Shown one piece after another: positions 1 to 64,000 of a stretch of 64,000 bases of DNA; position 1 is the stretch's first letter, and the number at the start of each line of letters is the position of its first letter. The stretch is from Natronorubrum daqingense (lineage in GTDB: Archaea; Halobacteriota; Halobacteria; Halobacteriales; Natrialbaceae), in assembly GCF_001971705.1 (NCBI RefSeq), contig NZ_CP019327.1, positions 2,852,001-2,916,000 of the forward strand, in the 5' to 3' direction. The translations under genes and the position numbers were made by a program. Below the pieces are notes generated by a model. That model made no database searches, was not told the DNA's origin, and was given only the letters and a program-made list of their open reading frames with translations.

Positions 1-1539
1 AGTGTTGATGCTGTTGACGCCGTTTTTCTCGAGTAAAATGATCGCGAAGAGGACGAGTTTGCTCTGTGTCGGCAGCGTCCGAACGACTTCGACGACTCGG
101 TCGAGTTCGATCTTGTCCTGTGCCTGGCGGACGTGTTCTTCGACGATCGTCTCCGTCTGAGATCGTTCCGCTAACTCGCCTGCCGTGCGAAGCAAATCGA
201 GCGCTCGCCGTGCGTCACCGTGTTCCTGTGCGGCGAATGCAGCACAGAGGGGAATAACGTCGTCCGAAAGTGCACCTTCTTTAAACGCAACCTCCGAGCG
301 GTGCTCGAGGATATCACGCAGTTGATTCGCGTCGTAAGGTGGGAAAACGATCTCTTCTTCGCCGAGTGAGGATTTGACGCGAGGATCGAGAAAGTCGGTG
401 AACTTCAGATCGTTCGAGATACCGATAATCGACACGCGCGAGTTCTCGAGTTCGGAGTTCATTCGCGAGAGGTTATACAGCGTATCGTCGCCGCTTTTCT
501 CCACGAGTTTGTCGATCTCGTCGAGCATGATGACGACGACGCGTTCGTCGTAATCGACGGCGTCGAAAAAGACGCTGTAGACGCGGTCTGTCGGCCATCC
601 AGTCATCGGAACTTCCTCGAAGGATTCCTTGTCGTCTTCGAGTTCGGCGATTCGATCGTCGATATCCTCGCTCGTTTCGAACGGCGTCGACTCGAGTGGG
701 TGTGGCGATGATTCCGCCGTGGCCGGTGTGTCGGAACCCGCCACCGTCGACTCGGTAGGTTCCCCCTTCGTTTCAGCTGGAACCGCGGAAGGGTGTTCGG
801 AGCCATCGCCCGACGATGCGTTCGGAGTAGCTCGATCATCGGTGTGGGTATCAGTTTCCGATGATTCGTCGGTAACAGCGTGCGCATCTACGTCATCTGG
901 CGATCTCAACTCCGTGGGTGTCCCCCCGGATGTATCGTCGTGGTCCGCCGTCTCTGAGAACAACGTCTCCGACCCGGTGTCAGTTCCAGCGGAAACGTCG
1001 GGGTCCGACTGAGACGCTCGATCGTACTCCTCGAATGCCTCTTTGAGCGCCTCGAGGTCGTCGATTCGGTCGTCGATGCGTTCTTTGTTCTTGTCGATGA
1101 ACTTGTTCGCGAGTTGCGCGAGCACGCGATACTGCGTATCAGTGACTTCACAGTTGATGTATTCGACGTCACAGGGAACGCTATACTTCTGGGACGTACT
1201 CTCGAGTTCTTTGCTGACAAATTTTGCACTCGCAGTTTTCCCAGTGCCAGTTTTCCCGTAGATGAGAATGTTCGAGGGTGTCTCCCCGCGCAACGCTGCG
1301 ACGAGAATCGTCGCCATCTTGTTGATCTGGTCGCTTCTGTGTGGGAGCTCGTGTGGCGTGTAGGAAGGACGAAGCACTTCCTTGTTCTCGAAAATCGGTT
1401 CGCCGCTGAGCAGATCGTCGAATAGCCCCTGGCTCGAGTCATTGCCATCGAGATCGGATCGCTCGAGATTCGAGAATCCGTGTGCCTCGTCGGTATCGAC
1501 GTGGTCTGCGCCTGTGGGTTCTGAATTATCGTCTGACAT
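1..1539 (-). CDS. orc1: Orc1/Cdc6 replication initiator (C-terminus beyond window)
   Basis: AAA+ initiator that binds origin recognition boxes and loads the replicative helicase. The frame is open from the ATG at 1539 to the window edge (513 codons), so the gene is cut and its C-terminal winged helix is only partly present. Walker A GKTGTGKT lies near residue 95 and Walker B VVIMLDEID near 335-343; the sensor/lid region follows. Between Walker A and B, residues of about 174-288 form a Ser/Thr/Asp/Glu-rich insert with no conserved look, unusually placed inside the AAA+ core. The gene points away from a large intergenic region with ORB-like sites, the usual arrangement of a haloarchaeal origin. 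One ORB-like site sits 15 bp ahead of the start, suggesting autoregulation (inference). Which Orc1 paralogue this is cannot be decided here. Confidence 0.93.
   Translation of the reverse strand, partial: MSDDNSEPTGADHVDTDEAHGFSNLERSDLDGNDSSQGLFDDLLSGEPIFENKEVLRPSYTPHELPHRSDQINKMATILVAALRGETPSNILIYGKTGTGKTASAKFVSKELESTSQKYSVPCDVEYINCEVTDTQYRVLAQLANKFIDKNKERIDDRIDDLEALKEAFEEYDRASQSDPDVSAGTDTGSETLFSETADHDDTSGGTPTELRSPDDVDAHAVTDESSETDTHTDDRATPNASSGDGSEHPSAVPAETKGEPTESTVAGSDTPATAESSPHPLESTPFETSEDIDDRIAELEDDKESFEEVPMTGWPTDRVYSVFFDAVDYDERVVVIMLDEIDKLVEKSGDDTLYNLSRMNSELENSRVSIIGISNDLKFTDFLDPRVKSSLGEEEIVFPPYDANQLRDILEHRSEVAFKEGALSDDVIPLCAAFAAQEHGDARRALDLLRTAGELAERSQTETIVEEHVRQAQDKIELDRVVEVVRTLPTQSKLVLFAIILLEKNGVNSINT
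758..784 (-). promoter_or_regulatory. ORB-like site inside the orc1 coding region
   Basis: On the minus strand TCCAGCTGAAACGAAGGGGG matches the core and G-string of the sites at 2210-2238 and 2531-2560. It lies in the part of orc1 encoding the non-conserved acidic insert (about residues 252-261). Confidence 0.5.
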
Positions 1540-1553
1540 CCGTCGTACACATA

Positions 1554-1573
1554 CCCCCTTACTTCGAGTGGAA
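1554..1573 (-). promoter_or_regulatory. ORB-like site in the orc1 promoter
   Basis: Minus strand TTCCACTCGAAGTAAGGGGG. It lies between the orc1 start (1539) and a TATA-like AATATT near 1592-1600, so bound Orc1 could repress its own gene. Confidence 0.55.
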
Positions 1574-1700
1574 TCCAAGACCCAAAATCAGGAATATTGT
1601 GGGGTAGATGGCCCATATTTGGTGATCTACTACCAAACGTTCCTAACCGGGGTCCAGTTGATGCAAACGAAACAGAGGAAAACCAGGCTATTAAATTCTT

Positions 1701-1720
1701 CCCTTCGCTTCAGGGCGAGG
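1701..1720 (-). promoter_or_regulatory. Degenerate ORB-like site
   Basis: Plus strand CCCTTCGCTTCAGGGCGAGG resembles the 2216-2235 site (CCCCTTCGTTTCAGGTGGAG) but has a shortened C-string. A core without a C-string, CGTTTCAGGTCGA, also occurs near 1818. Confidence 0.35.
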
Positions 1721-2209
1721 AACGAGAGAGTCGACGATTGTCGTCCGTTGAGCGCTAATACGCAAAACCTGCGACCAGCCGAAGACAGACCGACCCATCA
1801 GAACCACCTAACACGTCCGTTTCAGGTCGATTGCACACGAACAGTGTTCGACGATCGATGCACTCCGCTTGCACTGTCTCGAGTAGTAGTAGAACGTTAC
1901 TCGAGTCCCGTGTTTGATTGTGCTAACATCCAACGCAGTGGTGTAACTCACATACCGAGATTGGAGAGAGACTAGCTTGTGGATCGAGCACCGTGCGTAT
2001 CACACTGTTCTAGTACCAATAAGGGCAATTAGATATTAGAATGAAAGTTCTAGGAATGCTGACGGAGTCTACTCGAGCGGCGAATAAATCGATTTGATTG
2101 GACTGTCGAGGACGGAGGGAAAATTCCGTTGGGCGTCCGATAACGGCCGTGGAACCCCCTCTAAACGAGATTGGTTCGTTGTCGGAACCAGTTACGGGAG
2201 TGAGTGAAG

Positions 2210-2238
2210 CCCCCCACCCCTTCGTTTCAGGTGGAGCG
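2210..2238 (-). promoter_or_regulatory. Extended ORB, left flank of the AT-rich core
   Basis: Read on the minus strand: TCCACCTGAAACGAAGGGGT followed by a further GGGGGG. Its G-string points away from the AT-rich core, mirror-image to the site at 2531-2560. Confidence 0.75.
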
Positions 2239-2282
2239 CGCCGAAGGAGGGAGGGGGTCTCGAAAGGTCTTCTAAACGGGAG

Positions 2283-2440
2283 GGTTTTAAGTAGTTAGGT
2301 GAAAAACACGGTCCGTAGCACTAGCAAAAACAGATTTTTACTAGATGTATTGGTATTAGTTACTAGACCCTGCTAGAACGGCGTCTCTAGACTGCATGAA
2401 TTACTAGACTAGTTCTTCTCCACCAAATCACTCCTCTAGA
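2283..2440. other. AT-rich, CTAG-rich candidate duplex unwinding element
   Basis: Low-GC stretch between the two extended ORBs. CTAG occurs eight times in 2321-2439 (2321, 2341, 2363, 2373, 2387, 2404, 2409, 2436). TTACTAGA recurs at 2338, 2360 and 2401. Position between outward-facing ORBs and base composition suggest strand opening here; the function of the CTAG words is unknown. Confidence 0.6.
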
Positions 2441-2530
2441 GGCTTCACGTCCGGAACATCAGCAGTATCGTCGTTTTCTCCATCCGGAAGCGACCAGATT
2501 CGACGAACGATCCCCCACAGGGGGTCGGAC

Positions 2531-2560
2531 GTCTCCAGTCGAAACGAAGGGGTGGGGGTG
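2531..2560 (+). promoter_or_regulatory. Extended ORB, right flank of the AT-rich core
   Basis: TCCAGTCGAAACGAAGGGGT followed by GGGGGTG. Same extended form as 2210-2238 but on the opposite strand, giving an inverted pair about 290 bp apart. Confidence 0.75.
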
Positions 2561-2609
2561 ATCCCTCTCGAACATTCAGTACCGAGATCCAACCCAGTAT
2601 ATCGATTTT

Positions 2610-2650
2610 CATGTTGCATGCATTCAATTCCCATGTTGCATGCTTTCAAT
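2610..2650 (+). repeat. 22-bp tandem repeat in the origin region
   Basis: CATGTTGCATGCATTCAAT (2610) and CATGTTGCATGCTTTCAAT (2632) differ at one base and are spaced 22 bp. A third CATG falls at 2654, exactly 22 bp on. Each unit holds the palindrome GCATGC. It lies just outside the right extended ORB, in AT-rich sequence. Confidence 0.8.
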
Positions 2651-2879
2651 ATTCATGGGTCGGCACGTTATCTGTTCGTAGTATTCGTGGGATATATTCT
2701 TAGCATCCATGCCCTGTCATGTCGAATGTTCCTGGTAGTCGTGGGGATGTATCCAGTTTACACGACCGTAACTCCCAGACACGGATCGTTGCTGAACGAA
2801 GGTAGCTTCTGCTCTGGACCAGGCGAGCTCCAATCTATCCGAGGTATTCCGTGCTTGTTTCTATCATCGCGCACGAATC

Positions 2880-2992
2880 GTGACGACGAATGGTGCGCAC
2901 AAATTGTGGCGACGAACGGTGAGGAGTGACTGCAGTAGCAGAGTGTGAAAGAACGGTGAGTAGCGACTAGAGTAATAGAACTAGAGTGTGAA
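2880..2992 (+). repeat. Paired short direct repeats upstream of oapA
   Basis: GTGACGACGAATGGTG (2880) recurs as GTGGCGACGAACGGTG (2906), and AGAGTGTGAA (2940) recurs at 2983. They occupy the oapA-proximal end of the origin region and could be protein-binding sites. Confidence 0.55.
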
Positions 2993-3074
2993 GGTTGCTT
3001 CAACGCATCACTCAACTCTCGAGAATCACATCACGCTACACTGGTACGGTGAATTGTCTATCCGTCTGACGTAG

Positions 3075-3084
3075 GCTTAAGTAG
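3075..3084 (+). promoter_or_regulatory. TATA-like box for the oapABC operon
   Basis: GCTTAAGTAG is centred about 28 nt before the ATG at 3107 and about 80 nt before the oapA ATG at 3159, so the transcript probably starts near 3107. The leader can form a hairpin from CACCCCGCGG and CCGCGGTG; GGAGGG sits shortly before the oapA start. Confidence 0.5.
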
Positions 3085-3106
3085 ATTCAGTTTGTAGTAC
3101 GCGCAG

Positions 3107-3187
3107 ATGCACCCCGCGGTCGCGCAACTGCCACCCGCGGTGCTGGAGGGCCCCAAGGATGGGACTGTTCACAGAACTCAAAACTAG
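3107..3187 (+). CDS. Candidate 26-codon leader ORF overlapping oapA
   Basis: An ATG at the expected transcription start opens a 26-codon frame beginning MHPAVAQLPP. It is out of frame with oapA and ends with TAG 29 nt inside that gene. Ribosomes on this leaderless ORF would end just past the oapA start, which could couple or limit oapA translation. There is no conservation evidence, so it may be chance. Confidence 0.3.
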   Translation: MHPAVAQLPPAVLEGPKDGTVHRTQN

Positions 3188-3797
3188 TATCTCTCGGGTT
3201 ACAGACCGCCTCTTTACGGATGAGGAACCCAAACGAATCGGTATCTACGGTCCACCAAACGCTGGAAAGACAACGCTCGCCAACCGAATCGCTCGAGACT
3301 GGACTGGTGACGCGATTGGTGCGGAGAGTCATATCCCACACGAAACGCGTCGCGCACGCCGGAAAGAAGATGTTCAGATCGAACGTGAGGGGAAGTCGGT
3401 AACGATCGATATCGTCGATACGCCTGGTGTGACGACGAAAGTCGACTACGAGGAGTTTACCGACGAGATGGAAGAAGACGATGCGATCCGTCGCTCCCGC
3501 GAGGCCACCGAAGGCGTCGCAGAGGCGATGCACTGGCTTCGTGAGGACGTCGACGGCGTCATTTACGTGCTCGATAGCGCAGAGGATCCGATCACGCAAG
3601 TCAACACGATGTTGATCGGGATTATCGAATCTCGCGATCTCCCGGTGTTGATCTTCGCAAACAAGATCGACCTCGAGGACTCGAGCGTCAAACGGATCGA
3701 AGACGCGTTCCCACAGCACAAGACCGTCCCGCTCTCGGCGAAAGAAGGCGAGAACATGGACGAAGTGTACGAAAAAATTGCGGAGTACTTCGGGTGA
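3159..3797 (+). CDS. oapA: Era-like small GTPase, origin-associated OapA / vesiculation GTPase ArvA
   Basis: Small GTP-binding protein (212 aa). G1 GPPNAGKTT lies near residues 31-39, G3 DTPG near 92, and G4 NKID near 168-171. An acidic loop replaces the usual switch-II surroundings. The gene is conserved beside the main origin of haloarchaea (origin-associated protein A). The family has been reported to drive extracellular vesicle formation and was renamed ArvA; this is recalled from the literature, not visible in the sequence. It starts the oapABC operon: oapB follows after 6 nt. The start at 3159 has GGAGGG ahead of it. A longer opposite-strand frame here is a shadow. Confidence 0.92.
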   Translation: MGLFTELKTSISRVTDRLFTDEEPKRIGIYGPPNAGKTTLANRIARDWTGDAIGAESHIPHETRRARRKEDVQIEREGKSVTIDIVDTPGVTTKVDYEEFTDEMEEDDAIRRSREATEGVAEAMHWLREDVDGVIYVLDSAEDPITQVNTMLIGIIESRDLPVLIFANKIDLEDSSVKRIEDAFPQHKTVPLSAKEGENMDEVYEKIAEYFG

Positions 3798-3803
3798 GCA
3801 ACG

Positions 3804-4205
3804 ATGCCACACGCAACTAACGCAGACGACCCAGACACACCCGACGGTGTCCAGATCGACTTGATCAGCGGCGAACGAATGGATAGTTTGGCCTCGATGG
3901 AGAAGATCCGGATGATCTTGGATGGCGTCCACGAGGGGAACATCGTTATTCTCGAGGAAGGACTGAGTCCTGACGAAGAGAGTAAACTGATCGAGGTGAC
4001 GATGTCCGAAATCAGTCCCGATGAGTTCAACGGGATCGAGATCGAGACGTATCCAAAATCCTCGACACGCGATTCCTCGTTGCTCGGTCGGATTATGGGT
4101 AACAACGAGTCTGCAGCAAAGTTGACTGTTATCGGTCCTGCAAATCAAATCGAAACGCTCCACAAGGATGAAACGCTGATCAGTGCCCTCGTGTCCCGAG
4201 ACTAA
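3804..4205 (+). CDS. oapB: DUF2073 family protein OapB/ArvB
   Basis: 133-aa acidic protein matching what I know of DUF2073, always found behind the Era-like GTPase. It begins with a short Asp-rich tail, then VQIDLISGERMD, and has a central EEGLSPDEESKLIE stretch and a C-terminal KLTVIGPANQIETLHKDE segment. No catalytic motif is visible. Position suggests an accessory or regulator of the GTPase. Its TAA overlaps the ATG of oapC (TAATG at 4203-4207), indicating translational coupling. Confidence 0.88.
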   Translation: MPHATNADDPDTPDGVQIDLISGERMDSLASMEKIRMILDGVHEGNIVILEEGLSPDEESKLIEVTMSEISPDEFNGIEIETYPKSSTRDSSLLGRIMGNNESAAKLTVIGPANQIETLHKDETLISALVSRD

Positions 4206-5263
4206 TGCCACACGAATGTACGAACTGCGGTCGCACATTTCCCGACGGTTCCAAAGAGATGTTGTCGGGGTGTCCAGACTGCGGTGGAAACAAGTTCCAG
4301 TTTGCACCGTCTGGACAAGCGACGAGCAACTCGGCTCACTCGAGTGAGGCGTCAGCGGGTGCTACCGAGAGTGCTGGTGACGCGTCCTCTCCGTCTTCGT
4401 CTTCTCCCACCGGAACCGTCGGGCGTGCTGCGAAAACAGTTCGTGGCTGGGTTTCCTCGGAGTCGGATACCGCAGACGATGCTCCACCGGTCTCGAGCGA
4501 ATCGCCGCCAACGACGAGCGAAACGCCACAAGCCTCGAGCGAATCGTCACCAGAACGATCGCCGCAGTCGAGTACACCGAGCCAACGCGATTCGTCACAG
4601 CCACAGCCCCAATCGTGGCCCGACGAGGCCAAACCGGACAACCCGTCCGAAGAGTCGACGACGGAGGAATTTACTGCGTGGCCCGAAACAGCTCGTCGAC
4701 CCGAAAACCGGTCGGATGCCCCGTCGGATGGGGATCGGGGTGCACCGGAAACACAGGGGTCGGCGTCGGCCACCCCGGCTTCGAGTCCAGCGTCGTCTGA
4801 ACCCTCGAGTGACGGCAACGAGCGTACACCCGAAACGAACGCCGAACCAACTCCAACTCGAGCAGACGGGACGATTGTTGCCGACGACGAGGATACGGCA
4901 CAGGCCGATGCTCGGAGTGAAGTCGTCTCGAGTAACGATCTTCCGGAAACGGATCACCCGTCTCCAGATACACGAGATGGTGCGTCTCATCCACAACACG
5001 CAAACGCAGCCTCGAGCGATGCGCAGCCACCGAGTGACGGTCGTGTCGTCAGCGAACCGACGGGAGAGCAACCGTCGATCGAAGAACTCCGCGCGGAACT
5101 CAACGAACAATTCGAGAGTATCAAGATCGTGAGTCCGGGACAGTACGAACTCAACCTCATGGAACTCTACAATCGCGAAGAGTACATTATCTCGCTGCAA
5201 GAGGACGGCCGATACGTTATCGACGTTCCCGATTCCTGGCGAAACGACGAAGACGAGGAGTAA
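4205..5263 (+). CDS. oapC: Zinc-ribbon protein OapC/ArvC
   Basis: 352 aa. The N-terminus is a zinc ribbon (CTNCGRTFPDG, then CPDCGGNKFQF, residues about 5-33). A long Ser/Pro/Glu-rich, presumably disordered linker follows (about 35-285), then a compact conserved C-terminal part with SIEELRAELNEQFESI and GQYELNLMELYNREEY, ending in acidic residues. This architecture is that of the third gene of the origin-associated/vesicle cluster. The ribbon and C-terminal domain probably mediate contacts with OapA/OapB or the membrane (inference). It is translationally coupled to oapB. Confidence 0.88.
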   Translation: MPHECTNCGRTFPDGSKEMLSGCPDCGGNKFQFAPSGQATSNSAHSSEASAGATESAGDASSPSSSSPTGTVGRAAKTVRGWVSSESDTADDAPPVSSESPPTTSETPQASSESSPERSPQSSTPSQRDSSQPQPQSWPDEAKPDNPSEESTTEEFTAWPETARRPENRSDAPSDGDRGAPETQGSASATPASSPASSEPSSDGNERTPETNAEPTPTRADGTIVADDEDTAQADARSEVVSSNDLPETDHPSPDTRDGASHPQHANAASSDAQPPSDGRVVSEPTGEQPSIEELRAELNEQFESIKIVSPGQYELNLMELYNREEYIISLQEDGRYVIDVPDSWRNDEDEE

Positions 5264-5693
5264 TTTCGTGGGTTGGGTCTTTCGGGTAGCCCGTTAGTCG
5301 AGTTCACCGGGTAGTCCAGTAGTAGCGTTCGGCCTGTTTGAGTGCCACCGGGTACGACCGTGACCAACGAGTCTCTCGAGGGAGTCGATTCCGAAACCAG
5401 AGCGTTTGGATTCGGTTCGCTCAGGCTCTCCTTAACAGACCCCTCTGTTGCAACTCCAGAACCTCACTTCTGGCGGCATACGACGGGACTATACAGAATA
5501 CATACTCCAGTTGAAATGAAGGTTTTCCAATGGTCTCACCCGTTTCGTTTTCCGAAGGGATCTAAGCGGACGCCACCCCTGCTCTGGGGATCGTCTCAAA
5601 TCGGTGCCCGTGAGTCTCGTTCGCGATGGAACTCGTCGGGGATCGGTAGGCGAGACAGATGGATTTAAGCGACGCGGTCGAGTTCAGTAGCGT
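5264..5693. other. 430-bp gap with a degenerate inverted ORB-like pair
   Basis: No gene seen. ACCCCTCTGTTGCAACTCCA (5439-5458) and TCCAGTTGAAATGAAGG (5506-5522) form a degenerate inverted pair of ORB-like sites about 47 bp apart. The rest shows no terminator hairpin with a T-run. Confidence 0.5.
5661..5670 (+). promoter_or_regulatory. TATA-like box
   Basis: GGATTTAAGC, centred 28 nt before the ATG at 5694. This fits a leaderless transcript for the small ORF and the gene behind it. Confidence 0.6.
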
Positions 5694-5783
5694 ATGAGCA
5701 CTCCAACCAAGGTCGTTCTCACCACGATCACCGTCGCAGCACTCCTGTCACTGTTGGTCGTCTTCCAGACTGTTCTCGTCTGA
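5694..5783 (+). CDS. 29-aa single-span membrane micro-protein
   Basis: ATG to TGA gives 29 residues: MSTPTK followed by an uninterrupted hydrophobic stretch of about 20 residues (VVLTTITVAALLSLLVVF). The TGA overlaps the next ATG (ATGA at 5783), and a TATA-like box lies 28 nt upstream, so the first codon is at the probable transcript start. Composition and coupling support a real gene that would be missed by length cut-offs. The function is unknown; a partner or translational leader of the following gene is possible. Confidence 0.6.
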   Translation: MSTPTKVVLTTITVAALLSLLVVFQTVLV

Positions 5784-6565
5784 TGTTCCAGACTCGCGAC
5801 CTCTCGAGTTCGGTCGAGTCCGTTCGTGAGTCCTACGCGCCGACAGTTCGCGTCCTCGAGTCGGATCGAGACTTCGAGACGATTCCGCCCACACAGGCCG
5901 AAGATCTCGGTCTCCTCGTCGATTCGCTCGAGCCGGCGAGTTATCCTGCCGAGTGGCTTCCGAACGACGCCCCGACGTTGCTCACTCGATACGCGGGTAC
6001 GGACTTCACGATCGGTATGCCGGGTGATGGAAGCGTCGCGTGGACTCGCCAGAGTGATCCGCCGGTCGTGATTATCAAGCCTCGTGTCGAAGGGTCGCCG
6101 GAGGCGTTCGTCGACTTCTTACTCGCCGAGGCGGTCGTCGAGGTATCACTCGGCGTTCCCGAACACTTCCTCGGGTTTTTCGAAGACCAGTATCGCGAAC
6201 TCGACGACGCGGTCGCACTCGATCCGAACGAGACGTATCAGGTAGCGTCGGCACTATACGATGGATGGGTTGGTCTCCAGACCCGAGCGGAGTTCGCGAC
6301 GTGGAACGAGGCCCACCCTGCCCTCGCCGACGCGTGGCAGGATGCGGGAACGCGACTCGAGGATCGAGTCTCGGAATTGCCACGGGCCGTCGCCCGGGGT
6401 GAGACGGACTTTGCAGATGCAACCGAACTCGCGTGTGCAGCGATCAAACACGCCATCGAACTTCCAGCGCCGTTTGCGGCACTCGATACGAGTGCGTACC
6501 GTGATCACGGTGCCGAGTACGCGGTGACATGGGCCGAGAAGACGTTCGATTCTCTCGAGGAGTGA
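5783..6565 (+). CDS. Haloarchaeal conserved protein of unknown function
   Basis: 260 aa, acidic, soluble, no signal peptide. Conserved-looking segments include PASYPAEWLPNDAP, VVIIKPRVEGSPEAFVDFL and VPEHFLGFFEDQY. I recognise it only as a haloarchaea-restricted family (possibly DUF7089). There is no catalytic motif I can assign. It is translationally coupled to the 29-aa membrane peptide by ATGA, so the two are probably made together. Confidence 0.75.
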   Translation: MFQTRDLSSSVESVRESYAPTVRVLESDRDFETIPPTQAEDLGLLVDSLEPASYPAEWLPNDAPTLLTRYAGTDFTIGMPGDGSVAWTRQSDPPVVIIKPRVEGSPEAFVDFLLAEAVVEVSLGVPEHFLGFFEDQYRELDDAVALDPNETYQVASALYDGWVGLQTRAEFATWNEAHPALADAWQDAGTRLEDRVSELPRAVARGETDFADATELACAAIKHAIELPAPFAALDTSAYRDHGAEYAVTWAEKTFDSLEE

Positions 6566-6606
6566 CAATTTCTCGAGCGACGAACGCGAAGGACTGGAAT
6601 TACTAG

Positions 6607-7188
6607 TTAGTCGAAGTCGGTGTCGATGTGGCCGTCCTCGTCGAGATCGATCGTTCCGTCGAATACGTCACGGAACTGCGCAACGAGTGCCTCGTCGTGG
6701 GGGTCTTCCGAGACGTGAAAGAGACCGATTGCGTCGTGTTTCTCGAGCAATTCGACGATCCGTTCGGCGGTTTCGAGAGCTTCCTCGTCGCCGGCGTAGT
6801 AGGCGAGTTCGGTGATGGAGTCGAAACTGAGGCGAAGTTTGCCATCGTGTGCCTCGAGGAAGCCGTCGATGTGTTCGACGATGCCGTCGACGTCGTCGGG
6901 TGCGGCGACGTAGTGGACGGTGTCGGCGGAGCGTCGGGAGTAGCCGCGTTCGATACTGAGGGTGTCGAGAATCTCGGCACAGTCTTCGTCGACGTCGTAG
7001 TACTCGAGTTTTTGTTTGACTTCGCGGGCGGTGGTTCGTGTGGAGATGACGAGGAAGTAGTCGGTGTCGGTTTTGAGAAAATCGGTATCGATGCGGTCCG
7101 TTTCACCCGTACTCGGGTGAAGTAACAGTACACCCGTTCCACCCGATACCGTTGCTGGTGTCTCGTCGATTGCAAGCGAATACTCCAT
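6607..7188 (-). CDS. RecA/KaiC-fold-like haloarchaeal protein without P-loop
   Basis: 193 aa from the ATG at 7188; a TATA-like ACTATTAAG at 7216-7225 fits a leaderless start there, so the further upstream ATG at 7248 is less likely. The order of strands and segments (GTGVLLLHPSTGETDRID, DTDYFLVISTRTTAREV, LRLSFDSITELAYY, HDAIGLFHVSEDPHDE) resembles KaiC/RecA-type domains, but no Walker A is present, suggesting a degenerate sensor or regulatory member. Unknown function; haloarchaeal family (possibly DUF7090). Confidence 0.75.
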   Translation of the reverse strand: MEYSLAIDETPATVSGGTGVLLLHPSTGETDRIDTDFLKTDTDYFLVISTRTTAREVKQKLEYYDVDEDCAEILDTLSIERGYSRRSADTVHYVAAPDDVDGIVEHIDGFLEAHDGKLRLSFDSITELAYYAGDEEALETAERIVELLEKHDAIGLFHVSEDPHDEALVAQFRDVFDGTIDLDEDGHIDTDFD

Positions 7189-7294
7189 TACTGGCCTGAA
7201 CAACTTTCGGAACCGACTTAATAGTGCGGATCTGTTTGGTGTCGACAACTGACACTCTGTCGTTTCTTCTATCGGTTTGAGTGATCGCGAATGC

Positions 7295-8914
7295 TCAGTT
7301 GAGATCGCTCCCTTCCTGGCGAAGCAAGATGAGCATCGAGAATCCCGAGATGAGGATGAGCAACAGCGACGGGAACGCCGCGTATCGATAGGCGAGGTCG
7401 GCTTGAGCCCCCCAGATGATAGAAACTAATGTCTCCATGCCGACGGGACGAAGCATCAGCGTTACTGGGAGTTCCTTCATGGTCGTCAGAAAGACGAGAA
7501 CACCGCCGGCGACCACGCCGGGCATGATCAGCGGGAGCGTAATTCGTCTGAACGCTTCGAGTCGACTGGCGTTTAGCGTCCGTGCGGCTTCGATCGTCTT
7601 CGCGTCTACCTGCAGGACCGACGAACGAACGGTTCCGACGGCCTGTGGCAGGAAGCGAACGACGTAGGCGAAGACGAGCAGCCAGATTCCCTGGCGGTAA
7701 AACGAAGGGAGCGTTCTGGTCCCGAGAAACACCAGTGCCAGTCCGATGACGACGCCGGGAACGGCGAATCCGATGTAGGTCGCTCGCTCTAAGATCCGCG
7801 ATAGTAGCGAGTTCGTTCGGCCCGAGTAGTAGGCGACGGGAAGGGCGAACAGACAGGCGACGAATGCGGCGATCAGGGCGAGGTGGACCGAGTTGAACGC
7901 GTAGACCCACTCGAATTCGAGCGACGAGATCGGATCTCCCTGACTGCGAAACAGCCAGTTCGTAAAGATCGCAACCGGAATGACGAGCGTGAGCACTCCG
8001 AGCGAGGAGATGAAGCCTATTGCCAGCCACTTCCAGCGGCCGAGGCGGATCACGCTGCCGTTGCTGGGGCCACCGGTTGCGTCTTCGTCACGACCGATAC
8101 CCGCTTCGATGACGAGGACGATCGCGACGATCGCAATCAACTGCAGCGCGAGCAACGCGGCGTACTCGACGGCGAAGTTGTTGAACTCCCAGTAGATTCG
8201 ACTCGTGAAGACGCTCGCACCCATAAACGCGGGCGTTCCGAAGTCGGAAATAGCGTAGAGGCCGGCGAGCAACGCACCGGCGGCGATTCCCGGCCTAATC
8301 TGTGGAAGGGTGACGCGGCGAAACGCCTCGAGTGGACCGGCGTTCAGGGTTCGTGCGGCGTCGACGATCGAACTATCCATCGACAGCAACGCGGCTCTCG
8401 TCGTCAAGAACACGTAGGGGTACGTGTACAGCGTGATGATGAATATGGCCCCCGGGAGTCCGTCGAGGTTCGGAATCGTCGTCCCGAAGAGCGTATCGAC
8501 CTGCCCGCCGGAGCCGAACATTCCGGTGAACGCGATCGCACCGATATAACTCGGGATAACGAGCGGGAGCGCGGCGACGACGGTCCAGAATCGTGGGTTC
8601 GGGAGGTCTGTTCTGGTCGTGAGGATCGCGAGCGGAACGCCGAGTCCAATCGAGAACACGGTCACGAGCCCCATCAAGGCGATACTGTTGATCGTCGTTC
8701 CGGCAGTCCGCGAAGAGAAGATGAGGTCGATCGCTCGCGACGGTTCGACCGTAATCGCACGCCAGAGCAACCAGAACATCGGCGAGATGACGAGAAACGC
8801 GACGACGGCACTCAGTAGTACCAAGGCGGCCATCGAGCGGTCGGTCACGCCGAGTCGCTTCGAGAGTTCCTCGAGCGACCGCGGAGCGTCGAGATAGTTC
8901 GTGAGTGATTTCAT
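7295..8914 (-). CDS. ABC transporter permease, iron(III) FbpB-type
   Basis: 539-aa fused permease with two homologous halves of about six transmembrane segments each. Each half carries the EAA coupling loop: EAFRRVTLPQIRPGI and EAFRRITLPLIMPGV. This duplicated arrangement is typical of FbpB/SfuB ferric iron and related importers. It lies 152 bp behind the binding protein, same strand, with a DtxR-like box (8966-8979) in the gap, so it is likely iron regulated. No ATP-binding subunit follows within the window, so the ATPase must be encoded elsewhere. Confidence 0.9.
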   Translation of the reverse strand: MKSLTNYLDAPRSLEELSKRLGVTDRSMAALVLLSAVVAFLVISPMFWLLWRAITVEPSRAIDLIFSSRTAGTTINSIALMGLVTVFSIGLGVPLAILTTRTDLPNPRFWTVVAALPLVIPSYIGAIAFTGMFGSGGQVDTLFGTTIPNLDGLPGAIFIITLYTYPYVFLTTRAALLSMDSSIVDAARTLNAGPLEAFRRVTLPQIRPGIAAGALLAGLYAISDFGTPAFMGASVFTSRIYWEFNNFAVEYAALLALQLIAIVAIVLVIEAGIGRDEDATGGPSNGSVIRLGRWKWLAIGFISSLGVLTLVIPVAIFTNWLFRSQGDPISSLEFEWVYAFNSVHLALIAAFVACLFALPVAYYSGRTNSLLSRILERATYIGFAVPGVVIGLALVFLGTRTLPSFYRQGIWLLVFAYVVRFLPQAVGTVRSSVLQVDAKTIEAARTLNASRLEAFRRITLPLIMPGVVAGGVLVFLTTMKELPVTLMLRPVGMETLVSIIWGAQADLAYRYAAFPSLLLILISGFSMLILLRQEGSDLN

Positions 8915-8965
8915 TATGGTCGGCTACTCGGTATGTCGAAACCGGCTGTCGCTACGTGCTTTGAG

Positions 8966-8979
8966 TTAGGTTCACCTAA
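8966..8979 (-). promoter_or_regulatory. DtxR/IdeR-type iron box before the permease
   Basis: TTAGGT-TC-ACCTAA, a perfect 6-bp-arm palindrome matching the DtxR-family operator, about 52 bp upstream of the permease start. Confidence 0.75.
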
Positions 8980-9066
8980 ATCCCCCGAACCGCTCTCGCC
9001 CCACTGCAAGTCGAAGGCGGGTAGTTACGATGCCCCCGTAGCGTGTAACAACTCTATTCTCGCGTT

Positions 9067-10236
9067 TTAGACTTCCATCCCTTCGTCTTCGATGATGTCT
9101 CTGGCACCCTGCATGTCCATGTCGAAGTCGCTGAGATCGAATTCGGGTGGGTTGATCTCGTCGAGGTCTGGGAGTTCGTCGACGTAGTCGACGTCCTCGA
9201 CGACGGGGTACTCGCCGTTTTGTTCCATCATGAGCTCTTGGCCTTCTTCGGCGATCAGGTGACGGACGAACTCCGCGACGAGGTCGGGGTCGCTGACGGC
9301 GTTCGTGGCGGCGACGCCCGCGACACTGAACAGACAGCCGGCGTCGTTCTCCGTAAACGCGACGTCGATCGGTGAGTCGGGGTCCTCGCTGATGAGACGG
9401 GCGGCGTAGTAGCTGTTTCCGAGTGCGATGATCGGGTCGTCGTCACCGCCTTGCTCGACGGCCGCTGCCTGGTCTCCCCCGCTCGTGAAGAGTTGGGCGT
9501 CCTGATCTTCCATCATACCGCGAACCCACTCGCGAGTGTCGTCCTCGCCCTCGAGTTCGACCATCGCCTGGATGAATCCGCGGAAGGTCCCGGAGTTGGG
9601 TCGCGTCGAAATGATCCCCTGGAACCGCTCGTCAGTTGCGAATTCCATGATGTCGTCCGGGAAGTCCTCGGGGCCGTCGAACTCCGTCTCATCTAATCGC
9701 TCCGTGTTATACTGGATCGCACGGACGCGGCCGGTGACGCCGGTCCAGTAGCCGTCGGGGTCTCGGTAGCTTTCGGGAACACCCTCGACGATATCGTCGG
9801 GCAGCGCCTGAACGACGCCCTCGCGCTCTAGTTCGCCGAGCGCGCCGGGATCCTGTGAGTACATGAGGTCCGCTGCGGTGGCGTCGCCTTCCTCGATGAT
9901 CTGGTTCACGTGGACGTCGTTATCGTCGTAATCGACGCTGACGGAGAGATCGTCGTACTCGTCCTCGAGCGCCTCGAACACGTCGTCGATCTGATCACGG
10001 TCGCGACCGCAGTAAATGCTGATCTCCCCCTCGAGATTGCCGAGGTCGTCCCACCTGACGCCACCGGAATCGACCCCGCTCTCCCCTGGATCGGAGTCTG
10101 TCAGCGGTGGAGCGTCGTCATCACCAAGACAGCCGGCGAGTCCGGCGAGTCCGGCTACCGAAGCGCTCGTGGCTGCGAGGAACGGTCGACGACTCATCGT
10201 AGATCGCTGCGTTTGATCGGTATCGCGCTGTTGCAT
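9067..10236 (-). CDS. Iron-type ABC transporter substrate-binding lipoprotein
   Basis: 389 aa. The N-terminus has twin arginines (SRRPFLAATS) and a lipobox ending AGLAGC (Cys36), so it is exported by Tat and lipid-anchored outside the membrane. The mature part, starting with an acidic Asp-rich linker, follows the FbpA/FutA-like fold (GEISIYCGRDRDQIDDVFEAL, GVTGRVRAIQYNTERL). Substrate is inferred to be ferric iron from family and from the DtxR-like boxes upstream. The start at 10236 is favoured over the internal ATG (10197) because a TATA-like GTATATGT lies 27-34 nt upstream. Confidence 0.9.
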   Translation of the reverse strand: MQQRDTDQTQRSTMSRRPFLAATSASVAGLAGLAGCLGDDDAPPLTDSDPGESGVDSGGVRWDDLGNLEGEISIYCGRDRDQIDDVFEALEDEYDDLSVSVDYDDNDVHVNQIIEEGDATAADLMYSQDPGALGELEREGVVQALPDDIVEGVPESYRDPDGYWTGVTGRVRAIQYNTERLDETEFDGPEDFPDDIMEFATDERFQGIISTRPNSGTFRGFIQAMVELEGEDDTREWVRGMMEDQDAQLFTSGGDQAAAVEQGGDDDPIIALGNSYYAARLISEDPDSPIDVAFTENDAGCLFSVAGVAATNAVSDPDLVAEFVRHLIAEEGQELMMEQNGEYPVVEDVDYVDELPDLDEINPPEFDLSDFDMDMQGARDIIEDEGMEV

Positions 10237-10243
10237 ATCTAGA

Positions 10244-10259
10244 TTTAGGCTGGCCTAAA
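10244..10259 (-). promoter_or_regulatory. DtxR-type iron box over the start of the binding-protein gene
   Basis: TTTAGGC-TG-GCCTAAA, a perfect 7-bp-arm palindrome between the TATA-like box (10262-10269) and the ATG (10236), an ideal repressor position. Haloarchaeal DtxR-family regulators (SirR/Idr) are known to control iron uptake. Confidence 0.85.
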
Positions 10260-10350
10260 ACACATATACCTTCCGATTAGTTCGAAGTGGTTGCCAAAAA
10301 AGTGTGTCAGCAGGAGCTATTGGTTCGGCCTTCGCCCGATGCCCACGGGT

Positions 10351-10364
10351 TTCGGCCGGCCTAA
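10351..10364. promoter_or_regulatory. Imperfect DtxR-type iron box
   Basis: TTCGGC-CG-GCCTAA, one mismatch in the left arm, 115-128 bp upstream of the binding-protein start. Confidence 0.55.
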
Positions 10365-10383
10365 ACCTCTCCACTTTCCTCTT

Positions 10384-10399
10384 TTTAGGCTGCCCTAAA
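10384..10399. promoter_or_regulatory. DtxR-type iron box
   Basis: TTTAGGC-TG-CCCTAAA, one mismatch. With the boxes at 10244 and 10351 it makes an array of three in the region between divergent genes (10237-10621). Confidence 0.7.
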
Positions 10400-10567
10400 G
10401 AAACCATCGATCCCATCAAGCGGGCGAAAGAGATTGATCTGTAGAAACTGCTCTCTGCAACCTTCTCTAATATCAATTCAACTGATTCACACACTGGTTG
10501 CCGACACGCCTGGCGATCGGGTTGGTAACACTTGCAGTGGCTACGATTGTTTCTTAGTGGATTCGAA

Positions 10568-10587
10568 CCCCCTTCACTTCGAGTCGA
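10568..10587 (-). promoter_or_regulatory. Single ORB-like site
   Basis: Plus strand CCCCCTTCACTTCGAGTCGA closely matches the site in the orc1 promoter (CCCCCTTACTTCGAGTGGAA). It lies 35-54 bp before the methyltransferase start. Confidence 0.45.
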
Positions 10588-10621
10588 ACGCGTTTTGATC
10601 GCCGAGCGTGAGCACTCGAGT

Positions 10622-11302
10622 ATGAGCGTTCGCGAGGAGTTCGACGAGTGGGCGACGAGCGGCCGCGACCGAGGGATGGAAGACCGTCACTGGCACACCG
10701 CAAAACACGTCCTCGCGCGGATGCCGGTGGAGGCTGGCGACACGATTCTCGACCTCGGATGCGGTAGCGGCTACGCCGGCCGGGCACTGCGGGACACGAA
10801 GGACGCGGGCCGTGTATACGGGCTCGACGGCTCACCCGAAATGGCACGCAACGCAGCGGGATACACCGACGACCCCGTCGTCGGCTTCCTCGTCGGTGAT
10901 TTCGACGAGTTGCCGTTCGCCGACGACTCGATCGATCACGTGTTTTCGATGGAGGCGTTTTACTATGCGCCCGATCCACGCCACACGCTCGAGGAAGTCG
11001 CACGCGTGCTTCGTCCGGGCGGGACGTTCTACTGCGCCGTGAACTACTACGAGGAGAACGTTCACTCTCACGAGTGGCAAGACAACATCTCGATCGAGAT
11101 GACGCGCTGGGATCGCGAGCAGTATCGCAACGCGTTCCGAGAGAGCGGACTCGCAGTCGCCGAGCAGGACCACGTTCCGGATCGCGAAATCACGATTCCA
11201 GCCGAGGCCGAATTCCCGCTCGAGGAGTGGGACACGCGCGAGGAGATGGTCGAACGGTATCGAGAGTTCGGGACGTTGCTCACCGTCGGCGTTGCGCCGT
11301 AA
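10622..11302 (+). CDS. Class I SAM-dependent methyltransferase
   Basis: 226 aa from ATG 10622; an earlier in-frame ATG would add 30 residues unlike the family. Motif I is ILDLGCGSGYAGRAL, followed by the acidic residue in VYGLDGSPEMA, motif DFDELPFADDSIDHVFSM and the post-motif HTLEEVARVLRPGGTFY. It resembles UbiE/COQ5-type small-molecule methyltransferases. Substrate cannot be told. It stands alone, divergent from the iron transporter, with an ORB-like site ahead and another behind. Confidence 0.88.
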   Translation: MSVREEFDEWATSGRDRGMEDRHWHTAKHVLARMPVEAGDTILDLGCGSGYAGRALRDTKDAGRVYGLDGSPEMARNAAGYTDDPVVGFLVGDFDELPFADDSIDHVFSMEAFYYAPDPRHTLEEVARVLRPGGTFYCAVNYYEENVHSHEWQDNISIEMTRWDREQYRNAFRESGLAVAEQDHVPDREITIPAEAEFPLEEWDTREEMVERYREFGTLLTVGVAP

Positions 11303-11405
11303 CGATCTGTCCGACCCAAGCGATGGCGCGGCGAACCGCCTCCTGCTCGTTCGAGACACCCAATGAGACGGCCCGCCATTTCGACTCGAGGTATCTTCTC
11401 CGGCA

Positions 11406-11426
11406 ACCCCCTCGTTTCCACTCGAA
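11406..11426 (-). promoter_or_regulatory. Single ORB-like site
   Basis: Plus strand ACCCCCTCGTTTCCACTCGA shares the CGTTTC core and C-string of the origin sites. It lies in the gap between the methyltransferase and the DUF1684 gene, same orientation as 10568-10587. Confidence 0.45.
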
Positions 11427-11534
11427 TTCCGCCGCTTGTGGTGATTTTTCGCGCGAGTAACGGACTCGAAACGGTCCCGGGGTCGACGAGACAGGCTGGA
11501 TCCGAAACCGCCGTCAGCGAGCGTGATGGTCACG

Positions 11535-12128
11535 CTATCCGTTCCGTTCGCCGGCGGGAATCGTCACTTCGAGCCAGTTTTCCTCCGGCGGGAGGGGACA
11601 GTCGAACGTCTCGCTGTAGCCACAAAACGGCGTGTACGCGATGTTGAAGTCGACGGTAATCTCGTCGCCGTCTTCGAGCCCCCGATCGGGAGCTAACTCC
11701 ATGTACCGTCCGCCCTCGTAGCTCTGTTGACCGGTCGTTTTGTCTCTGAAGGGGACGAACAGTGGCTCGTCGTTGGGGCTCTCGAGTTGGTAGGCTGCGA
11801 GTTCGTACGTACCGTCCTCGAGTTCCGCGTCGGCTCGAGTGAGGTCGAACTCGAGGGTCGCGACGCGAAGATAGCGCATCTCTCTGCCCGCCGTCGTCTC
11901 CATCAGGACGACGTCGGGGTCCTCGTGAACGGTCGCCGTCGCGGTGACGCGGTAGTCGAGGTCGAGCTCGAAGTACTCGAGTCCGTCGAACGTCTCGCGG
12001 TCTTCCGGCGGAACCGGTGACTGGGGATGTTCCGCGAAGAATTCGTCCTTTTCGGCGCGTTTGGACTCGAGTTCCTCGCGCCAGCGGTCGGCGTCGACGG
12101 CCGAATCAGAATCGTCGGATTCGCTCAT
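11535..12128 (-). CDS. DUF1684 family protein
   Basis: 197 aa from ATG 12128 (MSESDDSD); a longer in-frame start at 12170 adds a Cys/Pro segment not typical of the family. Recognised by YELAAYQLESPNDEPLFVPF, DKTTGQQSYEGGRYMEL and DFNIAYTPFCGYSETFDCPL, which are characteristic of DUF1684 in bacteria and archaea. Cytosolic. The function is unknown for the family. Confidence 0.85.
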   Translation of the reverse strand: MSESDDSDSAVDADRWREELESKRAEKDEFFAEHPQSPVPPEDRETFDGLEYFELDLDYRVTATATVHEDPDVVLMETTAGREMRYLRVATLEFDLTRADAELEDGTYELAAYQLESPNDEPLFVPFRDKTTGQQSYEGGRYMELAPDRGLEDGDEITVDFNIAYTPFCGYSETFDCPLPPEENWLEVTIPAGERNG

Positions 12129-12196
12129 ATCGGTACGAGGGCGGCAAAACGGGAATGGGTTGTGTTTCACCCGCGTCGGCGAGCCTGACGCGGCGG

Positions 12197-12436
12197 TTAC
12201 TCTTTGATCGTGAGCACGCCGTTGTTGACGGTGATGTCGCTGGCTTCGGGTGGCAGTTCGAACTCGAACTGCTCGTCGTCGGTTACGATGAGCGCGACGG
12301 AGTCGACGACGTCGATCGCGACGTTCTCACCGGTGTCGCCGAAATCGACGGCGATGATGCTTCCGTCGTCGTACTCCTGGGTGCGAACGACTGCACCGTC
12401 TCGATCGACTTCGCGGAGGGACTTGGGGACTTTCAC
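12197..12436 (-). CDS. Small Hsp20/alpha-crystallin-like haloarchaeal protein
   Basis: 79 aa if started at GTG 12436 (VKVPKSLREVDRDG). The longer frame to 12511 has an unlikely N-terminus, and a TATA-like CAGTATTGG near 12454-12462 favours the GTG. Beta-rich sequence with YDDGSIIAVDFGD, VALIVTDDEQFEFELP and the ending NNGVLTIKE, which matches the last strand of Hsp20-like domains. Probably a small chaperone-like protein; the family is haloarchaeal (possibly DUF7127). Start codon uncertain. Confidence 0.7.
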   Translation of the reverse strand: MKVPKSLREVDRDGAVVRTQEYDDGSIIAVDFGDTGENVAIDVVDSVALIVTDDEQFEFELPPEASDITVNNGVLTIKE

Positions 12437-12581
12437 GGTTATACTGTGGTGGCCAATACTGGTAAGGACTACGCCGGCAACGTCCAGCCGAAACACTGAA
12501 ATACGCGTCACATTACCCGTTTCGAGGCTTCTTTCGACAACCGAGGGGCGGCAAGTTCACTCGCACTCGAGCGCCTCACAT

Positions 12582-12594
12582 TTATCACTGATAA
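12582..12594 (+). promoter_or_regulatory. Palindrome overlapping the helicase TATA-like box
   Basis: TTATC-ACT-GATAA, perfect 5-bp arms; its left arm overlaps the TATA-like TTTATCAC (12581-12588) upstream of the helicase gene. This is a candidate operator. Confidence 0.45.
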
Positions 12595-12620
12595 GGGAGC
12601 CAGTCTGGTTCGTCACAGCT

Positions 12621-12653
12621 ATGGACGACCGACGACGAGTACGGAACCCATGA
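12621..12653 (+). CDS. Candidate 10-codon leader ORF before the helicase
   Basis: ATG at 12621 opens MDDRRRVRNP and stops with a TGA that overlaps the helicase ATG (ATGA at 12650). Its ATG is about 36 nt behind a TATA-like box, so it would be the first start codon on the mRNA. Suggests translational coupling; conservation is untested. Confidence 0.35.
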   Translation: MDDRRRVRNP

Positions 12654-15025
12654 CGGACTGGCGTTCGATCTTCGGCCACCGCGAGCCCTACGACGAGCAA
12701 GTCGACGGCATCGAATCCGCTATCGACACCGCTCGAGAGGGCGGCTATACCGTCATCGAAGGGGCCTGTGGCACCGGGAAGACGATGATCGCGCTCACCG
12801 CCGGGATCGACCTCGTTCGCGACCCCGACACCGACTACGAGCGCGTCTTCGTTCTCACGAGCGTCAAACAGCAACTGCGCCAGTTCGAAACAGACCTCGA
12901 GACGATCAACGAGAATTTGCCCGACGACTGGAACCCCGTCTCGGGGCTCACGCTCGTCGGAAAGGCCGACGTCTGTCCGTACAACCGCGAGGGGAAAGCT
13001 GGCATCGACGACGGCAACGTCTACGACCGCTGTGAGACGCTCCGTGATCGAACCCGCGACCTCACCGGCGAAGGCGGCGACACGACCGCACAGAACCTCG
13101 CCACACGCGCTCGCAGCCAACAGATCGGACTGGCGGACAGCGGCTCTCGTGGTGGCGGAACCAGCCAGTTCCTCGAGACCGCGGGCGAACCGACACCGTA
13201 CCCGCCGGATCTTCCGGAGTACGGCGAGGGCGGCCCGGTAGGTGCCGAAACCGAGTACTGTCCGTTCTACGCGCAATACCTCGAGGACCTCCCCGAGGAT
13301 GGCAGCGACGGTGACGCAGTCGAAGCCGTCCCCTACGACTTCACCGAAGCGGGAATGCTCACGCCCGAAGACCTGGTCGCGCGCTCCGTCGCCCACGGAA
13401 CCTGCCCGCACTCGGTGATGGGGGCCGTGTTGGGCCACGTCGAGGTCGCCATCGGAAACTACTACCACGCGTTCGATCCCCAGACGACCGGGTCGTTCAC
13501 CGGGGCACTCCTCGATGACTCGACGTTCGTCGTCTGTGACGAAGCCCACATGTTAGAGCCCCGCGTGCGCGACCTGGTCAGCGACGGCGTGGGAGACCGA
13601 ACCCTCCGAGACGCCGAAGGCGAACTCTCTCGAGTCATCCAGCCGGTCAAGTTCGAACGCGAGGGGAGACAGGCACAGGGTGGCTCGAAGACGGCCGACG
13701 CAGACCTCGTCAGGGCGGAACTCAACGACAGCGACGTTACCTACGACGAACTCACCCGAACGCTCGAGTTCGTCCAGGACGTTCGGAGCGAACTCGACCG
13801 ACGAGTGACCGCGTTTCTCGACCGGAAACACAGGGGGTGGCAGTCGAACCTCGCGGAACTCGACGATGCCGAGATTCCGCTTCGCGACCCGGCCGAGCCC
13901 GCGGAAGACGAACTGACAGAGTGGGCCCGAACGGAAGGGTACAGCGACGTCGATTGGGTTCGTCTCGAATCCGTCGGTGCCGTCGTCGAGCGAATTTTGA
14001 ACGAAGCCGAAGACGAAGATAGAACTCGCGCAGCCCCCGCCGTCGGTCGCGTCCTGGGCGAGTGGTACCGACGCGGTCACACCGACTACTTCCGAGAGAT
14101 CGAACTCGAGCGGACGTGGGACGACACTGAGCCGTCCGATTCGTGGCGACGCGCGTACAACGCTCGTCTCTCCTTGCACAACTGCGTGCCGAGCGACGCC
14201 ATCGGCGACCGACTCGCCTCCTTTGGCGGCGGCATCCTCATGAGTGCGACCCTCGAGCCGATGGACGCGTTTACCGACGTGACTGGTTTGCAGTACCTCG
14301 AGCGCGAAGAAGACCGTCCGGTCGTCGAACGACGCTACGGTCTCCACTTCCCGGCCGAAAACCGCGAGAGTTTCGCGGTTGCCGCACCGAAGTTCACCTA
14401 CGACAACCGCGGTCCTCCCGGGGACGAGAACCCGACTCGAACGCACTACGTGGACGCCATATCGAAAGTCGGCCGACTTCCCGGCAACGTCCTCGTCGGT
14501 ATGCCGAGTTACGCCGAGGCCGACTGGATCGCGAGCGCGCTCGAGGGGCGCCTCGAGAAACCCGTCTTGCTCGACGCGGCGAGCGACGCCGAGACGACCC
14601 AGTCGCTCAAACGCGAGTTCTTCGACGGTGACGGCAAGGTTCTCGTCACGAGCCTCCGGGGAACGCTCACCGAGGGCGTCGATTACAGCGGCGACCGCCT
14701 CTCGGCGGCCGTCATCTGTGGCGTTCCGATCGTCAACACCTCGAGTCCGCGGACGAAGGCGGTCCGACGGGCCTACGAGGACGAATTCGGCGACGGGTTC
14801 ACCTACGCGCTCACGATTCCGGCGGTCAGAAAGGCTCGCCAGGCGATCGGCCGTGTCATTCGCTCTCCACAGGATGTCGGCGTCCGCGTGCTCCTCGACG
14901 AACGGTACGCGCGCGATAGCTGGGATTCGGTTCGACCGTTCCTCCCCGACGATGGCGAGTTTCAGGCCGTCAGCCCGGATATGCTCGAGATGGGTCTCGA
15001 TCGGATTCGGCCGCGTCTCGAGTAA
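12650..15025 (+). CDS. ATP-dependent DNA helicase, Rad3/XPD/DinG family
   Basis: 791-aa superfamily 2 5'-3' helicase. Walker A GACGTGKT lies near residue 38, the DEAH box VVCDEAHM near 295-300, and the C-terminal motifs include VLVTSLRGTLTEGVDYSG and motif VI QAIGRVIRSPQDVGVR. Cysteines between Walker A and DEAH (ADVCPYN, YDRCETL, EYCPFY, GTCPHS) fit the four-cysteine 4Fe-4S domain of XPD/DinG helicases. A Gly/Asp-rich insert lies within that domain. Likely role in DNA repair or recombination. It stands alone behind a palindrome and a short leader ORF. Confidence 0.92.
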   Translation: MTDWRSIFGHREPYDEQVDGIESAIDTAREGGYTVIEGACGTGKTMIALTAGIDLVRDPDTDYERVFVLTSVKQQLRQFETDLETINENLPDDWNPVSGLTLVGKADVCPYNREGKAGIDDGNVYDRCETLRDRTRDLTGEGGDTTAQNLATRARSQQIGLADSGSRGGGTSQFLETAGEPTPYPPDLPEYGEGGPVGAETEYCPFYAQYLEDLPEDGSDGDAVEAVPYDFTEAGMLTPEDLVARSVAHGTCPHSVMGAVLGHVEVAIGNYYHAFDPQTTGSFTGALLDDSTFVVCDEAHMLEPRVRDLVSDGVGDRTLRDAEGELSRVIQPVKFEREGRQAQGGSKTADADLVRAELNDSDVTYDELTRTLEFVQDVRSELDRRVTAFLDRKHRGWQSNLAELDDAEIPLRDPAEPAEDELTEWARTEGYSDVDWVRLESVGAVVERILNEAEDEDRTRAAPAVGRVLGEWYRRGHTDYFREIELERTWDDTEPSDSWRRAYNARLSLHNCVPSDAIGDRLASFGGGILMSATLEPMDAFTDVTGLQYLEREEDRPVVERRYGLHFPAENRESFAVAAPKFTYDNRGPPGDENPTRTHYVDAISKVGRLPGNVLVGMPSYAEADWIASALEGRLEKPVLLDAASDAETTQSLKREFFDGDGKVLVTSLRGTLTEGVDYSGDRLSAAVICGVPIVNTSSPRTKAVRRAYEDEFGDGFTYALTIPAVRKARQAIGRVIRSPQDVGVRVLLDERYARDSWDSVRPFLPDDGEFQAVSPDMLEMGLDRIRPRLE

Positions 15026-15071
15026 GCCGTCGGTCCCACCGACGTCGGTCTCGTTTCGACCGCTCGAGTCG

Positions 15072-15383
15072 TTATTCGGACTGACGAATCGTGACGGTGG
15101 TCGTCATCGACGTCTCGGCGTACAGCGAGTACAGGACGATTCCGAACCCGCCAGCGGTGAACGAACTCTGAATCGTGACGCCGAGGGCGACGTTGTCACC
15201 GAGGAGGTGGACGAACGCACCGAAGACCGACCCGGCGACGATGAAGCCAAACCCGATCGCGAGCGCTCGCAATGCGCCAGACCCGGTCCGACGAAAGGCG
15301 CGGTAGGCGAGTAACGCGACGGCCCCGCCCGTGAGGACCGTTGCGGTGTTCGCGACCGCGATGAGGAGAACGTACTCGTCCAT
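15072..15383 (-). CDS. Small three-span membrane protein (DUF7521-like)
   Basis: 103 aa with three hydrophobic segments (about 5-27, 39-62, 69-88) and short polar loops, one with ARG-rich YRAFRRTGSG. It resembles the haloarchaeal DUF7521 family. No catalytic residues are visible. It lies 46 bp from the helicase end, convergent. Confidence 0.75.
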   Translation of the reverse strand: MDEYVLLIAVANTATVLTGGAVALLAYRAFRRTGSGALRALAIGFGFIVAGSVFGAFVHLLGDNVALGVTIQSSFTAGGFGIVLYSLYAETSMTTTVTIRQSE

Positions 15384-15446
15384 ACTGCTGGTGAGTACGC
15401 CGCCGTGCTCGAATGTACCGATTGCCGCGTGAAAAACGAGCAGTGA

Positions 15447-16586
15447 CTACTCGTTCTCGAGGACGTCGTCGCCGACGCGGTCGTCCCACTCCTCGAGCCA
15501 GTCGGTGACGGATCCCTCGAGGTCGTCGTAGCCCAGCGCGACGGGATCAGACGGTTCGCGAGCGATGCCGTCGAACGCCGAGTCGGTGTCGATGCCGTCG
15601 ATGACGGGGAACTGGAGATTTCGGTGAGCGAGTTCGGATTGGGCTTCTTCCGTGAAGATCGTGCTGAGAAAGCCGTAGGCGAGATCGGGTTCGGTCGCCT
15701 CTTCGAAGATCCCCATTCCCTCGGGGAGCGCGTACCCTTCGTCGTCCAGAAATGCGACCTGATGACGCGAGGTATCGTCTGCTTCTCTGGCGGCGAAGGC
15801 GGGATCGGTCGAGTAGGAAACGACCATTGGGCGCTCCTCCTCGAGGTAGGCACCGACGTACGAGTCGCTCCAGGACCTGTGGATGTCGACGTCGGCATCG
15901 ACGAGTTGTTCCCACCACTCGAAGGCGTCGTCGGCCCCCATCGCGTCGATCGTCCACAGGAAGAAGGCCTGTCCCGGGTTGGACGTTCGCGGATCCTGCG
16001 CGAGGAGGGTGTCCTCGTACTCGCCGTCCAACAACTCCTCGAACGTCTCTGGTCCCTCGAGTTCGTTCCCGTCGTAGACGAGGTTCACGAAGCCCGTGTC
16101 GAAGGGCAGCGCTCGACCGAGTGGATCCCCGAACTCGTACTCGTCTTGGATTTCGTCGACGCCCTCGACTCGCTCGAGATTGAGTTCGCGAAGGAGACTC
16201 CCTTCCTCGATTCGCTCGTCGATTCGCGCGAGGTCGCCGACGGTAAAGCCAAAGAGCACGTCGACGTCGATTTGGCCGCCGTACTCCGAGCGGCGAATGT
16301 AGTGGTCGACGCCGCCGTTTGGAACCACCCACTCGAGTTCGGCGTCGGGGAACTCCTCCGTAAACGCCTCCTCGAGCCACTCGCCGGCCGGGTTCGGACC
16401 GTCGACCATCGAACGGTACGTCGCGACCCTGAGCGTGCCGTCGTATCGCGGCTCGTCGGGCTCTGGATCGCCGTCGTCGCCGTTCGGTGGCTCGTCGTCC
16501 CCGTTTCGCGTCAGACAGCCGGCGAGTCCAGCCGTGGCTCCCGTCCCGACGCCGCCGAGGGCACGAACGACCGTCCGGCGTTTCAT
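15447..16586 (-). CDS. Thiamine-type ABC transporter substrate-binding lipoprotein
   Basis: 379 aa. N-terminus MKRRTVVRALGG with lipobox LAGC (Cys24), so Tat-exported and lipid-anchored. The mature region matches ThiB/TbpA-like binding proteins: LRVATYRSMVDGPNPAGEWL, DVLFGFTVGDLARI, PFDTGFVNLVYD and ARTSN-type LLAQDPRTSNPGQAFFLWT. No permease or ATPase gene is adjacent. A hairpin-forming inverted repeat abuts the start codon (16591-16620). Substrate is inferred from family only; putrescine or iron cannot be excluded. Confidence 0.85.
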   Translation of the reverse strand: MKRRTVVRALGGVGTGATAGLAGCLTRNGDDEPPNGDDGDPEPDEPRYDGTLRVATYRSMVDGPNPAGEWLEEAFTEEFPDAELEWVVPNGGVDHYIRRSEYGGQIDVDVLFGFTVGDLARIDERIEEGSLLRELNLERVEGVDEIQDEYEFGDPLGRALPFDTGFVNLVYDGNELEGPETFEELLDGEYEDTLLAQDPRTSNPGQAFFLWTIDAMGADDAFEWWEQLVDADVDIHRSWSDSYVGAYLEEERPMVVSYSTDPAFAAREADDTSRHQVAFLDDEGYALPEGMGIFEEATEPDLAYGFLSTIFTEEAQSELAHRNLQFPVIDGIDTDSAFDGIAREPSDPVALGYDDLEGSVTDWLEEWDDRVGDDVLENE

Positions 16587-16590
16587 CCTG

Positions 16591-16620
16591 CGAGACTACG
16601 TAGTGAAGACGTAAGTCTCG
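16591..16620 (-). promoter_or_regulatory. Inverted repeat directly before the thiamine-binding-protein gene
   Basis: CGAGACTACG and CGTAAGTCTCG pair except for one bulged base, with 9 nt between, ending 5 bp from the ATG. Candidate operator (archaeal ThiR-type regulators exist) or 5' leader hairpin. I do not recognise a TPP riboswitch. Confidence 0.5.
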
Positions 16621-16722
16621 TTCCCAACCAATCGAATTTCACACATATTTGTTGAAAAACAATTTCTGATTGGGCCTCGAGCGACGGCTCCACATCCGTC
16701 CGCGACGTCGTACTCGTCATCG

Positions 16723-18081
16723 TCACTCGTATCGGAGCGCGTCGATCGGATCCGTGCGCGCCGCTCGCCAGGCCGGATACAGGCCTGAGAGGATTCCGAC
16801 GAGGACGCCGACGACAATCGCCAGCGCGACGTATTCGTAGGGGTAGACCAGCGGTAGATCGATGTACCAGACGCCGAGATAGCCCGCGGCGAGGCCGAGA
16901 ATCGTGCCGATGATCGCTCCGACGACGCCGAGAATTACCGCTTCTGCGAGGAACAACCCCAGAATCTCTCGGTTTTGGGCCCCGACGGCCTTCATGATCC
17001 CGATTTCGCGGGTCCGCTCGGTGACGGAGACGAGCATGATGTTCGCGATGCCGATGGACCCGACGAGCAACGAGAGCGCCGCGATACCGACGATAAAGTT
17101 CTGCAGGAGACCCAACACGTCCTCGAGTTGCTGGAGCAACTCCGTGCTCGTCTGGAGGGTTACCTCGAGGTCATCGTCGAGTAACTCGCCGGCGTCGGAG
17201 TCCTCGCTCTCGAGGTAGGTGGTCGCACTCTCCTGGGCACGATCGATCGCTTCCTCGTCGGCTGACTCGGCTTCGACGACGATGGCGAGGAAACGAGCGT
17301 CCGCCATCGCCTGATCGTCCTCGCTGCCGTTCGCGCCAGCGTTCTCGTCGGTGGCTTCGTCCCCTTCGGTACCCTCCCCGCCGCCGGCGTCACCGTCACC
17401 CCCGGCCTCGCCTCCTGGAAGCTCTCCTGCAGCGTCTTCGGTGTAGTAGGGGTCCGTCGGGACGTACACTCGCGGCGACGGCTCGAATCCTTCGAAGGGA
17501 CTCAGCCCCTCCGACGTTTCGGTGATGCCGACGACGGTGACGCTGGTCTGCTCGCCACCCTGTAACGCGACGGTTAGTTCATCGCCGGTCTCGAGATCCT
17601 CCTCGAACTGGCCGGCGACGGCGGGGTTGACGACCGCCTCGCGTTCGCCCTGTTCGAACTGTCGACCCTCCTCGAGCGTGTCGTCTCTGATGTACGTCGG
17701 CCCGGCCGCGACCAGCGCGTCGCTCTGTGGAGAGAGTTCGTCCTCGTAGACGAGCGCCTGCGTCGAAATCGGCATGTAGCCGTAGGCGGCGTCGATATCC
17801 TCGTCGTCGGAGAGCGTCTCGAGGTCGTCCTCGCTGAAGACGGGTTGTGCACCGGCCAGTGGCCCACCTTCGGTGTCGGGGTCGCTCGCCCAGCCGTAGC
17901 TGTTGCGCTGGTCGTCGGGGCTAATGTCGCCGATGACGCCCGCCTGCAGGCTCGCTCCGAGCGTGACGAACGCGATGACGGCTGCGATGCCGATCACGAT
18001 GCCGAGGGTCGTCAGCGTCGAGCGAAGTTTGTGCCCGCGAATCGACCGCCAGGCGAGTGCCAGACTCGCGCCGAGACGCAT
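16723..18081 (-). CDS. MacB/FtsX-family ABC transporter permease
   Basis: 452 aa. One transmembrane segment near residues 18-42 (LTTLGIVIGIAAVIAFVTLG), a large external MacB-type domain (about 45-320) and three C-terminal transmembrane segments with the FtsX signature NIMLVSVTERTREIGIMKAV. The external domain holds a Gly/Glu/Asp-rich low-complexity insert (about 228-265). The ATG overlaps the stop of the ATPase gene (ATGA at 18081), so both are made together as a mechanotransmission-type export module. Substrate unknown. Confidence 0.92.
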   Translation of the reverse strand: MRLGASLALAWRSIRGHKLRSTLTTLGIVIGIAAVIAFVTLGASLQAGVIGDISPDDQRNSYGWASDPDTEGGPLAGAQPVFSEDDLETLSDDEDIDAAYGYMPISTQALVYEDELSPQSDALVAAGPTYIRDDTLEEGRQFEQGEREAVVNPAVAGQFEEDLETGDELTVALQGGEQTSVTVVGITETSEGLSPFEGFEPSPRVYVPTDPYYTEDAAGELPGGEAGGDGDAGGGEGTEGDEATDENAGANGSEDDQAMADARFLAIVVEAESADEEAIDRAQESATTYLESEDSDAGELLDDDLEVTLQTSTELLQQLEDVLGLLQNFIVGIAALSLLVGSIGIANIMLVSVTERTREIGIMKAVGAQNREILGLFLAEAVILGVVGAIIGTILGLAAGYLGVWYIDLPLVYPYEYVALAIVVGVLVGILSGLYPAWRAARTDPIDALRYE

Positions 18082-18842
18082 CAGTGGCCTCCGTATGCGT
18101 CGCCCCGCTCGTCTGCGCCATCGGTTCCGTCGACAGATTCGACGCGCTCGAGCGTTCCATCGAGCAGGTGAACGATTCGCTCGGCGTGGGTGGCGACGTG
18201 ACGTTCGTGGGTCACGACGACCATCGTCGTCCCGGCCTCGTGGAACTCGGCGAAGAGTTCGAGCACGTTCGCGCCGGTTTCGGTGTCCAGATTACCCGTC
18301 GGCTCGTCAGCGAGGACGAGTTCGGGTTCGTTGACGAGCGCGCGAGCCAGCGCCACTCGCTGGCGCTGCCCGCCGGAGAGTTCGTTCGGGTGGTGGTCCG
18401 CTCGATCCGCGAGGCCGACGCGTTCGAGTAACGTGCTCGCTCGTTCACGGCGTTCCGCTCGGCCGACGTTTCGAAACAGCTGTGGCATCGCCACGTTCTC
18501 GAGGGCGGACAGCCGCGGCATGAGGTTGAACGTCTGGAAGACGAAACCGACGGTCGTCCCGCGGAGGGTCGTTCGCTCGGCGTCGCTTAGACCGCCAACG
18601 TCGCGGCCGTCGACCACGACGGTGCCGCTCGTCGGCGTGTCGAGACAGCCAACGAGGTTCATCAACGTCGACTTTCCCGAGCCACTCGGGCCCATGATCG
18701 CCGTGTAGGACCCTCGCGGAATTTCGAGCGAGACGCCGTCGAGCGCGTGAACTGGCTCACCGAGGTGGTAGGTCTTGTGGACGTTCTCGAGGGAGACTGC
18801 CGACCCGGAGTCACCGGTAGTCGCTGGGTCCGATGTCGCCAT
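18081..18842 (-). CDS. ABC transporter ATP-binding protein, MacB/LolD type
   Basis: 253 aa. Walker A GPSGSGKST, Q-loop VFQTFNLMPRLSALENV, signature LSGGQRQRVALARAL, Walker B LVLADEPTGNLD and the H-loop THE in VVVTHERHVA are all intact. The sequence follows the LolD/MacB/FtsE subfamily. It is upstream of and overlapping its permease. Confidence 0.94.
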   Translation of the reverse strand: MATSDPATTGDSGSAVSLENVHKTYHLGEPVHALDGVSLEIPRGSYTAIMGPSGSGKSTLMNLVGCLDTPTSGTVVVDGRDVGGLSDAERTTLRGTTVGFVFQTFNLMPRLSALENVAMPQLFRNVGRAERRERASTLLERVGLADRADHHPNELSGGQRQRVALARALVNEPELVLADEPTGNLDTETGANVLELFAEFHEAGTTMVVVTHERHVATHAERIVHLLDGTLERVESVDGTDGADERGDAYGGH

Positions 18843-18885
18843 GGGTCTCCGACCACAGCGGGGGCGAAAAAGGTTCGAGTGGCTT

Positions 18886-19296
18886 TCAGCGTCGGATCGA
18901 GTTCACGAACTCGAGCCAGCGTTCGTGGCCGTCGAGCGAGGCCGTTCGCGCTTCCTCCGCGAACCGATCTCGTCGCAGGCTCCGCAGTGCGTTGTGCGCG
19001 CGGTCGATGCCGACGATCATCTCGACGAGTTCCTCGCCTTCCGCCCGATCGATCGGTGCCGACTCGAGGCGTTCGACGAGTCGTTTTCGCTCGTCAGTTA
19101 GCTTCAGTTCCGTCTCCCGGAGCACCGGCTTCACGTCGTCCGGGACGCCGTCGACCTTGCGCGTCTCGATGAGGAACTCCTCGAGTGGGAGTTGTGCTTC
19201 TCCGACAGTGATGGTGTCCGGCAGTTCCTGTCCGATGGTCGCACTCTGGCTATTCGCCCGCTCGAGGAGTGTTCGTCGTTCGGTCGTATCCATCAT
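18886..19296 (-). CDS. DUF5788 family protein
   Basis: 136 aa (two consecutive ATGs at 19296 and 19293). Helical, charged, with ITVGEAQLPLEEFLIETRK, TELKLTDERKRLVERLE and IVGIDRAHNALRSLRRD. I recognise this as the haloarchaeal DUF5788 family; function unknown. It lies 43 bp upstream of the MacB-like ATPase on the same strand and may belong to its operon. Confidence 0.75.
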   Translation of the reverse strand: MMDTTERRTLLERANSQSATIGQELPDTITVGEAQLPLEEFLIETRKVDGVPDDVKPVLRETELKLTDERKRLVERLESAPIDRAEGEELVEMIVGIDRAHNALRSLRRDRFAEEARTASLDGHERWLEFVNSIRR

Positions 19297-19455
19297 CGTG
19301 ATCGTATCGACTGGCCGAGTGGCTCAGTCCACTGCTGGCCGAATGGTTCGGTCCATTGCCGGCTGGGTGACTCGATCCAGCGACCTTCTCGATAGTGACT
19401 CATCCAGTGCAATAAGCTATGTCTTTTGAGAAATAACTACTGACTAATACAAACT

Positions 19456-20388
19456 ATGGAGACGATCGATATTTCCAACGTGACGAAACGATACGGGTCG
19501 GAGACCGCGCTCGAGGACTTGTCCCTCACCGTCCAACGCGGCGAAATATACGGCTTCCTCGGCCCGAACGGAGCCGGCAAGTCGACGACGATTAACTTGC
19601 TCCTCGACTTCATCCGTCCCACGAGCGGCGACGTCCGCGTCTTCGGCCTCGACGCTACCGACGACACCCTCGAGATTCGGTCTCGAACCGGAATCCTGCC
19701 AGAAGGCGTCGCGTGTTACGATCGACTGACTGGTCGCCAGCACGTCGAGTTCGCCATCGAATCGAACGATGCTGGCGACGATCCGGACGACCTCCTCGAG
19801 CGAGTCGGGATCGCCGACGCGGCCGACCAGAAAGCCGGCGGCTACTCGAAGGGAATGGCCCAGCGACTCATGCTCGCGACGGCGCTCGTGGGCGAACCGG
19901 ATCTCCTCATCCTCGACGAGCCGTCGACGGGACTCGACCCCAACGGCGCTCGCGAGATGCGCGAGATCATCCGCGAGGAGAACGCTCGTGGTGCGACGGT
20001 CTTTTTCTCCTCGCACGTCCTCGGCCAGGTCGAAGCCGTTTGCGACCGAGTGGGAATCCTCCGAGACGGCCAGTTGATCGCCGAGGATACCGTCGACGGC
20101 CTTCGAGACTCGATGCCGAATCAGACCCAACTCCGTCTCCATCTCGATCGAATTCCCGAGGACGCTTCGGCCGCACGGGCGGCGCTCGAGTCGCTCGAGG
20201 GGGTCTCGAGGGTGACGACGGACGGATCGACGGTCGTCGTCACCTGTGGAGACGGTACGAAGACGACCGTCATGCGGACTATCGAGGAGTACGGCGTCAC
20301 CGTCGAGGACTTTGCAACCGACGAATCGTCGCTCGAGGATCTGTTCGTCGCGTACACCGAGGGCGATGCTCGAGGGGTGGCCCAATGA
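19456..20388 (+). CDS. ABC transporter ATP-binding protein, NosF/CcmA-like
   Basis: 310 aa. Walker A GPNGAGKST, a less usual signature YSKGMAQRLMLATAL, Walker B LLILDEPSTGLDP and the H-loop in VFFSSHVLGQVEA. A C-terminal extension of about 90 residues (after position 215) is typical of type-2 exporters of the NosF/YhaQ class. TATA-like GAAATAACTA lies shortly upstream. Its stop overlaps the permease start (ATGA at 20385). Confidence 0.93.
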   Translation: METIDISNVTKRYGSETALEDLSLTVQRGEIYGFLGPNGAGKSTTINLLLDFIRPTSGDVRVFGLDATDDTLEIRSRTGILPEGVACYDRLTGRQHVEFAIESNDAGDDPDDLLERVGIADAADQKAGGYSKGMAQRLMLATALVGEPDLLILDEPSTGLDPNGAREMREIIREENARGATVFFSSHVLGQVEAVCDRVGILRDGQLIAEDTVDGLRDSMPNQTQLRLHLDRIPEDASAARAALESLEGVSRVTTDGSTVVVTCGDGTKTTVMRTIEEYGVTVEDFATDESSLEDLFVAYTEGDARGVAQ

Positions 20389-21239
20389 GTGCGATCACCG
20401 TCGGGAAGAAGGAGTTTCGAGACGCCGTCCGCTCGCGAAAGCTGGCGCTCTTGACGGCCGTCTTCGCCCTGTTCACGCTCGGCGGCGCGTATTTGGCGTC
20501 GTGGGCGGGCGACCTCTTCGCGGAGGTCGACGGCGAGGGTGCCCAGTCGACGACGGAACTCGTCCTCGCACTGCAGAGTCCCGCGGGATTTCTCGTGCCG
20601 ATTATCGCGCTAGTATTCAGCTACGCGGCGATCGCTCGCGAGCGGGAGCGAGGGAGCGTAAAATTCCTGCTCGGACAGCCACACAGTCGTCGCGAGGTCG
20701 TCGCGGGCAAAATCCTCGGTCGATCCGCCGTCGTCGCCGTCTCGATTCTCGTCGGATTCGGCGTGGGTTTCGTCGGACTCGTCGTCTTCGTCGGGTCGGT
20801 GTCGATCGTCGACTACCTGCTGTTTACGCTCGTGACGATGCTGTTCGGGGCCGTCTACGTCTGTATCGGCGTTGGGATCTCCGCGATGACGCGGTCGACG
20901 ACGACGGCCGCAGTCGGGGTCGTCGGGCTGATCGTCCTCTTCTGGATCGTCTGGGGTTCGCTCGCGCAGGGACTGCTGTTCTGGCGGGAGGGAAGCATGA
21001 TGGTCGACCCGATGCCCGAGTGGTTCGTGAGTTTCGTTTCTATTCCGCCGGATTCGGCCTACAGCAGTGCACTCAGTGTCGTCCTCGGTGAAGGCGGATT
21101 TGCGATGGCAGACGTCTATCAAACGGAGCGCGTCCCGCTGCTCGCCGAGCCTTGGTTCGGCTTCGTCCTGCTCGCACTCTGGGCGCTCGTCCCGGTGGCG
21201 ATCGGCCTCTGGCGCTTCGATCGAGCGGACCTCTCGTAG
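20385..21239 (+). CDS. ABC-2 type permease, NosY-like
   Basis: 284 aa from ATG 20385, chosen because it overlaps the ATPase stop. About six transmembrane segments. N-terminal VGKKEFRDAVRSRKL is the cytosolic lead-in common to NosY-like permeases, and the YAAIARERERGSVKFLLGQP loop is the ABC-2 coupling motif. Makes a two-gene exporter with the preceding ATPase. Substrate unknown; no nos genes nearby. Confidence 0.9.
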   Translation: MSAITVGKKEFRDAVRSRKLALLTAVFALFTLGGAYLASWAGDLFAEVDGEGAQSTTELVLALQSPAGFLVPIIALVFSYAAIARERERGSVKFLLGQPHSRREVVAGKILGRSAVVAVSILVGFGVGFVGLVVFVGSVSIVDYLLFTLVTMLFGAVYVCIGVGISAMTRSTTTAAVGVVGLIVLFWIVWGSLAQGLLFWREGSMMVDPMPEWFVSFVSIPPDSAYSSALSVVLGEGGFAMADVYQTERVPLLAEPWFGFVLLALWALVPVAIGLWRFDRADLS

Positions 21240-21308
21240 CCCGACGTCTCTCTCGAGTCGACTCGAGAGTGTGCAACGTTTTTCTCGGTCCCTACCCACC
21301 ATAGACGC

Positions 21309-22016
21309 ATGAAAACGACGGGCGGTTCGGACGCAGCGAAGCGCCGAGCGGGTGAACGCGCCGCCGAACGGGCCGAAGACGGATTCGTCGTCGGATTGGG
21401 AACCGGATCGACGACCGCCTACGCGATCGACGCGCTCGGTCGGGCTATCGACGACGGCCTCGAGATCCGCGGCATTCCAACCTCCTTTCAATCCCGACAG
21501 ACGGCACTCGAGGCGAGCGTTCCGCTGACGACGCTCGAGGAAGTCGACGGCGTGGACCTCGCGATCGACGGGGCGGATCAGGTCGCAGACGATTCGACGG
21601 CCGACGCCTACGGCGCGTTGATCAAGGGCGGGGGCGGCGCGCACACCCGCGAGAAACTCGTCGACGCGGCTGCCGACGAGTTCGTCGTCGTCGCCGACCC
21701 CTCGAAACTCGCGCCGACGCTCGAGCGATCCGTGCCGGTTGAAGTCATTCCTGACGCCTACAGCGTCGTCTCCGAGCGCGTTCGGGAGTTAGGTGGCGAC
21801 CCGACGCTTCGAGCGGCGGAGTGCAAGGACGGCCCGGTCGTCACCGACAACGGCAACCTCCTGTTGGACTGTGCGTTCGGATCGATCGACGACCCCGAGG
21901 GGGTGGCGTCGACGCTCGCTCGAGTCCCAGGCGTCCTCGAGCACGGCCTGTTCGTCGACCTGGCCGATATCACGTACGTCGGGACTGACGACGGCGTCGA
22001 GACGCGCGAGTACTGA
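21309..22016 (+). CDS. rpiA: Ribose-5-phosphate isomerase A
   Basis: 235 aa, the usual length. It interconverts ribose 5-phosphate and ribulose 5-phosphate for nucleotide supply. Visible are the phosphate-binding GLGTGSTTAYAI, the DLAIDGADQVADD segment with the catalytic aspartates and IKGGGGAHTREKLV with the catalytic lysine region, plus VTDNGNLLLDCAF. Stands alone behind a T-rich promoter stretch. Confidence 0.96.
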   Translation: MKTTGGSDAAKRRAGERAAERAEDGFVVGLGTGSTTAYAIDALGRAIDDGLEIRGIPTSFQSRQTALEASVPLTTLEEVDGVDLAIDGADQVADDSTADAYGALIKGGGGAHTREKLVDAAADEFVVVADPSKLAPTLERSVPVEVIPDAYSVVSERVRELGGDPTLRAAECKDGPVVTDNGNLLLDCAFGSIDDPEGVASTLARVPGVLEHGLFVDLADITYVGTDDGVETREY

Positions 22017-22027
22017 CGTTCAGACAC

Positions 22028-22447
22028 TCACTCGGAGGCTGAAACGAGAGACTCGTCCTCGTCGGTGGTTGCACGTCTCGAGAACAGTGCGACGGCCACG
22101 TAGCTCGCGCCGAGTACGCGTGCGGTAGGAAGCACCCACGGTTTCACCTCGAGATCGTCCGGGTTCTCGTAGGCGACGCGAAGCCCCACCTCGAGCGCCC
22201 GCCGCGAAAGCACTGCGAGGACGAATCCGAGCGCGGCGAGCGGGCCCGAGAGTGCACGGATGCTGTGAGGGCTGCGAACGAGGAGCAAACAGAAAACCGC
22301 TCCTTTGAGTCGAGCGATCGGCACCGTCCACGGCCGCCGCCGTCCCACGTCGGCGTTTTCGAACGCGAGCCGCTCGACGGTTTCGACGAACGGGTTCGGA
22401 ACGACCGCCACGAACAGTCCCGCCGCGAGCGCGAGTAGTCGTCGCAT
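22028..22447 (-). CDS. Haloarchaeal membrane protein of unknown function
   Basis: 139 aa from ATG 22447 (MRRLLALAAG); an upstream start at 22486 is less likely. Hydrophobic N-terminus, then FVETVERLAFENADVGRRRP, two further weakly hydrophobic segments and a repeated motif: RPWTVPIARLKGAVF and KPWVLPTARVLGASY, which suggests an internal duplication. Convergent with rpiA. No assigned function. Confidence 0.72.
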   Translation of the reverse strand: MRRLLALAAGLFVAVVPNPFVETVERLAFENADVGRRRPWTVPIARLKGAVFCLLLVRSPHSIRALSGPLAALGFVLAVLSRRALEVGLRVAYENPDDLEVKPWVLPTARVLGASYVAVALFSRRATTDEDESLVSASE

Positions 22448-22659
22448 ACGGCCTCTACGCGTTCCACCCGCATTAACTGGTCCCACACGTGACGCTCGAA
22501 GAGCGACTCGAGCGTCGACGGGATTTTGCTCGTCCTCTCATCCTCGTGGTGGCCGGCAACGACGGGTCCTCTATTCCCTCGTTTGTACCGACGTGCGGGC
22601 GTCGAGCAGATGGACACCTTTTCAACACCGTCACACCATCGTTCGGGTGAGACGATTCG

Positions 22660-23721
22660 ATGCCCGAAACATCCGACCGGAAAGACGACCACATCCGAAT
22701 CATCGAGGAAGAAGACGTAGAGACGACTGGTGCCGGATTCGCCGATATCGACCTCGTCCACGAGGCGTTACCGGAGATCCACCGCGACGAGATCGACACC
22801 GCCACGACGCTGTTCGGTCACGAGTTGTCGGCACCGATCGTCATCGAGAGCATGACCGGCGGCCACCCAAACACGACGAAACTCAACCGGGCGCTGGCCG
22901 AAGCCGCCCAGGAGACGAACGTCGCCATGGGCGTCGGGAGCCAACGCGCCGGCCTCGAACTCGAGGACGAAGCGTTACTCGAGTCCTACACCGTCGTCCG
23001 GGACGTCGCCCCCGATGCCTTCCTCTACGGCAACGTCGGCGCAGCACAGTTGCTCGAGTACGACGTCGACGACGTCGAGCGCGCCGTCGAGATGATCGAC
23101 GCCGACGCGATGGCGATCCACCTCAACTTCCTGCAGGAGGCCGTCCAACCCGAGGGTGATATCGACGCACGCGGCTGTCTCGAGGCGATCGAACGCGTCA
23201 CCGAGTCGCTCTCGGTTCCGGTCGTCGTCAAGGAGACGGGCAACGGCATCGCCCGCGAAACGGCACGGCGATTGGCTGATGCCGGCGTCGACGCGATCGA
23301 CGTCGCTGGACAGGGCGGGACGACCTGGTCGGGAATCGAATCCTATCGGGCGGCGGCCGTCGGCGCGTCGCGACAGGAACACGTCGGCCAGTTGTTCCGC
23401 GCCTGGGGCGTCCCGACCGCGGTCAGCACGCGAGAAGCCGCGTCGGTCCACGACTGCGTCATCGCCAGCGGCGGCGTCCGCTCGGGCCTCGACATCGCGA
23501 AAGCGATCGCCCTCGGTGCCCGCGCAGGCGGTCTCGCGAAGCCGTTTCTCTCTCCGGCCGCACAGGGAACCGACGCCGTCGTCGACCTGATCGAAACGCT
23601 CTCCCTCGAGTTGCGAACGGCGATGTTCGTCACCGGCTCTGCGTCCGTTTCCGACCTCCAATCCGCCGAGTACGTGGTCACCGGTCGAACGAACGAGTAT
23701 CTCGAGCAGCGACGATCGTAG
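22660..23721 (+). CDS. fni: Type 2 isopentenyl-diphosphate isomerase
   Basis: 353-aa FMN-dependent enzyme that interconverts isopentenyl and dimethylallyl diphosphate in archaeal lipid and carotenoid synthesis. Family signs: RKDDHIRI near the N-terminus, [36 protein letters not shown] with the conserved Gln/Glu, [21 protein letters not shown] and the phosphate-binding [14 protein letters not shown]. Full length. Confidence 0.95.
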
Positions 23722-23942
23722 CTGGAGAATTCACGTATCGCGTCGTATCCGGTTAGGGTGTCTGTTCCTCCGAGTCCACCACGCTCACACACTTTCGAAT
23801 GAGCCAGATCTGTCGAGTTGGAGCGCTCGAAGAACTAGGTGGTACTCACAGAGCGACCAATCTCGTCGATCTGGTCGGTGACCAGTCGATAGCGGTCGCT
23901 TACGGGGTGTAGCGTCAATAAAAGAATTCTTACTGGCGTCCC

Positions 23943-24110
23943 TTACAGGTCGCGTGGCTGGACCGTCTTCCGGTCGTTTGCTTCGGCACGTCGGGCTGCG
24001 TCTTCGAGAAGCTCGTCGACTTCCTCGTCGAGTGCTTCGTAGAAGTCCGAGGCGACGTTCTTGTCATCGAGCGCTTCCTTTACGGCGGCTTTGACGATAA
24101 GGTCTGCCAT
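23943..24110 (-). CDS. 55-aa histone-fold-like protein (DUF1931)
   Basis: Starts at ATG 24110; a TATA-like CTTTATATTG (24135-24144) lies about 30 nt upstream, supporting this start over the longer frame to 24212. Sequence MADLIVKAAVKEALDD, then a Glu/Asp-rich helix DEEVDELLEDAARRAEAN and a Thr-Val-Gln-Pro-Arg-Asp ending, as in the C-terminal part of a histone fold. It matches the short haloarchaeal DUF1931 family. DNA binding is possible but not shown; the surface is strongly acidic. Confidence 0.85.
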   Translation of the reverse strand: MADLIVKAAVKEALDDKNVASDFYEALDEEVDELLEDAARRAEANDRKTVQPRDL

Positions 24111-24498
24111 ACGATGTACGGATTTCGTGTTACCCAATATAAAGATTTTGGTTGTGGGTCGGAATACGGGGGTTGCAGCGGTTGCGCTGCCCGTTTCGAT
24201 AGCCGATATCACCGGAAAGTATATGACTAATGAGTCGGGTGCGGTGACCGATCCCCCGTGAGACGGCTCTCGGTGGCTCGCGCGCGCTCAGTGGTGGCTG
24301 CAGCGCCCCTACCGGCGGTTGCATGTGTTTACCTCTCTCGGTTGGGCGTGTAGTTGCACTTCTCGCCGCACTACCGACCCCAGTACCATCCTCACGAGAC
24401 GCGCTCTCGCAGGCTGGTTCTCGGCTTGAGCGACGGTGGCGTGTCGCTCCGTCGTGCGACCCGACGGATTCGAGTATATCCGTTCCCTCACCCCCAAT
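24111..24498. other. 388-bp divergent promoter region
   Basis: Contains the TATA-like box of the histone-fold gene (24135-24144) and GAGTATATCC (24472-24481) ahead of larB. Between them I see only short frames without protein-like composition. Confidence 0.6.
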
Positions 24499-25272
24499 AT
24501 GCGCGAACTCCTCGAGTCAGTCGCTGACGGTTCACTCTCACCGACGGAAGCAGAAGCAGCGCTCAACGGGTACGTGACCGGTGAGGCTGGCCGATTCGAC
24601 GCGGCCCGGCGACAGCGACGTGGTATTCCGGAAGCGATCTACGCCGAAGGCAAGTCGGCCCCACAGGTGGTTGCACTCGCCGAAACGGCACTCGAGACCA
24701 CCGATCGGGCACTGATCACACGAATCAGCGACGAACAATTCGAGGCTCTCGAATCGACGTTCGCCGACTCTGCACCCGACGCGACGCTCGAGCGGTACGG
24801 GTCGACGGTTCGCGTCCTCGGTGCCGAGTTCGAACAGCCCTCGCTCGAGGCGACGGTCGGAATCGTCACGGCAGGAACCGTCGACGGACCGGTCGCCGAC
24901 GAAGCACAGGTCGTCTGTACCGATGCCGGCGCGACGGTCGACCGCGTCGACGACATCGGCGTCGCCGCCCTCAACCGTACGCTCGACCAGGTCGACAGGC
25001 TCCGCGATGCCGACACGCTCATCGTCGCCGCTGGCCGCGAGGGGGCACTCCCAACCGTCGTCGCCGGACTCGTCGATACGCCCGTCATCGCGGTTCCCGT
25101 CTCGAGTGGCTACGGTCACGGCGGCGACGGCGAGGCCGCGCTGGCTGGGCTGTTGCAGTCGTGTACGGTCCTCTCGGTGGTCAACATCGACGCCGGATTC
25201 GTCGCTGGGGCGCAGGCGACGCTCATCGCTCGCGCGATTGACGCTGCTCGAACCGACGATGGCTCTCGCTGA
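24499..25272 (+). CDS. larB: LarB, nickel-pincer cofactor carboxylase (AIR carboxylase-like)
   Basis: 257 aa from ATG 24499; TATA-like box at 24472-24481. LarB carboxylates and hydrolyses nicotinic acid adenine dinucleotide in nickel-pincer cofactor synthesis. The N-terminal helical part (LSPTEAEAAL, AIYAEGKSAPQVV) is followed by the PurE-like domain: GIVTAGTVDGPVADEA, VAAGREGALPTVVAGL and the VPVSSGYGHGGDGEAAL loop. larC or larE are not nearby, so the lactate racemase link is by family only. Full length. Confidence 0.9.
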   Translation: MRELLESVADGSLSPTEAEAALNGYVTGEAGRFDAARRQRRGIPEAIYAEGKSAPQVVALAETALETTDRALITRISDEQFEALESTFADSAPDATLERYGSTVRVLGAEFEQPSLEATVGIVTAGTVDGPVADEAQVVCTDAGATVDRVDDIGVAALNRTLDQVDRLRDADTLIVAAGREGALPTVVAGLVDTPVIAVPVSSGYGHGGDGEAALAGLLQSCTVLSVVNIDAGFVAGAQATLIARAIDAARTDDGSR

Positions 25273-25384
25273 AAATCGAAAATATTCTTCGGAAACCAAA
25301 ACTTGACTCTGGGAACGGAGAAGCACTTTTGTCCGTTCGGCGAGTAATTGTTCGTACCGGCCCCGCCGGTGTGACCACCACCCA

Positions 25385-25534
25385 ATGCCTACCTGTGATC
25401 ACTGCGATGCGCACGTCTCCGAGCGCTTCGCACGCGTCTTCGCTGATGAGAACGGCGAAATTCACGCCTGTATCAGCTGTTCGGCCAATGCAGGGATCGC
25501 CGAAGCGTCACGAAACCGCGAACGAGGTGCGTAG
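25385..25534 (+). CDS. 49-aa zinc-finger protein (DUF7563-like)
   Basis: Short gene: MPTCDHCDAHVSERF then HACISCSANAGIAEAS. Two CxxC pairs (Cys4/Cys7 and Cys31/Cys34 region) form a one-zinc knuckle typical of very small haloarchaeal zinc-finger proteins. The ATG is preceded by a rising AT stretch but no clear TATA box. Function unknown; DNA/RNA binding or protein contacts are possible. Confidence 0.8.
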   Translation: MPTCDHCDAHVSERFARVFADENGEIHACISCSANAGIAEASRNRERGA

Positions 25535-25625
25535 GCTCGCACCCCTTGCCCGCGTCATCGTCATCGACATCGTCGGTTCCCTCGGTACGAGCACTTTTTA
25601 GACTACTAGCACGAGCGAACGCACG

Positions 25626-25904
25626 ATGAGCGAGCGCGAGCGTGAGCACGAAGACGAACGCGAACACGTCGTTTACGTCCTCGAGTGTGCCGATGGGTCG
25701 CTGTATACCGGCTACACGACCGACCTCGAGCGGCGAGTCGCCGAACACGATAACGGTGAGGGCGCGAAGTACACGCGCGGTCGGACGCCCGTCGAACTGC
25801 GTTATCACGAACGCTACGCCTCTCGGTCGGCCGCGATGTCTCGTGAGTACGAGATCAAGCAACTCTCCCGAAGCCGAAAGGAACGACTCGTCGCACTCAA
25901 GTGA
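25626..25904 (+). CDS. GIY-YIG nuclease domain protein (UPF0213)
   Basis: 92 aa. The GIY-YIG core reads [24 protein letters not shown], with the conserved Arg in the following helix and a Glu in [22 protein letters not shown] charged N-terminal tail precedes it. Stand-alone single-domain members (UPF0213/YhbQ) may act on DNA; the role here is unknown. Confidence 0.9.
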
Positions 25905-25991
25905 ACTCGCTTCTGTTCGTTCCGATCAGAGTAGTATTCTTCTCTCAAGTACCAAAAAATAGATATCATTTCCTCTCCTGTCTCGTGCTAC

Positions 25992-26924
25992 ATGGAGATC
26001 GATTTCGTCGAGGACCTCAAGCAGCCGGAGTATACCGGCGAGAACCGGTGTGAGCCGTGTACACTACTGAATCTCGCGATCGCGGTCGCCGTCGGTTCGC
26101 TCGTCGCACGGAAGACGAAACTCGGGGGCGCGCTCGCGATCGTCGTCTCGATTGGACTCATTTACCTTCGCGGGTACCTCGTTCCGGGAACGCCGACCCT
26201 GACAAAACGGTATCTACCGCCGGAAGTCTTGCGCTGGTTCGGAAAGGAACCGGAACCCGAACTCGCCAGCGGCGTCGGCGGCATCGATAGCGGTGGTTCC
26301 CCATCCAACGACGCTACCGACACGCCTGCAGCGGCCGCTGACTCACCGCCCGAATCCAACGGCGAGTCCAGCGGGGACGACGCACCCGAGGAACCGGTCG
26401 AACTCGACCTCGAGACGTTCTTTCTCTCTCACGACGTCCTCGAGCCATGTGCCGACCGCGACGATCTTTGTCTCACCGACGCGTTCGAGGCCGACTGGCT
26501 CGACGCGATCGACAAAATCGATACCGCTGGCGTCGATTCTGCCGACGCAATCGCCGCGTTCGGTTTCGAAGAAGACCCCGACGAATTCGATATCGAGTCT
26601 CGTGAGGACACTCAGTTGCTCGTCGCCTCACACGGTATCGCCGGCCGCTGGCCGTCCCGGCCCGCACTGATCGCGGATATCGCTGCCAGTGGCGTTCTCG
26701 AGGAGTGGACACCCGAGTGGGACGATCAGGGACCAGAAACGAAGGGGCAGGTGCTCAACGGACTTCGAATGTTCCTCGAAACCTGTCCGACGAGCGGCGG
26801 CGAGATCAGTATGGATGAGGAGGTCGTCGAATCGTGCTGTAGTTCACACGACGTGATCGCCGTCACCTGCGACGAAACCGGCGAACGACTGTTCGAACAG
26901 CGTCTCGACACCGTCGGCGCCTGA
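25992..26924 (+). CDS. Haloarchaeal membrane-anchored protein of unknown function
   Basis: 310 aa. A short N-terminal part with NRCEPCTLLNL (CxxC), two membrane segments (about 27-39 and 44-63), a Gly/Ser/Asp-rich linker (about 95-137) and a cytosolic acidic C-terminal domain (about 140-310) with FLSHDVLEPCADRDDLCLTD and ESCCSSHDVIAVTCDETG. The cysteine-rich segments are notable for a haloarchaeal protein. No family function known to me. Confidence 0.78.
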   Translation: MEIDFVEDLKQPEYTGENRCEPCTLLNLAIAVAVGSLVARKTKLGGALAIVVSIGLIYLRGYLVPGTPTLTKRYLPPEVLRWFGKEPEPELASGVGGIDSGGSPSNDATDTPAAAADSPPESNGESSGDDAPEEPVELDLETFFLSHDVLEPCADRDDLCLTDAFEADWLDAIDKIDTAGVDSADAIAAFGFEEDPDEFDIESREDTQLLVASHGIAGRWPSRPALIADIAASGVLEEWTPEWDDQGPETKGQVLNGLRMFLETCPTSGGEISMDEEVVESCCSSHDVIAVTCDETGERLFEQRLDTVGA

Positions 26925-27004
26925 TTCGGCTGCGATCGATCATCGCCGAATCGGGGGCTGGAACAGGGCGTCGCTTTTTTCGCACCCCACAATGAGACAC
27001 GGGT

Positions 27005-28402
27005 ATGGAGACGATTCGTTTCGGTACCGACGGCTGGCGGGCGACGTTAGAGGAGTTCACCACACCGCGCGTCCGGATGGTCGGACAGGCCGTCGGGACG
27101 TATCTCCGCGACGAGGATCTCGAGGGCTCGGTCGTCATCGGCTACGACGCTCGAGAAACCTCGCGGGGCTTCGCGGAGGAACTCGCTCGCGTGGTGTGTG
27201 CGAACGGCTTCGATGTCATCATGCCGGAGCGAGACCGACCGACGCCGCTCGTCGCCCACGCGATCGTCGAGCGGGAGCTGGCGGGAGGACTCGCAATTAC
27301 GGCCTCGCACAACCCACCAGAGTACAACGGAGTCAAATTCATCCCCGAAGACGGTGCCCCGGCGCTGCCCGAGGTGACGGACGCCATCGCCGACCGACTC
27401 GCCGAACCCGATCCGCTCCCCGCCGACGAGCACGGCACCGTTCGCGAAGTCGACCTCACCACACCCCACGCCGACGCGACCGTCGACCGCCTCGAGGAAC
27501 TCGTCGGTCCCCTCGGCCTCGACGGGCAGACCGTCGCCTACGACGCCATGCACGGGAGCGGCCGCGGGACGACGGACGCACTCCTCGAGCGTGCCGGGGC
27601 GTCACTCGAGTGCTTGCGGTGTGAACGCGACCCCGACTTCGGCGGTGGGGCCCCTGAACCTGCCCCGGAGAACCTCGAGGCACTTGCCGACCTCGTCACC
27701 GACGACGCGACCGAGCCGACGCTCGGTATCGCGAACGACGGCGACGCGGATCGGATCGCACTTGTCACGCCCGAACGGGGCTATCTCGACGAGAATCTCT
27801 TCTTCGCCGCGTTGTACGACTACTTACTCGAGTCGGCCTCGGGTGCGGTGATCCGAACCGTCTCCACGACGTTTCTGATCGATCGGGTGGCCGGAGCGCA
27901 CGACGAAGCCGTCCACGAGGTTCCTGTCGGGTTCAAGTGGGTCGCACAGGCGATGGCCGATAACGACGCACTCGTCGGCGGTGAGGAATCCGGCGGCTTC
28001 ACCGTCCGCGGGCACGTCCGCGAGAAAGACGGCGTCATGATGGCTCTGTTCGCGGCCGCGATGGACGCCGAAGAACCGCTGGACGAGCGGGTCGATCGGC
28101 TGCTCTCCGAACACGGGACAGTCGTCCAGAACAAACGAAGCGTCGCGTGCCCCGATCACGAGAAATCGCGGGTGCTCTCGGATCTCGAGACCGAAATCCC
28201 CGACAGCGTCGCCGGTACCGACGTGGACGACGTCAATACGGCCGACGGGTTCAAACTGCAACTGACCGACGGTTCGTGGCTCCTGATCCGCCCCAGCGGC
28301 ACGGAGCCGGTGTTGCGAGTGTACGCTGAGGCCACGGATGAGCCCCGCGTCGACGAACTGCTCGGGGCTGGCGAGGGCCTGCTCGAGCCACTCGTCGAGT
28401 AA
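27005..28402 (+). CDS. Phosphoglucomutase/phosphomannomutase (alpha-D-phosphohexomutase)
   Basis: 465 aa with all four phosphohexomutase signatures: the phosphoserine loop TASHNPPEYNGVKF (Ser101), the magnesium loop NDGDADRIALV near 244, the sugar loop GGEESGGFTVRG near 325 and the phosphate-binding RPSGTEPVLRVYAEA near the C-terminus. GlmM, ManB and Pgm activities cannot be separated by eye. Start at 27005, with a T-run (TCGCTTTTTT) about 29 nt upstream. Confidence 0.93.
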   Translation: METIRFGTDGWRATLEEFTTPRVRMVGQAVGTYLRDEDLEGSVVIGYDARETSRGFAEELARVVCANGFDVIMPERDRPTPLVAHAIVERELAGGLAITASHNPPEYNGVKFIPEDGAPALPEVTDAIADRLAEPDPLPADEHGTVREVDLTTPHADATVDRLEELVGPLGLDGQTVAYDAMHGSGRGTTDALLERAGASLECLRCERDPDFGGGAPEPAPENLEALADLVTDDATEPTLGIANDGDADRIALVTPERGYLDENLFFAALYDYLLESASGAVIRTVSTTFLIDRVAGAHDEAVHEVPVGFKWVAQAMADNDALVGGEESGGFTVRGHVREKDGVMMALFAAAMDAEEPLDERVDRLLSEHGTVVQNKRSVACPDHEKSRVLSDLETEIPDSVAGTDVDDVNTADGFKLQLTDGSWLLIRPSGTEPVLRVYAEATDEPRVDELLGAGEGLLEPLVE

Positions 28403-28559
28403 CGCTGGCTTTCGAACTCTTCGCAGTCGTCTGAGCGAAGTGAGCACCGCCGTCGAAGGTTCGTGGGGCCGTGTTCGAAGGGTCGACGTCGCGAACGCTC
28501 GAGGGCGACATGCACAATCCGGGTACTCGTTTACCCGTCTGGCTTCCGATAGGTTTCCT

Positions 28560-28925
28560 ATGAACACTCACGACCGTGAAGACGCCGCGTACACGGAACT
28601 CACGCCCGACTCGTGGCACCAAAACGACGACGGCAACTACTACATCGACTGCCCGGAGTGTGGGTCCGCGGCGACGTTGATGAACGTCGTCTCCCACGGC
28701 CGCTGTAACGGCTACCTCGACCAGCGCGAAGACGAAACCGAACTGGACGAGGAGTCGTTCGGGTGCACCGCGAAACTCTGGTTCGAACTCGGGTACGTCT
28801 CCGACGCCGACCCCGCTGCGACCGATTCCGACGCCGAACAGTCCGAAGACAGCGTCACCACGGGTGAGGGCGTCCCTGCCGAAGGGTCGCCCGCTGGATC
28901 GGACGGCACTGTGGACGACGACTAG
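28560..28925 (+). CDS. Small zinc-ribbon-like protein
   Basis: 121 aa from ATG 28560 (MNTHDREDAAY). YYIDCPECGSAATLMNVVSHGRCNGYLDQ with CxxC and a later Cys, then GCTAKLWFELGYVSD, indicates a metal-binding ribbon; a long acidic Ser/Asp/Glu tail follows. Haloarchaeal family of unknown function (possibly DUF7567). Confidence 0.78.
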   Translation: MNTHDREDAAYTELTPDSWHQNDDGNYYIDCPECGSAATLMNVVSHGRCNGYLDQREDETELDEESFGCTAKLWFELGYVSDADPAATDSDAEQSEDSVTTGEGVPAEGSPAGSDGTVDDD

Positions 28926-29022
28926 GAGTAACACTCGTCGACTCCGTGCGTTGGCTCGTCACGCCAGTGGCCCCGCTCTCGAGTGCGTCGCACGAATCGC
29001 GTCAGTGAAAACGACTTGATAC

Positions 29023-29961
29023 TCAGTCCCGGTACCGATTCAGCGCGACCCCGACTCCACCAGCAGCGCCCGCTGCGCCGGTCGTCCCGGCGATACCGAG
29101 TTGGGTGGCGGCGACGGCGGAGTCACTCGCCGGCACGCTGTCGATAACCGGTCCCGGCGCGAGCATGCCGCCGAGAATCGAGTCGAAGGTCAGACGGATG
29201 TGGCCGAGCCACGGGATGCCAAATCGCGCTTTGCCGGTGACCCACTCGGACTTGACGACGTCACTTTGGCCCTCCTGCGCGCCGTACTGCTGGTCGTAAC
29301 CCTCGTTCGCGTCACCTTTCGTGATGAATCCATCGTGCTGGGCGGGACACGTGTCGATGTCGTCACAGCTCGTGTCGCCGATGATATCGTCGTCGGCTTT
29401 CGTGTCGACCCAGTTTTCGCCCTCTTCGACCCAGAAGTGCGCCCGGTGTATGATCGGCGTCTGGTGTTCCTCGCCGTTCGGCTGGAAGACGATCACGTCA
29501 CCCGGTTGATCGAACCGCTCGTGGCCGTTCTCTTCACCGTCCTCCAGCGGCACGATACCGGTGTCACCGGCAGGATCGTCGCCAACGAAGCGATCCTGAT
29601 CGATCACGAAGATGAGGTCTCCCTTCTCCATGTTCGGTTCCATGCTGCCACTCTCGACGGCGACTAACGGCGGCCAGATCCCACTGACGGCAAAGAGCAA
29701 GAGTCCGATGACCGCAACGATCGCAACGGAACTCAAAATGTCTCGAGCGAAGACGACGTTCCCCTCCTCGGCTTTCAGAAACCAGTGGACGATGCCGTCG
29801 TCTTCGATCGTCACTCGGTCGTCGCTGTTGGTCTGGCTGTCCGTCCCCATCCCCTCTGCGGTGTCGTTCCCCGCGTCGTCGCGTCGGTGGGTCCAGTCAC
29901 CGTCGGTATCGTCACTCGCGGGAGGATCGTCAGGAGAGTCGCCGGGGTTGGGGCCGCTCAT
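29023..29961 (-). CDS. Signal peptidase I (archaeal S26B)
   Basis: 312 aa from ATG 29961; an upstream in-frame start at 29988 is possible. Disordered acidic N-terminus, one transmembrane segment (IVAVIGLLLFAVSGIWPP), then the catalytic serine in VESGSMEPNMEKGD, the catalytic-histidine box in TPIIHRAHFW and the Asp box in FITKGDANEGYDQQYG, and a C-terminal hydrophobic Gly/Ala-rich segment. It cleaves Sec signal peptides at the membrane. The Ser-His-Asp arrangement is of the archaeal/ER type. Confidence 0.92.
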   Translation of the reverse strand: MSGPNPGDSPDDPPASDDTDGDWTHRRDDAGNDTAEGMGTDSQTNSDDRVTIEDDGIVHWFLKAEEGNVVFARDILSSVAIVAVIGLLLFAVSGIWPPLVAVESGSMEPNMEKGDLIFVIDQDRFVGDDPAGDTGIVPLEDGEENGHERFDQPGDVIVFQPNGEEHQTPIIHRAHFWVEEGENWVDTKADDDIIGDTSCDDIDTCPAQHDGFITKGDANEGYDQQYGAQEGQSDVVKSEWVTGKARFGIPWLGHIRLTFDSILGGMLAPGPVIDSVPASDSAVAATQLGIAGTTGAAGAAGGVGVALNRYRD

Positions 29962-30070
29962 CGTCACTGGTTTTGCTAGGGTCTGCAATCAACTTTCTGC
30001 TCTCTTGACCCGACCGAGTCGAACACTTCGAGCGAGCCTCGGTTCGCTGGAGGCCGATTTCATTACGGTA

Positions 30071-30080
30071 TCCTTTTTGC
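30071..30080 (+). promoter_or_regulatory. TATA-like box of polD1
   Basis: TCCTTTTTGC, centred 27 nt before the GTG start at 30103; fits a leaderless transcript. Confidence 0.45.
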
Positions 30081-30102
30081 TCCGCTCGCGAATACGATTC
30101 GT

Positions 30103-31671
30103 GTGCCACTCGAGGCGTCTGCACGGATCGTCAGCGAACTCACGAGTCGCGGGTACAACGCCGAACGAGAGGCGGTGACCAAACTCGCCGCTGCCGACGA
30201 TCCGCAGGCGACCGTCGAACGCGTCGTCGACGACCTCCCGCCGGGAACGCTCGTCGTTCGAACCGATCACGTCGAAACGGTTCTTTCTTCGAGCGATCCG
30301 GGTGAAAAACCACGTGACGGCGGCGATGTTTCGGGTTCTGACGAGACGACCACCGACCCCTCCGTTTCAACTGGAGATCACCGTCCTGATCCGACAGCCG
30401 TGGATGGGGCGGTTCCAGTTGAAACGAAGGGGTCTTCGGCTGGTGGACGATCGAGCGATCCAGCGGTACGGTCACTCGAGATCGACGGCGATATGACCGG
30501 TGACAGTACGGGAACGGGGGAATACGATGATTTCGTCGCCGTGTTCCGAGATCGACTCGAGACGTTGGGAGGGAAACTCCGCGGCCGTGTCAATCACCGT
30601 CCGGCGACGGCGATTCAGAACATGCCGGGCGGTGGCGAAGTCGGAATGGTCGGATTAGTCAACGACATTCGTTCGACTGCCAGTGGCCACTGGTTGATCG
30701 AACTCGAGGACGCGACGGGGACGTTTCCGTGGCTGGTGATGAAAGATCGAGAGTACGCCGATCTGGTCGAGGAGTTGCTCTGCGACGAAGTGTTGGCGAT
30801 GGAAGGGACGCTGTCGGACGACGCGGGAATCGCGTTCGTCGACTCGATGTACTTCCCGGACGTACCGCGAACGCACGAGCCCTCGACCGCGGACCGTCAC
30901 GTGCAGGCGGCGCTCATCAGCGACGTCCACGTCGGCAGTCAGGAGTTCATGCACGACGCCTGGAACCGATTTGCAGACTGGCTCCACACTCCCGAGGCCC
31001 AGCACGTCGAGTACCTGCTCATCGCCGGCGACATGGTCGAAGGCGTCGGCGTCTATCCCAATCAGGACGAAGAACTCGACGTCGTCGACATCTACGAGCA
31101 GTACGAGGTGTTCAACGAGTACCTCAAGCAGGTCCCCGGCGACATCGAGATCGTCATGATTCCGGGCAACCACGACGCGGTTCGACTGGCCGAACCCCAA
31201 CCCGGTTTCGACGAGGACCTTCGGGAGATCATGTCGGCCCACGACTCACGGATCGTCAGCAATCCCTCGACGGTCACGCTCGAGGGCGTCTCCGTCCTCA
31301 TGTACCACGGCGTCAGTCTGGACGAGGTGATCGCCGAGTTGCCCGAGGAGAAGGCGAGTTACGACGATCCGCACAAGGCGATGTACCACCTCCTCAAGAA
31401 GCGCCACGTCGCGCCCCAGTTCGGCGGGCACACCCGACTCGCACCAGAGGAGGAGGACTTCCTCATCATGGAGGAGGTACCGGACATCTTTCACACCGGC
31501 CACGTTCACAAACTCGGCTTCGGCAAGTACCACAACGTGCTCGCGATCAACTCCGGTTGTTGGCAGTCCCAGACGGACTTCCAGAAGAGCGTCAACATCG
31601 ACCCCGACGCCGGCTACGCGCCGATCGTGGACCTCGATACGTTAGACGTGACGGTCCAGAAGTTCAGTTAA
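30103..31671 (+). CDS. polD1: DNA polymerase D small subunit (DP1, exonuclease)
   Basis: 522 aa from GTG 30103. It is the proofreading 3'-5' exonuclease subunit of the archaeal replicative PolD. Domains: N-terminal helical region (1-70), a variable linker (about 75-135), an OB fold (about 165-265) and a calcineurin-like phosphoesterase domain (268-510) with SDVHVG, GDMVEGVG, PGNHD near 353-357 and TGHVHKLGFG. Metal-binding residues look complete. The linker carries two ORB-like sequences on the DNA (30356-30433). The catalytic large subunit is not in the window. Confidence 0.94.
   Translation: MPLEASARIVSELTSRGYNAEREAVTKLAAADDPQATVERVVDDLPPGTLVVRTDHVETVLSSSDPGEKPRDGGDVSGSDETTTDPSVSTGDHRPDPTAVDGAVPVETKGSSAGGRSSDPAVRSLEIDGDMTGDSTGTGEYDDFVAVFRDRLETLGGKLRGRVNHRPATAIQNMPGGGEVGMVGLVNDIRSTASGHWLIELEDATGTFPWLVMKDREYADLVEELLCDEVLAMEGTLSDDAGIAFVDSMYFPDVPRTHEPSTADRHVQAALISDVHVGSQEFMHDAWNRFADWLHTPEAQHVEYLLIAGDMVEGVGVYPNQDEELDVVDIYEQYEVFNEYLKQVPGDIEIVMIPGNHDAVRLAEPQPGFDEDLREIMSAHDSRIVSNPSTVTLEGVSVLMYHGVSLDEVIAELPEEKASYDDPHKAMYHLLKKRHVAPQFGGHTRLAPEEEDFLIMEEVPDIFHTGHVHKLGFGKYHNVLAINSGCWQSQTDFQKSVNIDPDAGYAPIVDLDTLDVTVQKFS
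30356..30433. repeat. Inverted pair of ORB-like sites inside polD1
   Basis: Left copy 30356-30375 reads, on the minus strand, TCCAGTTGAAACGGAGGGGT; right copy 30414-30433 reads TCCAGTTGAAACGAAGGGGT. They are 19/20 identical, inverted, 38 bp apart, with G-strings pointing outward as in the origin pair (2210/2531). They fall in the region encoding the non-conserved linker (about residues 85-110). Confidence 0.75.
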
Positions 31672-31728
31672 CGGTCGCTCGAGGAGCGGACGTTCGGTCG
31701 CACGCCGACGCTCGACCGTACGCCGGTC

Positions 31729-31738
31729 GTGTTTTTAT
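31729..31738 (+). promoter_or_regulatory. TATA-like box
   Basis: GTGTTTTTAT, about 29 nt before the ATG at 31765; supports that start. Confidence 0.55.
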
Positions 31739-31764
31739 GGCCGCCGTCGTCGAAGTCCGCGGCG

Positions 31765-32523
31765 ATGCCCCCGACGATCGGCGCGCTCTTCCTCGCGGGA
31801 GTATTGGCCGCGGTGCACGTTAGCGCCGGCAGACTCCGATTCCTGCAAACCGTTCCTCGGAGCCGGTGGCTCTCGCTGTGTGGCGGAATCTCCGTCGCCT
31901 ACGTCTTCGTCCACCTCCTGCCCGAGATCACGGACCACCAGTCGCGGATCGTCGAGACGACCGACCCGACGAACGTCGTCCTCGAGGCGACTCACGAACG
32001 CTCGCTGTTTATCGCCGCACTCGTTGGCTTCGCGCTCTTTTACGGACTCGAGCAGGCCGCTCGCCGCTCGTCTCGGGGGGTGGCCCGGCGAGCGACCGCC
32101 GGTGTGAGGACTCGGCCCGACGCGAGCGTGTTCTGGCTCCACATCGGTTCGTTCGCGGCGTACAACGCGCTCATCGGCTACTTTCTCTTACATCGAGAGG
32201 AAGCTGGGCTCGCGAACCTGTTGCTCTACGGGACGGCCATGGGACTGCACTTCGTCGTCAACGACTACGGACTTCGAGAGCACCACCGGGACGTCTACGA
32301 CCGCCTCGGTCGGTGGGTGCTTGCCGGCGCGATTCTCGCCGGCACGCTGGTCGGCTTTCTGGTCGGCCTTCCGGAACTCGTCCTCAGCCTGCTGCTCGCG
32401 TTCCTGTCCGGCGGCGTCATCCTCAACGTGATCAAGGAGGAACTGCCCGAAGACCGCGAAAGTCGATTTTGGGCGTTCGGTGCCGGACTGGCGGGGTACA
32501 CCGCCGTTCTCCTGGTGATCTGA
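31765..32523 (+). CDS. Multi-span membrane protein, haloarchaeal
   Basis: 252 aa from ATG 31765 (MPPTIGALF), supported by a TATA-like box about 29 nt upstream. About seven or eight transmembrane segments. Polar conserved-looking residues inside or near membrane segments (AYVFVHLLPEITDHQ, GLEQAARR, GTAMGLHFVVNDYGLREHH) recall ZIP-type metal transporters, with His/Glu/Asp in segments, but I cannot confirm the family. Function unknown. Confidence 0.75.
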   Translation: MPPTIGALFLAGVLAAVHVSAGRLRFLQTVPRSRWLSLCGGISVAYVFVHLLPEITDHQSRIVETTDPTNVVLEATHERSLFIAALVGFALFYGLEQAARRSSRGVARRATAGVRTRPDASVFWLHIGSFAAYNALIGYFLLHREEAGLANLLLYGTAMGLHFVVNDYGLREHHRDVYDRLGRWVLAGAILAGTLVGFLVGLPELVLSLLLAFLSGGVILNVIKEELPEDRESRFWAFGAGLAGYTAVLLVI

Positions 32524-32551
32524 AGACCGGACGTTTCGGCGACCGTTGGGC

Positions 32552-32632
32552 GACAGCGAGCGCTGATGACAGCAAGCGCCGACGCAGCGAGAGGTGACGC
32601 AACGAGGCCGACGACAGCGAGCGCCGACGACT
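32552..32632 (+). repeat. Imperfect GACGACAGCGAGCGCC repeats
   Basis: The gap between two convergent genes holds degenerate copies of GACAGCGAGCGC(C/T)GA (about 32552, 32568 and 32611). Probably slippage-type low-complexity sequence. Confidence 0.5.
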
Positions 32633-32642
32633 CGAGGAGATG

Positions 32643-34325
32643 TCAGGCCGCGTCGGCTTCTCCGTCCGTCTCGTCCCGGAGTTCCGTCCGTCTGATCTTC
32701 CCCGTAACCGTCTTCGGCAGTTCCTCGCGGAACTCGACCTCGCGAGGGTACTCGTGAGCCGACAGCTCCGATCTTACGTGCTCTTTGATGTCCTCCTCGA
32801 GGTCGGCGGCGGGTTCGACGCCCTCGCTCAGTACGATGTACGCTTTCACGATGTTCCCCCGTTCTCGGTGTGGCTTCGGAACGACGGCGGCTTCGGCGAC
32901 GGCCTCGTGTTCGCCGAGCGAGCTTTCGACTTCGAAGGGGCCGATCCGGTAGCCCGAGGAGAGAATAACGTCGTCGGCCCGTCCCTCGAACCAGAAGTAG
33001 CCGTCCTCATCCTTGCGCGCGAGGTCGCCCGAACAGTACCACCGACCGTCCGGACCGTCGACGAAGCAGCCGGCAGTCTGTTCGGGCTTTTCCCAGTACT
33101 CCGCGAAGAAACAGGGGTAGTCCCCGCGCTGGGCGATCTCGCCCGTTTCACCGGGCTCGAGCACCTCGCCAGTTTCCGGATCGACGACCGCGGCCTCGAT
33201 GCCCGGCAGCGGCTTGCCCATCGAGCCCGGCCGCAGCTCCATCGTCGGGTAGTTGTTGATGATCATGTTCCCCGTCTCGGTCTGGCCGTAGGTGTCGTGG
33301 ATCGTCACGTCTAGCGTTTCTTCGCCCCACTCGACGACGCCCGCCGAGAGCGGTTCACCGATCGACAGCGCGTGACGCAGGTCCAGCGAGACGTCCTCGA
33401 GGACCGCTTCGTGCTCGCGGAGCATGCGGTAGGCCGTCGGGACCGAGAACAACACCGTGATCGGGAACCGATCGAGGAGGTCGGCCCACGTCTCGGGGTC
33501 GAACTCGCCCTCGTAGGTGAACAGCGCGGTGCCCCAGTACCAGGCACCGAGGGTGTTGATCGGACCCGTAAGCCAGCCGAGGTCGGCCGTCGACCAGTAG
33601 CAGTCGCCCTCCTGCAGGTCGGCGGCGTACCGCTGCGTCGCGGCGACCCCCGTGACCCACCGGTGTTTGTGCAGGACACCCTTTGCCAGCCCCGTCGTCC
33701 CGCTGGTGTAGTAGAGCAGCGCGTCGTCCTCGCCGCTCGTCTCGACGGGGTCGTACTCGCGACTCGCGGACTCCATCTCGGTACGGTAGTCGACGTCGTC
33801 GCCGCGGTCGTTCGTCCCGTCGTCGCTGACGACGATGACGTGCTCGACGGAGGGCGCGTCCTCGAGGGCGTCCGCGACGGTCTCGCGGTTGTCGGCGGTG
33901 GTGACGACGGCCTTCGCGTCGCAGTCGTCGAGCCGGTAGGAGATGCCGTCGGGACCGAACCGTTCGTTGATGCCGCCGAAGACAGCGCCGCGTTTCAGCG
34001 TTCCAATGAGCGCGACGTAATGTTCCGGGATCCGCGGCATGTACGAGAAGACGCGATCACCTCGCTCGACGCCCAGCGACTCGAGGACGTTCGCAAACCG
34101 ATTCGTCCGCTCGGCCAGTTCCCAGAAGGTCGTCGTCGTCAACTCGCCGTCCTCGTCGACCTGATAGAGCGCGACCGACTCTTTGTTTTTGGCGTGACGG
34201 TCGCAGACCTCACGAGCGATGTTCAGGCGCTCCGGTGCGTCCTCGGCGGCGGCGTCGTAGAGGTCGTCCCACGAGAAGCCGTCCCGAAATTGCTCGTAGT
34301 CGGGCATATTGTACGCTGTTGGCAT
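32643..34325 (-). CDS. Acyl/acetyl-CoA synthetase (AMP-forming)
   Basis: 560 aa. It activates a carboxylic acid to its acyl-CoA through an acyl-adenylate. Visible: P-loop LYYTSGTTGLAKGVLHKH, YGQTETGNMI adenine motif, SGDLARKDEDGYFWFEGRADD with the hinge and the C-terminal catalytic lysine in PKTVTGKIRR. The LGEHEAVAEAAVV and N-terminal features resemble the acetyl/propionyl or medium-chain (MACS) subfamily. A TATA-like AAATTATTG about 28 nt upstream supports the start at 34325. Confidence 0.9.
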   Translation of the reverse strand: MPTAYNMPDYEQFRDGFSWDDLYDAAAEDAPERLNIAREVCDRHAKNKESVALYQVDEDGELTTTTFWELAERTNRFANVLESLGVERGDRVFSYMPRIPEHYVALIGTLKRGAVFGGINERFGPDGISYRLDDCDAKAVVTTADNRETVADALEDAPSVEHVIVVSDDGTNDRGDDVDYRTEMESASREYDPVETSGEDDALLYYTSGTTGLAKGVLHKHRWVTGVAATQRYAADLQEGDCYWSTADLGWLTGPINTLGAWYWGTALFTYEGEFDPETWADLLDRFPITVLFSVPTAYRMLREHEAVLEDVSLDLRHALSIGEPLSAGVVEWGEETLDVTIHDTYGQTETGNMIINNYPTMELRPGSMGKPLPGIEAAVVDPETGEVLEPGETGEIAQRGDYPCFFAEYWEKPEQTAGCFVDGPDGRWYCSGDLARKDEDGYFWFEGRADDVILSSGYRIGPFEVESSLGEHEAVAEAAVVPKPHRERGNIVKAYIVLSEGVEPAADLEEDIKEHVRSELSAHEYPREVEFREELPKTVTGKIRRTELRDETDGEADAA

Positions 34326-34535
34326 ACGTCACAGTAGCCACCGTTACTGGCAATAATTTCACCGGTTAATACGACGGGGATAGTTATAGAAACAATCTCT
34401 GTTTTCCACTGTGAACGCAGAACGCGCCGCTTAGATGGTCGATCGGCGCTACTGGTCGCTTCGAGTGTCGTCGTTTCCCGGCGAAGCTGGCCCGAAACGA
34501 TCACCGGCGGCTGGTACACCGATCCGGGACACCCA

Positions 34536-34973
34536 CTACGGCTCGAGTCGAAATCGGACCGTCGGTGCGCCGTCGAATTGTGGGCCACGGCCGTGGCGCT
34601 CGAAGCCGAGGTCCTCGGCGGCGTTCGTCACGCAGTCGCTATCGGGCGACGTGAGGAGTTCGACGGCCATCGACTCGGATTCGGCGAACCGAACCGGTTC
34701 GGCGAGCAGTTGTTTACACGCGTCCGCCGTGCCGTCGACTTGGGTGACGTGAACGGTATCTTCTTTCGCGTCGAAGCTGATGAACCCCAGCAGGTCCTCC
34801 GGATCGGAACCGTTGTACTGCGAGCCCGAAACGTCCGCGTTCGGATCGTGCGTTCCGTCTTCGGCGACGCGCACCGTCCGATCGTGAACCAGATTCCGCA
34901 TTACATCGGTCGGCGAGTCCGCGATCGACGCGAGCGCGTCTGCGTCGGCCTCGAGAGCGTCCCGTACGTTCAT
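34536..34973 (-). CDS. GNAT-like N-acetyltransferase, haloarchaeal
   Basis: 145 aa beginning NVRDALEADADALASIADSP, the usual first strand and helix of GNAT enzymes, with a Gly-Phe-Ile-Ser strand (LLGFISFDAKEDTVHV) and a final AAEDLGFERHGRGPQFDG segment that fits the last GNAT helix and strand. The acetyl-CoA pyrophosphate loop (R/QxxGxG/A) is not obvious, so activity is uncertain. Monocistronic. Confidence 0.7.
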   Translation of the reverse strand: MNVRDALEADADALASIADSPTDVMRNLVHDRTVRVAEDGTHDPNADVSGSQYNGSDPEDLLGFISFDAKEDTVHVTQVDGTADACKQLLAEPVRFAESESMAVELLTSPDSDCVTNAAEDLGFERHGRGPQFDGAPTVRFRLEP

Positions 34974-35111
34974 TAGCGTGTGGTAATGATACGCACAAAT
35001 ATAAATCCCGCCTGCGCTGGGGCCGAATTGACCGTCTTCGAACTCGAGCGACCCGCTCGAACGCGTCGTTCTCGAGACACGAGTCGTGGTAAAAACGCGG
35101 GCGATGGGACA

Positions 35112-35121
35112 CAGTTATCTG
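35112..35121 (+). promoter_or_regulatory. TATA-like box upstream of aspartate kinase
   Basis: CAGTTATCTG, centred 29 nt before the ATG at 35146 (leader ORF), not at leaderless distance from the kinase start (35187). Confidence 0.4.
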
Positions 35122-35145
35122 CTCGCTCTTGTAACGAACTGGCAT

Positions 35146-35199
35146 ATGAGCCACGTGATCCACACGACGATTGATGGGGTGGAACCATGCGCGTTGTAG
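35146..35199 (+). CDS. Candidate 17-codon leader ORF overlapping aspartate kinase
   Basis: MSHVIHTTIDGVEPCAL then TAG, ending 13 nt inside the aspartate kinase gene, in another frame. It starts at the position expected for transcription start. Two Thr and two Ile codons are suggestive, since threonine and isoleucine come from this pathway, but this may be chance. Confidence 0.35.
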   Translation: MSHVIHTTIDGVEPCAL

Positions 35200-36365
35200 C
35201 CAAATTCGGCGGAACGAGCCTGGGAAGCGGGGATCGGATCAACCGAGCGGCGGACTCGATCGCTGCAGCCGTCGAGGACGGCCACGAAATCGCCGTCGTC
35301 GCCAGCGCGATGGGGTCGACGACCGACGACCTGCTCGAGGAGATTACCTTCGAGACCGACGAAGCCGACCGCGCACAGATCGTCAGTATGGGCGAGCGAA
35401 CGTCCGTTCGCATGCTCAAGGCCGCGCTGGCGGCGCGCGGGATCGACGCAACGTTCTTCGAGCCGGGTGCGGACGGCTGGCCGGTCGTCACCGACGAGTA
35501 CGGCGAGGTCGACGTCGAGGAGACGCAAACGCGCGCACTCGAGGTCGCAGACGATCTCGAGGAGACGGTACCGGTGCTCACCGGGTTCCTCGCGGAAGGC
35601 CCGGAGGGCTCCATCACGACGCTCGGACGGGGTGGCAGCGACACGACGGCGGTCATGATGGGCAAGTACATGGACGCCGACGAGGTCGTCATCGTCACCG
35701 ACGTCGAGGGCGTCATGACCGGCGACCCTCACGTCGTCGAGGGAGCCCGCAACGTCGGCGAAATTTCCGTCGACGAGCTCCGGAACCTCTCCTTTCGCGG
35801 GGCCGAAGTCGTCGCGCCGTCCGCTCTCTCCTACAAGGGAGGAAATCTCGACGTTCGCGTCGTCCACTACCAACACGGCGACTTGCTCTCGGGCGGGACG
35901 AGCATCGAAGGCGAGTTCAAGAATCTCGTCGACCTGCGAGAGCGCCCGCTCGCTTGCTTGACCGTCGCCGGCCGCGCAATCCGTAACGAACCCGGAATCT
36001 TCAACCACCTCTCGGAGGCGCTCGCCGAGAGCGACGTCAACATCGACGCCGTCGCGAGCGGCATGGACACCGTCACGTTCTACATCGACGAGGAAGAGGC
36101 CGAACGCGCCGAGAACATCCTCCACCGCGAGGTCATCGCCCGCGACGAACTCTCGAGCGTCACCGTCGACTCGCCGACCGCAGTCGTTCGCGTGACTGGC
36201 GGCGAACTTCCCAACCAGCCGGGCATCATCAGCGAGATCGTCAACCCCATCGCCGAAGAACGCATCCACCTGCAGGACATCATCACGAGCGCGACCAGCG
36301 TCGCCCTCTTCGTCGAGTGGGACGACCGCGAGAAGACCCTCGAGTTGACCCAGGACCTCTTTTAA
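35187..36365 (+). CDS. lysC: Aspartate kinase
   Basis: 392 aa. It phosphorylates aspartate at the entry to lysine/methionine/threonine synthesis. N-terminal KFGGTSLGSGDRI is the kinase signature; later GFLAEGPEGSITTLGRGGSDTTAV holds the substrate-binding Gly-rich loop, and two ACT domains fill the C-terminus (about 260-392; CLTVAGRAIRNEPGIFNHLSE and VRVTGGELPNQPGIISEIVN), so feedback control by an amino acid is likely. It is preceded by a short overlapping leader ORF. Confidence 0.95.
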   Translation: MRVVAKFGGTSLGSGDRINRAADSIAAAVEDGHEIAVVASAMGSTTDDLLEEITFETDEADRAQIVSMGERTSVRMLKAALAARGIDATFFEPGADGWPVVTDEYGEVDVEETQTRALEVADDLEETVPVLTGFLAEGPEGSITTLGRGGSDTTAVMMGKYMDADEVVIVTDVEGVMTGDPHVVEGARNVGEISVDELRNLSFRGAEVVAPSALSYKGGNLDVRVVHYQHGDLLSGGTSIEGEFKNLVDLRERPLACLTVAGRAIRNEPGIFNHLSEALAESDVNIDAVASGMDTVTFYIDEEEAERAENILHREVIARDELSSVTVDSPTAVVRVTGGELPNQPGIISEIVNPIAEERIHLQDIITSATSVALFVEWDDREKTLELTQDLF

Positions 36366-36484
36366 TCCCTGTCCGTCGGTTGTTTCGCTGTGTGACTGCT
36401 GAGCACGGTACGACGTGCATAACGCTGTCGTCACCCGTCGGTAGCGAGTTCGTAACGAATACCGTGAGTCTCACAGCTCCTGTC

Positions 36485-37195
36485 ATGACCGACGACTCGC
36501 CAGGAACGCGCGTTTTCGAGACCATCGAACCGGACCCCGACGCAGTGCTCGAGGCGTTCGACGTCGACGCACCCGACGACCTCCTCGAGTCCGGGCGGCC
36601 GGACGACGCGGACGGAGACGACGGCGCGAACGAGATGGACGATATCGAGATCGACGACACGACGGCCGCCGAGTTGTTCGACGAGTTAGCGGCGATCGAA
36701 ACGACGGACGGGCAGTCCTCGCAATCAGTCCAACCGACGAGTGACGGCGATTCCGATGTCACGGCGGACGGCTCGAGCGAGTCCGACGCGGGTGTCGAGG
36801 ACGCTACCGTGTGTCCCGCTGATCACGCCGATTCCGCCGGTCACGCCGAGTCCCACGGTGTCGGTGACGCCCTCGAGGAACTCGCGTTCGAGTTCGTCGG
36901 TGATTCGGACGTCATCGTTCGAGAGGAGGGCGACGCGGTCGAGTCGACGGCGGCCGAACTCAGCGCACTCACCGCGGGGAAATCGACCGCCGCCGAGGAC
37001 GAATCCGAGCACACCGAGAGCCGCTCTCTCGACGACGGTGCCGACGCTATCGGCAGTACCGATGGGACCGTCTCGAGTGGGACGCACGTCGTCGACTCGG
37101 CCGCCGTAGACGGGTTCGAACTCGTCGGCCCCGATCCGACGCCGACGCGGGTCACGAACGACGCCTTCGGCAGTGTCGAGGTCGACGCTCGCTGA
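36485..37195 (+). CDS. Highly acidic haloarchaeal protein of unknown function
   Basis: 236 aa from ATG 36485 (MTDDSPGTRVFETIEPD). The N-terminal 65 residues look structured (DPDAVLEAFDVDAPDDLLES), with TTAAELFDELAAIET; the middle is Asp/Ser/Glu-rich, and the C-terminus has GTHVVDSAAVDGFELVGPDPTPTRV. No signal peptide and no known motif. Low-complexity content and lack of recognisable relatives make the call modest. Confidence 0.65.
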   Translation: MTDDSPGTRVFETIEPDPDAVLEAFDVDAPDDLLESGRPDDADGDDGANEMDDIEIDDTTAAELFDELAAIETTDGQSSQSVQPTSDGDSDVTADGSSESDAGVEDATVCPADHADSAGHAESHGVGDALEELAFEFVGDSDVIVREEGDAVESTAAELSALTAGKSTAAEDESEHTESRSLDDGADAIGSTDGTVSSGTHVVDSAAVDGFELVGPDPTPTRVTNDAFGSVEVDAR

Positions 37196-37345
37196 ATTTC
37201 CGCGTCGAAGATTCGACTCCGCTCATTACGATTGCCGTCGACTCCGTCCATCGATGCTCCGATTCGTTCGGCAGCCGACGGTTCGAGACGCCACCGGACA
37301 CGAGAATTCAACTAGACTGAACACGCGCGGCGGCGTCGAGTCGGT

Positions 37346-38692
37346 ATGGTCGCGTACAAGTCCAAGGTGGTCGAGCGAATCCAGTTGCCGTCTCGAGAGC
37401 GGCGCGAACGAGCGCTCGAGCAGGCCGGGTACAACGTCTTCGATCTCGCTGCCGAGGACGTCTTTATCGATCTGCTGACCGACAGCGGGACCGGCGCGAT
37501 GAGCGACGAGCAGTGGGCCGCGTTGCTCCGGGGCGACGAAGCCTACGCGGGGTCGCGAAGCTTCGACGAACTCGAGTCGGCGGTAGGAGAGGTGATGGGA
37601 TTCTCCAACGTCGTGCCGACCCACCAGGGCCGCGGCGCGGAGAACGTCCTCTACGGCACGTTGCTCGAGGACGGCGACGTCGCGCTCAACAACACGCACT
37701 TCGATACGACGCGGGCCCACGTCGCGAACCAGGGGGCCGATCCCGTCGACTGTCCGGTCGCTCGAGCCCACGATCTGACAGTCGACGGTCCGTTCAAGGG
37801 CAACTTCTCGCTCGACCGTGCGCGCTCGGTCGTCGACGACGTGGGGTCAGAGCGCGTGCCGCTGGTAATTCTGACGGTCACGAATAACTCGGCGGCGGGA
37901 CAGCCGGTCAGCGTCGAAAACACCCGCCGGGTCCGCGAGTTCGCGGACGAGATCGACGCGACGTTCGTGATCGACGCCTGTCGGTTCGCCGAGAACGCCG
38001 CGTTCGTCGCGCGGCGGGAAGCTGAGTTCGCCGACGCCGAAATCGGTGAAATCGCCCGCGAACAACTCGGCTACGCCGACGCGCTCGTCATGAGCGGGAA
38101 GAAAGACGGGTTGGTCAACGCTGGCGGCTTCGTCGCGACCGACGACGAAGCGCTCTTCGAGAAATGTAAGCAGCGGGCGATCCTCTACGAGGGGTTTCCG
38201 ACCTACGGCGGGATGGCCGGTCGAGACGTCGCCGCGATGGCCGTCGGCCTCCGCGAGGCCGTCGAGGAAGCCTACGTCACGGACCGAATCGACCAGGTCC
38301 GCGCGTTCGCCGCGATGCTCGAGGACGTCGGCGTCCCGATTTACACCCCGCCCGGCGGCCACGCCGTCTACCTCGACGCGGGGGCCACACTCCCACACCT
38401 CTCACCCGACGAGTTCCCGGGGCAGGCGCTGGTCTGTGCGCTCTATCGAGAAGGTGGCGTTCGCGGCGTCGAACTCGGCAGTTTCGCCTTCCCCGGTACT
38501 GACCGGCCGGAACTGGTCCGACTCGCCGTGCCGCGTCGTACCTATCACGACGAGCACCTCGAGCACGTCGCCGAGACCGCCGCCGCCGTCCTCGAAACGC
38601 GCGAGTCGATCGACGGACTCGAGATTGCCTCCGAACCCGCGGTACCCGAATTACGTCATTTCACGGCGTCGCTCGAGCCGATCTCGTCTTGA
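37346..38692 (+). CDS. tnaA: Tryptophanase (tryptophan indole-lyase)
   Basis: 448-aa PLP-dependent beta-eliminating lyase, cleaving tryptophan to indole, pyruvate and ammonia. Family signs: NVFDLAAEDVFIDLLTDSGTGAM, PTHQGRGAEN, ILTVTNNSAAGQPVS, the PLP-binding VIDACRFAENA and MSGKKDGLVNAGGF (lysines 252/253), and the aromatic PPGGHAVYLDA. Tyrosine phenol-lyase is a close alternative; the haloarchaeal members are annotated as tryptophanases. It stands alone, no tryptophan permease adjacent. Confidence 0.9.
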   Translation: MVAYKSKVVERIQLPSRERRERALEQAGYNVFDLAAEDVFIDLLTDSGTGAMSDEQWAALLRGDEAYAGSRSFDELESAVGEVMGFSNVVPTHQGRGAENVLYGTLLEDGDVALNNTHFDTTRAHVANQGADPVDCPVARAHDLTVDGPFKGNFSLDRARSVVDDVGSERVPLVILTVTNNSAAGQPVSVENTRRVREFADEIDATFVIDACRFAENAAFVARREAEFADAEIGEIAREQLGYADALVMSGKKDGLVNAGGFVATDDEALFEKCKQRAILYEGFPTYGGMAGRDVAAMAVGLREAVEEAYVTDRIDQVRAFAAMLEDVGVPIYTPPGGHAVYLDAGATLPHLSPDEFPGQALVCALYREGGVRGVELGSFAFPGTDRPELVRLAVPRRTYHDEHLEHVAETAAAVLETRESIDGLEIASEPAVPELRHFTASLEPISS

Positions 38693-38740
38693 CTGGCGTT
38701 CGTCGACAGTCGCGAAAAGTGGTCGCCTGGCGTTCGTCGA

Positions 38741-39100
38741 TCAGCCTGAGAGCATCCCTCGAGCGCGATCACGAACGGTTGGCTCCGATTCGGACTGGCC
38801 TCCCAGTCGACGGTTCGCGACGCTCCGAACGCCCTGTTTCGCCGCCGGGGAGGTCGCGGCCGAGATCGCCCAGTCGGGAATCTGTGACTCGAGTTCCGCT
38901 CGTTTTTCGGCTTTGACCTGGCTGTACTTGCGTAACGCGAGTCCGACGCCGATGAACATCGCGGCGTCGAGGAGCTCTCGCCGGAATCGATCCTGGTCCT
39001 TCCGAAGTGCGATCGCTTTGGCGAGGGAGACGGCGCCGATCGCGAGGTACAGTTTCGAGCGTTTCGATGGGTCGCCACTGAGTATCCGTCCGAAGGCCAT
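38741..39100 (-). CDS. Haloarchaeal small membrane-associated protein
   Basis: 119 aa. Positively charged N-terminal third with a hydrophobic stretch SKLYLAIGAVSLAKAIAL, a second amphipathic or membrane segment LLDAAMFIGVGLALRKY, then KAEKRAELESQIPDWAISAATSPAAKQGVRSVA. The family occurs in haloarchaea; function unknown. Unusually basic for this genome. Confidence 0.68.
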   Translation of the reverse strand: MAFGRILSGDPSKRSKLYLAIGAVSLAKAIALRKDQDRFRRELLDAAMFIGVGLALRKYSQVKAEKRAELESQIPDWAISAATSPAAKQGVRSVANRRLGGQSESEPTVRDRARGMLSG

Positions 39101-39219
39101 GCACCCGACGTACCACGGTCTGGACGATAAAGCTCGGCCGGAACTCGCCGGCTCTCTCGAGTGGGGGTCACTACGACCTGTCTCGGCAACTCCGCCGACA
39201 CCGACGACGAGAGGGACTG

Positions 39220-39350
39220 GAATCGCTTTGGTCCCCGGCTAGAAACGCCGTTGGCGCTCGACTGGAAACGCTGTCAGCGCTCGTGCTGTCGGTGATTGCA
39301 ACATCGACGCTCACGATATCGGGACTCACGACGCTGACGCTCACGACTCC
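39220..39350 (+). repeat. Imperfect short repeats behind the GNAT gene
   Basis: GACTGGAA(A/T)CGCT occurs near 39219 and 39259, GGCGCTCG/AGCGCTCG near 39252 and 39273, and GACGCTCACGA twice (39306, 39339), in a gap (39101-39340) without genes. Confidence 0.5.
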
Positions 39351-39757
39351 TTGGATGCTACCGCGACGCCGTGGTACCGGTCCGATTCGGTCCGCTCGAG
39401 AGCGAAGCCGAGTCTGTCGTAGAACGGTCGGACGTCGCCGTCGAAGTGTGCCGTGAGTCGCCCTTCGCGCTCGATCCCCCGTTCGATCAGCGCGCTGCCG
39501 ACGCCTCGACCTCGCTGGCGGCGGCGCACGGCGACGGCCGTCACGTGTGCACCCCGTTCGTGCTCGTGTGGCTCGAGGACAACGGTTCCCAGCAGCCGTT
39601 CGCTGCCGTCGCTTCCGCCGCGATAATCGCCGGCGACGAGGACGTGTTCGGTCTCGATCAGCGCCTCGACGTCGCCGTACTCGAGCATCGCCGCGTCGAG
39701 GATTCGGCGAGCCTCGAGTGCGTCTGCGGTCGTCGCGGGGCGAACGTGAACGGTCAT
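39341..39757 (-). CDS. GNAT family N-acetyltransferase
   Basis: 138 aa. The acetyl-CoA loop RRRQRGRGVGSALIERGIE is intact (Q/RxxGxG/A), preceded by the strand VTAVAVRRR and followed by the FYDRLGFALERTE segment that forms the last helix. Acceptor substrate unknown. It lies 28 nt behind samp2 on the same strand, so the two are probably co-transcribed. Confidence 0.9.
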   Translation of the reverse strand: MTVHVRPATTADALEARRILDAAMLEYGDVEALIETEHVLVAGDYRGGSDGSERLLGTVVLEPHEHERGAHVTAVAVRRRQRGRGVGSALIERGIEREGRLTAHFDGDVRPFYDRLGFALERTESDRYHGVAVASKES

Positions 39758-39785
39758 GTTGGAATTCGAGTGCCTCGAAAAACCG

Positions 39786-40028
39786 CTATCCGCCCTTAAT
39801 CAGGCGCAACACGGTTACCGATTCGCTCTCGACGGGCTGATCCTCGGGAACGGGCCGGCCGTCGACGAGGACGCTCACCTCGTGGGGGCTGAGATCGAGT
39901 TCGGCCAGCAGGTCCTGGTAGGTCGGGGTCACCTCCTCGGTATCAGTGACGTCCGTGGAACTCGGGGACACCGTCTCGAGGTCGATTTCGTGGGTATCCT
40001 CGCCCTTGACGTCGACGGTGACGTACAT
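39786..40028 (-). CDS. samp2: SAMP2-like ubiquitin-fold modifier (small archaeal modifier protein)
   Basis: 80-aa beta-grasp protein ending VLRLIKGG, with the C-terminal diglycine needed for adenylation by the E1-like UbaA. The core LSPHEVSVLVDGRPVPEDQPV matches the known Haloferax SAMP2. SAMP2 is attached to lysines of proteins and also supplies sulphur for tRNA thiolation. It contains an extra Asp/Glu/Thr-rich loop (about residues 15-35) relative to the known SAMP2. Start at ATG 40028; it is followed by a GNAT gene. Confidence 0.93.
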   Translation of the reverse strand: MYVTVDVKGEDTHEIDLETVSPSSTDVTDTEEVTPTYQDLLAELDLSPHEVSVLVDGRPVPEDQPVESESVTVLRLIKGG

Positions 40029-40093
40029 GGGTTCTCTTACGCGAGGCGAAACTTGAGCGCGTCGTTTGTGCAGCCGCGGTGACTGCTGACACC

Positions 40094-41194
40094 TTACTCT
40101 GTGGCTGGTCCGTCGGTTCCGGCTCCGGTTCGACGCGGGTACTCCCGTTTCCGGGCGTGACGCCAGCGCCCGACCAGTGCTCGAGCGAACGCGCCGAGGC
40201 CCACCAACAGGACGAACAGGGAAATCGCCTCGCCGATGACGGGGATCGGGAGCTGTGAGAGGACGGCACCGGCGACCAGCCCGACGACGAGTGCGAGCCA
40301 GCGATTCCCGAGTCCAACGAGCGAGAGGAGCCACGTGGCAACGGCGAACCAGCCGTAGACGAAGCCGATCCAGAGCACCAGTGCGAATAGCAACCCCCCG
40401 AACAGCGACAGTGGAATGCCGACGACGCTGATCGCGAGCGCGATCAGAACGATGGGGATCCCGAGGAGAGCGCCGACGCCGACCAGACCCGAGCGAAGGG
40501 GTTCTCCCGCGACGTGGCCGGCGACGCCGTCGGAGAAGCGCGGGAAGAGAGCGAGCAACAGGGCACCCACCAGCAGATTCGCCGCGAGGACGTAGGCCGC
40601 GAACACCCACGAGGCGAGCGGACCGATCATCGGCGCGCCGTCGACGCCGAGGGCGGGATCTTCCTCGAGTTCGCCCTCGACGACGTCCGTGTCTCCTTCG
40701 ATCGTCGCGTCGTAGCGCAGGTCGCCGGCGACCTGCGCCTCGTCGCCGAGTTGGATCGTATCGGCTCCGATTTCGGCGTCGCCGTCGAGGGTGCCCGAAA
40801 TAGTCACGACTCCCGCACCAGCCACGAGCGTGCCACCGACGGTCCCCGATTCGGTGACCGTGAGACTTCCCGCAGCGGCGTCGACGTCGCCGTCGACGGT
40901 TCCGGCGATCGTCACGCTTCCGCCGGCAGCCTCGAGATCGCCGCCGACCTCACCCGTCTCTTCGACGCGGACGTCGCCACCGACGGCGCTGACGTCACCG
41001 GTGACGGTCCCGCTGACGACGACGGTTCCGCCGAACGCCTCGAGGCTGTCGACCGTTTCGCCCTCCTCGACCACGACGGTCCCGCCAGTTTGGCCGTCAG
41101 TCTGGGCGGCAACCGATAGCGGAATCGTCCCACAGACTATCAGGACGACCAATACCACGACGAGACTCCGTCCGAGTGACCACTGCTCGAGCAT
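40094..41194 (-). CDS. Bactofilin-like beta-helix membrane protein
   Basis: 366 aa from ATG 41194 (a GTG at 41209 is an alternative). Signal-like N-terminus, then a repetitive region (about 38-165) of short beta turns such as GTVVVSGTVTGDVSAVGGDV and SVTIAGTVDGDVDAAAGSL, the right-handed beta-helix of polymer-forming bactofilins. Four or five transmembrane segments follow (about 180-340), and a basic tail. Probably displayed at the cell envelope. It is 65 bp from samp2, same strand. Confidence 0.85.
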   Translation of the reverse strand: MLEQWSLGRSLVVVLVVLIVCGTIPLSVAAQTDGQTGGTVVVEEGETVDSLEAFGGTVVVSGTVTGDVSAVGGDVRVEETGEVGGDLEAAGGSVTIAGTVDGDVDAAAGSLTVTESGTVGGTLVAGAGVVTISGTLDGDAEIGADTIQLGDEAQVAGDLRYDATIEGDTDVVEGELEEDPALGVDGAPMIGPLASWVFAAYVLAANLLVGALLLALFPRFSDGVAGHVAGEPLRSGLVGVGALLGIPIVLIALAISVVGIPLSLFGGLLFALVLWIGFVYGWFAVATWLLSLVGLGNRWLALVVGLVAGAVLSQLPIPVIGEAISLFVLLVGLGAFARALVGRWRHARKREYPRRTGAGTDGPATE

Positions 41195-41329
41195 TACCGT
41201 CGCTCTCACCGAGCAGCCGGTTAGAACTGTTAGTCGAATCCCGTGACCGTCATAATTCGGTCTATTGGCGTCCCTGACTGTTCCATTCGAGGGTCACTCG
41301 AGCGACTCGACCGAAGACGACCTTCGGTC

Positions 41330-41338
41330 GTTTTATCT
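41330..41338 (+). promoter_or_regulatory. TATA-like box of rfcA
   Basis: GTTTTATCT, centred 27 nt before ATG 41361; fits a leaderless transcript and selects this start over the upstream in-frame one (41265). Confidence 0.65.
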
Positions 41339-41360
41339 TCGGCCCACTCTTTTCCCCGGT

Positions 41361-42353
41361 ATGAGCGAGGCCGACGCCGAGGCGGCGGAGCCGACACCCG
41401 GCAAGACCGAAGTCTGGATCGAGAAGTACCGGCCCGAACGCTTAGCGGAGATCAAGGGACACGAGAATATCGTCCCGCGACTCGAGCGATACGTCGAACA
41501 GGACGACCTCCCCCACCTCATGTTTGCGGGCCCGGCCGGAACCGGCAAGACCACGGCTGCACAGGCCACCGCCCGCGAAATATACGACGACGACTGGCGC
41601 GAGAACTTCCTCGAACTCAACGCCTCCGACCAGCGCGGGATCGACGTCGTCCGCGACCGGATCAAGGATTTCGCCCGCTCGAGTTTCGGCGGCTACAACT
41701 ACCGCATCATCTTCCTGGACGAAGCCGACGCGCTGACGAGCGACGCGCAGTCGGCCCTGCGCCGAACGATGGAGCAGTTCTCGAACAACACCCGCTTCAT
41801 CCTCTCGTGTAACTACTCGAGTCAGATCATCGACCCGATCCAATCTCGCTGCGCGGTCTTCCGGTTCACCGAACTCTCCGAGACCGCGATCGAAGCCCAG
41901 GTTCGCGAAATCGCCGCGAACGAGGGTATCGACGTGACCGGCGACGGCGTCGACGCGCTGGTGTACGCGGCCGACGGCGACATGCGAAAGGCGATCAACG
42001 GCCTGCAGGCCGCGGCCGTGATGGGCGAAACCGTCGACGAGGAGACCGTCTTCGCGATCACCTCCACCGCTCGACCCGAAGAAGTCGAAGCGATGGTCGA
42101 ACACGCCATCGGCGGCGACTTCACGGCCGCTCGAGCAGCCTTAGAGGATCTCCTGACGGAGCGCGGCCTCGCCGGCGGCGACGTTATCGATCAGCTTCAC
42201 CGCTCCGCGTGGGAGTTCGATATTCCAGAGCAGGCGACCGTACAGTTGCTCGAGCGCCTCGGCGAAGTCGACTATCGAATCACGGAGGGTGCCAACGAGC
42301 GACTCCAACTCGAGGCGATGTTGGCGTCGCTGGCGCTCGAAAACGACGGATAG
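41361..42353 (+). CDS. rfcA: Replication factor C small subunit
   Basis: 330-aa AAA+ clamp loader subunit that opens PCNA. Walker A GPAGTGKT lies at 57-64, Walker [12 protein letters not shown] near 117-127, and the arginine-finger SRC motif in [10 protein letters not shown]. Sensor 2 and the C-terminal collar (about 230-330) are present. The start at 41361 is fixed by the TATA-like box. It pairs functionally with the second RFC subunit at 59338-60342 and the missing large subunit. Confidence 0.96.
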
Positions 42354-42399
42354 CGTCGTTCTGAGAGGGTTCTTTCTGTCGCAGAAAGGCGTCGTAAAG

Positions 42400-43089
42400 C
42401 TACGATTCGACTCGCTCGTCCGCCGCTCGCGGCTCTCGCCACGTGCGAATCGTCGCCTGCCAGTAGCACGCGAGAACGCAGACTGGCACGAGCCAGAGCA
42501 CGCCGAAGGGTGCGTACCACTCGAGTGAACGCGGTGTCGTCGTCGCGACGAATCGAAGGACGCTAGCGGCGGCGACGACCGTTGCGATGGTGACGAAGAT
42601 GAGTCGCGCGCTATCGAGGCCGACGCGTCGCCACGGTCGAAGCGACCCCGCTCGTCGAACGTCGGTTGCGAACAGCGCGAGCGCACAGGCCGCCGCGCCG
42701 ACGGTCAGTCCGATTACGGCGTCGACGGTGAGGACGTACCGACCCGCAGCGAGGTACCCGAACCCGACGGGAACCAACGGCATCCCCATCGCGAGGGCCG
42801 GCCCGCCGTTCCAGACGGCGTAGAGAAACGGCACGACCGTGATCGTCGCCGTCGCGAGCGCGATCAGCCCTGCCGTGATGGTATCGAAGCGCGTCGACAT
42901 CGACTCGAGTGCCACGTTGCCGATCGTGACCGTCGTCCCCGCGTAGCTGAGCGCGAAGAGCCCACTCAGGACGCCGAGGTAGGCGAATGCGAGTGCCGTT
43001 CGGCGTCGCTCGAGGCCGACGAGCGGATGGTCGAGCAGTCGGTACCCCGTGTGCCTTCGGCCCAGCGTGTGGTGGTCGTCGGTGCTCAT
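42400..43089 (-). CDS. Haloarchaeal membrane protein of unknown function
   Basis: 229 aa with about six transmembrane segments, positive-inside loops (RHTGYRLLDHPLVGLERRRT at the N-terminus; ATDVRRAGSLRPWRRVG between segments) and a charged C-terminus. No recognisable transport or enzyme motif. It is translationally coupled to the upstream gene (ATGA overlap at 43086-43089), which encodes a probably exported protein. Confidence 0.8.
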   Translation of the reverse strand: MSTDDHHTLGRRHTGYRLLDHPLVGLERRRTALAFAYLGVLSGLFALSYAGTTVTIGNVALESMSTRFDTITAGLIALATATITVVPFLYAVWNGGPALAMGMPLVPVGFGYLAAGRYVLTVDAVIGLTVGAAACALALFATDVRRAGSLRPWRRVGLDSARLIFVTIATVVAAASVLRFVATTTPRSLEWYAPFGVLWLVPVCVLACYWQATIRTWREPRAADERVES

Positions 43090-43808
43090 GACTCCTCCGT
43101 CAGCGTCGTCTCCTCGCCGTCGGTTCGTTCCGTGATGACCGACGCGATGCCGTCGTGGTCGCCCTGCTCGTTATCGAGGTCGATCGCGTCCGGGGAGACG
43201 CGCCAGCCTGCAGCATCGAAGATGGCTTCGATCGCCGTCCGGGCGTCGCTGTAGGATTCGATTTCGTGCTCGGGGCGCGCGCCGGTGTCTTCGTGGGCTT
43301 GCATCGAGACGACGCCCTCGAACGACCAACAACGGACGTGGAGGCGACCGCTGGTCCCGTAGTACGTCTCAGCAGCCGTTCCCTCCTGACGGACGAACGT
43401 CTCGTCCGATCGGTCCCACCCGTATCGCGTGTACTCCTCGGGGCCGCGCAGCCACCCCTCCTCGTCGAGGACGGACATCACGCGCTCGAGTGGCGCACCG
43501 TCGCCTTCGGCGTCCTCGTCCGGAACGAGAACGACGTTGATCGGCGCCGTCGCGACGAACGCGTCTCTGTCGCCGAAGTCGTCGACGCCGTTGTCGATCG
43601 ATCGGTACTGGTAGCGCGCGATGGGGGTTGCCTCCTCGTCGCTGATCGTCTCGTCAGTCCAGTCGGCCACCGAGGTCGGCGGATCGGCTCCTTGGACGGT
43701 TCGGTCGGCCGGCGTCGTCGCGGGCGGCGAGGGGAGTGCGACGATTCCGGCGATCGTCCCGGCCCCTGCCAACGCGCCCGTTCGGAGGACCGTTCGTCTC
43801 GTCGCCAT
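43086..43808 (-). CDS. Tat-exported protein of unknown function
   Basis: 240 aa from ATG 43808 (a GTG at 43844 is an alternative). N-terminus MATRRTVLRTGALAG is a twin-arginine-like signal, followed by a hydrophobic core ending near residue 32. The mature part has ARYQYRSIDNGVDDFGDRD, APINVVLVPDEDAEG and TYYGTSGRLHVRCWSFEG, and is acidic. No lipobox. It looks like a secreted haloarchaeal protein made with the membrane protein behind it. Function unknown. Confidence 0.78.
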   Translation of the reverse strand: MATRRTVLRTGALAGAGTIAGIVALPSPPATTPADRTVQGADPPTSVADWTDETISDEEATPIARYQYRSIDNGVDDFGDRDAFVATAPINVVLVPDEDAEGDGAPLERVMSVLDEEGWLRGPEEYTRYGWDRSDETFVRQEGTAAETYYGTSGRLHVRCWSFEGVVSMQAHEDTGARPEHEIESYSDARTAIEAIFDAAGWRVSPDAIDLDNEQGDHDGIASVITERTDGEETTLTEES

Positions 43809-44085
43809 CAGCGACACGGTCCCCGTTGCGGCTGTCTCCCCCACCTGCGGCCCGTTCGCCTCACCATCGGGTACCCGAATTTCGGATCCCGATCGAATTT
43901 CGCACCACCTGTCATTTTGGTATTACGTATTTCTCGTATTTTACTCTCCACTATATGTTTTCTCCTTCACATAACTCGCTAGCACTGCGTTCATCACTCG
44001 AGTGTCAATTCGGCCGCCGTCGGTGGATCTCAGCAGATGGGCGTTGCGGAACTGTTTTAGGCGCTGGCTCGCCAACACAGGTACA
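43809..44085. promoter_or_regulatory. Divergent promoter region before alaS
   Basis: Contains ACTGTTTTAG (44051-44060), centred 30 nt before the alaS ATG at 44086. The rest (43915-43975) is AT-rich, with the TATA-like word CTATATG near 43952. No other gene seen. Confidence 0.5.
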
Positions 44086-46866
44086 ATGAGCGAACTGGCG
44101 GACGCGTACCGCCTCGAGTACTTCGAGGAGGAAGGCTTCGAGCGCAAGGAGTGTCCCTCATGTGGCGCGCACTTCTGGACTCGCGACCACGGCCGGGAGA
44201 CCTGCGGTGAGCCGCCGTGTGAAGAGTACGACTTCATCGACAACTCCGGATTCGAGGAGGAGTACACTCTCGAGGAGATGCGCGAGGTGTTCCTCTCGTA
44301 CTTCGAGGATCACGACCACGAGCGCATCGATCCCTACCCCGTTGCGGCCAATCGGTGGCGAGACGATGTCTTGTTGACCCAGGCGTCGATCTACGACTTC
44401 CAGCCCCTCGTCACGAGCGGCGAGACGCCGCCGCCGGCGAACCCGCTGACGGTCTCACAACCGTGCATTCGGATGCAGGACATCGACAACGTCGGCAAGA
44501 CGGGTCGGCACACGATGGCCTTCGAAATGATGGCCCATCACGCGTTCAACGCACGCGAGGACTTAGACGACCCCGACCAGTACGCCTACCAGGGCGAAGT
44601 CTACTGGAAGGACCGAACCGTCGAACTCTGTGACGGCTTCTTCGAGTCGCTCGGAATCGACCTCGAGGAAGTGATCTACATCGAAGATCCGTGGGTCGGC
44701 GGCGGCAACGCGGGCCCCGCGATCGAGGTCATCTACCGCGGCGTCGAACTCGCGACGCTCGTCTTCATGTCCATGGAACAGGACCCGGACGGCGAGTACG
44801 AGATGAAAGACGGGAACCGCTACAGCCCGATGGACACCTACATCGTCGACACGGGCTACGGGCTCGAGCGCTGGACCTGGGTGTCTCAGGGCACGCCGAC
44901 GGTCTACGAGGCGATCTATCCGGACATGATCGAGTTCCTCAAGGACAACGCCGACATCGACCACACCGACGACGAGTCGGAACTCGTCTACCGCGCCGCG
45001 AAACTCGCCGGGCACATGGACATCGACGAGGCCGAGGACATGGAAACCGCTCGCGGCGAGATTGCAGACGAACTCGACGTCGACGCGGGCGACCTCGAGG
45101 AGCTAATGGAACCGCTCGAGGACATCTACGCCATCGCCGATCACTGTCGCACCCTCGCGTACATGCTCGGGGACGGCATCGTCCCCTCGAACGTCGGGAC
45201 GGGCTACCTCGCACGGATGGTTCTCCGACGGACGAAACGCCTCTGTGACAACGTCGGCGTCGACGCGCCACTGGACGAACTCGTCGACATGCAAGCCGAC
45301 CGCCTCGAGTACGAGAACCGAGACACCATTCGCGACATCGTCCGAACCGAGGTCGAGAAGTACCGCGAGACGCTCGAGCGCGGGGGCCGTCGCGTCGAGG
45401 CGCTCGCCGAGGAGTACGCGAAGAAAGGCGAAGCGATTCCGACCCAGGAACTCATCGAACTCTACGACTCCCACGGCATCCAGCCCGATATGGTCGCCGA
45501 GATCGCCGACGACGCGGGAGCGGACGTCGACGTTCCCGACGACTTCTACAGTCTCGTCGCGAAGCGCCACGATACGCCCGAGGCCATCGACGCGGCCGAG
45601 GACGAGGAAGACGAACGCTTCGAGGATCTCCCCAAGACGGAGAAACTCTACTACGACGATCAACAGCGCACGCAGTTCGAAGCCGTCGTCCTCGACGTCT
45701 TCGAGCGCGAGGAGGGCTACGACGTCGTCCTCGACCAGACGATGTTCTACCCCGAAGGCGGGGGTCAGCCCGCCGATACGGGAACGCTCTCGACGGACGA
45801 TACGACGGTCGAAGTCACGGACGTCCAGATCGAAGACGGCGTCATCCTGCATCGAACCGACGAGCGCCCGGGCAAGGGCGAGTTCGCCAACGGCCAACTC
45901 GACGCCGGCCGACGCCGGCAGTTGATGCGCCACCACACGGCCACGCACATCGTCATTCACGCCGCACGCCAGATTCTGGGCGAGCACATCCGACAGGCGG
46001 GTGCCCAGAAGGGCGTCGACAGCTCCCGGATCGACATGCGCCACTACGACCGAATCAGCCGCGAGGACGTCAAGCGCATCGAGTCGCTGGCAAACGACAT
46101 CGTGATGGACAACACCGCAGTCACCCAGGAGTGGCCCGACCGTCACGACGCCGAATCGGAACACGGCTTCGGCCTCTATCAGGGCGGCATTCCGCCGGGC
46201 GAGCAGATCCGCCTGATCCACGTCGACGACGACGTCCAGGCCTGCGGTGGCACCCACGTCGCCCGAACCGGCGAGATCGGCACGATCAAAGTGCTCTCCA
46301 CCGAGCGTGTCCAGGACGGCGTCGAGCGAATCACGTTCGCCGCCGGCGAGGCCGCCCTCGAGGCGACCCAACGCAAAGAAGACGCACTCTACGAGGCCGC
46401 CGAGATTCTGGACGTCTCGCCAGAAGACGTCCCCGAGACCGCCGAACGGTTCTTCGAGGAGTGGAAGGACCGCGGCAAGGAAATCGACGATCTGACCGAA
46501 CAACTCGCCGCGGCTCGAGCCGGCGGCGGTGGCGACGCCAAAGAGGTCGAGGTCGGCGAGTCGACCGCGGTCGTCGACCGAATCGACGCCGACGTCGACG
46601 AACTCCGCGCGACGGCGAACGCCATCAGTGAGACGGGCAAGATCGCGGTGCTGGGAAGCGGACAGAACAGCGCCCAATTCGTCGTTTCGGTGCCCGACGA
46701 CGTCGGCGTCAACGCTGGCGAAGTCGTCGGCGAACTCGCCTCGAGAGTCGGCGGCGGTGGCGGCGGCCCGCCGGACTTCGCACAGGGTGGCGGCCCGAAC
46801 GTCGAGGATCTCGATGCGACGCTCGAGGACGCGCCGGATATCCTGCGACAGGTCCAGGACGCCTGA
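44086..46866 (+). CDS. alaS: Alanyl-tRNA synthetase (archaeal type)
   Basis: 926 aa, normal for archaeal AlaS. It charges tRNA-Ala and edits Ser/Gly. An N-terminal zinc-binding [19 protein letters not shown] segment (archaeal feature) is followed by the class II core ([25 protein letters not shown]), the editing domain with [13 protein letters not shown] and [13 protein letters not shown], and a C-terminal Gly-rich region. Start at 44086, supported by the TATA-like box. Opposite-strand long frames here are shadows. Confidence 0.97.
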
Positions 46867-47018
46867 GCGACTCGAGACCGACCATCATTTGGGTGTCTGC
46901 TTCGCCGTGCTCGAGTGAATCGAAGATCGGGTTCGGGCGCGACACGAGTAGCAGGCTATCTCGGCAGCTAGCGTACGAATCCGAAACCGTCGCCTTGCTC
47001 CAGCCACATCGTTCTTCT

Positions 47019-47801
47019 ATGCCCACTGCAACGAACGGCTCCGTCTCACTGCACTACGACCGCGAGGGCGAGGGTCAATCGGTCGTCTTCGTCTCCGAGG
47101 CCGGACTCGGGGGCTGGCTCTGGGGCTGGCAACACGCCGCCCTCGCCGGCCCCTCCGAAACCGTCGTCTGGGACCGTCGCGGGACGGGGCGCTCAGACGC
47201 ACCGCCCGGCCCGTACAGCCTCGAGGACCTCGTCTCCGACCTCGAAGCCGTCCTCGCCGAGTGTGAGATCACAAACGCTCACCTCGTCGGCTGCGGTCTC
47301 GGTGGCGCGATCTCGCTGCGGGCCGCTCGAGATTCGAGTCGCGTCGGGACGCTGACGCTCTTCGGAACCGCTTCGCGAGCCGACGCGTTCGACCTCGAGT
47401 CCCTCGCCGCGTCCCCCGAAGACGACGAGGCGTTGCGAACGTCGCTCGAGACGGCGTTTTCGGACGCGTTTCTGGAAGCCCAGGCGGACGTCGTCGACGG
47501 CATCGTCGACTGGCGGGCCGACGGCGACGCCGACCCAGCGGGCTGGGACGCACAATTGGCTGCACTCGAGGAGTTCGACGCGACGGACTGGCTAATCGAG
47601 GTCACACAGCCGACGCAGGTGATCCACGGCGGAGCGGACGAACTGGTCGCACCCGCCGCTGGCGAGAACCTGGCGAACGGACTTCCCCGCGGCGAGTACG
47701 TCGAACTCGAGGGAGCGGGCCACCTCTGCTTCATCGAGCGTTCGCGGACGGTCAACGATCGGCTGGCGGGTTTTCTCGAGGCGCACGTCGACGCCGAGTG
47801 A
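47019..47801 (+). CDS. Alpha/beta-hydrolase-fold protein without the nucleophile serine
   Basis: 260 aa from ATG 47019; an in-frame start at 46893 would add residues unlike the fold. The fold shows VVFVSEAGLGGWLWGWQHAA (oxyanion strand), DRRGTGRSDAPPG, GGADELVAP (acid residue) and AGHLCFIE (histidine). The nucleophile elbow, normally G-x-S-x-G, reads V-G-C-G-L-G-G: the serine position (residue 93) is glycine, preceded by Cys92. So it is probably not a normal esterase; it may be a pseudo-enzyme or an atypical member. Confidence 0.85.
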   Translation: MPTATNGSVSLHYDREGEGQSVVFVSEAGLGGWLWGWQHAALAGPSETVVWDRRGTGRSDAPPGPYSLEDLVSDLEAVLAECEITNAHLVGCGLGGAISLRAARDSSRVGTLTLFGTASRADAFDLESLAASPEDDEALRTSLETAFSDAFLEAQADVVDGIVDWRADGDADPAGWDAQLAALEEFDATDWLIEVTQPTQVIHGGADELVAPAAGENLANGLPRGEYVELEGAGHLCFIERSRTVNDRLAGFLEAHVDAE

Positions 47802-47867
47802 ACAGTCTCCACCGTCGAACCGATTTCGGCAAGACGGGCTTGCGAGTGACTCCCCGGCTACTACGGG

Positions 47868-47901
47868 CGAAAGTGTGGTATGCGTGTTCGTGACACTTTC
47901 G
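47868..47901. promoter_or_regulatory. Perfect inverted repeat abutting a start codon
   Basis: CGAAAGTGT (47868-47876) and ACACTTTCG (47893-47901) are perfect 9-bp arms, 16 bp apart; the right arm ends immediately before the ATG at 47902. A dimeric repressor site or a translational hairpin is possible. Confidence 0.6.
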
Positions 47902-49200
47902 ATGGCACGTCGGGCGGAGCGATTTCCCGATCGAACGGCGCTCGTCGATACCTCCGAGGAGCGATTGTATGCCCCCGCAGAAACGATACACGAGAACCGG
48001 GTCACTTACGGGGAACTCGCGGCGATCGTGGACCGAACTGCACAACACCTGACAGCACTCGGCATCGGTGCCGGCGACACCGTCTGTCTCCTCACGCGAA
48101 ACCGGGTCGCCTCGCTGGCGATTTACTTCGCCTGCCGTCGACTCGAGGCCGCCTTCGCACCGATTTCTCACTGGCTCACACCGGTGACCGTCGAGCGCCC
48201 GTTCGCGGTTCTCGATCCCGACCTCGTCGTATCGGAAGCCGCCCAGCGCGACCTCGTCCGGTCGATTCCGTTCGACCGATCGGTCACGCTCGAGGAACTC
48301 GCAAATGCCGATCGAGCACCGATATCCGACGAAAACGGAGCCGACCACGACGGTCGTGACGAACCCGATGGCCGCAGCGACGATACCCGGATGCCGCTGG
48401 CGATTTTCCACGGTACCGAGGGTCGGCCGGTCGTGGGCTACACCGAACGCACGCTCGAGTGGAACTGCATCTCGGCGCTTCTCACCTGGGACCTCTCGCG
48501 GACCGACGTCGCCCCGCTCGTGGCACCCCTCTCGAGCGTGGCTGGACTCGTTCGGGTCGCGTTGCCGTTATTGTACGTCGGGGGGACCGTGCTGCTCGAC
48601 AGGGCGTTCGACCCCGGTGACACCCTGACGGCGATCGGCGACGAACGCGCGACGGTTCTGGCCGGCAACCCACGTCCGTTGGAACAACTCGCAGCCGAAC
48701 CCGGATTTGCGGAGGCCGCGGCGTCACTCGATCGAACCGTCGTCGAGCACTCCATGTCCGACGACGCTCGCACTCGGTATCGAGACGCCGGCGTCTCGCT
48801 CGCCAACGCGTACGGACGACTCGAGTGTCCGACCGCGTTGAGCCAGTCGTTCGACGCGGTTGACGACGACGCGACGGAGACCGCCTCTCCGGTCGTCGGT
48901 CGCCCGGTCGTGAACTGTCGCGCCCGAATCGTCGACGATGCGGGCAGCGTCCTCGCTGGCGAAAGCGAGGGCGAACTCGAACTCTCGGGCTCGGTCGTCG
49001 CCGACGGTTACGTCGATCCTGCTGGTATTGCGGACGGAAACTGGACCGTGAGTCTCGAGCGACAACGCGAGGCAGTTGACAACAGCGGTTCTGGGGACGA
49101 ATCCGACGAGGTCGACGGAGACGCACGACTTTCAGACGGCTGGCTTCACACCGAACAGTCAGTTCGGCGAACCGAAGACGGAGACTACCAGCTTCGATGA
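47902..49200 (+). CDS. Degenerate AMP-binding (acyl-adenylate) family protein
   Basis: 432 aa from ATG 47902; an upstream TTG/GTG-type extension is less likely. The N-terminal half follows AMP-forming ligases (RFPDRTALVDTSEERL, VTYGELAAIVDRTAQHL, GIGAGDTVCLLTRNRVA). The P-loop reads FHGTEGRPVVGY, with serine, second threonine and catalytic lysine of TSGTTGxPKG lost; the YGxTE motif is YGRLE. The C-terminal lysine domain is replaced by a short acidic tail. It probably cannot adenylate a substrate, suggesting a regulatory or decaying protein. Confidence 0.8.
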   Translation: MARRAERFPDRTALVDTSEERLYAPAETIHENRVTYGELAAIVDRTAQHLTALGIGAGDTVCLLTRNRVASLAIYFACRRLEAAFAPISHWLTPVTVERPFAVLDPDLVVSEAAQRDLVRSIPFDRSVTLEELANADRAPISDENGADHDGRDEPDGRSDDTRMPLAIFHGTEGRPVVGYTERTLEWNCISALLTWDLSRTDVAPLVAPLSSVAGLVRVALPLLYVGGTVLLDRAFDPGDTLTAIGDERATVLAGNPRPLEQLAAEPGFAEAAASLDRTVVEHSMSDDARTRYRDAGVSLANAYGRLECPTALSQSFDAVDDDATETASPVVGRPVVNCRARIVDDAGSVLAGESEGELELSGSVVADGYVDPAGIADGNWTVSLERQREAVDNSGSGDESDEVDGDARLSDGWLHTEQSVRRTEDGDYQLR

Positions 49201-49316
49201 CAGTCTCCCCAACTCGTCGGCGAGGCACTCGAGCAAAAACTCATAGCCGTCCATGGTTGCGGCAACGCCGACGACGGACAGAAAGACTATCCCTCCAGAG
49301 TAGCCATTACGGAACG

Positions 49317-50057
49317 ATGACTCAGCTTCGTATTGCCGTCCTGAACGCAGCCCAACAGGACGAGAACACGACACGAAACTTCCGGCGCGAACTGGACGCC
49401 TCTATCGCTGAATTCGATATCTCTTCGGGTGAGGTCCCGGCCAACTTCGAGTTCGATGCAGCCGTCGTTACCGGCTCGAGAACGTCAGTGTACTGGGACG
49501 AAGCGTGGATGCAGGCGACCAAGGAGTGGGTCGCCGACGCAATCGATCGCGACATTCCGTTCCTCGGCGTCTGTTGGGGCCACCAACTTCTCGCCGACGT
49601 CCTCGGGGGCACCGTCGAGGATATGGGTGCCTACGAGGTCGGCTACAGCGAAATAGGCCGCCTCGAGTCTGACTCGCGGCTCTTCGATGGGATCAGTGAG
49701 GACTTTCTCGCGTTCACCAGCCACTCGGACGAAGTCTCGGAACTTCCACCCGGTGGAACGCCCCTCGCGGAGAATCACTACTCCAATCACGGGTTCCGCA
49801 AGGACCGCGTCTTCGGCGTCCAGTTTCACCCCGAGTACGATCTGAAGACCGCCCGCGAACTCGTCCACCGCAAGGATCTCTCCGACGAGCGCCGCCAGTC
49901 GGTCCTCGAGGAGATCACCGAGGTGAACTATCGACAGGCCTGTGAAGCCAAACTCGTCTTCGAGAACTTCCTCGAGTTCGCCCGCGAAATGAACGAAGGT
50001 AGCGTCTCCGCCGAGGCCAGCAGCGACGCGTCGGCGTCGCTTGGCTGTTCTGATTGA
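49317..50057 (+). CDS. Class I glutamine amidotransferase-like protein
   Basis: 246 aa from ATG 49317. The nucleophile elbow LGVCWGHQLLADVLGG (Cys86) and FGVQFHPEYD with the catalytic histidine (and Glu two residues later) are intact. Similar to GuaA/GATase stand-alone proteins and gamma-glutamyl-hydrolase relatives. No synthase partner is adjacent. A Ser/Ala-rich tail is added at the C-terminus. Substrate unknown. Confidence 0.9.
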   Translation: MTQLRIAVLNAAQQDENTTRNFRRELDASIAEFDISSGEVPANFEFDAAVVTGSRTSVYWDEAWMQATKEWVADAIDRDIPFLGVCWGHQLLADVLGGTVEDMGAYEVGYSEIGRLESDSRLFDGISEDFLAFTSHSDEVSELPPGGTPLAENHYSNHGFRKDRVFGVQFHPEYDLKTARELVHRKDLSDERRQSVLEEITEVNYRQACEAKLVFENFLEFAREMNEGSVSAEASSDASASLGCSD

Positions 50058-50213
50058 ATTCCGGTGGGGTTTCGGCGTCGCGTCAGTGTGTCAAACGCGT
50101 CGACCCTACATCGCTTTGACTCACAGCTTTCCGTCGCACTCAGAACGTAGTGTCGCCCTTGCAAAACCGATCGGAAAACAAGTGCTCCCTCGAGTTCGAA
50201 ATCGAGTTCGTCG

Positions 50214-52427
50214 TTAGTCCGCCGCGACCTCGAGATCGGCCGTTTCTTCCGCACCGATGGCTTCGACGATGAGTTCGGCGACGTCGACGATTTCGATGTC
50301 GTCCTCGTAGCCGCCGGTCTTGCGCCCGTCCTCGTACATGGTCATGCACATCGGACAGGCGACGACGAACTTCTCGACGTCGGGGCCGTTGTCGGTGTCC
50401 TCGAGCGCTTCCCGGATTCGTTCTTCGCTCGGCTTCGGTTCCTCTTCGAAGTCCATCCAGAGACCGCCACCGCCGCCGCCACAACAGAACGAGTTGTCGC
50501 GGTTGCGGGGCATCTCGTCGAGTTCACAACCCGTCGCGCGGATGAGTTCTCGCGGGGCCTCGTACTCGTCGTTGTACCGCCCGAGGTGACACGGATCGTG
50601 ATAGGTGACGGTGTAGTCGAGTTCGGTTCCGGTGAGTTCGAGTGCGCCGTCATTGACGAGTTCTTCGACGGCTTGGGTCCAGTGAAGGACGTCGATTTCG
50701 CCGTCTGCGTTCCACTCGTCTTCGTACTCGAAGGGCATCATCGGATCGTCGGCGAACTCCTCGAAGTCGACCTCCGGATACTCGTTCTTGAACGTGTTGT
50801 AGGAGTGTGGGTCCGTACAGACGATCTTATCGAACTCGCAGTCTTCCCACGTTTCGACGTGATGACCGGCGAGTTCGACGTAGAGGAACTCTTCGCCGAC
50901 GCGGCGGATGTCGTTGCCGTCGTACTTCTCGTCGTCGAAGAGGATGCCGAAGCTGACGTCGGCTTCCTGGAGAATCGTCGCCAGCGAGCGCGCGACCTGC
51001 TTGTTGCGCTCGTCGTAGCTCGGGAAGTCGCCGACGTACCAGAGGTAGTCGACCTCCTCTTCGCGGGCGTCGGGCACGTCGAACTCGAGGTCGTCGGCCC
51101 AGTCACCGCGGTTTCGTGGACTGTCGCCGAACGTGTTGCCGTTTTGCATGACGTTCTGGAAGACGTCCTGCATGGAACTCGAGATGTCTCCCTGGTCGGT
51201 CATCTGGCGGTTGAGCCGGGTGAACGACTGGAGGTGTTCGATCTCGACGGGACAGGCGTCCATGCAGGCCATACAGGCCATACAGGACTCCATCGTTTCG
51301 GTGTTGATGACGCTCGTGCCGCCGTCCGCGACGATCGGTTTCTCCTCGCCGCCGGCATCGAGTTCCTCGCGGTATTTCTTCAGGTCGAGGATGACGTCCC
51401 GCGGGTCGAGCGGTCGGTCGGAAGCCTTCGCGGGACAGACCGACGAACAGCGACCGCACTTGGTACAGGCGTCCTGGTCGAGAATCTCCTTCCAGGTGAA
51501 GTCGTCGATGGATTCGGCGTTGGTCGCGTCGAGGTCCGACGGGACGTTCGGCAGCCGAGCGCCGGCCTTCTCGTCGCGCGTGACGACGTTCGCAAACGAG
51601 GAGATCATGTGGAACGGCTTGGCGTAGGGAATCCACGCGATGAAGAAGAACGCGAGCAGCGAGTGTTTCCACCAGACCAGCCAGTGGAGCGTCTCGGCGT
51701 TGTAGCCGAGCTCGTTCACCGCGCTGTAACTCGCTCCGCCGGTGGAGGCCTCGAGTGCGGCGCCGGTCGTCGGCAGGTCTATCGCCTGGAAGAGTATGGC
51801 GATTCCGTAGCCGACGAAGCTGACGACCTCGTGATCTGGCATGCCGGTTGCGTAGATTCGTGCGCCCTCGAGGAGGAAGCCACCCACGCCGAGTCCGAAC
51901 AGCGTCCAGATGAAGATGTCGTCTTCGTTCGAGGTGTGACGGCCCCAGAGCCGGTGGTTCTGAACCCAGTAGCGTCGGTACATCGCCATCCCGATTCCGA
52001 CGACGAAGAGCAGTCCCATCGCGTCGACGATGAACTGGTAGGAGAGATAGAAGTCACCTTCCCAGAAGACGAACCCGAAGATGAGTTCCGTCGTGTACTG
52101 CTCGAAGCCGATGATGAGCGTCGCGATGAGCAGCGTCAGGAAGCCCCAGAGGATAAACGAGTGCATCAGCCCGCCGTAGAGATCCCTGTTGAACTGCTTC
52201 TCGTTCGAGAGGACGATCTTCGTCGCGCTGATGATGCGACTCGGTAACTCGTTGACTCTGGCGAACGGGTCGTCGTCACCCTCGGCGTAGCGACTGAATC
52301 GCTGGTAGACGCCGTAGGCCAAGACGGAAAGCGTAATCACCACGAGAAGATAGAACAGCGCGTATCCCACGCTGCCAATTCCCAGGTAGGTTTCTCGTCC
52401 CACCTCCGACTGTGCTATGACGTTCAT
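50214..52427 (-). CDS. HdrDE-like membrane Fe-S oxidoreductase
   Basis: 737 aa from ATG 52427; a TATA-like AATTAAGTC at 52452-52460 supports this start. An N-terminal NarI/HdrE-like cytochrome b domain (about five membrane segments, 20-275) is fused to two 4Fe-4S motifs (CTKCGRCSSVCP and CMACMACMDACP) and two CCG domains ending in DPCHLGRYND, NSFCCGGGGGG and VACPMCMTMYED. This is the architecture of heterodisulfide-reductase-like proteins feeding electrons between quinone and thiol/Fe-S partners. Electron donor unknown. Confidence 0.88.
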   Translation of the reverse strand: MNVIAQSEVGRETYLGIGSVGYALFYLLVVITLSVLAYGVYQRFSRYAEGDDDPFARVNELPSRIISATKIVLSNEKQFNRDLYGGLMHSFILWGFLTLLIATLIIGFEQYTTELIFGFVFWEGDFYLSYQFIVDAMGLLFVVGIGMAMYRRYWVQNHRLWGRHTSNEDDIFIWTLFGLGVGGFLLEGARIYATGMPDHEVVSFVGYGIAILFQAIDLPTTGAALEASTGGASYSAVNELGYNAETLHWLVWWKHSLLAFFFIAWIPYAKPFHMISSFANVVTRDEKAGARLPNVPSDLDATNAESIDDFTWKEILDQDACTKCGRCSSVCPAKASDRPLDPRDVILDLKKYREELDAGGEEKPIVADGGTSVINTETMESCMACMACMDACPVEIEHLQSFTRLNRQMTDQGDISSSMQDVFQNVMQNGNTFGDSPRNRGDWADDLEFDVPDAREEEVDYLWYVGDFPSYDERNKQVARSLATILQEADVSFGILFDDEKYDGNDIRRVGEEFLYVELAGHHVETWEDCEFDKIVCTDPHSYNTFKNEYPEVDFEEFADDPMMPFEYEDEWNADGEIDVLHWTQAVEELVNDGALELTGTELDYTVTYHDPCHLGRYNDEYEAPRELIRATGCELDEMPRNRDNSFCCGGGGGGLWMDFEEEPKPSEERIREALEDTDNGPDVEKFVVACPMCMTMYEDGRKTGGYEDDIEIVDVAELIVEAIGAEETADLEVAAD

Positions 52428-52451
52428 ATACAATGACGTGGGGGGCTGTGA

Positions 52452-52460
52452 CTTAATTCT
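52452..52460 (-). promoter_or_regulatory. TATA-like box of the HdrDE-like gene
   Basis: Minus strand AATTAAGTC, 25-33 nt upstream of ATG 52427. Confidence 0.55.
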
Positions 52461-52575
52461 TGTCACACACCCTCGAAGACAATTGGTCCGCCTTCTTTCG
52501 AAAATTCCCACTCTATTCTGAGTTTATAATTGTTTTCTATGCACGACCGAGGCGCCAATGTAAGCTGGCAACAGC

Positions 52576-52584
52576 CTTAAATAG
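52576..52584 (+). promoter_or_regulatory. TATA-like box of cmi4
   Basis: CTTAAATAG, centred 28 nt before ATG 52608. Confidence 0.6.
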
Positions 52585-52607
52585 CCACCCGTCGCGAATG
52601 ACCATCC

Positions 52608-53198
52608 ATGAACGAGAAAACGGAGGAACTTCGCGAGATCTTTACCGACGTCACCGACGGCGACGCGACGGTCACCGAATCCCAAGAAAACACGCGCGGA
52701 TCACTCGAGCGCGACGAGCGAACGGTCGAAGAGCGCCTCGAGAGTGTCGTCCAGCAGATGCGCGAGCGCTACGAGTTCGATACCACCCTTTCGAACGACG
52801 AACTCGCCGACGTCGCGACGGCCTTCTACGAGGGTGAGACCGACGAAGAGATCGCCGACGACGTCGGCATCGATCCCGAGACGGCGTTCGACGCCCGCCT
52901 CTCGTTGCACCTCGTTCGCGACGACGACGCCGATGAAGTCGACCTCGTCGCTATCCGAGAGCGCGAGGAAGACGACGCGACGCTCGCCGAGGAGTACGAC
53001 GTCAGCGAGGACCAGATCAGTCGCTACCGACGCGTCGCGACGGCGACCGACGAATCTCGAGCCGCCAACGATCGCTACCGAGACGAGTTCGACAGCCTTC
53101 TCGCGGATGCAGACCTCTCCGAGCGGATGGCCACCGACGTTCGCGAGGACGGCCTCGAGGACGCGACGGAAGGGATGGAGACGGACGTAGACTTCTAA
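52608..53198 (+). CDS. cmi4: Conditioned-medium-induced protein 4-like (Cmi4)
   Basis: 196 aa, strongly acidic and helical. Two HTH-like segments are visible: DELADVATAFYEGETDEEIADDVG and EDDATLAEEYDVSEDQISRYRR, which read like small helix-turn-helix repeats. It matches the haloarchaeal family annotated conditioned medium-induced protein 4, first described in Natronococcus; its function is unknown. A regulator is plausible but not shown. Start fixed by the TATA-like box. Confidence 0.75.
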   Translation: MNEKTEELREIFTDVTDGDATVTESQENTRGSLERDERTVEERLESVVQQMRERYEFDTTLSNDELADVATAFYEGETDEEIADDVGIDPETAFDARLSLHLVRDDDADEVDLVAIREREEDDATLAEEYDVSEDQISRYRRVATATDESRAANDRYRDEFDSLLADADLSERMATDVREDGLEDATEGMETDVDF

Positions 53199-53256
53199 CG
53201 CTCCGTTCGCCACCGCTGGCACGTTGCAACGTTGTTCCACCGAACAGCCGCCACTG

Positions 53257-53265
53257 TTTTTTATA
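53257..53265 (+). promoter_or_regulatory. TATA-like box of the Cas4-like gene
   Basis: TTTTTTATA, centred 27 nt before the GTG start at 53288; one of the clearest boxes in the window. Confidence 0.7.
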
Positions 53266-53287
53266 CGAACGGGCGGCCAGAGCGTCC

Positions 53288-53968
53288 GTGACTCGAGCCC
53301 TCGTTTCGTTGAGCGATCTGCGGACGGCCGCGTACTGTCCGCGAAAGTGCTACTATCGTCAGACGAGCGACGACGACGGTGAACCGCCGCCCGTCGTCGA
53401 CTCGATTCGAACCCTCGCGACGCGCTATCCCGAACTGCTGAGCGCTCCAGCGGGCGCACTCGAGGCCGAACCGATCGCCGTCACTCCGATCCAGTATCGC
53501 GAGCGACTCGGGGCGACGAGAGACCGACTCGAAGGGCGCGGCCACTGGGATCGACTCACGGCGGCGAGTGTGCAACACGTCTACGTCGCTGGCCGCGACT
53601 GCCACGGTATCGTCCACAAGGTTCTCGAGGACCCACTCGAACCCGTCCTGATTTCGACCGGTTCCCCTCCAGAACAGGGGGTCTGGGACTCTCAGTCGGT
53701 CCACGCCGTCGGAGCCGCCAAGGCGCTGTCGTGGGAACACGACCAGCGAGTCGAGCACGCCTGGCTCGAGTATCCCGCTCACGGGGTAATTCGACGAATC
53801 AAACTCTCGACGCGTCGAAAAGCCCGGTATCGACGAGTCCTTCGCTCGGTTCGGGAACTCGACGGCCCGCCGGCTCGAACGACCAATCGATCGAAGTGTT
53901 CCGCCTGCGAGTTCGCCACGAAGTGTGGCGTCCGAACCCGGACGCTTCGCTCGTTACTCGGATTCTAA
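53288..53968 (+). CDS. Cas4/Dna2-like exonuclease-family protein (orphan)
   Basis: 226 aa from GTG 53288. An N-terminal YCPRKCYYRQ and a C-terminal CSACEFATKC supply the four cysteines of a Cas4-like 4Fe-4S cluster. The RecB-nuclease core (His in the N-terminal part, then Asp, Glu and QxxxY) is weak: DQRVEHAWLEYPAHGVI and IKLSTRRKARYRRVL are the closest stretches, so nuclease activity is uncertain. No CRISPR array or other cas gene lies in the window, making it a solo Cas4-like gene. Confidence 0.85.
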   Translation: MTRALVSLSDLRTAAYCPRKCYYRQTSDDDGEPPPVVDSIRTLATRYPELLSAPAGALEAEPIAVTPIQYRERLGATRDRLEGRGHWDRLTAASVQHVYVAGRDCHGIVHKVLEDPLEPVLISTGSPPEQGVWDSQSVHAVGAAKALSWEHDQRVEHAWLEYPAHGVIRRIKLSTRRKARYRRVLRSVRELDGPPARTTNRSKCSACEFATKCGVRTRTLRSLLGF

Positions 53969-54072
53969 AATACAGGTTAGATGCCGTGATACTCCTCTCA
54001 CGGGACGATTTAGGAAGGCGACCGCTCCCGGACCGTCAGACTTTTACTCAAAACCGAGTAATGCGTTCTACG

Positions 54073-54435
54073 ATGATGTGGCAAGACCTTGTGTTTCTCG
54101 CTGGAAGCGTTCTCTCGATCGTCTTCCTCGCACCGACGATCCGAGATACCTCCGCCCGAATCCCGCTCGGCTCGAGCGTTCCGTCGATGACGATCGGTGG
54201 CGTCTACGCCTTCACGTACGCGACGATGGGCATGACCTTCTCTGCGCTCGGGTCCGCCGGCGTCGCGATCATGTGGTCGTTGATCGTTTGCTATCGCTCG
54301 CCTGGCGTCCAGACAGGTCCCAGAAACGTCCTCCGATTTGTCGACTCGCTGTTTCGCCAAAGCGCTCACCTCGCAATCAGCGCTCTCGGCCGTGACCAGC
54401 ATGCTCACACCGACCACGAACAGGCGGCCGACTAA
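54073..54435 (+). CDS. Small haloarchaeal membrane protein
   Basis: 120 aa from ATG 54073 (MMWQDLVFLAGSV), chosen because ACTTTTACTC (54037-54046) lies about 30 nt upstream; an ATG at 54061 is in frame. Two or three membrane segments (about 5-20, 40-55, 58-75), then a basic/His-rich tail (ALGRDQHAHTDHEQAAD). Contains FLAPTIRDTSARIPLGSSVPS. Function unknown. Confidence 0.75.
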   Translation: MMWQDLVFLAGSVLSIVFLAPTIRDTSARIPLGSSVPSMTIGGVYAFTYATMGMTFSALGSAGVAIMWSLIVCYRSPGVQTGPRNVLRFVDSLFRQSAHLAISALGRDQHAHTDHEQAAD

Positions 54436-54447
54436 CGCGCTTCGCGA

Positions 54448-55119
54448 TCAGTTTTCCTCGAGCCACGCGTCGATCGCCGTCGCGTTCGCTCCGCGGCGGT
54501 GGATCGTCCCCGTCGAAACGTCGACGACGGTGCTTTCGGTTCGTTCGTTCGCATCGTTCGCACCGTTCGCTTCGTCCCCGTTGTTCGCTTCGTCCGTTTC
54601 TCGACCCGACGCGTACAGATCGTCGGCCTCGAGCACGAGCGCCGCGTTTCGGACCTGCGAGCCGATGTCGGCGACGCGACGGGCGCTTGGCTCACCGCTG
54701 ACGTTTGCACTCGTCGCCGTAATCGGTCGCGCCGCCCGCTCGAGAAGTTCGAGCGCGGGTTCGCAGTCGGGGACGCGCACGCCGACGCGGTCCGCGCCGG
54801 CGGTGAGCACGTCCGGAATCGCCTCGCCGCGTTCACAGAGCACCGTCACCGGCCCCGGGAGGAACTCCGCCGCGAAGGCGCGCTCGCGCTCGTTCGCGTG
54901 AATGTACTCGGCCTCGACGGCCGTCTCGAACGATGGGACAGCGAACGAGACCGGCTTCGACCGAGCCCTCGCTTTCACCTCGAAGACGCGCTCGACGGCG
55001 TCGGCATCGAGCGCGTTGGCTCCCAGTCCGTAGACCGTCTCGGTCGGATACACGACCAACTCCCCCGCACGGATCGCCGCTGCGCCTCGCTCGAGCGTCT
55101 CCGCGTCCACCGTGTCCAT
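54448..55119 (-). CDS. L-threonylcarbamoyladenylate synthase (Sua5/YrdC)
   Basis: 223 aa from ATG 55119. It makes the threonylcarbamoyl-AMP used for the universal t6A tRNA modification. Signatures: VVYPTETVYGLGANALD, KARARSKPVSFAVP and ITATSANVSGEPSARR. A low-complexity Asn/Ala/Glu/Asp-rich segment between the YrdC domain and the C-terminal end is encoded by a tandem-repeat stretch (54538-54600). No second Sua5 domain, so the short YrdC-type. Four-codon gap to the divergent neighbour. Confidence 0.92.
   Translation of the reverse strand: MDTVDAETLERGAAAIRAGELVVYPTETVYGLGANALDADAVERVFEVKARARSKPVSFAVPSFETAVEAEYIHANERERAFAAEFLPGPVTVLCERGEAIPDVLTAGADRVGVRVPDCEPALELLERAARPITATSANVSGEPSARRVADIGSQVRNAALVLEADDLYASGRETDEANNGDEANGANDANERTESTVVDVSTGTIHRRGANATAIDAWLEEN
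54538..54600 (+). repeat. TTCG-based microrepeat inside the Sua5 gene
   Basis: Degenerate repeats of CGTTCGC/TTCGCTTCGT, coding for an Asn/Ala/Glu/Asp low-complexity insert in the protein. Confidence 0.6.
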
Positions 55120-55197
55120 ACAGTAGCGTCGCCGCGTCCGAGTCAAAAACGTAGCGTCCTCGGGCGGGCGGCGTCCGTCGCTGGTGACGCGGCTGTT

Positions 55198-55716
55198 CTA
55201 GCGCGACTCGAGGCCGAGGTCCGACTCGAGGGCGTCGTAGTCGGGGAACTCGGGCCACTCGGTCGCGACCCAGGCGGCGTCGACGGTCAGATCTGGTTCG
55301 ACGGCGAAAAACGCTACTCGCGGCTCGCTGACGCCGGACATGCCGTCGAGGTCGTGGTCGATCCCGTAGGCGGCCGCAACTTCGTTGCTCGGGTCTGCGA
55401 AGAGGTCGAACGAGAACTCGTTCTCCTCGAGAAACTGCGAAATCCCGTAGGGCGTCGAGGCGGTGACGCCGACAACCGAATTCGCCCGGTCGGCCCACGC
55501 TCGCTCCTCGAGTTCGCTCCAGACGTAGGTGCCGACGAACGAGCCGATCATGGGTGTGAACACGACGATTGTGCGCCCGTTCTCGCTGAGTAGTTCGGAT
55601 AGCTGGCGATCCTCCCAGAACTCGTCCGTGACCAGCGGTCGCGTGAAGTCCTCGATGGCCTCTCCTTGCGTCGGATGGTCGGCGGGCCCGAGTTCGACGA
55701 CCTCGAAGTCGGGCAC
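55198..55716 (-). CDS. Cysteine-less redoxin (peroxiredoxin fold)
   Basis: 172 aa from GTG 55716, preceded by GGAGGGG; the longer frame has a non-protein-like basic N-terminus. The peroxiredoxin fold is seen in VPDFEVVELGPAD, TIVVFTPMIGSFVG, SVVGVTASTPYGISQF and FSFDLFADPSNEVAAAYGI. The motif that normally carries the peroxidatic cysteine (PxxxTxxC) reads PMIGSFVG, and there is no cysteine in the protein. It lies just behind the glutaredoxin-like gene, with 2 nt between. Confidence 0.88.
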   Translation of the reverse strand: MPDFEVVELGPADHPTQGEAIEDFTRPLVTDEFWEDRQLSELLSENGRTIVVFTPMIGSFVGTYVWSELEERAWADRANSVVGVTASTPYGISQFLEENEFSFDLFADPSNEVAAAYGIDHDLDGMSGVSEPRVAFFAVEPDLTVDAAWVATEWPEFPDYDALESDLGLESR

Positions 55717-55718
55717 TA

Positions 55719-56018
55719 CTAGTCCCCTCCGTTCGCGTTCTCGCCGTTGGTTTCGTAGGTCGACTCGAGATAGTCGACGATGTTCGCGCTCTCGGCCATC
55801 GTGACGCCGGTGTTCTCGTCGACGATGACGGGAACCGTACGGACGCCGGCGACGCGTTTGACGACGTCGCGTTTGGAGTGTAGTGGTTCGACGAATCGCG
55901 AGTGATACTCGAGGCCGGCGTCCTCGAGCACTCGAGTGACGCGTTCGCAGTACGGACACGCCTGCAGACGATAGAACGTGATCGTCCCGTCGGTGTCTGT
56001 ACCGTGCGTAGCTACCAT
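55719..56018 (-). CDS. Glutaredoxin / GST-N-like protein
   Basis: 99 aa. Active site QACPYCERVTRVLEDAGLEY (CPYC), cis-Pro in TVPVIVDENTGVTMAESANI, and the final helix IVDYLESTYET. This is a thioredoxin-fold protein of the glutaredoxin/GST N-domain type. It lies directly upstream of the cysteine-less redoxin, likely co-transcribed. Confidence 0.92.
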   Translation of the reverse strand: MVATHGTDTDGTITFYRLQACPYCERVTRVLEDAGLEYHSRFVEPLHSKRDVVKRVAGVRTVPVIVDENTGVTMAESANIVDYLESTYETNGENANGGD

Positions 56019-56160
56019 ACCCGGTTGTACGGGAACCGATCTGGTAAACGTGTCGTCGGCGGCGTTCGCATCGCCTCCTCCTCCCCTGTAGAGATGTCTG
56101 GCTCGCGGCGACCCGTAAATGGTAAACGGTTAACCGGTTCGGCTATTAAGTCCCACATCA

Positions 56161-57558
56161 ATGGCGACGTCTCTGCTGTCTGGGGTCGTGTTTGCTGCGT
56201 ACGAAGTCCCCGGCGTGGGACTCGAGATCGATCAGACGACGGTAACCGTTCTCGGGGTACTCGCAGTGACCATCCTCATCCTCCTCTCCGGATTCTTCTC
56301 TTCCTCGGAAATAGCGATGTTCAACCTCCCAAAACACCGTCTCGAGGGGATGGTCGAGGACGAGGTCCCCGGAGCGAGTCTGGTCAAGGCGCTCAAGGAC
56401 GACCCACACCGACTGCTGGTGACGATCCTCGTCGGCAACAACATCGTCAACATCGCGATGTCGTCGATCGCGACCGCCCTGTTGGGACTGTACTTCGGCG
56501 GATTAACGGCCGTTTTGCTGGCGACGTTCGGCATCACTGCGATCGTCCTCTTATTCGGCGAGAGCGTCCCCAAGTCCTACGCGGTCGAAAACACGGAATC
56601 GTGGGCCATCCGCATCTCGAAGCCCCTGAAAGCGACCGAGTACCTCCTCTACCCGCTCATCGTCCTCTTCGATTACCTCACTCGCCAGGTGAACAAACTG
56701 ACAGGCTCGACGGGGGCGATCGAGTCGCCGTACGTCACCCGCGACGAAATTCAGGAGATGATCGAGTCGGGCGAACGCGAGGGTGTGCTCGCCGAAGATG
56801 AACACGAGATGCTCCAGCGAATCTTCCGCTTCAACAACACCATCGTCAAGGAGGTGATGACGCCCCGACTCGACATGACCGCCGTCCCGAAGGATGCGAG
56901 CATCGACGAGGCCATCGAAACCTGTATCCAGAGCGGTCACGCCCGCGTCCCGGTCTACGAAGGTAGTCTCGATAACGTTCAGGGCGTCGTTCACATCCGC
57001 GACCTCGTTCGCGACCTCAATTACGGCGAGACGGACGCCGATGATCTGGAACTCGAGGACCTGATCCAACCGACCTTACACGTCCCCGAGTCGAAGAACG
57101 TCGACGAACTCCTCACGGAGATGCGCGAAAACCGGATGCACATGGCCATCGTCATCGACGAGTTCGGGACCACGGAGGGACTCGTGACCGTCGAGGACAT
57201 GATCGAGGAGATCGTCGGCGAGATCCTCAAATCCGGCGAGGACGAACCGATCGAGGAGGTCGACGACCGGGCCGTCATCGTCCGCGGCGAGGTCAACATC
57301 GAGGACGTCAACGAAGCCCTCGATATCGAACTCCCGGAGGGCGAGGAGTTCGAGACCATCGCCGGCTTTATCTTCAACCGTGCGGGTCGTCTCGTCGAGG
57401 AAGGCGAGGAGATCACCTTCGACGGCGTCCGGATCACCGTCGAGGGCGTCGAAAACACCCGCATCATGAAAGCTCGCCTGCGAAAACTCGAGCAGCCATC
57501 CGAACCCGACGAGGAAACAACGGGCGAAGAGAGCGAAGAATCGGTGGCTCGAGACTGA
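56161..57558 (+). CDS. CNNM/CorC-family transport or regulator protein
   Basis: 465 aa. A DUF21/CNNM membrane domain with about four membrane segments (ILILLSGFFSSSEIAMFNLP, LLVTILVGNNIVNIAMSS, VLLFGESVPKSYA), a pair of CBS domains (about 215-345; VKEVMTPRLDMTAVPKD and FGTTEGLVTVEDMIEEIVGE) and a C-terminal CorC_HlyC domain. Such proteins are linked to Mg2+/Co2+ efflux or haemolysin-type functions. Usual length. Alone behind a short promoter region. Confidence 0.93.
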   Translation: MATSLLSGVVFAAYEVPGVGLEIDQTTVTVLGVLAVTILILLSGFFSSSEIAMFNLPKHRLEGMVEDEVPGASLVKALKDDPHRLLVTILVGNNIVNIAMSSIATALLGLYFGGLTAVLLATFGITAIVLLFGESVPKSYAVENTESWAIRISKPLKATEYLLYPLIVLFDYLTRQVNKLTGSTGAIESPYVTRDEIQEMIESGEREGVLAEDEHEMLQRIFRFNNTIVKEVMTPRLDMTAVPKDASIDEAIETCIQSGHARVPVYEGSLDNVQGVVHIRDLVRDLNYGETDADDLELEDLIQPTLHVPESKNVDELLTEMRENRMHMAIVIDEFGTTEGLVTVEDMIEEIVGEILKSGEDEPIEEVDDRAVIVRGEVNIEDVNEALDIELPEGEEFETIAGFIFNRAGRLVEEGEEITFDGVRITVEGVENTRIMKARLRKLEQPSEPDEETTGEESEESVARD

Positions 57559-57775
57559 TTTTGTCGGGAATCCAACGCAGGATCGGTGGAGGGAGACTCT
57601 CTTGAAACCCTTCAATCCTGATAGGAACTGCGTGTTGAATATAGGGCGCGAATGAGGCATACCCCAAGTGCCAATCTGTGAAGTACAGTGATCGATCAGT
57701 ATAATTGACAGAGGGGTCAAATAATTCGCTGAACAACTACACTTGTATTCGATAAAGACTGATCTTCAACAGTAA

Positions 57776-58507
57776 TCACTGTTCATCCTGCTCCTCTCGA
57801 TAAATTACTTCCCAGACTCCGACGGCGATTACCAGATAGGTGAGTCCAGCCAGTATGCCACGATATCCAGAGAGGCTCGTACTCATGACGAGGTAGGGAT
57901 AGACAAGTGCCATCAGTGCCAAGAGGAGGCCATACCCAACGTACTGGGACTGACCACGCTTAGCAAATGTGCCGCTGGTTGCGGCGAGGAAGCCCGCATA
58001 CGGGAGGAAAACCCCCTGTCTGATGATGAACTCAATGGCCGGTTGAACATTCCAATCAGTCCCGCCACTCGTTCGAACGAGATAGATCTCCCCTTCATAT
58101 TCGACAAAACCGTGGGATTCATATGTATAACCAGGGTACGAGTTTCCCGGAAACTCCGGATCTTCCTCGTACGCATCACAATACAGGAGCCATTCATTAC
58201 AAATCGGAACACTACCGATACTCTGCCAGCCATCAGGAATACTGTTGTATTCCGTTCTCGGTTCATCTTTTGCTGTTTTGAACGCCTGCTGCGTGTCTTC
58301 GGAGAGGTCCTCAACCGGCGTGGCAGCATCAGGAGCCGCGTCATATTCCTCAACGAAGTCCTCAAAAACTTCTGTCGAATCATTTGCCACCGAGTAACTG
58401 TGGTGGCTATCGTTATACGGAGCCGCAAGCGCACCGGGATAGATCATTAAGCCGACAAGGAGAATCACGACGAGAAATGATCCCCGATGAATAGTCTTTG
58501 GCTCCAT
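57776..58507 (-). CDS. Hypothetical membrane-anchored protein, lower GC than its neighbours
   Basis: 243 aa from ATG 58507 (a TTG at 58510 precedes). Signal-like N-terminus (about residues 10-30), an external acidic domain with paired cysteines (VPICNEWLLYCDAYEE), GYTYESHGFVEYEGEIYLVRTSGG, and about four C-terminal membrane segments (from residue 150). Codons and flanks (57559-57775, 58511-58640) are visibly more AT-rich than the rest of the window. No family is recognised; the composition suggests recent transfer or a relaxed accessory gene. Confidence 0.75.
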   Translation of the reverse strand: MEPKTIHRGSFLVVILLVGLMIYPGALAAPYNDSHHSYSVANDSTEVFEDFVEEYDAAPDAATPVEDLSEDTQQAFKTAKDEPRTEYNSIPDGWQSIGSVPICNEWLLYCDAYEEDPEFPGNSYPGYTYESHGFVEYEGEIYLVRTSGGTDWNVQPAIEFIIRQGVFLPYAGFLAATSGTFAKRGQSQYVGYGLLLALMALVYPYLVMSTSLSGYRGILAGLTYLVIAVGVWEVIYREEQDEQ

Positions 58508-58678
58508 CAACCGATTTTATTTAATCAATTTGTAAGTACTTTCTGGGGGAAGAAGAATTAGCTGATGCTGAACTCATGCTCTGTATTTAACACCGGGATT
58601 CAAACTCGTCACTCACAGAGGATTTCAACAGAGCTGTGAAATGCTCTTCCGGTGGCTGGTTAGGATGCCACACGCTGA

Positions 58679-59122
58679 TTACGACTCGGCTTCGGTCTCG
58701 AGCATTCGTTCTCGAAGTTTTCGTCCTCGCTCCGAGTCGACCGTGAGTTCCGGAACGGCGACCGGAGAGCCGTCCTCGTCGATCGCGACGAACGTGAACG
58801 ACGACTCCGTCGTTCGCTCCATCTCACCGGTCGTTGGGGTTTCGCGCCACGCCCGGAGGCCGACGTGCACGCTCGTCCGCCCGGTATCGTAGACGAACGC
58901 TTCGACCACGGCCGTGTCGCCGATCCCGATCGGCCGCTCGAACTCGAGTTCGTTGACGCGGGCGGTGACGCAGGTCTCGCCGGAAAAGCGCATTGCAGAC
59001 ATCGCGCCGATCTCGTCGAGCCACTTCATCAGGTTGCCGCCGTGGAGCGTCTCGTTGTTGTTCGCGTGATTTGGCTGAACGCGAAAGCGATTCTCGATAC
59101 GTGTCTCGAGGACGGTTGGCAT
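58679..59122 (-). CDS. Acyl-CoA thioesterase (hotdog fold)
   Basis: 147 aa. Hotdog signature VQPNHANNNETLHGGNLMKWLDE with the active-site Asn/His region, VTARVNELEFERPIGIGD and TESSFTFVAIDEDG. Similar to YciA/acyl-CoA hydrolases that release fatty acids from CoA. Monocistronic, convergent with the AT-rich gene region. Confidence 0.9.
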   Translation of the reverse strand: MPTVLETRIENRFRVQPNHANNNETLHGGNLMKWLDEIGAMSAMRFSGETCVTARVNELEFERPIGIGDTAVVEAFVYDTGRTSVHVGLRAWRETPTTGEMERTTESSFTFVAIDEDGSPVAVPELTVDSERGRKLRERMLETEAES

Positions 59123-59337
59123 ACGCCAAAATTCGTTTCAGGCGAGGAAAACCCTCGTACTTTCGTTGGGAGGAGATTCACGCCAACCGACCACTCGCTG
59201 CACGAAAATCTCGAGAACACGTCTCGAGTCGGATCGGATGCACGCACGACGACAAAATCGGGTCTCACTCGCACTGAGGCTCGGCGATGAGTTGTCGAAC
59301 GACAGTGAGGTGCCTCAGGCGTCCCGGTCCGACTCTG

Positions 59338-60342
59338 TCAGGCGTCCCGACCCAGTTCTGCCAGTAAGTGAGAGACGTGGATCCGGTCGCTCGAGCCCTC
59401 GTGCATCTCGAACTCGATATCGGCGGCGAGTCGGTGGATCTCGGCCAGATGCTCGCCCTGGTATCGTTTGCGAGCGACGCCGAGAATCGAATCGATGACC
59501 TCCTCGCCGTCGAGCCCTTCGTCGACCAGCAGGTCGTCCAGCGCGCTGCGGGCGTCGGTGAACTCACCGGCTTCGGCGTCGTCTAGCATCCCCTCGATTT
59601 CGTCCTCGAGGCCGACCTCGCCGATGGTCTCGTAGGCCGCTTGCATCGTGAGTTCGCCCTCGTCCTCGACGGTGGTCTGGGCGGCCAGGATGGCCTGCCG
59701 GAGATTGCCGTTGGCGTAGCCGGCGACGAACTCGAGGCCGTCGGCTTCGTACGCGACGGCCTCGCTCTCGACGATTCGCTCGAGGACGGCGACGATCTCC
59801 TCGCTCGAGGGGGAACGAACGGAGACGGGGAAACACCGCGAGCGGATCGGCGGGATGAGCTTCGTCGGCTGGCGCGTGGCGATGACGAACTGCGTCGTTC
59901 GGTGGTGTTGTTCCATGATCCGGCGAAGCGCCTGCTGGAAGTCCTCGCGGACGTCCTCGGCGTTGTCGAGCAGGATCGTCTTGTACTCACCGGAGACGGA
60001 GGCGTAGCTCGCCGACTCCTTGAGGACGCGGTTGATCATGTCCCGTTTGGACATCGAGGATCGGCCGACGAGGAACTGTTCGAAGCGCGGATCATTCTTG
60101 ATCTCCGTCTTCGTCCGGCCGAAGAAGTCGGCGACGTTGATCTCGATCAGGTCGTTGTCCGGGTCTTCGTGCGCCTCGCGGGCGAGTGCGCGCGCCGCTG
60201 CAGTCTTCCCGCTGCCGGGTGGACCCTGCAGCAGGAGGTTGATCGGCTCGTCGACGGCTCGCTCTAAGTACTCGCGAGCGTCGTCCTGTGGCAACTCGGC
60301 CAGCTCCGGGGCGTGGGTGTCGGTCCACAGCGGCGCGTCCAT
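59338..60342 (-). CDS. rfcC: Second RFC small subunit-like clamp-loader protein
   Basis: 334-aa AAA+ protein, haloarchaeal second small clamp-loader subunit. Walker A GPPGSGKT lies at 40-47 and the SRC motif (PIRSRCFPV) at 168-170. Walker B reads ILLDNAED (123-130): the canonical Glu of the DExx box is Asn127. Such subunits may bind but not efficiently hydrolyse ATP (inference). The promoter region just upstream carries a 35-bp tandem duplication (60359-60436). Confidence 0.9.
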   Translation of the reverse strand: MDAPLWTDTHAPELAELPQDDAREYLERAVDEPINLLLQGPPGSGKTAAARALAREAHEDPDNDLIEINVADFFGRTKTEIKNDPRFEQFLVGRSSMSKRDMINRVLKESASYASVSGEYKTILLDNAEDVREDFQQALRRIMEQHHRTTQFVIATRQPTKLIPPIRSRCFPVSVRSPSSEEIVAVLERIVESEAVAYEADGLEFVAGYANGNLRQAILAAQTTVEDEGELTMQAAYETIGEVGLEDEIEGMLDDAEAGEFTDARSALDDLLVDEGLDGEEVIDSILGVARKRYQGEHLAEIHRLAADIEFEMHEGSSDRIHVSHLLAELGRDA

Positions 60343-60358
60343 CGCCGGACAGTAGGGG

Positions 60359-60436
60359 CGGCCCGAAAGTGAGTCTTTGGAAGTCGACTGTCGCGGCCCG
60401 AAAGTGAGTCTTTGGAAGTCGACTGTCGCGGCCCGA
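60359..60436. repeat. 35-bp tandem duplication in the rfcC promoter
   Basis: CGGCCCGAAAGTGAGTCTTT starts unit 1 at 60359 and unit 2 at 60394; the 35-bp units look identical, and a third start (CGGCCCGA) falls at 60429. The first unit ends 17 bp before the rfcC start and contains its TATA-like area (about 60363-60371). Confidence 0.9.
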
Positions 60437-60466
60437 TCCCGTCAATCGTCTCGAGTCGATTCCGCG

Positions 60467-61609
60467 TTACTCGTCGCTATCGTCTGCGTCGTCCTCGTCG
60501 TCTGCATCGTCGGCTGCGTCCGCTTCCTCTTCTACCTCGGCGATCGTGAACGTCTCCTCGATCGGTTCGCCGGTGTCTTCGTCCTCGAGTGGCGCGCCGG
60601 TCTCGTCCGGATCGCCGTCGTAGAGGGCTGCGGTGAGTTCCGCCTCGTCGTCGACGTCGGCGTCGTCTTCGAAGTCCGCGCTCACGTCCTCGTGTTCGTC
60701 GGGATCGAGTTGCTCGCTCGAGGCGAGAACGGTTCCGTCCTCGTCTTCGATCACGAGCGCTCCTTCGGTGGGAATCGCGACGTCGGCCGTCACGCGCTCG
60801 TCGCTCGCGTCGACGACGTCGACGCTGGGGTCGGTGTGGAACTCGAGGTCGATCGTTTGGATCTCACCGTCACCCTCGGTGTAGACGCCGACCGGTTGCT
60901 CGCCGGGCGGGGAGCCGCTCGTCTCGACGTCGAACGTTACGTCGCTGGATTCGCCGCCGCCGAGTTCGAGGGGCCGTTGTTCGAGGACGGTCCCGCCGAG
61001 GCGGAGCTCGACGTTCTGTTGGGTCTCGATCTCCGTCGGGTTCCTGATTTCGGCGGTGATTTCGATCGATTCGTCGGTCGTCGCCGACGTCGGTGCGTCG
61101 ATGGATTCGACGGCGAAGGAATCCGAGAACGAATCGTCGTCGTCGGTCGTCATTACCGTCGCGGTATCTTCGACGGGGAATCCGCCCTCGAGGTAGGGCT
61201 GGTCGTCTTCGCCCTCGCTTTCCTCGTGGACGAACTCCTCGTCGTTCGTCGTGTCCTGGTGAACCGTCGCGGTGAGTTGGCCGACGAGTTCGTCGTCGGC
61301 GTCTTCGTCGCGATCGATGGTCACATCCTCGTGCGTCCCGGACCCGAGGTACTCGGAGACGGCGAGGGGCTCATCACTGCTGTCGGTAATGGTAATAAAG
61401 CCGCCATCAGAGAGAGACACTTCCTCGATCGTCACGTTCTCGCCGTCGCTTTGTTGATCGTCGAACTCGATCGACGCTTCGGGATCGTCCTCGACGCCGA
61501 AGAGTGTGGGTGCCTGCCCGACGACGATCCCGGCGGCGAGCACGACCGCGATCGCGATCAGAATCGCGACCACGCGCTTGATCGTGCCAAACGTCAGTCC
61601 TGAACTCAT
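60467..61609 (-). CDS. Cell-surface protein with DUF7282-like domains
   Basis: 380 aa from ATG 61609. A transmembrane or signal segment (about 14-33) is followed by an acidic extracellular part with beta-rich segments: VTIEEVSLSDGGFITITDS, SATTDESIEITAEIRNPTEIE, SSDVTFDVETSG and EGALVIEDEDGTVLASSEQL. The first and last repeats match the haloarchaeal DUF7282 type, the middle looks like a CARDB/Ig-like module. Ends in an Asp/Glu tail. Probably surface-exposed; function unknown. Confidence 0.82.
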   Translation of the reverse strand: MSSGLTFGTIKRVVAILIAIAVVLAAGIVVGQAPTLFGVEDDPEASIEFDDQQSDGENVTIEEVSLSDGGFITITDSSDEPLAVSEYLGSGTHEDVTIDRDEDADDELVGQLTATVHQDTTNDEEFVHEESEGEDDQPYLEGGFPVEDTATVMTTDDDDSFSDSFAVESIDAPTSATTDESIEITAEIRNPTEIETQQNVELRLGGTVLEQRPLELGGGESSDVTFDVETSGSPPGEQPVGVYTEGDGEIQTIDLEFHTDPSVDVVDASDERVTADVAIPTEGALVIEDEDGTVLASSEQLDPDEHEDVSADFEDDADVDDEAELTAALYDGDPDETGAPLEDEDTGEPIEETFTIAEVEEEADAADDADDEDDADDSDE

Positions 61610-61924
61610 AGAGACTGGTATCGTTCTCGGATACACACTCGAGGGACGTAAAACGCTGAGTCTGTTCACGGGATTCGAGTATTGGTACCACGCGACAGCA
61701 CATCCTCACCGATACTGACCGGTTGCGCCCCGTCTCAGTCGGGTCCTCGTGACGGTAATGTCACGTTACCCGTGGATTTCACTATCGACTATCGTCCATC
61801 GCCGACTTTTGAGAGTCGACAAAATAGACAGCTTCGCTCGAGTGAACTGTGTTCGACCTCGACTGATTGGACCGAGCGGCACCATCCGAAGGGGGTTTAG
61901 TGACGGCACTCCCAGTAGGGAGCG
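61610..61924. other. 315-bp divergent gap before rnz
   Basis: Holds GTTTAGTGA (61895-61903), the TATA-like box about 26 nt before the rnz start, and two interleaved short palindromes around 61748-61770 (CGTGAC-ggtaat-GTCACG and GGTAA-tgtcacg-TTACC). No gene seen. Confidence 0.5.
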
Positions 61925-62851
61925 ATGCCACTGCGTGTGACGTTTCTGGGGACGGCTGGGGCGATTCCGACGACCGACCGCAACCCGAGCAGCATCTTCG
62001 TCGCTCGCGAAGGCGAGCAGTTGCTCTTCGACGTCGGAGAGGGAACCCAGCGCCAGTTGATGCGCTTTGGAACTGGCTTCTCGGTCTCACAGATATTCAT
62101 CACGCACCTTCACGGGGACCACGTCTTTGGCATTCCGGGACTGCTCCAGACGATGGCCTTCAACGACCGCGAGGAGTCGCTCACGATCCACACGCCCCAC
62201 GGAACCCGTCGCAAAATTTCGGGACTGGTGAACGCGCTGGGCAACCGTCCGTCGTTTCCGGTCCACATTAACGAGGTCGGTGACGGCGACGTTGCCCACG
62301 GCAGCGAGGACTACGAGGTGCGAGCGTTCGCCACCGATCACGACGCTCGCTCCGTCGGCTACGCGCTCGTCGAGGACGACCGAAAGGGGCGATTCGACCG
62401 CGAGCGCGCCGAAGAACTCGGCGTCCCCGTCGGCTCGAAGTTCTCCACGCTTCACGAGGGCGACTCCGTCGAACTCGAGGACGGAACCGTCGTCGAGCCC
62501 GAGCAAGTCGTCGGCGACCCTCGCCCCGGTCGATCGATCGTCTACACGGGCGACACGCGACCGACCACGGAGACGATCGAGGTCGCGGACGAACCAGACC
62601 TGTTGATCCACGACGCGACGTTCGCTGACGACTGGGCCGATCGAGCCGCGAAGACGGCCCACTCGACGGCCAGACAGGCGGCCGAAATCGCGAACCGGGC
62701 CGGTGCGGACCGCCTCGCACTAATGCACCTCTCCTCGCGTTACGCGGGTCACACCGGTGACCACCTCGAGCAAGCCCGCGAGGTGTTCGACGGCGAGGTG
62801 TTTCTCCCGGACGACGGCGACGAACTCGAGATTTCCTACCCAGACGCTTAA
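61925..62851 (+). CDS. rnz: Ribonuclease Z (tRNA 3'-processing endonuclease)
   Basis: 308-aa metallo-beta-lactamase-fold enzyme that removes the 3' trailer of tRNAs. Zinc motif THLHGDHVFG, FATDHDARSVGYAL, VYTGDTRPT and the C-terminal LALMHLSSRYAG with the second metal ligands; a flexible-arm region lies in the centre. Typical length. TATA-like box directly upstream. No tRNA gene is in the window. Confidence 0.95.
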   Translation: MPLRVTFLGTAGAIPTTDRNPSSIFVAREGEQLLFDVGEGTQRQLMRFGTGFSVSQIFITHLHGDHVFGIPGLLQTMAFNDREESLTIHTPHGTRRKISGLVNALGNRPSFPVHINEVGDGDVAHGSEDYEVRAFATDHDARSVGYALVEDDRKGRFDRERAEELGVPVGSKFSTLHEGDSVELEDGTVVEPEQVVGDPRPGRSIVYTGDTRPTTETIEVADEPDLLIHDATFADDWADRAAKTAHSTARQAAEIANRAGADRLALMHLSSRYAGHTGDHLEQAREVFDGEVFLPDDGDELEISYPDA

Positions 62852-62935
62852 CTCGAGGCGTGACAGCGTTCTGTTCACGTTCTCGTGGCCGTTGGCGACA
62901 CAGCTCGACGACTCCTCACGAGCAACCGATGTCGA

Positions 62936-63826
62936 TTAGTCCTCGTCTCGAGTATCGCGACCAGTTTGTGTGTCGTGACCCGGTTGCGTGTCGTTGCTGA
63001 CCCGCGTCTCACGCGTTTCGTCGTGTTCTCGGGCCTCCCGGCCGTCGCTTCCGGCGCGAGTCACACTGCTCTCTCGAGTGTCGCTGTTCGCTCGGCCGTC
63101 ACGCGACGTTCGGGCGTCTCGCGTGCGTCGAGTACGCCGCGGCCGCTCTTGCACCTCGAGAGCGTTCGGTGCTCGCGTTCGCGTGGCCCAGACGCCACCC
63201 ACAGCGACGAGTCCGGCGGTAATTCCGGCGAGGATCGCGTTGACGAACAGACTGCTGATATCGATGGACACCTCGAGTGGAATCGTCCCAAACAGCGCCG
63301 TGAGCGTCCAGAAGACGAACGTCGCGACACCCGTGCCGATTCCGGCGGTTACGTACGTCGTCGATCGATCACGCTCGAGTCGCCAGCCGAGGAACGCACC
63401 GACGAAGACGGCGAGGACGATCGCCAGATAGGGGGTTCCCGTAAGCGGAATCGAGACCGCCGCCTCGACCGTCGACTCGAGGCCCGTGAGGCCGTCGGCC
63501 GTGTCGACAACGCCGTTGCCAATGGCATCACTGAAGATGCCGAACAGGCCGAAGCCGACGGCGATGAGCGCGAGCAACAGCGTCAGATACGTCGTCCAGG
63601 CGGTGACGACCGGTTGCCGGGCGAGGTCGACGACCGACGCTCCACTCGGATTGTCCCGTCGTTCACCTGGCGGAGATGCGTCCCGTCGATCACCTGCCGG
63701 AGATCCGCCCCGCAGTTTACCTGCCGGGTCGTCGTCACGTCCAGAAGAACCGCTCTCTCGTCCGTCGGTCTCCTCACGGTCGGTGGTTCGATCGGTCGTG
63801 GCGTCCTCGTGCTCTCGATTATCCAT
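62936..63826 (-). CDS. Haloarchaeal multi-span membrane protein with charged tails
   Basis: 296 aa. The N-terminal 65 residues and C-terminal 75 residues are low-complexity Arg/Asp/Glu-rich (repeats such as RDARTSRDGRAN); between them are five or six membrane segments (VTAWTTYLTLLLALIAVGFG, YLAIVLAVFVGAFLGWRL, ATFVFWTLTALFGTI, NAILAGITAGLVAVGGVW). The tails have unusual Arg content for this genome. Function unknown. Confidence 0.75.
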   Translation of the reverse strand: MDNREHEDATTDRTTDREETDGRESGSSGRDDDPAGKLRGGSPAGDRRDASPPGERRDNPSGASVVDLARQPVVTAWTTYLTLLLALIAVGFGLFGIFSDAIGNGVVDTADGLTGLESTVEAAVSIPLTGTPYLAIVLAVFVGAFLGWRLERDRSTTYVTAGIGTGVATFVFWTLTALFGTIPLEVSIDISSLFVNAILAGITAGLVAVGGVWATRTRAPNALEVQERPRRTRRTRDARTSRDGRANSDTRESSVTRAGSDGREAREHDETRETRVSNDTQPGHDTQTGRDTRDED

Positions 63827-63889
63827 ATCCCTGTCACGACAGCTTGCTCCTTAGCAGTTGGGCCGACGGCCGGCACGAACCCGCGCCGG

Positions 63890-63898
63890 ATTTATCAC
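63890..63898 (+). promoter_or_regulatory. TATA-like box of the last gene
   Basis: ATTTATCAC, centred about 27 nt before the GTG at 63921. Confidence 0.65.
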
Positions 63899-63920
63899 CG
63901 ACTCGTCCCTAGACGCTCCC

Positions 63921-64000
63921 GTGAGTACGCGAACGAGTGCCCTCGACGCGGTCGTCTTCGGTGTCGATATTCAAAGCGGGGACGTCCGTGGCGACGCTCC
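63921..64000 (+). CDS. DUF460 family protein (5' end only)
   Basis: The GTG start at 63921 opens the frame MSTRTSALDAVVFGVDIQSG, continuing with GDVRGDA to the window edge. This N-terminus resembles haloarchaeal DUF460 (RNase H-like fold) proteins. Truncated by the window end; function cannot be read from 26 residues. Confidence 0.7.
   Translation, partial: MSTRTSALDAVVFGVDIQSGDVRGDA

Follow-up and report, generated by a model that had tools for sequence, protein, structure and literature searches.

Little is known about how initiation is limited at the main origins of archaea, and the one tested case that we found is oriC2 of H. hispanica. Downstream of cdc6E, this species carries oriC2D, an intergenic cluster of 11 ORBs in the Cdc6E/oriC2 system, which shows no origin activity and restrains oriC2, probably by titration; at its oriC1, mutating either G-string abolishes function (PMC3936714). 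In Escherichia coli, datA/DARS are off-origin initiator-binding sites that are proposed to tune initiation. In the Thermococcales, Cdc6/Orc1 reportedly binds a cluster in the DP1 gene both in vivo and in vitro, a result ascribed to Matsunaga et al. 2007. Berthon et al. 2008, who cite Matsunaga et al. 2007, state that four Thermococcales have ORB and mini-ORB repeats within their DP1 gene (PMC2643942). Finally, the main haloarchaeal ORB survey by Wu et al. 2012 covered intergenic regions only (PMC3528665), so that ORBs embedded in coding sequence would escape it.

Here we describe such coding ORBs in a 64,000-nucleotide stretch of Natronorubrum daqingense DNA (contig NZ_CP019327.1, positions 2,852,001 to 2,916,000; hereafter the window), where an inverted pair occupies about codons 85-111 of polD1. 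The features of the host gene are the following.

30103..31671, plus strand: polD1, encoding DP1, the small subunit of DNA polymerase D (522 aa, GTG start; Pfam PF04042)
30295..30447, plus strand: codons of the disordered DP1 linker that hosts the pair (residues 65-115), hypervariable save for the ORB codons
30355..30375, minus strand: left ORB TCCAGTTGAAACGGAGGGGTC, polD1 residues D-P-S-V-S-T-G; 35.1/40.2 bits with the oriC1-ORB PWM
30376..30413, no strand: spacer between the 19-mer cores, 38 bp, fixed in length and variable in sequence, not AT-rich
30414..30434, plus strand: right ORB TCCAGTTGAAACGAAGGGGTC, polD1 residues P-V-E-T-K-G-S; 39.3/40.2 bits with the oriC1-ORB PWM

The locus resembles the Thermococcales cluster in that, in both, the gene for this polymerase subunit has ORBs within its coding sequence and lies near oriC and cdc6. 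It differs in consisting of one inverted pair of full halophile-type sites at near-fixed spacing instead of ORB and mini-ORB repeats. With oriC2D it shares the character of a non-origin ORB group near an origin (PMC3936714), but it is built of only two ORBs, which are coding and of the oriC1 type. The haloarchaeal oriC1 has the same ORB core in the same inverted arrangement, whereas the polD1 pair sits inside a gene, has neither the AT-rich region nor the TGGGGG and has its sites 38 bp apart, as against about 250-340 bp at oriC1. The likeness to datA/DARS is one of analogy, since initiator and boxes differ and there is no homology. We found no earlier report of the haloarchaeal pair in a literature search lacking most subscription journals. 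Given the DP1 repeats reported before in the Thermococcales (PMC2643942), we regard it as a new, geometrically fixed and haloarchaea-wide variant.

The two polD1 ORBs are identical at 20 of 21 positions and inverted, with their G-strings pointing outward. An initial annotation of the window had proposed such a pair with the polarity of the origin pair; it is placed exactly, pattern and PWM scores identify both halves as real ORBs, and the G-strings face outward at polD1 and oriC1 alike. The PWM was derived only from the oriC1 ORBs of 27 relatives, and its reversed version gave no match of at least 10 bits in 1.65 Mb. Both sites match the core TCCASYYGAAACRRRGGGG without a mismatch. In mismatch-tolerant pattern searches this core has only six perfect matches in the 3.84-Mb genome, all inside 35 kb (two at oriC1, two in polD1, one within orc1 and one intergenic), and the pattern GAAACGRAGGGG has 11 matches against 0 when reversed. 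Hence the polD1 pair is of the oriC1 ORB type and not a dispersed repeat, an option that the annotation had kept and that falls with these counts. The pair is far from chance, and chance is excluded. The lone intergenic perfect ORB (L074 5761-5779, minus strand, corresponding to G000:C1:2847761) lies 4.2 kb left of the window and about 50 bp from a tRNA-Gln gene, on the side of its 3' end. A core without the TCCA half, GAAACGAAGGGG, was also seen at window positions 26736-26747 (plus strand) within the ORF 25992-26924.

The features of the origin region, together with the conserved neighbour of polD1, are the following.

1..1578, minus strand: orc1/cdc6 of oriC1, running off the window to about G000:C1 2851734; provisional start codon
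761..781, minus strand: coding ORB within orc1 (PAETKG), a perfect match with codon-level conservation in relatives
985..1005, plus strand: weaker inverted ORB within orc1 (DPDVSAG), 19.2 bits
1552..1572, minus strand: degenerate ORB at the orc1 5' end; a site at the same place recurs in most Natrialbaceae
2215..2235, minus strand: oriC1 left ORB with extended G-string GGGGTGGGGGG
2534..2554, plus strand: oriC1 right ORB with extended G-string
29023..29988, minus strand: sec11-like signal peptidase, a conserved polD1 neighbour (Peptidase_S26 at E 0.00057, which falls short of the curated cut-off; synteny by tblastn)

The oriC1 ORBs flank an AT-rich region with orc1 on one side and oapC on the other. 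The orc1 gene is assigned by its position next to oriC1 and by its resemblance to the polD1-linked orc1 of relatives. In most of these, the gene order is oapC, oriC1, orc1, sec11, polD1, with oriC1 and polD1 about 3-6 kb apart. In the window, the orc1-oriC1-oapC block is reversed relative to sec11-polD1 and the two lie 28 kb apart, with the pair intact; compared with the relatives, the arrangement of positions 1-31671 amounts to a rearrangement close to the origin, by inversion or translocation. Like polD1, orc1 has an ORB embedded in a hypervariable insert, in which the codons TCT, CCA and GGG are fixed among relatives. Its weaker inverted partner stands at a spacing of 47 or 65 in some species and of 221 here. 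The ORB at the orc1 5' end suggests autoregulation. A degenerate inverted ORB-like pair was additionally noticed just 3' of oapC (5438-5458, minus strand; 5506-5526, plus strand). We rejected it as a conserved element, as such sites are merely scattered in relatives, with strong single sites in some and a good pair in one locus (L043).

Across the haloarchaea, the strict fixed-gap inverted pair (at most 3 mismatches) is present in 193 of 391 genomes, which represent 51 of 86 genera, with practically a single copy in each genome, and control patterns gave no match in the same 391 genomes. The host gene was checked in 52 fetched pair-bearing genomes (L079-L108 plus L109-L131, with one genome common to both sets) and is polD1 in 51. 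The exception, L109, has a weak pair within orc1 and another pair about 3 kb away. Two genomes hold two identical copies, of which the one examined lies in polD1; the second copies probably reflect duplicated assembly ends. Among 73 polD1 loci collected by protein similarity, the sites occur in most Natrialbaceae species and also in other families. Several lineages retain one strong site, and Halobacterium salinarum (L066) has neither, so the pair is not indispensable. When a 393-genome sample of the phylum was searched with a relaxed related pattern, no genome from outside the haloarchaea matched, but the ORBs of such genomes may differ too much for the pattern. Simple ORB patterns likewise revealed no equivalent pair in dp1 of 20 non-haloarchaeal Halobacteriota, where divergent ORBs may escape. 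One non-haloarchaeal member of the phylum has an ORB-like TCCAGTGGAAATAGTGGGGTC downstream of its dp1 match (L139 2987, plus strand).

The geometry is nearly fixed. When no spacing was assumed, 60 of 72 loci had 56 between the 22-mer starts, and a few had 53 or 68. In a second survey, which took in 70 genomes exclusively from families other than that of the window, the pairs summing to at least 20 bits had 56 in 32 genomes, 53 in 8, 68 in 2 and no other value. Strict helical phasing was considered and dropped, as it does not accommodate the -3 bp class; we claim no exact helical phase because the distance between inverted sites depends on the reference point.

The linker that surrounds the pair varies greatly in length and sequence among relatives, and the sites stay. 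This alignment gave the reverse of a site lost from a conserved linker and agrees with the annotation, which had put the pair in a non-conserved part of DP1; residues 65-115 also have a pLDDT below 50 in the predicted structure. In the polD1 alignment (464 scored codon columns, 71 genes), the five columns most anomalous in codon choice, measured as departure from the genes' own codon usage, are ORB columns, each fixed on a rare codon (TCT, ACT, GTT, GGA, CCA). Indeed, the wobble positions that are invariant in the ORB are fixed (ACT 61/63, GTT 53/54, GGA 65/65, CCA 65/68, TCT 33/34), whereas those at which the ORB is degenerate are free (Ser TCG/TCA 32/31, Val GTT/GTC 29/20). Synonymous recoding of the window linker reached at best 57.6 in 20,000 runs, against 74.4 for the real pair, and 71 of 72 genes have a pair that scores above every one of 300 synonymous recodings. 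The earlier suspicion that DNA constraint may dominate the protein is thereby borne out, and on this codon evidence the sites are kept by selection that acts at the DNA level.

The pair could instead be a by-product whose likeness to ORBs is accidental, be it a motif conserved in the peptide, a hairpin in the RNA or a dispersed repeat. The peptide at the sites does appear conserved, but rare-codon fixation and the recoding tests rule out a peptide motif. The arms can pair in RNA and the fold is strong (-61.4 kcal/mol, z -5.9), but compensatory changes between them are absent: among 151 distinct pairs, arm-arm identity is 16.72 positions observed against 16.81 permuted. The arms thus vary independently and lack covariation, so an RNA hairpin is rejected and the constraint falls on each arm by itself, as would be the case if each were bound by its own protein. 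With no dispersed copies in the genome either, we consider the by-product reading barely credible.

What binds is predicted to be Orc1, which we infer from sequence and precedent; that the pair is a selected Orc1-binding module in polD1 seems highly probable. The polD1 sites lack the oriC1-type TGGGGG extension (GGGGTGGGGG), most loci ending in GGGGTC. An AT-rich unwinding region is absent as well: the 38-bp spacer has a mean GC of 66%, compared with 70% in the flanks (60 loci). Without extension and AT-rich spacer, the pair is unlikely to be an origin. By its sequence features, the locus carries off-origin initiator boxes and probably does not act as an origin, in the manner of datA and oriC2D. 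Because oriC2D provides a precedent for an off-origin ORB cluster that restrains oriC2, we favour an Orc1 module that restrains oriC1. As an overall explanation, a non-origin Orc1 module acting as a distal regulator of oriC1 is the best we have and slightly better than an even bet, with both binding and the negative effect belonging to what we infer. That the pair acts mainly by restraining oriC1 is close to a toss-up, if a little short of it.

In the favoured model, the two outward ORBs at near-fixed spacing would hold two Orc1 (Cdc6A) molecules. The module would capture Orc1, perhaps in the form of a defined two-Orc1 complex, leaving less of it for initiation at oriC1; Orc1 occupancy inside polD1 may also affect polD1 transcription. 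The fixed spacing suggests such a defined complex over two independent sinks. Against restraint speak that two sites can soak up little next to the 11 ORBs of oriC2D, that simple titration needs less than a near-fixed spacing, that lineages with one site or none exist, and that the pair is 28 kb from oriC1 in the window. A related possibility, which we rate as rather unlikely, is that a haloarchaea-wide two-Orc1 complex of fixed geometry in polD1, with its weaker analogue in orc1, changes Orc1 activity as datA/DARS change that of DnaA, beyond soaking it up. If true, this would be an archaeal initiator-control locus hidden within a replication gene, with a parallel in the Thermococcales.

The genomic distance between pair and origin bears on two further readings. 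In 59 of 70 surveyed genomes polD1 is linked to oapC/oriC1. The pair is kept in 39 of these 59 and in 3 of the 11 unlinked genomes (polD1 at least 15 kb from oapC or on another contig, with distances judged by eye and genomes not independent), most of which keep one strong site. A tie between pair loss and departure from oriC1 is no more than suggestive, with four of the 11 unlinked genomes belonging to one genus. The linkage, together with a polarity equal to that of the oriC1 pair, would suit a distal functional part of the origin, be it a second Orc1 platform for MCM loading, a partner in looping between oriC1 and polD1, or a dormant origin. At an inverted ORB pair of Sulfolobus, neither site is dispensable and MCM is recruited between the two (PMC12141716), and the Thermococcales DP1 ORBs were read as suggesting that they take part in initiation (PMC2643942). 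The GC-rich spacer of just 38 bp, the missing extended G-string and the persistence of the pair 28 kb away in the window nevertheless make a distal origin part unlikely.

That same persistence far from oriC1 would fit a replication-linked control of polD1, in which Orc1, sitting 250-330 bp into the gene, serves as a transcription roadblock or repressor and expression tracks free Orc1. Other loci point this way: orc1 is absent within 10 kb in L028, which has the pair, and in L042, which has one strong site, it is about 8 kb off in L064, and in G141 polD1 is 58 kb from oapC. Additionally, orc1 itself has similar coding ORBs plus the 5' ORB. However, the polD1 sites lie deep in the coding region and not at the promoter, a roadblock needs no inverted pair of fixed spacing, and retention is lower in the unlinked genomes (by the counts above, in which related genomes are counted repeatedly), so that we judge this control improbable as the main role. 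The anatomy also allows handcuffing or nucleoid organisation, with the two sites holding sister or distant origin DNA together, as an intermolecular complex could form on inverted initiator sites held at a fixed distance; we see this as very unlikely.

In summary, the polD1 pair is a clear overlap of protein code and regulatory DNA code, and our preferred reading, the Orc1 module restraining oriC1, suggests that polD1 doubles as a control site for the start of chromosome replication. Since synonymous mutations can destroy the pair and leave the protein untouched, a clean experiment is at hand in tractable hosts. The conserved site in the same gene of haloarchaea and Thermococcales points to a shared layer of control, old or convergent, that links Orc1 and polymerase D.
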